This document shows positions 1 through 20,939 of a DNA stretch of 20,939 bases, piece after piece (position 1 is the stretch's first letter; every line of letters starts with the position of its first letter). The position numbers and the translations under genes are program-made. The DNA is from a virus, in the IMG/VR virus record IMGVR_UViG_3300008105_000029, positions 1-20,939 of that record, one strand, 5' to 3'. Below the pieces are notes generated by a model that searched no databases, was not told the DNA's origin, and saw only the letters and a program-made list of their open reading frames with translations.

Positions 1-20
1 TGTATATATAAAAAATACAC

Positions 21-28
21 TATATTTG
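21..28 (+). promoter_or_regulatory. Bacteroidota -7 promoter box
   Basis: TATATTTG matches the TAnnTTTG box of Bacteroidota promoters and lies 53 bases upstream of the first gene. The -33 region would fall at the window edge, so it cannot be judged fully. The 5' leader just before the gene is A/T-only, as before the capsid gene. Confidence 0.55.
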
Positions 29-81
29 CACCAAGACATAGCGAAGATGTCGTATATTATTAACTTTAAATTTTAATTTAT

Positions 82-657
82 ATGGCACTTTGCACAAACG
101 CCTGTGATGGCAAAACAATGGTAGCTTATACCGACCCAAATTGTCCTGAATTTTTCAAACAGGGTAATTCAACTTCTATTGGATATATTCTTTGTGAAGC
201 AACAAACAATTTATTGAAAGTAAACTATGCTGCTTCGGGAGCGTGGGCTACTGCAATAGCAGGGGTTGACTCTTTCAAAGATTTGAATGTGATTAACAAT
301 GTACTTATATCGCGTCCTGAAGGAGAAAATATCACAACAGAAAATCAATTAAAAGGAGGCGTTCCTAATTTTAAATCAGGGGAATCTCACACAGTAACTA
401 TTATTGATACTGCAGTTACAACAGATAACCACGAATTTTACAATGCTATTGATAGAAAAACGGCTTATCTAGTTATTGCATATAATGATGGCAGAATGGA
501 AGTAAGTCCTCGTAGATTTATGCTTATGGTTAAGTCTCCAGCCATTGAGTTTGGAGTGCAACAAAAATTCACTATTGAGGCTACTTCTAATTTCAATGAA
601 GACCAATATTGGTTGCCATTTGACACTCAACCAGCAGGAATATTCACATTTGAATAA
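82..657 (+). CDS. Phage structural protein of unknown type
   Basis: 191 residues with its own promoter at 21-28, immediately upstream of the portal gene. I do not recognise the family. The N-terminus is cysteine-rich (C4, C8, C20) and most of the chain alternates short polar and hydrophobic stretches, as expected of a beta-rich virion protein. There is no signal peptide or membrane segment. The A/T-only leader before its ATG resembles that of the major capsid candidate (ATTTTAA tracts), which hints at strong late expression. A head decoration, tail or connector protein would all fit; the structural assignment rests on position and composition only. Confidence 0.8.
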   Translation: MALCTNACDGKTMVAYTDPNCPEFFKQGNSTSIGYILCEATNNLLKVNYAASGAWATAIAGVDSFKDLNVINNVLISRPEGENITTENQLKGGVPNFKSGESHTVTIIDTAVTTDNHEFYNAIDRKTAYLVIAYNDGRMEVSPRRFMLMVKSPAIEFGVQQKFTIEATSNFNEDQYWLPFDTQPAGIFTFE

Positions 658-664
658 TTAATAT

Positions 665-724
665 ATGTGTTGCGGACGACCAAGTAAACCAAAGCCAAAA
701 CCAAAATCCATAAAGTGGAATTAA
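665..724 (+). CDS. Possible 19-residue basic mini-protein
   Basis: A tiny reading frame in the gap between the first gene and the portal gene, starting MCCGRPSKPKPKPK and ending in WN. It overlaps the portal GTG start by ten bases. The repeated K-P dipeptides and the GRP motif (AT-hook-like) look non-random, and the close fit between two genes suggests translational coupling with the portal. It may equally be chance sequence in a 57-base gap. No function is assigned. Confidence 0.35.
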   Translation: MCCGRPSKPKPKPKSIKWN

Positions 725-2562
725 AAACACTTCAAGAAATTACTAGAAGGAAACCTCAGAAGCCCGTAAGGTCTTTTGGGGTTTTTTATAAAAGTGAATT
801 TCCTTCTGAGATTTACCGAATGAGACACCCCGGTCTCGATGAAAAAGAATACGAATACATTGAAAAAAATTGGATTAACCCTGTCCAAAAGTTAGTAGGT
901 GACGCTATTTTTGAAACTCAAAAGATATTCACTGACGGCAATTACTCTATTCAAACTAAAAATGAAAAAATAAAAGACTTCATAGATAGCTATGAGATAG
1001 TGTCTTTTTTCAAGAATATATATTGGCAAAACATTTTATTAGATTCTGATAGCGTACTTACATATCACATTAAGTATTCTGAATTTATAGAAAAGCAGTC
1101 TGGCATTGAAAAAACTAACGAATACTTACCAATACACCCTTATTTAGTTACTAGCGAAAACATATTATATAAAGATAAAACTACCCTAGTATATAAAGTA
1201 AAGGGAGATAAAATAAATAACTTTGTAGCGATATACTATAACGAAGAAAATTTTTTAACTTACGAACATTATTCGTATGATACTGCAAATGAAAATACAG
1301 AACCTATATTATTTTGGCAGTTTAATAACAATACAGGAAAGAAGTATTATAGACACGCTGACGGCTTAAAAATAGTCAATGACAATGAACTAGTCATTAA
1401 GTCATATTTCAGTCCTAGTGAGTCTATTTTATCGACTATTATCATAGATTCGGTAAATGTCGGGGTTACTAAAACTAGAACTACTTTTCCTATTCCTGTA
1501 GTAGTTGGTGAACGGTGCGAAGCAAGTGAATGTAATGGTGGATTTATACCTAGCACTGACAAAGAAGGAAACGCTTGTACAGTAGCTTGTACGACTTGTA
1601 AAGGTACGGGTTCTAAAAACTTATTTAGTCCATTTAATGCTGTTCACGTTACTAGAGGGAACTCTGTTTTAGGAAACGAAACCCCTCCAGCACCTCACGT
1701 TTATTGGGTAGACCCTCCACAGGGTGCGCTTGATTCTACACGTGCTGAAATAAAAGAAAATAGAGATATTGCTTTTGATTATATCGGTTTGAAATATTCA
1801 AATACAGAAGTCAAAGGAAGTGAGACAGCTCTAGGTAAAATGATAGATAGGGAAAAGACCTACTCTACTTATAAAATGTATAGCCAAGACGTTGCAATGA
1901 CTATGCAATGGTGGTTTGAAAATTGGACAGAATTAATGTTTCCACTTGAAAATGATAGTGAAATATTAGTACAAACATTCAATAATTTTAGAACCACTTC
2001 GACAGCAGAAGTAAACGAGATATTTACAGCTTTACAAAAAGACAATGCCCCTCAATACATATTGATAAATTTACTTAGAGAGTATTATAATTCAATAGGT
2101 GAAACCGAAAAATTCAAGATAGTTAATAAATATTATCTATACAAGTCCGATGAAATGAGCCTCAAAAAAGGTAGTTTAGGATATTACGACAAAATACAGA
2201 TAGTCATTTCAGACAATATAATGAAATGGGTGGATGATGAAGGCGTTATGGCGATGAACGAGGCGAAAATGGATAAGTATTTCAAAGAAAAGGCTTCTGA
2301 ATTAATGAATATACCAATACTTGACGAAGGAAATATAATGGATATGCCAAGTGCAAATAAACTTAGAGAAACAGTTGGCGGTTTGCAAGGTATTATTGAA
2401 ATAGCTAAGGCTGTTGCTAGTGGATTGTATGACTTAGAAGCTGGTATATCTTTGATTAGTTCATTATACGGAATTACAAGAGAAGAAGCTACTCAATGGT
2501 TGGGAACTCCAACTATTGCAAACCAAGAAGTATTAGACCAAGTTGAGACCATAGTTACTTAA
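715..2562 (+). CDS. Phage portal protein with zinc-finger-like insert
   Basis: 615 residues, placed directly before the minor head protein, scaffold and capsid genes, the usual position of the portal. The portal is the dodecameric ring at one capsid vertex through which DNA is packaged. Length and the helical, acidic second half (residues 330-600) fit a portal. A DnaJ-like cysteine cluster lies in the middle: C268-x4-C273-N-G-G, then C288-x3-C292-x2-C295-K-G-T-G, flanked by beta-type sequence; this probably binds zinc. The only sensible start is a GTG at 715. The stop overlaps the next gene as TAATG. Assignment is by context and overall look, not by a diagnostic motif. Confidence 0.8.
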   Translation: MELKTLQEITRRKPQKPVRSFGVFYKSEFPSEIYRMRHPGLDEKEYEYIEKNWINPVQKLVGDAIFETQKIFTDGNYSIQTKNEKIKDFIDSYEIVSFFKNIYWQNILLDSDSVLTYHIKYSEFIEKQSGIEKTNEYLPIHPYLVTSENILYKDKTTLVYKVKGDKINNFVAIYYNEENFLTYEHYSYDTANENTEPILFWQFNNNTGKKYYRHADGLKIVNDNELVIKSYFSPSESILSTIIIDSVNVGVTKTRTTFPIPVVVGERCEASECNGGFIPSTDKEGNACTVACTTCKGTGSKNLFSPFNAVHVTRGNSVLGNETPPAPHVYWVDPPQGALDSTRAEIKENRDIAFDYIGLKYSNTEVKGSETALGKMIDREKTYSTYKMYSQDVAMTMQWWFENWTELMFPLENDSEILVQTFNNFRTTSTAEVNEIFTALQKDNAPQYILINLLREYYNSIGETEKFKIVNKYYLYKSDEMSLKKGSLGYYDKIQIVISDNIMKWVDDEGVMAMNEAKMDKYFKEKASELMNIPILDEGNIMDMPSANKLRETVGGLQGIIEIAKAVASGLYDLEAGISLISSLYGITREEATQWLGTPTIANQEVLDQVETIVT

Positions 2563-3224
2563 TGGAATTCGATAAAATCTTAGATAAAATTCTTGCACGC
2601 TTAAACGAGTACCAAGTTAAAGGCTCGTTTAAATTTGATATTGACAACCTCGACAATATAGACAAGGTTAACGAAGTTATCGAAGAAGTCCTAAAAGAAG
2701 AGGGCTATTATGATAAAATTAAGGACTATAAGCAAGTATTTGATGATAATTTAAAAGATGTAATCAATGAATATAAGTCATTCGGAAATATAAACACAAA
2801 GGATTTAAAGGCATTTAATAACGATATACTGACCACTAAAAAAATAGAGGGGAATATAGATATAGTAGCTAGGGAGTATGCAACACAATACAAACGAGCG
2901 CAAGGACAAATACTAGCCAATAAATTCAATGTACAATATTTTAAGTATTCGGGAACTGAATTAAAAAAAGTAGATAGTCAAGGGGAAACAACTATAACAA
3001 CTAGGTGCTTTTGTCGGCAAAGGATAGGGAACTTTTATACAAAAGAAGAGATAGAATCTTGGGCAGACCTAGAATGGGACGGTAAAATAAAAGGAACTAG
3101 CAGAGTAAATATTTTTCAAGTAGCGGGCGGATGGAATTGCAGGCATACCATAAGACCTGTAAGTGAAAAAATGGCATTGGCTTATGGACTAAATAAATAT
3201 AATGATGTTGACTGTGAATTATAA
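2562..3224 (+). CDS. Minor head protein (SPP1 gp7 / Mu gpF type)
   Basis: 220 residues. The C-terminal domain carries the signature of phage head-morphogenesis proteins: a TTRCFCRQRIGNFYT segment at residues 146-160 and GGWNCRHTIRP at 189-199, with conserved Cys and His that probably bind metal. The N-terminal 110 residues are charged and helical. These proteins are present in few copies inside the capsid and sit next to the portal gene in most phages. The start overlaps the portal stop (TAATG), so the two are translationally coupled. Confident at family level. Confidence 0.85.
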   Translation: MEFDKILDKILARLNEYQVKGSFKFDIDNLDNIDKVNEVIEEVLKEEGYYDKIKDYKQVFDDNLKDVINEYKSFGNINTKDLKAFNNDILTTKKIEGNIDIVAREYATQYKRAQGQILANKFNVQYFKYSGTELKKVDSQGETTITTRCFCRQRIGNFYTKEEIESWADLEWDGKIKGTSRVNIFQVAGGWNCRHTIRPVSEKMALAYGLNKYNDVDCEL

Positions 3225-3232
3225 AAAATAAA

Positions 3233-3262
3233 TTTGCATTTTTAAAATAATGCTTATATTTG
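3233..3262 (+). promoter_or_regulatory. Promoter before the scaffold/capsid block
   Basis: TTTG at 3233-3236 and TATATTTG at 3255-3262 with 18 bases between match the Bacteroidota -33/-7 arrangement. Transcription would begin near 3269, just before the gene at 3276. Confidence 0.65.
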
Positions 3263-3275
3263 CAAAAAAGAAATA

Positions 3276-3665
3276 ATGGAGTTATTAAATTTTTTAGTAT
3301 TAAGAAGTCCTAATTTAGGCAATATAGGAACGGTAAAGCAAAGACCAGAAGGATTTGTAAATACTGACTACTATCAAATATCAGATGTAGAATTAGAATC
3401 ATTTAAGGCTATGAGTACAGCACATAGAAGCGCATTTATATCTGAAAAATTAGAGGCGCAAATTGGAACGCCTATTCAAGTTAAAAAAAAAGTAGCTCCA
3501 ATTGTGGAACCTGTGGAAAAAGTGGAAGAACCCGTATCGGTTAACTTATCACATTCACATTTTGGAGAAAATGTAAAGGTAATAATGGCAGACAAAGACG
3601 CTTTTTTATCAGTTGAAAAAGTTGAAATGCCAAAGGCAAAAGGAAGACCGAAAAAAAACAATTAA
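3276..3665 (+). CDS. Head-region protein with AT-hook-like tail
   Basis: 129 residues, first gene after a good promoter and upstream of the scaffold candidate. Residues 1-65 look like a small folded domain. Residues 66-90 are a Lys/Val/Pro/Glu-rich linker (KKKVAPIVEPVEKVEEPV). The C-terminus ends KAKGRPKKNN, an AT-hook-like GRPKK motif that could touch DNA. I do not recognise the family. A virion-associated or packaging role is suggested only by its place between the minor head protein and scaffold. Confidence 0.75.
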   Translation: MELLNFLVLRSPNLGNIGTVKQRPEGFVNTDYYQISDVELESFKAMSTAHRSAFISEKLEAQIGTPIQVKKKVAPIVEPVEKVEEPVSVNLSHSHFGENVKVIMADKDAFLSVEKVEMPKAKGRPKKNN

Positions 3666-3676
3666 AATAACAATAT

Positions 3677-4450
3677 ATGTATAAAATAGTACCTAGTGAA
3701 GAGGGCGTAACACAAGAACAGGCTTTAGAAGCGTTCAATAAGGAATATATACCAGTTGGTTCTATAGCTGACAGATTGAATGAATTTGAAGACCAACAAA
3801 AGAAAGTATTCGGCAAAGTAGCTGGAACTATTAACTCAATATTAAATAGAGAGGCTAAAGAGTTCGGAATAACTTTGGAAGGCAAAACAAGCGAAAATGT
3901 AGATTTAATTATAGCTACTTATAAAACAAAGATAGCCGAATTAGAAACCAAGTACACAAACGCATTGACTAATCCAGAGGCTAAAGCAGAAATAGAAGCA
4001 TTGAATCAAAAGTTATCAGACCAAAAATCATTGATTGAAAAACTTCAAGGTGACTATGCAAAGACATTAGAGGCTAAGACAGAGATTGAACAAAACTTCA
4101 CGGCAAAGGAAAGAGAGTTAACAATTTCAACTAAATTGGAAAAAGCAAAAAGCGGTTTTCTTCTAATTGAGGATATGAATACAAGAGACGCTTGTAATGG
4201 TGAAATAAAAGACGACTATAAATTTGAACTAGACGAAGAAGGGAATGAGGTTGTAAGAGACCAAAGCGGAAAAATAATTGTTTCAACAGCAAAGCAAGGT
4301 GCTTATGCTGACTACAAAGAAGTACTAAATAGTATTTATACAAAAAGAAATGCACATAGGAAAGTACAAGGTGGTGGTGATATTGTTCCAAAAGGAATAA
4401 CCGAAACTACAAAAGTATTAACTGACCGTGTGATACTTCCTAGGTCTTAG
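3677..4450 (+). CDS. Coiled-coil scaffold protein candidate
   Basis: 257 residues. Residues about 80-160 form a long predicted coiled coil rich in Glu, Lys, Leu and Ala (AEIEALNQKLSDQKSLIEKL and following). The C-terminus is basic, then ends VILPRS. A helical, acidic protein with a coiled coil placed directly before the major capsid gene is the standard profile of a phage scaffold protein, which fills the procapsid and is removed on maturation. There is no protease gene nearby. Assignment is by position and composition. Confidence 0.75.
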   Translation: MYKIVPSEEGVTQEQALEAFNKEYIPVGSIADRLNEFEDQQKKVFGKVAGTINSILNREAKEFGITLEGKTSENVDLIIATYKTKIAELETKYTNALTNPEAKAEIEALNQKLSDQKSLIEKLQGDYAKTLEAKTEIEQNFTAKERELTISTKLEKAKSGFLLIEDMNTRDACNGEIKDDYKFELDEEGNEVVRDQSGKIIVSTAKQGAYADYKEVLNSIYTKRNAHRKVQGGGDIVPKGITETTKVLTDRVILPRS

Positions 4451-4462
4451 TTTATATCTAGT

Positions 4463-4557
4463 AAGTTTTAATTTGAGTTTGGGGAAACTTTAAACCCTAT
4501 GAGGTTGCACACCTGTAAAGGCAAAAAAGAAAAGCAATCAAACTTAAATTTTAACTT
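4463..4557 (+). promoter_or_regulatory. Structured leader of the major capsid gene
   Basis: The 122-base gap before the capsid gene is bracketed by a long inverted repeat. Bases 4463-4480 pair with 4540-4557 at 16 of 18 positions (one G-U). Inside are two small hairpins: AGTTT-GGGG-AAACT (4476-4489, competing with the outer stem) and AGGT-TGCAC-ACCT (4502-4514). The start codon at 4573 lies 15 bases after the closing arm in unpaired A/T-rich sequence. It could stabilise the capsid mRNA or control its translation. No known RNA family is recognised. Confidence 0.55.
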
Positions 4558-4572
4558 ATTAAATTATAAATT

Positions 4573-5718
4573 ATGCCATTTGTACCAAAAATTTTACAAG
4601 AAAGATTAGACACGGTTTTTCAAACCAATAGTCAAATCGAAAACACCCAAAAGAATACACCGTTATCTAATATGCTAAGAGACGAGGCTAACTCTAGTTC
4701 GCTTCAATCTATGTTAGTAAATGAAAATGGGCAGCAATTAGACCTTAGATTAATATGGAGTTTGCCTGAGTGCGGGGCTGTAGCTTCGGGTTGCGTTACT
4801 GACCCTTGCGCTGATGGTGCTGCGCCGACTACACAGCAATCTCAATCATATTCTTTGCAATGTTCTAGTTCAAACACTTTCCATAAATCTTTAACGTTTA
4901 CTTATGCTGACTTTGAAAAAGCCTCTGCTCTTATGGACACTTTGCCAGATTTGTCAGCTCCACTTAGAGATACGTCTGTAAATGGAACGTCTATTGAAAT
5001 GAAACTTTTAGGGCTTATTTCAGACGTTGATTTAGCTGCTGAAACCGCATTAGCTAAAAAAATGATTGCAGGTGTTGCGGCTACAACTTACGGATTCTCC
5101 CCTGACGAAGTACCTACAATTGCAAACTTAGTAACTAATGAAGGTAAAGCAGTTACAACTTATGGAACTGGACTTACTGCTATTCAAAATGAGTTATTCA
5201 GTGGTGTGACAATGTCGGCAGAAATAGCTGAATTTAAAAACCAGCCTTGGTTAATTGGTGGTTATCCATTAACTAACTATGTAAAACTAAGCGGTGGTTT
5301 GTGTTGCGCTTCAACAGGAGTTAATCTAACCGGATTAATGGAAATTAATCAAACACCTGTAATGAACTCCAAAGCATTAATAAAAGCGTTTATAGCTGAG
5401 TATCCTAGTTTAGCTGGAAACTTCGTTACAATGCCATTCTTCTTATCTTATGATAGAGGTTCAATCCAATTGTTGAACTACTATACATTCGCTGGAGGCT
5501 TTGGACTTCAAAACGGATTAACAGTTAAAAAACAAATTTTCTCACCATTTACAAACAGACCAATGGGATTAACCATTAAAATGAGTGAGTGTGGTGAAAA
5601 GATTACAGTAAGAGTTCAAACAACAGAAGATATTGTTTTCAAACCTGAAACACAATGTTCTGGAACTTCTGCTTTTGGAGTTAATGGATTACAACAATTT
5701 GTAATTAAAAACTCATAA
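4573..5718 (+). CDS. Major capsid protein candidate
   Basis: 381 residues, immediately after the scaffold candidate and before the neck genes. Size and position fit an HK97-fold shell protein. The N-terminal 35 residues (MPFVPKILQERLDTVFQ...) resemble the N-arm of capsid proteins of Bacteroidota phages. The chain is Cys-rich for a capsid (a cluster C67, C74, C79, a CC pair near 243, and C355), which may reflect disulphide or metal cross-links; that is inference. The ATG at 4573 is preceded by a structured leader. The stop overlaps the next start as TAATG. Confidence 0.8.
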   Translation: MPFVPKILQERLDTVFQTNSQIENTQKNTPLSNMLRDEANSSSLQSMLVNENGQQLDLRLIWSLPECGAVASGCVTDPCADGAAPTTQQSQSYSLQCSSSNTFHKSLTFTYADFEKASALMDTLPDLSAPLRDTSVNGTSIEMKLLGLISDVDLAAETALAKKMIAGVAATTYGFSPDEVPTIANLVTNEGKAVTTYGTGLTAIQNELFSGVTMSAEIAEFKNQPWLIGGYPLTNYVKLSGGLCCASTGVNLTGLMEINQTPVMNSKALIKAFIAEYPSLAGNFVTMPFFLSYDRGSIQLLNYYTFAGGFGLQNGLTVKKQIFSPFTNRPMGLTIKMSECGEKITVRVQTTEDIVFKPETQCSGTSAFGVNGLQQFVIKNS

Positions 5719-6506
5719 TGACCAACTGCTTTTCTTATAGTTTCATAAAATGTGGAACACCAGCGTCAGCGGAACGAACCCTTGACGCGGTGTTTAACAC
5801 CCTTAGCAAACTAGATTTGTATTCTATGTTTGACAATCCACAGGAAGCTATAGACAAAGCTACTGAGTTGGCATACAATTCAATGACAAGTGCGCTATTG
5901 AGTAAAGAAGGTAAAAGCGTAAACAAATACAATGAGGTTTTAGGACAAAGATTTACCGATACTTATTCTAATATTCAAAAGTATGAATTTAATCCACAGG
6001 CTAAACAGTTTATAAGATTAAATACGGCTTATGTGAATGTTCAATATACAGGAACGGTCAATATAAAATTGGTAAATGAATTAGCAGTCGAAGAATTAGT
6101 CCCAGTGGCTGTAGTAAGTGGTGTGACCACTACAAAAGTATTAGACAAAGATTTTAAGTATGTCGAAGTAAGTTTAGCAGAGGACGTGCAAGGTCGTACA
6201 ACGTATAGAAGTGGAATGAATGGTATATTACTAGATTATTCTATCCTTTGCGATTATCATACTTTTATATGTGCTAATAAAGATTTATTTCAGATAGCAA
6301 TGGATTATAAGGTAGCTAGTATATTATTGACTGACGGCTTGTTTAGTGGTGAAATTAACCAACGAATAATGCAAGACCAAGATTACAAAGAATTAAAAAG
6401 TGAATATGAAACTCAATACAGTTTAGAGTTAAGTTCATTGAGTTTAAAAGATAGTGGATGTTTTGATTGTGGTTCTAGAATACAAGCTAAAAGCTGGTTA
6501 GTATGA
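5718..6506 (+). CDS. Putative head-tail connector/adaptor
   Basis: 262 residues, coupled to the capsid gene by TAATG and to the next gene by a four-base overlap. The N-terminal half is helical, the middle (residues 105-170) is beta-rich, and the C-terminus contains CFDC followed by GSRIQAKSWLV. I do not recognise the family. The slot directly after the capsid gene usually holds the head-tail adaptor, so that role is proposed from position only. Confidence 0.75.
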   Translation: MTNCFSYSFIKCGTPASAERTLDAVFNTLSKLDLYSMFDNPQEAIDKATELAYNSMTSALLSKEGKSVNKYNEVLGQRFTDTYSNIQKYEFNPQAKQFIRLNTAYVNVQYTGTVNIKLVNELAVEELVPVAVVSGVTTTKVLDKDFKYVEVSLAEDVQGRTTYRSGMNGILLDYSILCDYHTFICANKDLFQIAMDYKVASILLTDGLFSGEINQRIMQDQDYKELKSEYETQYSLELSSLSLKDSGCFDCGSRIQAKSWLV

Positions 6507-6979
6507 GTTTCGACAATGTATTTAATGCATATGAAATGAAGTTGCAAAAAAACTTCTATGAAGCGGTATTAGAGTTGCATGAAGAAATGGTGGTGAGAAT
6601 ATTTACAGATAATAAAGACATAAACGGAAATAAGCCTAAGCCATACGATACAGACCCTATGTATGCGAGTGTTGCTAGATACAAGGGATTGGTAAGACTA
6701 GGCGGTAAAATAACAAAGAGCGGAAAGTCAAAATACTTTGAAGGCGGTTATAGTCAATTGAAAAGCGAAAGCGGTAGACCTCCAATAGAATTAACTGGAA
6801 GGCTAGTTACAGCTTTTGAAAACGGATTAAGAGAGGTTAACCCATTTGAATACGAAATAAAAGTACCAAAAGAGGACGGAGATAAGATAAGAGGTCATTT
6901 TGTGAACTTCTTTAAGGTGAGTCAAACAGAAAAAGAAAATCTATTAAAAAGAATAGTAAGTGATAGCGAAGGTAATTAG
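6503..6979 (+). CDS. Neck protein, HK97 gp10 / Mu virion-morphogenesis type
   Basis: 158 residues. The segment FEGGYSQLKSESGRPPIELTGRLVTAFENGL (residues about 75-105) has the pattern of phage neck or virion-morphogenesis proteins, where an aromatic-GG-Y stretch leads to an L-T-G-x-L segment. These proteins close the head-tail interface. The N-terminus is an amphipathic helix. Coupled to the upstream gene by a four-base overlap. Family call is by pattern and position, moderately sure. Confidence 0.75.
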   Translation: MSFDNVFNAYEMKLQKNFYEAVLELHEEMVVRIFTDNKDINGNKPKPYDTDPMYASVARYKGLVRLGGKITKSGKSKYFEGGYSQLKSESGRPPIELTGRLVTAFENGLREVNPFEYEIKVPKEDGDKIRGHFVNFFKVSQTEKENLLKRIVSDSEGN

Positions 6980-7415
6980 TAGTTTAATCAATATGGATAT
7001 AGTTAGTATCTATAAGCAGCCTAAAGATAAGGATATGCTTATATATTTATCTGAGTCTAATGAACTATTCAATTCTAAAAAGTATCAGGGGTATCTAAGA
7101 AATACCGAAACTTCATATTTCTTTCCAGCTAATATGCCAAATAGACAAATGGAAAAGAATAGCTATAAGTTAGTATTGTTATTTGCTAAAGATACTTGCG
7201 ATAGTGACGTGGACAATGTTATTTATAACTTACTTATGGACGTACCTAAAGACGGAGTTATAAGCGTCAAGCCTTTAAAGAGCTATAAGGATTCGTGGGA
7301 TAACATAAAAAAAGAACTAAACAAAGACTCTGCTTATGTAAATTACAGAGTAGTAGTCGTAGATTTAGAAACAGAAGAAATAATTTGTAAAACTAAAATT
7401 CAATGTAATGAATAA
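6960..7415 (+). CDS. Putative tail-completion/neck protein
   Basis: 151 residues from a GTG at 6960, overlapping the previous gene by 20 bases. An in-frame ATG at 6993 (MDIVSIYKQ...) lies 13 bases after the previous stop and may be the true start, giving 140 residues. The rest is a mixed alpha/beta chain ending in a VVVVDLETEEIICKTKI strand pair. No family is recognised. Position suggests a neck or tail-terminator role. Confidence 0.7.
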   Translation: MIAKVISSLINMDIVSIYKQPKDKDMLIYLSESNELFNSKKYQGYLRNTETSYFFPANMPNRQMEKNSYKLVLLFAKDTCDSDVDNVIYNLLMDVPKDGVISVKPLKSYKDSWDNIKKELNKDSAYVNYRVVVVDLETEEIICKTKIQCNE

Positions 7416-7830
7416 TTGTTGTTTTAAATTTCAAGGTCAATTGTTTAACTTTAATGGTGGTGACGTTGTACCTATGCCAATAGAAATTCAACTATCTGCT
7501 AGTGACCTTACAACTGCATTAACTACTGGAACTACTAAGGCTTATTGTAGAGTACCGACTGCATTTACTTTAACAGGTGTTCGTGCTTCTTTAGCAACTG
7601 CACAGGCTTCGGGGTCTATTTTTACGGTGGATATTAATATGAATGGGACTTCTATTATAAGCACAAAGTTGACAATAGATAACACCGAAAAAACAAGCGT
7701 AACTGCTGTGACTCCTGCTGTAATATCTACAAGTGCTATAACAGACGATGCAGAAATAACAATAGACATAGACCAAATAGGGAATGGAACTGCAAAAGGT
7801 TTAATAATAACATTAATAGGTACTAGATGA
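7408..7830 (+). CDS. Beta-rich virion surface domain protein
   Basis: 140 residues, overlapping its neighbours on both sides. After an N-terminal cap (MNNCCFKFQGQLFNFNGGD) the chain is an all-beta domain: IQLSASDLTTALTTGTT, CRVPTAFTLTGVRASL, GSIFTVDINMNGTSI and a closing AEITIDIDQIG...GLIITLIGT. This Thr-rich motif series recurs at the C-termini of tail-fibre and other virion proteins in many phages and is probably a jelly-roll. Here it stands alone as a separate gene. Likely part of the adsorption apparatus or a capsid decoration. Confidence 0.8.
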   Translation: MNNCCFKFQGQLFNFNGGDVVPMPIEIQLSASDLTTALTTGTTKAYCRVPTAFTLTGVRASLATAQASGSIFTVDINMNGTSIISTKLTIDNTEKTSVTAVTPAVISTSAITDDAEITIDIDQIGNGTAKGLIITLIGTR

Positions 7831-8615
7831 TAATTAATCCTTATTCTTTTGGAGGCTTAGACCCCGATGCACAATCTTTTTTAACTGCTAGTGGAATAAC
7901 TGATAGTACAATTTCAAGTGCTATCAATACTTTAGTAACTACAATGAAGTCAGACGGGATATGGACAAAAATGAAAGCTATATATCCAATGGTTGGAGGC
8001 ACTGCTTTTTCTCATAAGTGGAATTTGAAAGACCCACAAGATACAAATGCAGCATTTAGGCTTAGTTTCATTGGAGGATGGACACATAATGCAAATGGGG
8101 CAAAACCAAATGGCACTAACGGATACGCTGAAACTTTTTTTAATCCTTCATTACATTCTTTACAAAATTCACACCACTTTTCGGTATATTTAAAACAGAG
8201 TGAAATTGACAAAATACCATTTGGCGCAACTTCAATAGGTGTAGGATTGAATGGGGGAGTAATTATACCAAGACTTAGTGGTCAAACATATTATGGAATT
8301 AATCAAAACGGATATTCTCCAACATATGGAGAAACCAATTCAATAGGGTTTTATGTTGTTACGAGAACTGCAAGTAATGTTTCAAAGGTATTTAAAAGTA
8401 ATATACTAAAAGCTACGAGTACATTTGTATCAAACACTCCCCAAAATGTTACTTATTATATAGGACATTGGAATACTTTAGGTTCGGTTACTTATTATAG
8501 TGCAAGCGAAAATGCTTTTACCTCAATAGGAGAGGGTTTAAATGATACAGAAGCGGCTAACTTTTACACAGCGGTACAAGCATTTCAAACAACTTTAAAT
8601 CGCCAAATAGTTTAA
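7827..8615 (+). CDS. Tail-associated receptor-binding protein candidate
   Basis: 262 residues, overlapping the previous gene (ATGA). The N-terminus DPDAQSFLTASGITDSTISSAINTLV and the segment KMKAIYPMVGGTAFSHKWNLKDP belong to a recurrent protein type in Bacteroidota phages and prophages. The centre reads like a lectin/laminin-G sandwich. The C-terminus (GEGLNDTEAANFYTAVQAF...) is also typical of that type. The likely role is binding a surface polysaccharide or other receptor. Recognised as a recurrent type; the binding role is inferred. Confidence 0.8.
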   Translation: MIINPYSFGGLDPDAQSFLTASGITDSTISSAINTLVTTMKSDGIWTKMKAIYPMVGGTAFSHKWNLKDPQDTNAAFRLSFIGGWTHNANGAKPNGTNGYAETFFNPSLHSLQNSHHFSVYLKQSEIDKIPFGATSIGVGLNGGVIIPRLSGQTYYGINQNGYSPTYGETNSIGFYVVTRTASNVSKVFKSNILKATSTFVSNTPQNVTYYIGHWNTLGSVTYYSASENAFTSIGEGLNDTEAANFYTAVQAFQTTLNRQIV

Positions 8616-8635
8616 GTGATATGATTTTATTGTTG

Positions 8636-8643
8636 TATCTTTG
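8636..8643 (+). promoter_or_regulatory. -7 box at the HNH gene
   Basis: TATCTTTG ends four bases before the ATG at 8648. A transcript starting at the usual distance would begin at or inside that ATG and be nearly leaderless. The -33 element is weak. The box overlaps the nine codons of the longer possible start. Confidence 0.4.
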
Positions 8644-8647
8644 TCTT

Positions 8648-9379
8648 ATGGGAAAATGGAATAATTTTAAGCCACTTGATACCGAATATATATTGAGTAA
8701 TTATGGCAAAATAACAGTACAACAAATTGCAAATAATTTAAATGCAACAACAGATAGGGTTCGTAGGGCTTTAAAAATGGAGGGCATACCAATGATGGGT
8801 AAATCTGAAATGTATAAAAACATAAATCAATTAAAGTTTTATTATGAAGACCTACTGTGCAATGATTATAAAAACGGTTTCACTCAAAAACAATTATCTG
8901 TAAAATATAAAATAGGTAATTCAAAAGTAATAATGATTTTAGATAGGAATCAAATTAACAGATTAAAAGGTAAAGGAGGCGCAACTGCAAAATCATGGAA
9001 AACAGGGAAACGCAAGCCTAGTAATTGTAATAAAGGAGGAACAAAAAATATACACAATGCTTTATATGGAAGGTGGAAAGCAGGAGCAAAATCTAGAAAT
9101 TATCCTTTTTCTATAAGTATTGAAAGATTACAAGAAATATTAGAAGTGCAAAATTTTAAATGTTCATATACTAATATGGATATGCTTTGCCCCAAAACAT
9201 ATAATGAAAAAAGAGAAATGACATCAAGTCCTTATTTAATATCCTTAGATAGAATAGATAATGAATTGGGATATATAGAAGGGAATGTTCATTTTGTTTG
9301 TGTATGGGTAAATAAGGCAAAGGGGTCATATTCACACGAAACATTTAAAAATATTTTAAATAAACTTAGACAAGTATGA
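8648..9379 (+). CDS. HNH-type homing endonuclease
   Basis: 243 residues from the ATG at 8648; an in-frame ATG at 8621 would add nine hydrophobic residues and overlap a promoter box. The N-terminus has two helix-turn-helix-like segments (residues 21-47, ITVQQIANNL..., and 78-104, FTQKQLSVKY...) for DNA binding. The C-terminal nuclease region has FKCSYTNMDMLC (C172, C181), then SLDRIDNELGYIEGNVHFVC (199-218) and VNKAK, the pattern of HNH-like phage endonucleases. It would cut DNA to spread itself. It sits after the receptor-binding gene as an insertion between the structural and lysis modules. Confidence 0.8.
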   Translation: MGKWNNFKPLDTEYILSNYGKITVQQIANNLNATTDRVRRALKMEGIPMMGKSEMYKNINQLKFYYEDLLCNDYKNGFTQKQLSVKYKIGNSKVIMILDRNQINRLKGKGGATAKSWKTGKRKPSNCNKGGTKNIHNALYGRWKAGAKSRNYPFSISIERLQEILEVQNFKCSYTNMDMLCPKTYNEKREMTSSPYLISLDRIDNELGYIEGNVHFVCVWVNKAKGSYSHETFKNILNKLRQV

Positions 9380-9612
9380 TAGTAATAAAATTAACGGAAG
9401 AGCAAAAAGACATATTACAGGGCAAACAATACGCTCCAGATTCTTTTTTTAATCCAATACAGGACAAAAATGATAACTGGGTTATTTCACTAGAAGAATA
9501 TAACGGGTGTTTAGAATGTGAAAGTTGTATAAAAGAACACCCTTGGATAGTCGATTGCGAGCATATAGAATACGAACCTAAAGAGGTTGGTGTAATTATG
9601 TTTAAAAAATAA
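9376..9612 (+). CDS. Small conserved phage protein
   Basis: 78 residues, overlapping the HNH gene by four bases. The text IKLTEEQKDILQGKQYAPDSFFNPIQDKNDNWVISLEE is a recurrent small-protein type in Bacteroidota phages. The second half has C46, C49, C52 and C61, possibly a small metal site. Function unknown. Translational coupling to the HNH gene may mean it moved with it or that the HNH gene inserted just upstream. Confidence 0.7.
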   Translation: MIVIKLTEEQKDILQGKQYAPDSFFNPIQDKNDNWVISLEEYNGCLECESCIKEHPWIVDCEHIEYEPKEVGVIMFKK

Positions 9613-9616
9613 AAGA

Positions 9617-9636
9617 ACCTCCGAGCGAAAGGCGGA
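9617..9636 (+). other. Short hairpin in the 9613-9716 gap
   Basis: CTCCG and CGGAG enclose a nine-base loop containing GAAA. It lacks a following T-tract, so it is not a classic intrinsic terminator; it may mark the 3' end of the upstream transcript. The remaining gap up to 9716 holds no gene that I can support. Confidence 0.35.
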
Positions 9637-9716
9637 GCATAGGTATAAATAAATAGGATATGATTAAAATAGTTGTACTAAACGACATTAATTAATCACG
9701 CCTAAAAACAAATAAA

Positions 9717-10040
9717 ATGGAAGGACACGAAATCTGGTTAGTAAAGTTAATAGCACCTTTAAAATGGGCTTATAACGTAATTATAGGAATAGCATCGTCT
9801 ATACTTATAATGATTGCAGACCCAAAAGAAATAGAGAGAAAAGAGTTAGTTTATAAGATAGTTTGCGCTATATTTGTAGGCTTTCCATCTACAATGGTTA
9901 TAGACAATTATTATAATTTTAACCGTTGGGTAGTTATTTTGATTGCGTTAATGTTCGGGTTATTTAGTTCTAAGATAGTTGACGAAGCTAAGAAGAAAGC
10001 TGGCAAAAAAATAAGGGATTTTATAGATAAGAAAGTATGA
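9717..10040 (+). CDS. Holin-like membrane protein
   Basis: 107 residues with three predicted membrane segments (about 18-34, 46-62 and 70-86) and a strongly basic C-terminus (KKKAGKKIRDFIDKKV). This is the profile of a class I holin, which opens the inner membrane to release endolysin. It heads a set of membrane genes leading to the endolysin. The next gene overlaps by four bases. Role inferred from topology and context. Confidence 0.75.
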   Translation: MEGHEIWLVKLIAPLKWAYNVIIGIASSILIMIADPKEIERKELVYKIVCAIFVGFPSTMVIDNYYNFNRWVVILIALMFGLFSSKIVDEAKKKAGKKIRDFIDKKV

Positions 10041-10351
10041 GATTTATGTTTTTTATTAGTGGTTTAATTGATATTGGTATATTTTTCTATACGTTATATT
10101 TTTTATCGAAGGTTAGATTTTACCACTGTATAAAGCAAAAAATGAAAGATAATATTCATTTTTTTTCTTGGGCTATAATAGTAGGTGGTATTAGTTCATT
10201 GCACGCTTCCTATTATGCTTTTAGGGCAGTTTTTAGAGGGTTTGATAGTGCTACTAAATCATTCGCTATAATTCAAATATTCGCTTGGCTATATGCCTCA
10301 ATATTATTTATTTTTCACATTAAAAAAACACACAATGAAAAAATGGTATAA
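10037..10351 (+). CDS. Three-helix membrane protein in lysis module
   Basis: 104 residues with three membrane segments (about 4-24, 43-63 and 78-98) separated by basic loops. No family is recognised. Its four-base overlap with the holin candidate and its location suggest a holin partner or antiholin. Confidence 0.7.
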   Translation: MRFMFFISGLIDIGIFFYTLYFLSKVRFYHCIKQKMKDNIHFFSWAIIVGGISSLHASYYAFRAVFRGFDSATKSFAIIQIFAWLYASILFIFHIKKTHNEKMV

Positions 10352-10772
10352 ATCAAAAATTAATATACTAGGTTTATTATTAGTATTAGTGGGTATTTTG
10401 GAAGCAGCAGACGCTAATTTATTGGGTTATTTAGGAATAGCTAACCCAGAAAAATGGATGTCTATTTTAGGCGTTGTATTAGTTGCATTAAGGCAAATGA
10501 CAAGTTCGGGAACTACACCTATATTAAAGGTCGGAGGTCGTAAAAAAAGAAAAAAGAAACCTACAGGATTGCCTCAGGATGGAGCATATACGTTTGAAGG
10601 GAACGACTTTACTACTAATAGTGTAGCCACATATACAAGTGACGTTGTTAGTCAATATCCTATAGAAGTAGCATCTATATTTAATTCAGAGAATAGTCAA
10701 ACGGTATTTTTTAGCGAAGAAATTCAATATAAAGATTTTGAAAGTCTTTTTTTCGAGGTTGAAGTGGGTTAA
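10335..10772 (+). CDS. Membrane protein, possible second holin
   Basis: 145 residues from the ATG at 10335, which overlaps the previous gene by 17 bases; an upstream in-frame ATG at 10293 would need a longer overlap and is less likely. Two hydrophobic stretches (about 9-25 and 40-54, the latter WMSILGVVLVALRQMT) are followed by a basic run GGRKKRKKKP at 67-76 and a long acidic, soluble tail. The N-terminal type is common in Bacteroidota phage lysis regions. Holin or membrane anchor is plausible. Confidence 0.7.
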   Translation: MKKWYKSKINILGLLLVLVGILEAADANLLGYLGIANPEKWMSILGVVLVALRQMTSSGTTPILKVGGRKKRKKKPTGLPQDGAYTFEGNDFTTNSVATYTSDVVSQYPIEVASIFNSENSQTVFFSEEIQYKDFESLFFEVEVG

Positions 10773-11091
10773 CTTACTAGGGTTCTTAATTTGCCTTGGT
10801 TCTTTTGTCTTTTGGGTTGAAATAAACCAGTATTTTACTAGTATTTCAGGCATATATGAGCCCGATAATGGACAGTATATTATAATGTATATTGGATTAT
10901 TGCTAGGTTTCTATAGGGTAAGTGAGCCTGTTATAAAATTATTTTGTGGTTTATTTTCGTTTAATTTATTAGATGAAATTACATCAGACAATGGATTAGT
11001 AAATATTAACGACTATTTTGATATTTTGCTTATATTTGTACTAGCAATTTATAACTATAAAAATGTAAAGAATGGCGGTATATGTAAATAA
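10738..11091 (+). CDS. Small membrane protein, TTG start
   Basis: 117 residues reading from a TTG at 10738 and overlapping the previous gene by 35 bases. Hydrophobic segments lie at about 10-28, 46-60 and 95-108. There is no good ATG upstream or in the first membrane segment, so the TTG is kept. Function unknown; part of the same run of overlapping membrane genes. Confidence 0.6.
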   Translation: MKVFFSRLKWVNLLGFLICLGSFVFWVEINQYFTSISGIYEPDNGQYIIMYIGLLLGFYRVSEPVIKLFCGLFSFNLLDEITSDNGLVNINDYFDILLIFVLAIYNYKNVKNGGICK

Positions 11092-11260
11092 AAGCACTCC
11101 GATTAAGGAAATAAATAAAAAGATTGCTTTAATAGAGAAAACGTCTTTACCTAGTGTATTTTTAAAAGACGTAATTGAGTCTAAAAAACAGGATAAGGAT
11201 TCAAAGGTAGCTGCAATTAATAGGCTAATTCGAAACAAACAATACAAACAAAAGCCATGA
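11072..11260 (+). CDS. Small basic protein before endolysin
   Basis: 62 residues, Lys-rich (about one in four), predicted helical, overlapping both neighbours (20 bases upstream, ATGA downstream). No signal or membrane segment. Coupling to the endolysin suggests a lysis accessory or simply a translational bridge. Unknown family. Confidence 0.6.
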   Translation: MAVYVNKSTPIKEINKKIALIEKTSLPSVFLKDVIESKKQDKDSKVAAINRLIRNKQYKQKP

Positions 11261-11847
11261 ATATATCTAAACTCCCAGACTTCATAAAAAATGACATTGA
11301 TTTACTAGCTAAATTCGGTATTGATACGCATTTAGAATTAGCGCATTTCCTTAGCCAATTTCACCACGAGAGTGCAGGGTTTACGGCAAAAGTAGAAAAT
11401 CTCAATTATTCAGATACAGGATTGCTTAAAACTTTTCCTAAGTATTTCAATGTGAACACCGCAAAACAACACGCAAGGAAACCGCAAGCGATAGCCAATA
11501 GAGTTTACGCTGGGAGAATGGGGAACGATTTACTAGGCGATGGTTGGAAGTATAGAGGTCGTGGATATATCCAATTGACAGGAAAGAACAACTATTCGGC
11601 TTTAAACTCATATCTTAAAACTATTGGACTTGCAGACAATGTTTTGGAGTCTCCAGACCTAGTAGAAACTAAATACCCATTATTATCTGCTGCTTATTGG
11701 TGGATGATTAACGGATTGAATCAAATTGCAGACAATGGGAGTGGAGATGACGTTGTAAAAGCGGTCACAAAGCGAGTAAACGGAGGGTTAAATGGATATG
11801 CTCACAGATTAGAAATGTTTAAATACTACTTTAATTTACTGAAATGA
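11257..11847 (+). CDS. GH19 endolysin (chitinase-like muramidase)
   Basis: 196 residues forming a single glycoside hydrolase family 19 domain. The catalytic motif is AHFLSQFHHESAGF, with E38 as the general acid, followed by KVENLNY (E47). The substrate-cleft segment GDGWKYRGRGYIQLTGKNNY spans 94-113. Phage GH19 enzymes cut peptidoglycan glycan strands. No signal peptide or cell-wall binding domain is present, so export depends on the holin. Full length for a minimal phage GH19 enzyme. Overlaps both neighbours. Confidence 0.93.
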   Translation: MNISKLPDFIKNDIDLLAKFGIDTHLELAHFLSQFHHESAGFTAKVENLNYSDTGLLKTFPKYFNVNTAKQHARKPQAIANRVYAGRMGNDLLGDGWKYRGRGYIQLTGKNNYSALNSYLKTIGLADNVLESPDLVETKYPLLSAAYWWMINGLNQIADNGSGDDVVKAVTKRVNGGLNGYAHRLEMFKYYFNLLK

Positions 11848-12215
11848 TACTACTATTCGCATTGATAGCCGTTGTAATGGCTTGGATTGACTCCGAACAC
11901 TTGAAAAAGAATGAATATATTTTAAATCATTTGAGTAGGTCGGTATTAAGGGCATTAATCTGCCTTACTATTGGATTTTATTCAGTTAATGATGCTGTTC
12001 TATTCGCTTTGGTTTTTTGGCTATTATTTGACCAATTTCTGAACTTCTTTAGAGGGCTGTCGATATTTTATTTAGGAACTGTCTCTAAGATAGATATATT
12101 CTTTAATAAAAACATAGCCTTGTACATTCTTTTGAAGGCTTTAATATTATTTGTTGTTATATTTGTCACAATTAAAAATATAGATATATGTCAGAAAATA
12201 CTCAGCGTTTTTTAA
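11844..12215 (+). CDS. Membrane protein after endolysin
   Basis: 123 residues with four hydrophobic segments (about 1-15, 34-48, 49-66 and 91-111). It overlaps the endolysin gene by four bases and is followed by three overlapping tiny membrane ORFs. No family is recognised; a lysis-control function is possible. Confidence 0.65.
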   Translation: MILLFALIAVVMAWIDSEHLKKNEYILNHLSRSVLRALICLTIGFYSVNDAVLFALVFWLLFDQFLNFFRGLSIFYLGTVSKIDIFFNKNIALYILLKALILFVVIFVTIKNIDICQKILSVF

Positions 12216-12289
12216 AAGTAGTTGGCGGAATGACCGCAGCATTCTTAATCCTTACTTTATTAGTCAAGGTTTTAGGCTGCAATGATTAA
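12188..12289 (+). CDS. 33-residue single-pass membrane mini-protein
   Basis: Starts inside the previous gene in another frame and reads MSENTQRFLKVVGG, then one hydrophobic helix of about 15 residues, then KVLGCND. Size, single helix and position resemble accessory lysis peptides. It overlaps the following mini-ORF by eight bases. Confidence 0.5.
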   Translation: MSENTQRFLKVVGGMTAAFLILTLLVKVLGCND

Positions 12290-12410
12290 GACACTATTAG
12301 TTGCATCGGTTTATTTAAGCCTATTTGTAACCACTATCGAACCTATTAGCGGTCTTTTAGGGCTTATTTTTACTCTTTATTTAGGGTTTAAGAATGATTC
12401 GCAACCTTAA
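12282..12410 (+). CDS. 42-residue membrane mini-protein
   Basis: Begins MIKTLLVASVYLSLF and has a second hydrophobic stretch GLLGLIFTLYLGF. It probably spans the membrane twice with a short hairpin. It overlaps the mini-ORFs on both sides. Function unknown; lysis accessory suspected. Confidence 0.45.
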   Translation: MIKTLLVASVYLSLFVTTIEPISGLLGLIFTLYLGFKNDSQP

Positions 12411-12483
12411 ATTCTTAGCGATAGCCTCATTTATAGCGGCTTTTTTCTGCTCCTGCTATTTAATTTATCTTGGTTTTCAATAA
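12394..12483 (+). CDS. 29-residue peptide with lipoprotein-like signal
   Basis: MIRNLKFLAIASFIAAFFCSC followed by YLIYLGFQ. A basic N-terminus, a hydrophobic core and an FCSC end resemble a Bacteroidota lipoprotein signal, leaving only about nine residues after it. It could be a vestigial outer-membrane spanin or chance. It is the last ORF before the non-coding block. Confidence 0.4.
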   Translation: MIRNLKFLAIASFIAAFFCSCYLIYLGFQ

Positions 12484-12489
12484 AAAAAC

Positions 12490-12519
12490 TTGACATTTAG
12501 TAAATAGTTTGTATATTTG
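12490..12519 (+). promoter_or_regulatory. Promoter of small RNA 1
   Basis: TTG at 12490-12492 and TATATTTG at 12512-12519 with 19 bases between fit a Bacteroidota promoter. No protein gene follows for 470 bases; the transcript enters structured non-coding sequence. Confidence 0.65.
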
Positions 12520-12525
12520 CAACGT

Positions 12526-12630
12526 AAACGACTTTGGGAGAGGTCAGTTTGTAAAGATATAAAAGCCTGTATTCAGGTGAAATTGCCTTAGACTAGACCT
12601 CTCCAATATTAGTTTAAGGCTTTTTTATTT
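12526..12630 (+). ncRNA. Small RNA 1 with own promoter, terminator and pseudoknot potential
   Basis: About 100 bases between a good promoter and an intrinsic terminator, with no ORF. Bases 12534-12545 (GGAGAGGTC core at 12537) pair perfectly with 12596-12604 for nine base pairs, extended by two more past a bulged G. That partner lies in the loop of the terminator hairpin, giving an H-type pseudoknot or two mutually exclusive folds. A small hairpin CCTG-TATT-CAGG (12566-12577) lies between. Either a discrete phage small RNA or an attenuator. Not recognised as a known family. Confidence 0.6.
12585..12630 (+). terminator. Intrinsic terminator of small RNA 1
   Basis: GCCTTAGACTA (12585-12595) pairs with TAGTTTAAGGC (12610-12620) at all 11 positions (one G-U), followed by TTTTTTATTTT. 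This is the cleanest intrinsic terminator in the window. Its 14-base loop contains the pseudoknot partner of 12537-12545. Confidence 0.8.
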
Positions 12631-12631
12631 T

Positions 12632-12952
12632 ATATCAGTATGGTTGTATAGTCGAACCAATCAAAATTAGACTTAAATAGCTGAGTAAATTAAAATAAAT
12701 AGTAATCTCAAACGCAGAAAAAAATAGTTAGCTCTGTATTCCTAGACAACTAACGACTTGGAACCGAAAGGACAAATTCTGTGAACGAAAATTGTACTAA
12801 TAGACCTAAAGTACAAACCTATATGGTAAGGAGGCGGGAGTGTTGTTATTGCTAGAAGTTTTGCCAACTTTATAAACCTAATTGAATCAATCCTATTGCT
12901 AGGTAAGTTCCAAGGAGGTAATAGGATAGGTATGCAAAGAATAAAAAAATAA
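12632..12952 (+). ncRNA. Second structured non-coding block
   Basis: No ORF of useful length on either strand. Visible pairings: TGGTT/AACCA (12641-12659), GTTAG/CTAAC (12727-12754), TTGTACT/AGTACAA with an 11-base loop (12792-12816), AAGTT/AACTT (12856-12870), ATCCTATT/AATAGGAT (12890-12897 with 12920-12927), and a long-range CTTGGAAC/GTTCCAAG (12757-12764 with 12907-12914). The last helix uses the loop of the preceding one, again a pseudoknot. Two AAGGAGG sequences (12828 and 12913) are unusual for a phylum that seldom uses Shine-Dalgarno pairing. It may be a large structured RNA or an elaborate leader. Family unknown. Confidence 0.45.
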
Positions 12953-12969
12953 TTAAAAAAGAATAATAG

Positions 12970-12977
12970 TATATTTG
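12970..12977 (+). promoter_or_regulatory. -7 box before the spanin-like gene
   Basis: TATATTTG lies 15 bases before the ATG at 12993. It also contains a TTG in frame with the gene, which is why a longer reading frame appears to start inside the promoter. A clear -33 box is not visible. Confidence 0.5.
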
Positions 12978-12992
12978 CCTAAATTAAAAAAT

Positions 12993-13487
12993 ATGAAATG
13001 GTACGTTGGTCTTATAATATTAGTTTTCCTTTTAATAGCATTCCTGTTATGGCAAAATTGGACAAAAAACCAATTGATTCAAGACCTACAGATAACAAAC
13101 CAAAGGAAAGTAGTTGATACTTTGGAAGTAGAAGTTGAAAAAAAAGTGACTGAGTGGAAAACTAAAAAGGTCATAGCCGAAAAGATAGTAGATAAATGGC
13201 ACAATGTCCACGACACAATAATTCAACGAGATACGCTGCTAGTAGAATGTCAAAAGGATATATTTTCGCTTGATACAGCGCTTTATTCCTGTGAACTTGC
13301 ACTAACTTCCTGTTTAAATTTAAAGACCGCACAAAGCAATCTAGTAAAGAATTTAGAGAATAGAAAAACTCCTTTGATAGTCCCATACGTTGGGGTCGGC
13401 TTATCAATGGATAGGAGTTATTTAGTAAGTCCAAGCGTTCAATGTGGTGTCGGTCTCAACCTAAATAAGATATTAGGCAAAAAATAA
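12993..13487 (+). CDS. Rz-like spanin candidate
   Basis: 164 residues starting MKWYVGLIILVFLLIAFLLW, one N-terminal membrane anchor, then a long charged helical/coiled-coil region (residues 22-115) with periplasmic-type cysteines. The C-terminus is a beta-type glycine-rich segment (VGVGLSMDRSYLVSPSVQCGVGLNL) like a membrane- or barrel-interacting hairpin. An anchored coiled coil near an endolysin suggests an inner-membrane spanin bridging to the outer membrane during lysis. The ATG is chosen over the in-frame TTG at 12975, which is part of the promoter box. Confidence 0.7.
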   Translation: MKWYVGLIILVFLLIAFLLWQNWTKNQLIQDLQITNQRKVVDTLEVEVEKKVTEWKTKKVIAEKIVDKWHNVHDTIIQRDTLLVECQKDIFSLDTALYSCELALTSCLNLKTAQSNLVKNLENRKTPLIVPYVGVGLSMDRSYLVSPSVQCGVGLNLNKILGKK

Positions 13488-13512
13488 AATAATTCATTTG
13501 AAAATAAAGTGT

Positions 13513-13533
13513 TATCTTTGCCAATGTAATTAA
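13513..13533 (+). promoter_or_regulatory. Recurrent promoter-leader module, copy 1
   Basis: TATCTTTG (13513-13520), five bases, then GTAATTAA (13526-13533), then an A/T-rich stretch to the ATG at 13545. The same arrangement precedes four other accessory genes, and the predicted transcript start falls in or just before GTAATTAA. Confidence 0.6.
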
Positions 13534-13544
13534 ACAATTTAAAA

Positions 13545-13967
13545 ATGATAAAAGCAAATGAACTTCGTATTAATAATATTTTAAATTATACGACAGCGGA
13601 AAATGATATACTGCCAACTACTTTAGACTGGCAAGATATAAAATGGATTTCGGAAGACCCAAAAGGATTTAATTTAGTTCACGAACCTATCCCATTAACA
13701 GAAGAATGGCTTTTGAAGTTTGGGTTTATCAAGTATGAATGGAATGATTCTTTTTTTATTAAAACAAAATTTGGGGACTTAATGATTCAGTTTTTCAAAG
13801 ATGAAATTCATTTATTTTTTACAAATGTTGGTGCCGATAGTCAAGGCATGAAAATGTATGGAAGGAAATATTTAGGAAACTTGAATTCAACGCAAAATGT
13901 TAAGCACGTCCACCAACTCCAAAACCTATACTTTGCATTAACTGCTCAAGAAATTGAATTAAAATAA
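13545..13967 (+). CDS. Conserved Bacteroidota phage protein
   Basis: 140 residues. The beginning (IKANELRINNIL) with EPIPLTEEWLLKFGF in the middle and VKHVHQLQNLYFALTAQEIEL at the end is a recurrent hypothetical protein of Bacteroidota phages and prophages. Function unknown. It has its own promoter-leader module. Confidence 0.8.
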   Translation: MIKANELRINNILNYTTAENDILPTTLDWQDIKWISEDPKGFNLVHEPIPLTEEWLLKFGFIKYEWNDSFFIKTKFGDLMIQFFKDEIHLFFTNVGADSQGMKMYGRKYLGNLNSTQNVKHVHQLQNLYFALTAQEIELK

Positions 13968-13973
13968 TTAAAA

Positions 13974-14189
13974 ATGATAAAACAAATATTTTACTGTGCT
14001 TTAACCATAATCTTAACAATTTTGCTTTCTATTTTGCTAGTGAAATCAATAGATTTATTTATGATTAATATTATTAAAGTTTCATTTAGTATTAGGATTA
14101 TGGAGGCTCTATATTCAGGATTTATAATGATAGGATTTGCATTAAGTATTTTAATTTTGGGGCAAAAAAATAGATTCTTTGAAGATTAA
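13974..14189 (+). CDS. Two-helix membrane protein
   Basis: 71 residues with two hydrophobic helices (about 4-28 and 43-63) and a polar tail GQKNRFFED. It is co-directional between the preceding gene (six-base gap) and a glycosyltransferase (three-base gap). It could be a membrane partner of the glycosyltransferase. Unknown family. Confidence 0.65.
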   Translation: MIKQIFYCALTIILTILLSILLVKSIDLFMINIIKVSFSIRIMEALYSGFIMIGFALSILILGQKNRFFED

Positions 14190-14192
14190 AAT

Positions 14193-15131
14193 ATGAAAAT
14201 AGCCTTAATAGAAAATAGTTCAATAGGAGTCAATATTCACAGGCTTTTAACGCCATATAAACATTTAGCAAAAGACCACGAGGTTATAATGACAAACGGA
14301 GTTGTAACGACAGATTATGACGTTGTAGTGTTTAACCGTTTACCTAATCAATGTTTAACCGACATTGAAAAACTGAAAGCCAAAGGAGTTAAAATAGTAG
14401 TTGACTTGGATGATTGGATAGAGCTTCCTAAATATCACTGGTTACATTCTAAAAACAAGATTAAGCAGATAGCACCAATATTAGATTCTTTAAACCTTGC
14501 GGACGTTATTACAACCTCAACTTATACGCTGCAAAAAGAACTAAAAAAGCTAGGGTATAACAGTGAAGTTTTGCCTAATTTTATAGAACACAACGTAAAG
14601 AACGAACCAAAAGAACACGCCATAGGCTGGGTCGGCGGTGCTGGACACGTCAATAATCTATTCACAATGGCAAAACCTATGCAAGCTGACTATAAATGTA
14701 AACGGATTTTAGGAGGTTATACAAAAGGCGAGATTCAAAGTGAGTGGTACGCTAAAATAATGTCGGCAAATAGTAAGTTTGATTTACAAGTTAGAAAACC
14801 TACAGGAAGTAATTATATGGAGCTATACAAAGATATAACCATTGGACTTCTACCTAGTTTTAATGATACTTTCACGCTATGCAAAAGCGATTTGAGAGCC
14901 TTAGAGTATGCTAGTATGGGTATTGTAGGCGTTACCAACGGAGGTTGCTATGAAAAAACCAAAGCAATAAAAGTAACTGATAAAACTTTTGAAAAAGCCG
15001 TAAAAAGGTTAATTAACTTTGGCGATTACTATTCAGATATGCAGGAAGCACAGATAGAATGGCTTATCGAACGAAACGATATTAAAAAAATAACTCAAAA
15101 GAGATTGCAAATAATAGATAGTTTAAAATAA
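14193..15131 (+). CDS. GT-B glycosyltransferase (family 4-like)
   Basis: 312 residues. Two Rossmann-like halves are visible. The N-terminal half has VVDLDDWIELPKYH (69-82) and ADVITTSTYTLQKELKKLG (103-121). The C-terminal half opens with LPNFIE (127-132) and AIGWVGGAGHVNN (143-155), and carries SDLRALEYASMGIVGVTNG, the nucleotide-sugar binding E-x7-type region of GT4 enzymes. It transfers a sugar from a nucleotide donor. In a phage it may modify host surface glycans, DNA or the virion. Two further glycosyltransferase-like genes lie nearby. Confidence 0.85.
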   Translation: MKIALIENSSIGVNIHRLLTPYKHLAKDHEVIMTNGVVTTDYDVVVFNRLPNQCLTDIEKLKAKGVKIVVDLDDWIELPKYHWLHSKNKIKQIAPILDSLNLADVITTSTYTLQKELKKLGYNSEVLPNFIEHNVKNEPKEHAIGWVGGAGHVNNLFTMAKPMQADYKCKRILGGYTKGEIQSEWYAKIMSANSKFDLQVRKPTGSNYMELYKDITIGLLPSFNDTFTLCKSDLRALEYASMGIVGVTNGGCYEKTKAIKVTDKTFEKAVKRLINFGDYYSDMQEAQIEWLIERNDIKKITQKRLQIIDSLK

Positions 15132-15137
15132 AATTAG

Positions 15138-15157
15138 TATTTTTGTAGTGTAATTAA
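15138..15157 (+). promoter_or_regulatory. Recurrent promoter-leader module, copy 2
   Basis: TATTTTTG (15138-15145), four bases, GTAATTAA (15150-15157), then AATTTAAAACAA to the ATG at 15169. Confidence 0.6.
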
Positions 15158-15168
15158 ATTTAAAACAA

Positions 15169-15417
15169 ATGAAAAAAGTAGAAATAGAACAAGTTGATAT
15201 TAGTTATCAAGTATCTGGAACTGATATTAAATTTTCAATAGTTCATAAAATGCCAAAACAATTTGGACTATCATTTGAAAATGCTTTTAATAGTTGGTTT
15301 TATAGAACAAAAAAACACACCGCACAAAGTTTATGTGAATATGTTATAAGTAAAAATAGCGATACTTTTATAATGCCATTGGATATATATAATAAATTAG
15401 TTGAAGAAAATGATTAA
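15169..15417 (+). CDS. Small hypothetical protein
   Basis: 82 residues, mixed alpha/beta, no membrane segment or recognised motif. It is led by a promoter-leader module and overlaps the next gene by eight bases, so it heads a two-gene transcript with a glycosyltransferase-like gene. Unknown function. Confidence 0.7.
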   Translation: MKKVEIEQVDISYQVSGTDIKFSIVHKMPKQFGLSFENAFNSWFYRTKKHTAQSLCEYVISKNSDTFIMPLDIYNKLVEEND

Positions 15418-16078
15418 ATACATTCAATCACTTAATAAGCCAACAGACTTAAATATCGACATATACGGTATATGCTTTAAAGATTCTCAAAATACAGAGT
15501 ACAAGCGAATATATAATAAAGTTTGCACAATAGCTGAAAAGTCATATTTATTTGAGTACAATGTTATTTTAAACACTTCGATAGTAAACGAATACGCAGG
15601 CTTTTTTAGTTGGAAATTTCGAGCTAAAACAGGAATGAATAAGCGAGTTTTATTTAATCTACTTTTAGACAATCATTACTGGAATTACGAAGTTATTAAT
15701 CTTTGCGAACCTTTGCCAAAACCTTACCTAGAATTTTCTGAAACCAATCACAAAGGATTTATAGACCTATTCACGTCAATATGTGCTGATTTAGGACTTA
15801 AAGTCAACGAGCCTAAACATACTATCTACTCTAATTTTTTTATCGCTAAAAAAGACGTTTTTATAGAGTATCAGGAACTGTTAAAAAAGGCTATTGAATT
15901 ACTAGAAACTAAGTATAAAAAAGAGGCTTGGAACGATTCAGGATACAAAGGACTGCCAAAAGAAAGACTAAAAGAAGCGACAGGATTAGACCATTACACT
16001 TTTCACACTTTTATTTTAGAGCGGTTAATGAGTGTATGGATTGACAATAAAAACATTAAAACATTAGATTTGATATAA
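15410..16078 (+). CDS. Glycosyltransferase-like protein
   Basis: 222 residues from the ATG at 15410; an in-frame TTG at 15401 would add three residues. Features resemble the polysaccharide-biosynthesis type related to DUF4422 enzymes: NEYAGFFSWKFRAKTGM (about 60-76), YSNFFIAKKDVFIEYQELLKKAIELLE (about 141-167) and a closing FILERLMSVWIDNKN. It probably modifies a glycan. The TAA stop (16076-16078) is contained in the left end of attC-1 (ATATAAC), as for other genes preceding attC sites in this window. Family call is tentative. Confidence 0.7.
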   Translation: MIKYIQSLNKPTDLNIDIYGICFKDSQNTEYKRIYNKVCTIAEKSYLFEYNVILNTSIVNEYAGFFSWKFRAKTGMNKRVLFNLLLDNHYWNYEVINLCEPLPKPYLEFSETNHKGFIDLFTSICADLGLKVNEPKHTIYSNFFIAKKDVFIEYQELLKKAIELLETKYKKEAWNDSGYKGLPKERLKEATGLDHYTFHTFILERLMSVWIDNKNIKTLDLI

Positions 16079-16169
16079 CGTTATCTGGCTTGGCGTTAGT
16101 GCCACCTTGCACGAACTTTAAATTTAGGCACAAACTATCTGGTGGCATTACGCCAAACCCGTGTTATAG
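16073..16169 (+). repeat. attC-1, integron-type recombination site
   Basis: A 97-base imperfect palindrome. Left end ATATAAC (16073-16079), left arm GGCTTGGCGTTAGTGCCACC (16087-16106), right arm GGTGGCATTACGCCAAACC (16141-16159), right core GTTATAG (16163-16169). The arms pair with one extra base on the left and two transition mismatches. AAC is on the left and GTT on the right, as in attC. Cleavage would be after G16163. The left end holds the stop codon of the upstream gene. The T-rich run after it could also act as a terminator. Confidence 0.8.
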
Positions 16170-16502
16170 GATAGTTTTATTTTTTTTGTGGGTTGGCAAT
16201 AAACAAATTTAAAAGATGAACTTATTCAAAAAATTATTTATCCCTAATGGGCAAAAAGAACCTGTAACAGCTTACGAAACTTGGGTTGTTAGATGGAGAA
16301 GCAGACACGGACAATATGGAAGTGATACGCAAGATGAATGCGAAATATTTACAACAAAAGAAGATGCTGAAAAATTTGCAACACAATTAAAAGAAGCGTT
16401 TAAGTTGATAAAACATTCGTCTGGTAATAGAGTAGAAGTTTCTAAGAACTAATGGTGCGTTGGGAAAAAATAAAATTTCCTATAACTCGCAGATATACGA
16501 AC
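16164..16502 (+). mobile_element. Solitary integron-type gene cassette A
   Basis: Begins TTATAGGA directly after the G of attC-1 and ends TCCTATAAC (16478-16486), the exact reverse complement of GTTATAGGA (16163-16171). This self-complementarity of a cassette's own two ends is the hallmark of integron cassettes. It carries one 78-residue ORF. The attC expected at its right end is only a left half. It lies between two phage glycosyltransferase-like genes. Confidence 0.75.
16216..16452 (+). CDS. Cassette A protein, unknown function
   Basis: 78 residues, soluble: WVVRWRSRHGQYGSDTQDECEIFTTKEDAEKFATQLKEAFKLIKH in the middle, predicted beta-beta then an amphipathic helix. It starts 47 bases after the attC-1 core, the classical arrangement in which the start codon belongs to the cassette itself. 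I recognise no function. Its neighbours are phage glycosyltransferases, to which it need not be related. Confidence 0.75.
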   Translation: MNLFKKLFIPNGQKEPVTAYETWVVRWRSRHGQYGSDTQDECEIFTTKEDAEKFATQLKEAFKLIKHSSGNRVEVSKN

Positions 16503-16511
16503 TTTTTGTAA
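16480..16511 (+). repeat. attC-2, left half only
   Basis: CTATAAC followed by TCGCAGATATACGAAC, five T, then GTAA. The expected right arm (GTTCGTATATCTGCG) does not occur in the next several hundred bases, so the site is truncated. The 20 bases 16483-16502 recur exactly at 20911-20930. Confidence 0.6.
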
Positions 16512-16547
16512 CACAAATTTGACTTAAACACTTATAAACACTAAAAA

Positions 16548-17252
16548 ATGATAGGACTTGTTTGCATAGCAAAAGACGAAAACCAATACTTTGAAGAATG
16601 GATAAGACACCATTTGAAAGTAGGGTTTGACTATGTTTTTATTTATGATAATAACTCAAAAGAACCTATTGAAATACCATTTAATTTATTTCATAAAGTA
16701 ACTATTATAAAATGGAATGATTCTGAATTTGGAAGCCAGTCAAGAGCTTATATGGACGCTTGTATTAAATGTAAAGATTGGAGCTACTTAGCATTCTTAG
16801 ACGTTGACGAGTTTTATATTTCAACTACAATGAATGTGAAATTAGATTTAAAAAGTTTAAATTATCCAATTGCACTAGGTATTTATTGGAGAATATACGG
16901 AAATCCTAAACCATTTGAAACTAGACAACCTATAGAAAACTACATCCATTGGCACGGTGACAAACATATAAAATCAATAATACAACCTACTTTTGTCAAA
17001 TCATTTCCAGACCCTCACAAAGCGGAACTAATTAACGAAAAAAAAGGAATGTATATTGACGAAAATAATAATCAAATACTAAACCCTACAGGCGTTCACA
17101 CTTCTAAAAACATTTGGATTAAGCACGTATTCACTCGCAGCCGTCAAGAATTTGCAGAAAAAATGGAACGTGGTGACGCTAATACTCGAGAAAAAAACCG
17201 AACTTGGGAAGACTTCGAGCATTATAATTCTCTTTGTATTAATTTAGATTGA
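16548..17252 (+). CDS. GT-A glycosyltransferase (family 2/92-like)
   Basis: 234 residues. IAKDENQYFEEWIRHHLKVG (7-26) and FIYDNNS (31-37) are the start of this enzyme type, and LAFLDVDEFY (81-90) contains the DxD metal/nucleotide-sugar site. A later HTSKNIWIKHVFTRSRQEFAEKM segment is also characteristic. It transfers sugars to a glycan acceptor. It begins just after the truncated attC-2; the 45 bases between hold only A/T-rich leader sequence. Confidence 0.85.
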   Translation: MIGLVCIAKDENQYFEEWIRHHLKVGFDYVFIYDNNSKEPIEIPFNLFHKVTIIKWNDSEFGSQSRAYMDACIKCKDWSYLAFLDVDEFYISTTMNVKLDLKSLNYPIALGIYWRIYGNPKPFETRQPIENYIHWHGDKHIKSIIQPTFVKSFPDPHKAELINEKKGMYIDENNNQILNPTGVHTSKNIWIKHVFTRSRQEFAEKMERGDANTREKNRTWEDFEHYNSLCINLD

Positions 17253-17253
17253 G

Positions 17254-17273
17254 TATCTTTGAATAGTAATTAA
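17254..17273 (+). promoter_or_regulatory. Recurrent promoter-leader module, copy 3
   Basis: TATCTTTG (17254-17261), four bases, GTAATTAA (17266-17273), then ATTTTAAAACA to the ATG at 17285. The box follows the stop of the glycosyltransferase gene at once. Confidence 0.6.
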
Positions 17274-17284
17274 ATTTTAAAACA

Positions 17285-17515
17285 ATGATAAATATATGCG
17301 AAAAGAAAAAATTCTGGACTAGAACCAAGGCTTTTATGGAGTCAAAAAGATTGAAAAATGAAGGCAAAATATATGCAGACCAAATATTATATCAATACTA
17401 TTGTAAAGAATGTCTAGCTTGGCATAACTCAAAAATAACCGAACAAGAGTATAATAAAAAATACAATGAAAGTAAATTGCAGCGAATAGAGAGACTGCTT
17501 AAAGAAAAATTTTAA
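17285..17515 (+). CDS. Small protein with CxxC motif
   Basis: 76 residues, basic. Residues 38-46 read YYCKECLAW followed by H, a C-x2-C...H arrangement of the small zinc-binding phage proteins that end in a W-H motif. The rest is helical. Function unknown. It has its own promoter-leader module. Confidence 0.7.
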   Translation: MINICEKKKFWTRTKAFMESKRLKNEGKIYADQILYQYYCKECLAWHNSKITEQEYNKKYNESKLQRIERLLKEKF

Positions 17516-17533
17516 CCATTAAACAATATAAAA

Positions 17534-17707
17534 ATGAAAAAGAATGAACAAATTTTTGATACATTATTGCTCTTAACAACATTATTTCTTATGTGCTTTA
17601 CAGCATATAAATATATAATATTAAATATTGAGCCAACAAATTCGGATATTTACTTTTTAATTGGATTAACTTCAGCATTACTTATTCCTAAAAAATATCA
17701 GGATTAA
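17534..17707 (+). CDS. 57-residue two-helix membrane protein
   Basis: MKKNEQIFDTLLLLTTLFLMCFTAYKYIILNI... with a second hydrophobic segment IYFLIGLTSALLIP and a polar end KKYQD. The leader ATTAAACAATATAAAA before the ATG resembles that of the gene at 13545. Eighteen bases after the previous stop, so probably co-transcribed. Unknown function. Confidence 0.65.
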   Translation: MKKNEQIFDTLLLLTTLFLMCFTAYKYIILNIEPTNSDIYFLIGLTSALLIPKKYQD

Positions 17708-17718
17708 AATATAATCAC

Positions 17719-17726
17719 TATCTTTG
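17719..17726 (+). promoter_or_regulatory. Promoter of small RNA 2
   Basis: TATCTTTG identical to the boxes of the recurrent modules, but not followed by GTAATTAA or by a gene. A -33 box is not evident. Confidence 0.5.
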
Positions 17727-17732
17727 CAGTAG

Positions 17733-17826
17733 ATTTTTTATTGTGTTTTGAGAGGCGCAACGCCCTCAGTCATTTTTTTAAATTTACTTTAATTACAACA
17801 AGCCACCTTAATAAGTGGCTTTTTTT
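17733..17826 (+). ncRNA. Small RNA 2, stand-alone unit
   Basis: About 95 bases between a TATCTTTG box and an intrinsic terminator, without ORF. A strong GC hairpin lies at 17749-17768: TGAG, bulged A, GGCG, loop CAA, CGCC, CTCA. It is followed by a T-rich single-stranded stretch (17772-17795). This stem / unpaired U-rich / terminator layout is common for small regulatory RNAs. It may alternatively be only a 3' end of the upstream transcript. No family recognised. Confidence 0.55.
17800..17826 (+). terminator. Intrinsic terminator of small RNA 2
   Basis: AAGCCAC pairs with GTGGCTT around the loop CTTAATAA, followed by a T run to 17826. It insulates the next promoter module at 17850. Confidence 0.8.
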
Positions 17827-17849
17827 ATGTCCATTTGTGAAATTATTTG

Positions 17850-17869
17850 TACTTTTGCAAAGTAATTAA
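17850..17869 (+). promoter_or_regulatory. Recurrent promoter-leader module, copy 4
   Basis: TACTTTTG (17850-17857), four bases, GTAATTAA (17862-17869), then A-rich sequence to the ATG at 17880. Confidence 0.6.
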
Positions 17870-17879
17870 ACTCAAAAAA

Positions 17880-18203
17880 ATGACATTAATAAACCCCTTC
17901 TCAGTAGCATTAAGCAAACACCCATTTATGGAAGCTAAAAGCAATCCTGTATATTCTAATGGAGATTATCGAATATTTAAGCACGTAGATAAACATTATC
18001 TGCATACGTTTAAAAATATAATCATAGCAGAACGGAGCGGAATAAACAAGGAAATGATAGACAATTTAGCAGCGAATACACCGCCAATAGATAAAATATA
18101 CCATGACTTTGAACGACCAAAAGAAGCTATATTAGAAGGCATTGCAGCAGCCGAAAAATTAGACTTTAAAATTATAAACTCAAACCAATTAGAACTATTT
18201 TAA
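17880..18203 (+). CDS. Hypothetical accessory protein
   Basis: 107 residues from the ATG at 17880; an in-frame TTG at 17847 lies upstream of the promoter box and is rejected. The centre (GDYRIFKHVDKHYLHTFKNIIIAERSGINKEMIDNLA) looks like a compact alpha/beta domain and the C-terminus ends NSNQLELF. No recognised family. Two bases separate its stop from the next ATG. Confidence 0.75.
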   Translation: MTLINPFSVALSKHPFMEAKSNPVYSNGDYRIFKHVDKHYLHTFKNIIIAERSGINKEMIDNLAANTPPIDKIYHDFERPKEAILEGIAAAEKLDFKIINSNQLELF

Positions 18204-18204
18204 T

Positions 18205-18435
18205 ATGAGACCACGTATAACAAAAAAAGAAGAACGAATAAGCCTAGTAACTTCCAATGTTTTCAAACTAGGCGAAGGGTTTAGAGTATTCGTAAAAAAT
18301 ACCAACGTGCCTAAATTTGTCCATGCCTCAGAAGAAGAAGCGATAAAAGAGGCTATAAGATTAGCACAAATGACTGGCAAAACTACCTATGTAGCTAAGT
18401 TTTTATATGAAGTTAAGCCAGAAAAGCAAAAATAG
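18205..18435 (+). CDS. Small basic hypothetical protein
   Basis: 76 residues, beta-beta-alpha appearance: GEGFRVFVKNTNVPKFVHASEEEAIKEAIRLAQMTGKTTYVAKFLYEV. It is co-transcribed with the preceding gene. Unknown function. Confidence 0.7.
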   Translation: MRPRITKKEERISLVTSNVFKLGEGFRVFVKNTNVPKFVHASEEEAIKEAIRLAQMTGKTTYVAKFLYEVKPEKQK

Positions 18436-18523
18436 TAGGTATTGATTATCAATGCTTTATAAATAGAAAAGTTAAAGTTTATTAAAAAATAGAGATAAAA
18501 GCTGCAATTTTAAAAAACTATCT

Positions 18524-18543
18524 TATCTTTGCAGAGTAATTAA
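18524..18543 (+). promoter_or_regulatory. Recurrent promoter-leader module, copy 5
   Basis: TATCTTTG (18524-18531), four bases, GTAATTAA (18536-18543), then a longer A/T-rich leader to the ATG at 18567. The 88-base gap before it (18436-18523) has no other feature that I can see. Confidence 0.6.
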
Positions 18544-18566
18544 TCAAACAAATAAAATTTAATCAA

Positions 18567-18761
18567 ATGAAAAATTATAACGTAACAATTAAGGGCATTC
18601 AGTCTCACATAAAAGGCAATTTTTTTGAAAATCAAAGCGAAAACCAAGTCGAACTTATTTTAGATAAGTATCTTGATTCAGATTTTTGCAGACCTAAATT
18701 TGACGGCAATTATTATGAGCTGAATGGTGACCAAGTTATATGTATTGAAGAATCAATTTAA
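18567..18761 (+). CDS. Small hypothetical protein
   Basis: 64 residues, slightly acidic, beta-rich (MKNYNVTIKGIQSHIKGNFF... NYYELNGDQVICIEESI). First gene of the last promoter-leader module, probably co-transcribed with the next three. Unknown function. Confidence 0.65.
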   Translation: MKNYNVTIKGIQSHIKGNFFENQSENQVELILDKYLDSDFCRPKFDGNYYELNGDQVICIEESI

Positions 18762-18779
18762 CCAACTAAAACAAATCAA

Positions 18780-19133
18780 ATGAAAATTTCAAAAGAATAT
18801 TTACAAGGGTACGCAGATTGCGCTATCAAATTATCAGACTTTGACACTGACTTAAATGTTACAGCCAAAGTATATTTTATCGACTTAACTCAAGACTTCC
18901 AAGTTGAATTAAGTTGGGCTACAGGATACGACAATGCAACAGACGAAGAAGTTATAGAAACCGCTGAATTTTCAATATCAGACGATTTAATAAGTTTTGA
19001 ACAATTTGAGGCTGACTTCAATATGAAACTAGATGAAATAAGCAAAGTAGTCTATGATGATGAATATGACAGCAAACAGGCTGAAATGGAATTTAGAGAG
19101 GATATGAAATTTGAGTGCAATAGAGGCAATTAA
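18780..19133 (+). CDS. Acidic hypothetical protein
   Basis: 117 residues, strongly acidic through the second half (DNATDEEVIETAEFSISDDLISFEQFEADFNMKLDE). Small, acidic phage proteins of this kind often inhibit host factors, some as DNA mimics; that is speculation here. No recognised domain. Confidence 0.7.
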   Translation: MKISKEYLQGYADCAIKLSDFDTDLNVTAKVYFIDLTQDFQVELSWATGYDNATDEEVIETAEFSISDDLISFEQFEADFNMKLDEISKVVYDDEYDSKQAEMEFREDMKFECNRGN

Positions 19134-19148
19134 GTAAAAAATAAACAA

Positions 19149-19352
19149 ATGAAAGTCAAAGAAGCAATAGCAAAACTGAAAAGCTATATACACACCTTGG
19201 ACGTTTTAATCAAAGAATCCAAAGGCGGTCAGTTCTTAATAAGACAGCGAGAACGTGCCGTGCGAGAATTGATTTTAAGCGTATACCAAACGGTAGAACC
19301 CGAAGCTGAAATATTAGTAGCTGACATAGATTTATTAATTACTTTAAATTAA
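19149..19352 (+). CDS. Small helical protein
   Basis: 67 residues, almost entirely predicted helix: basic N-terminal two thirds (KVKEAIAKLKSYIHTL, RQRERAVRELILSV) and an acidic end. Unknown function. Part of the same transcript. Confidence 0.65.
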   Translation: MKVKEAIAKLKSYIHTLDVLIKESKGGQFLIRQRERAVRELILSVYQTVEPEAEILVADIDLLITLN

Positions 19353-19357
19353 AACCA

Positions 19358-19633
19358 ATGAAATTAAATAACAATCAATTAATAGCCGTTATAATAGGCT
19401 TAGGTCTTGCAATCGCATTTATTTTAGGAATAACGACTTTTTCTATTAGTCAGGTTTTAACGGCTTATAATAAGATAAAAATCGAAAACACGACTTTAAA
19501 AGCCGAAAACAATGAAATAAAAATAGAGAACAAAGGACTTTGGAATTTAATTAAAATAAAAGACGACCAGATAGTTTGTCATTATACCCATACAGAGGTT
19601 AAGTCGGATTTTAGAGTCATTAATAAAAGATAA
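19358..19633 (+). CDS. Membrane-anchored coiled-coil protein
   Basis: 91 residues. Residues 8-35 form one membrane segment (LIAVIIGLGLAIAFILGITTF), followed by a short coiled coil (KIKIENTTLKAENNEIKIENKGLWNLIKIKDDQ). The TAA stop (19631-19633) is inside the left end of attC-3 (AGATAAC). A spanin-like shape, but far from the lysis genes. Unknown function. Confidence 0.7.
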   Translation: MKLNNNQLIAVIIGLGLAIAFILGITTFSISQVLTAYNKIKIENTTLKAENNEIKIENKGLWNLIKIKDDQIVCHYTHTEVKSDFRVINKR

Positions 19634-19760
19634 CGCCCGTCAGCTTTCTGAAGATGCGGTTTTAAAAAGTAAATATAAATTAAAAATAGTAAATATCAAA
19701 TTATGAGTAAATTAAATTTCAAGGCAGTCAGCAGCCTTTTTAGAAAACTGACAGTTATAC
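19628..19760 (+). repeat. attC-3
   Basis: Left end AGATAAC (19628-19634), left arm GTCAGCTTTCT (19639-19649), right arm AGAAAACTGAC (19742-19752), core GTTATAC (19754-19760). Arms match at 10 of 11 positions, with weaker pairing further in. The loop contains the ATG (19703) of the next gene. The left end supplies the stop of the previous gene. Confidence 0.75.
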
Positions 19761-19942
19761 GAGGTTTTGATATATTTATATACAGTGTAGCATTTATTTT
19801 TGGCGTTATCTATTTGCCATTTTTTATAACAGCTATCGTATTTCGATTAATGTATCGTATTTTAATTTATCCAATTCGCCAAAAAAATGCGGAAATGAAT
19901 GTTTATGGTAAGTTACAGGAAAAATGTAATCTAAACTGGTAA
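19703..19942 (+). CDS. Cassette B membrane protein
   Basis: 79 residues. The first 17 (MSKLNFKAVSSLFRKLT) are encoded inside attC-3; the recombination triplet GTT is codon 18 (V), phase 0. The cassette's own part begins VIRGFDIFIYSVAFIFGVIYLPFFITAIVFRLMYRILIYP, a long hydrophobic region likely spanning the membrane, and ends with a polar tail. There is no ATG after the core until residue 49, so translation must start in the attC. Function unknown. Confidence 0.7.
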   Translation: MSKLNFKAVSSLFRKLTVIRGFDIFIYSVAFIFGVIYLPFFITAIVFRLMYRILIYPIRQKNAEMNVYGKLQEKCNLNW

Positions 19943-19947
19943 ATCTC

Positions 19948-20077
19948 GTATAACGGTCGCAGGTATGTTTAGTGCCTGATTTAAAAGTATAAACTTTCAA
20001 AATACATATAAAGATGAAAAAAGAACAAAACTTTAGCAGACCACAGAAACAGGCATTAAATATACCTGTTGTTATGG
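19948..20077 (+). repeat. attC-4
   Basis: Left end GTATAAC (19948-19954), left arm CAGGTATGTTTAGTGCCTG (19960-19978), right arm CAGGCATTAAATATACCTG (20050-20068), core GTTATGG (20071-20077). Arms match at 17 of 19 positions. The extended left end CTCGTATAAC (19945-19954) is the exact complement of the start of cassette B (19754-19763). The loop holds the ATG at 20014. Confidence 0.85.
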
Positions 20078-20250
20078 GTAGTTTTTTATTAATGCTATTC
20101 AATGCTGGTGGTACTATTGCTTGGATAAATTTATATACTTCTGGTAGAAATACAGAATGGTGGGTATTTGCATTAATAACTGTGTGTGGATTGGCTGCAC
20201 TAATATTTGCATCGAAGTTTGCAAAAAGCATTCGTGGGTGGCTTTTTTAA
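20014..20250 (+). CDS. Cassette C membrane protein
   Basis: 78 residues with two membrane segments (about 21-41 and 50-66) and a basic end FAKSIRGWLF. Residues 1-19 (MKKEQNFSRPQKQALNIPV) lie in attC-4; GTT of the core is codon 20, phase 0. An ATG directly after the core (20074) could give a 58-residue form. The end of the gene contains AAAAAGC/GCTTTTT (20223-20247), a possible weak terminator. Function unknown. Confidence 0.7.
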   Translation: MKKEQNFSRPQKQALNIPVVMGSFLLMLFNAGGTIAWINLYTSGRNTEWWVFALITVCGLAALIFASKFAKSIRGWLF

Positions 20251-20256
20251 AATTAC

Positions 20257-20389
20257 CCATAACGTTTTGGGGCTTTACGTAGTGGGGGATTATACCCACA
20301 AAAGCTCAATAGAAGTACAAAAGTTTAATAAAAGGACAAAAGTATGATAGAAGAACAAAAGCCCCCATTACGTAAAACCCCTGTTATAA
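20257..20389 (+). repeat. attC-5
   Basis: Left end CCATAAC (20257-20263), left arm GGGGCTTTACGTAGTGGGGG (20269-20288), right arm CCCCCATTACGTAAAACCCC (20362-20381), core GTTATAA (20383-20389). Arms match at 18 of 20 positions. TACCCATAAC (20254-20263) complements the start of cassette C (20071-20080) at all ten bases. The loop holds the ATG at 20344. Confidence 0.87.
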
Positions 20390-20634
20390 GCAGTTGCGAT
20401 TGCTTAGTAGGATTTCTTAGCGGAGAAAAAGTAAACAAATCTACTATTGATTATGAGGTAGAAAGGATTGTAAACATTCAACCAACTTTCAAAAAGTATG
20501 GCTTATTGAATGGAGAACCACAAAATAAAAGTCAAATAGTAGATGGGAGAAAAGGATATTTAAGCAGATTTGTTTACTGTCCTTATTGTGGCGAAAAGGT
20601 AAATTGGAAGCAGGTTCTTAGCAATTGCTTATAA
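20344..20634 (+). CDS. Cassette D zinc-ribbon-like protein
   Basis: 96 residues. Residues 1-13 (MIEEQKPPLRKTP) are encoded in attC-5 and GTT of the core is codon 14, phase 0. The body has SSCDCLVGFLSGEKVN near the start and VYCPYCGEKVNWKQV near the end: two Cys pairs (CxC and CxxC) that could bind zinc. No start codon exists after the core in the first half of the gene, so it depends on the ATG inside attC. The TAA stop lies in the left end of attC-6. Function unknown. Confidence 0.75.
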   Translation: MIEEQKPPLRKTPVISSCDCLVGFLSGEKVNKSTIDYEVERIVNIQPTFKKYGLLNGEPQNKSQIVDGRKGYLSRFVYCPYCGEKVNWKQVLSNCL

Positions 20635-20761
20635 CGTGATGCGTATTGCTGACGTTGCCAATTTAAAAAACAAATGTTAAATACTTAAATAAGGGTTGAT
20701 ATGAAAATCGAAGTTACAATTACAGATGATGCTGGCAATGTTCAGCAATACGTTGTTAGCG
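20629..20761 (+). repeat. attC-6
   Basis: Left end TTATAAC (20629-20635), left arm CGTATTGCTGACGTTGCCA (20642-20660), right arm TGGCAATGTTCAGCAATACG (20733-20752), core GTTAGCG (20755-20761). The arms pair with one extra base on the right and one G/A transition. GCTTATAAC (20627-20635) complements the start of cassette D exactly; over 15 bases the match is 14. The loop holds the ATG at 20701. Confidence 0.87.
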
Positions 20762-20913
20762 GTTCGTTGCTTTCTGATGAAGAAATAGAAGAATATGCTA
20801 AAAACGTTTATGGTGAAGAAGGTGAAATTTGGAAGCGAATTACTAATAGTTTTATAGTTGGTGCTAAATGGGCAAGAGATGTGTTGAAAGCACGTCAAAG
20901 CAATGACCGCTAA
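20701..20913 (+). CDS. Cassette E small soluble protein
   Basis: 70 residues. Residues 1-18 (MKIEVTITDDAGNVQQYV) come from attC-6 and the core GTT is codon 19, phase 0. The remainder SGSLLSDEEIEEYAKNVYGEEGEIWKRITNSFIVGAKWARDVL is helical and acidic, then basic. A TTG four codons after the core is an alternative start. The TAA stop is part of the left end of attC-7. Function unknown. Confidence 0.7.
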   Translation: MKIEVTITDDAGNVQQYVVSGSLLSDEEIEEYAKNVYGEEGEIWKRITNSFIVGAKWARDVLKARQSNDR

Positions 20914-20939
20914 CTCGCAGATATACGAACAAAAAGTAA
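20908..20939 (+). repeat. attC-7, left half, cut by window end
   Basis: CGCTAAC with left arm TCGCAGATATACGAAC, five A, then GTAA. ACCGCTAAC (20906-20914) complements the start of cassette E (20755-20763) at all nine bases. The 20 bases 20911-20930 are identical to attC-2 at 16483-16502. Confidence 0.75.

Follow-up and report, generated by a model that had tools for sequence, protein, structure and literature searches.

The crcB and pfl motifs, those of the fluoride and ZTP riboswitches, overlap terminators (PMC2864571), and the phage-encoded regulatory RNAs described to date include the c4 RNA of P1/P7, DicF and STnc6030 (review PMC12197685). The type III antitoxin RNAs ToxI and CptI have been described as small RNA pseudoknots (PMC5772629, PMC4627078). 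The phage locus described here resembles the crcB and pfl riboswitches in that a conserved RNA pairs in or beside a terminator hairpin, but it is a phage small RNA (sRNA) without an Rfam match, no coding gene follows it directly, and the partner of its terminator loop stays clear of the terminator stem. Like c4 RNA, DicF and STnc6030 it is a phage-encoded non-coding RNA with a structure of its own; whereas those RNAs pair with known phage or host targets, no target common to the homologues and no match to the Rfam c4 model were found here. In contrast to ToxI and CptI, the phage sRNA contains no repeats, so that the type III arrangement of repeated pseudoknots followed by a ToxN/AbiQ-like gene was not found, and none of the nine neighbouring proteins belongs to a PADLOC toxin or defence family. 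6S-Flavo (RF01685, about 108 positions) is likewise a small rod-like RNA of the presumed host group, although its model matches neither of the two phages that carry the sRNA. No precedent for a terminator-loop pseudoknot in an sRNA was found in the open-access literature.

The window, that is, the whole stretch of DNA that was analysed, is a virus record of 20,939 bases with genes running mostly rightward. Many of these genes are preceded by a TAnnTTTG element, the -7 consensus of sigma-A in Flavobacterium (PMC9723704); a bacterium of the Bacteroidota is therefore the most likely host. The large proteins encoded at 715–2562 and 4573–5718, at portal/capsid positions, matched no annotated phage and no Pfam or PHROGs family; the phage represents an undescribed lineage. 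Elsewhere in the window, 16548–17252 encodes a glycosyltransferase family 2/92-like protein, and the product of 14193–15131 shares about 27% identity with glycosyltransferase-like proteins from large enterobacterial phages. The sRNA locus lies between small genes that come after a GH19-type endolysin gene (11257–11847) and a gene at about 12990, the product of which had been labelled spanin-like and matched no Pfam or PHROGs family. As judged by eye, in the related phage contigs L003, L004, L005 and L086 the endolysin region is separated from the spanin-like gene by a ParB-like gene, joined in L004 and L005 by a DNA methyltransferase-like gene; both genes are absent from the window.

At this locus about 100 non-coding bases are bracketed by a strong Bacteroidota-type promoter and an intrinsic terminator (Table 1). 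The promoter reads TTGACA-N16-TATATT over 12490–12517, matching 11 of the 12 positions of the sigma-70 pattern, and over 12490–12519 it also fits the Bacteroidota form TTG-N19-TAnnTTTG (here TTG-N19-TATATTTG), with the position of the -7 element placing the likely sRNA start at about 12523–12526. BLAST of the promoter against host genomes returned, among other matches, TATATTTGC promoter-like sequences, one of which is directly upstream of an apparent tRNA gene. No ATG-started reading frame of at least 12 codons is present within 12490–12975, and on sequence signals the locus has the attributes of an sRNA gene, with its own promoter, an intrinsic terminator and no reading frame. The terminator stem pairs GCCTTAGACTA with TAGTTTAAGGC and is followed by TTTTTTATTTT. 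The initial annotation had described a promoter and a perfect 11-base-pair terminator framing about 100 non-coding bases; both signals and the lack of a reading frame stand, whereas the stem is perfect only if the one G.U among its 11 pairs is counted.

Table 1. Features of the sRNA locus and the adjoining block, in window coordinates.
Feature	Position	Strand	Remarks
Bacteroidota housekeeping-type promoter	12490–12519	+	TTG(ACA) -33 element, 19-nt spacer, TATATTTG -7 element
P0 5' strand, UAAAC	12525–12529	+	Optional pairing with 12612–12616 would open the terminator; nested MFE in both phages
Conserved 5' block, GACUUYGGGAGNGGUCAGU	12530–12548	+	Includes P1 5' strand; transient 5' hairpin GACU/GGUC possible
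P1 5' strand, GGAGAGGUC	12537–12545	+	Complementary to terminator loop; C-G in L086 in place of A12541-U12600
P2 small internal hairpin, GCCUG-UAUU-CAGGU	12565–12578	+	UGAGA-UUUAU-UCUCA in L086: letters differ, hairpin kept
P3 terminator stem, 5' strand	12585–12595	+	
P1 3' strand, GACCUCUCC	12596–12604	+	Within terminator loop
Pseudoknot loop L3, AAUAU	12605–12609	+	AAUUUC in L086; 4.9 nt estimated need to span 9-bp helix
P3 terminator stem, 3' strand (12610–12620), and U-tract	12610–12630	+	
Reading-frame-free block travelling with the sRNA	12618–12938	+	About 98% identical to L086 over 12618–12891

The terminator loop begins with GACCTCTCC, all nine bases of which form Watson-Crick pairs with GGAGAGGTC near the 5' end of the RNA, exactly as the initial annotation had proposed. 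In shuffles of this RNA's own loop and upstream sequence a 9-nt match of this kind had a probability of P = 0.0026. The arrangement was also described as a terminator whose loop of 10–22 nt has at least 8 nt complementary to upstream sequence; with both strands counted, this descriptor matched only the window RNA and its homologue in contig L086 in 1.35 Mb of phage sequence, against one match in 4.06 Mb of dinucleotide shuffles. The predicted fold of the window RNA was more stable than that of all 200 dinucleotide shuffles (z = -3.93), and the L086 RNA likewise exceeded all 200 of its shuffles (z = -3.73).

The homologue lies on the minus strand of L086 (13,731 bases, from the same place as contig L006) at about 13032–13155, right after an endolysin gene and in a gene context that differs from that in the window. 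The promoter is retained in both phages, and the two loci have in common TATATTTGCA, GACTTYGGGAG, GGTCAGT, AAAGATAT, GACC-CTCCAAT and the U-tract; they differ in the start-proximal part of the leader, in P2 and in both strands of the terminator. Each strand of P1 carries a single change in L086 and the two fall at partnered positions, turning A12541-U12600 into C-G. The L086 terminator stem, CCCAAGC/GCTTGGG, is rewritten and still perfect, with six of the seven stem pairs from the loop changed on both sides as read by eye, and a stem of such quality had a chance of 0.002 in shuffles. Compensatory changes in related phages, which had been proposed as a check on the structure, are therefore seen in both helices (one pair in P1, six of seven in P3) of the sole homologue found, giving a comparison of n = 2. 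As far as these two sequences go, the predicted helices P1, P2 and P3 are all retained with changed letters in the second phage. Since L086 keeps the knot although most letters of its stop hairpin have changed, the shape has probably been selected. The small RNA gene is real and probably functional, as the compensatory changes in its one homologue suggest.

In both phages the loop strand of P1 lies entirely inside the terminator loop, leaving 0 or 1 nt in loop L2 and 5 or 6 nt in L3. On an A-form model the crossing of a 9-bp helix was estimated to take about 4.9 nt, so that L3 is long enough for P1 and P3 to stack and coexist, and by this estimate the two interleaved helices are compatible in length and loops with an H-type pseudoknot. 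A classical antiterminator would overlap the terminator stem. P1 need not oppose termination, because it never overlaps that stem in either phage. The discrete small RNA with a pseudoknot between a 5' segment and the terminator loop that the initial annotation had put forward is thus supported by the compensatory change and the rewritten stem in L086.

We consider it an even bet that 12490–12630 is a free-standing gene of the phage, encoding an sRNA that has a pseudoknotted terminator and acts in trans. Host RNA polymerase would start at the strong host-like promoter and make an RNA of about 100 nt ending at its own intrinsic terminator, where pairing of the 5' segment with the terminator loop (P1) would combine with P3 into one H-type pseudoknot, the small hairpin P2 being accommodated within the long loop. 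Such a knot would close both ends of the RNA and leave the conserved single strands GACUUYG, AGU and AAAGAUAU exposed, and through these the RNA would probably bind a protein or another RNA in trans. We infer transcription, knot formation, action in trans and any target from these features, the action in trans by elimination only. Among antisense targets within the same phage, no site pairs with both homologues, and this candidate mode of action was rejected.

Searches for further relatives returned little beyond the phages already named. DNA patterns for the 5' block, alone or with the promoter, and for the downstream block, run over the viral contigs, identified only L086 and L003; three other pattern matches were unrelated, GC-rich and without a terminator. 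The single pattern match in the genome collection lies inside a chromosomal hydrolase-like gene and was dismissed as chance, and a covariance model gave no match in 397 genomes of the family in which it occurred. In 85 phage records the same model matched L086 only, which served as positive control. BLAST of phages and plasmids found nothing beyond a 25-nt AT-rich match, and searches at class and phylum level gave only short promoter-like or AT-rich matches. No family of Rfam 15 reached its gathering score, and permissive Rfam searches gave two matches in the window, both rejected as chance, and none in L086. By Rfam standards the sRNA is a new family, and it represents a variant among the types of structured phage sRNA already described.

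The sRNA is followed by a second conserved element. From the U-tract to about 12890 the window and L086 differ at five positions in approximately 274, in contrast to the neighbouring genes, which are only 76–81% identical as against about 98% for this block; contig L003 starts within the block and is 96% identical there. Both the sRNA and the block are absent from L002, L004 and L091, although the genes of these contigs are related. In L086 the two elements have the endolysin gene on one side and a DUF3310 gene on the other (about 12640–13170), in L002 the endolysin gene directly abuts a gene resembling the DUF3310 gene of L086 (about 3150–3250), and in the window they follow three further small genes and precede the 12990 gene. 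From the joint presence or absence and these contexts we infer that the sRNA and the block form a cassette of about 440 bp that is transferred or lost as one unit. The initial annotation had spoken of a next structured block; this non-coding stretch is indeed conserved, but its folding energy does not stand out from that of shuffles (z = -0.33 to -1.06). As a structured RNA it was rejected on this energy and on a consensus fold without covariation, of which none is possible in near-identical sequences. The block can fold with long-range helices CUUGGAAC (12757–12764) / GUUCCAAG (12906–12913) and UGUAU.CCUA / UAGG.AUGCA, no more stably than shuffles. By eye, CCTATTGCTAGG at 12892–12903 of the window and in L003 corresponds to CTTGTTACAAGG on the minus strand of L086, the four changes keeping a small hairpin in shifted register. 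That the sRNA helices have changed and the block barely so may reflect exchange in the recent past, a block under strong constraint or diversification of the sRNA. A more far-reaching reading, which we hold to be rather improbable, is that of a portable phage RNA cassette in which a fast-changing pseudoknotted sRNA, its terminator being half of the fold, accompanies an almost frozen non-coding partner of about 270 nt, and in which an arms race with host defence or a competing phage would drive change in the helices but leave the architecture intact.

The main rival to a trans-acting sRNA is a conditional terminator, in which P1 extended by P0 would make a rod, the terminator could not form and polymerase would read into the block; in the other state the early 5' hairpin GACU/GGUC, or a ligand on the conserved 5' block, would occupy the 5' segment and the terminator would form. 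Nested folding, which cannot show pseudoknots, predicts this rod for both RNAs, with the terminator stem entirely unpaired and energies of -31.9 and -30.3 kcal/mol in the window and L086, respectively. For the knot, P1 plus P2 contribute -20.0 or -22.7 and the P3 helix -13.9 or -11.0 kcal/mol, and with an assumed knot cost of 7–9 kcal/mol the rough total of about -25 to -27 kcal/mol is some 5 kcal/mol poorer than the nested rod, so that the rod could win at equilibrium. Folds of growing prefixes, in which the 5' hairpin appears first, then P1 and then P0, also fit a conditional terminator, as do the co-inheritance of the block with the sRNA and the failure to find a convincing promoter for the block itself. 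However, a nested model by its nature leaves no room for the pseudoknot, the P0 pairing is within chance (P = 0.29–0.30 in the window and 0.09–0.29 in L086), and P1 leaves the terminator stem free in both phages, unlike a classical antiterminator. Readthrough would moreover switch on non-coding sequence, and the gene at about 12990 is preceded by a TAnnTTTG element of its own (12970). As the two helices are compatible, P1 need not act as the switch that the initial annotation had suggested for readthrough into the block and on to the spanin-like gene; a conditional terminator may nonetheless apply, and we regard it as less likely than the trans-acting sRNA but as the most credible of the alternatives.

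The same rod, whose internal loop measures 7x7 or 5x4 in the nested MFE structures of the two phages and whose length is near the 108 positions of 6S-Flavo, could instead mimic an open promoter and bind host RNA polymerase as a 6S-like RNA built of P0, P1, P2 and a central bubble, the terminator only making the 3' end. RF01685, considered because of the rod fold, scored above cut-off in five of five host genomes searched but in neither phage (G000 and G006); Rfam gave no match worth naming, and the closing helix is the same P0 that falls within chance, which makes a 6S-like role quite improbable. Pairing of the two complementary segments (a and a') between two RNA molecules, as a dimer or with a partner in trans, would explain their co-change equally well, and sRNA loops often are contact sites; the partner is nevertheless only about 50 nt away in the same RNA and both phages have loop lengths that suit a knot, and we rate such pairing no higher than a 6S-like role. 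Marginally less probable still is an ordinary promoter and terminator with a coincidental loop complementarity that the homologue merely inherited. Just two sequences are known, which leaves room for coincidence, but the chance of the match in the window is 0.003, and the paired change from A-U to C-G and the new but perfect stem around the same loop contradict simple inheritance.

If confirmed, the sRNA would represent a new small RNA family of Bacteroidota phages, a group whose phage RNA biology has barely been explored, and would offer a clear natural example of an intrinsic terminator doubling as one helix of a pseudoknot. With this system one can ask directly whether termination is promoted, hindered or left unaffected by a helix threading the terminator loop. 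That a variable RNA accompanies a nearly invariant non-coding block, in a cassette present in only some related phages, suggests an accessory function.
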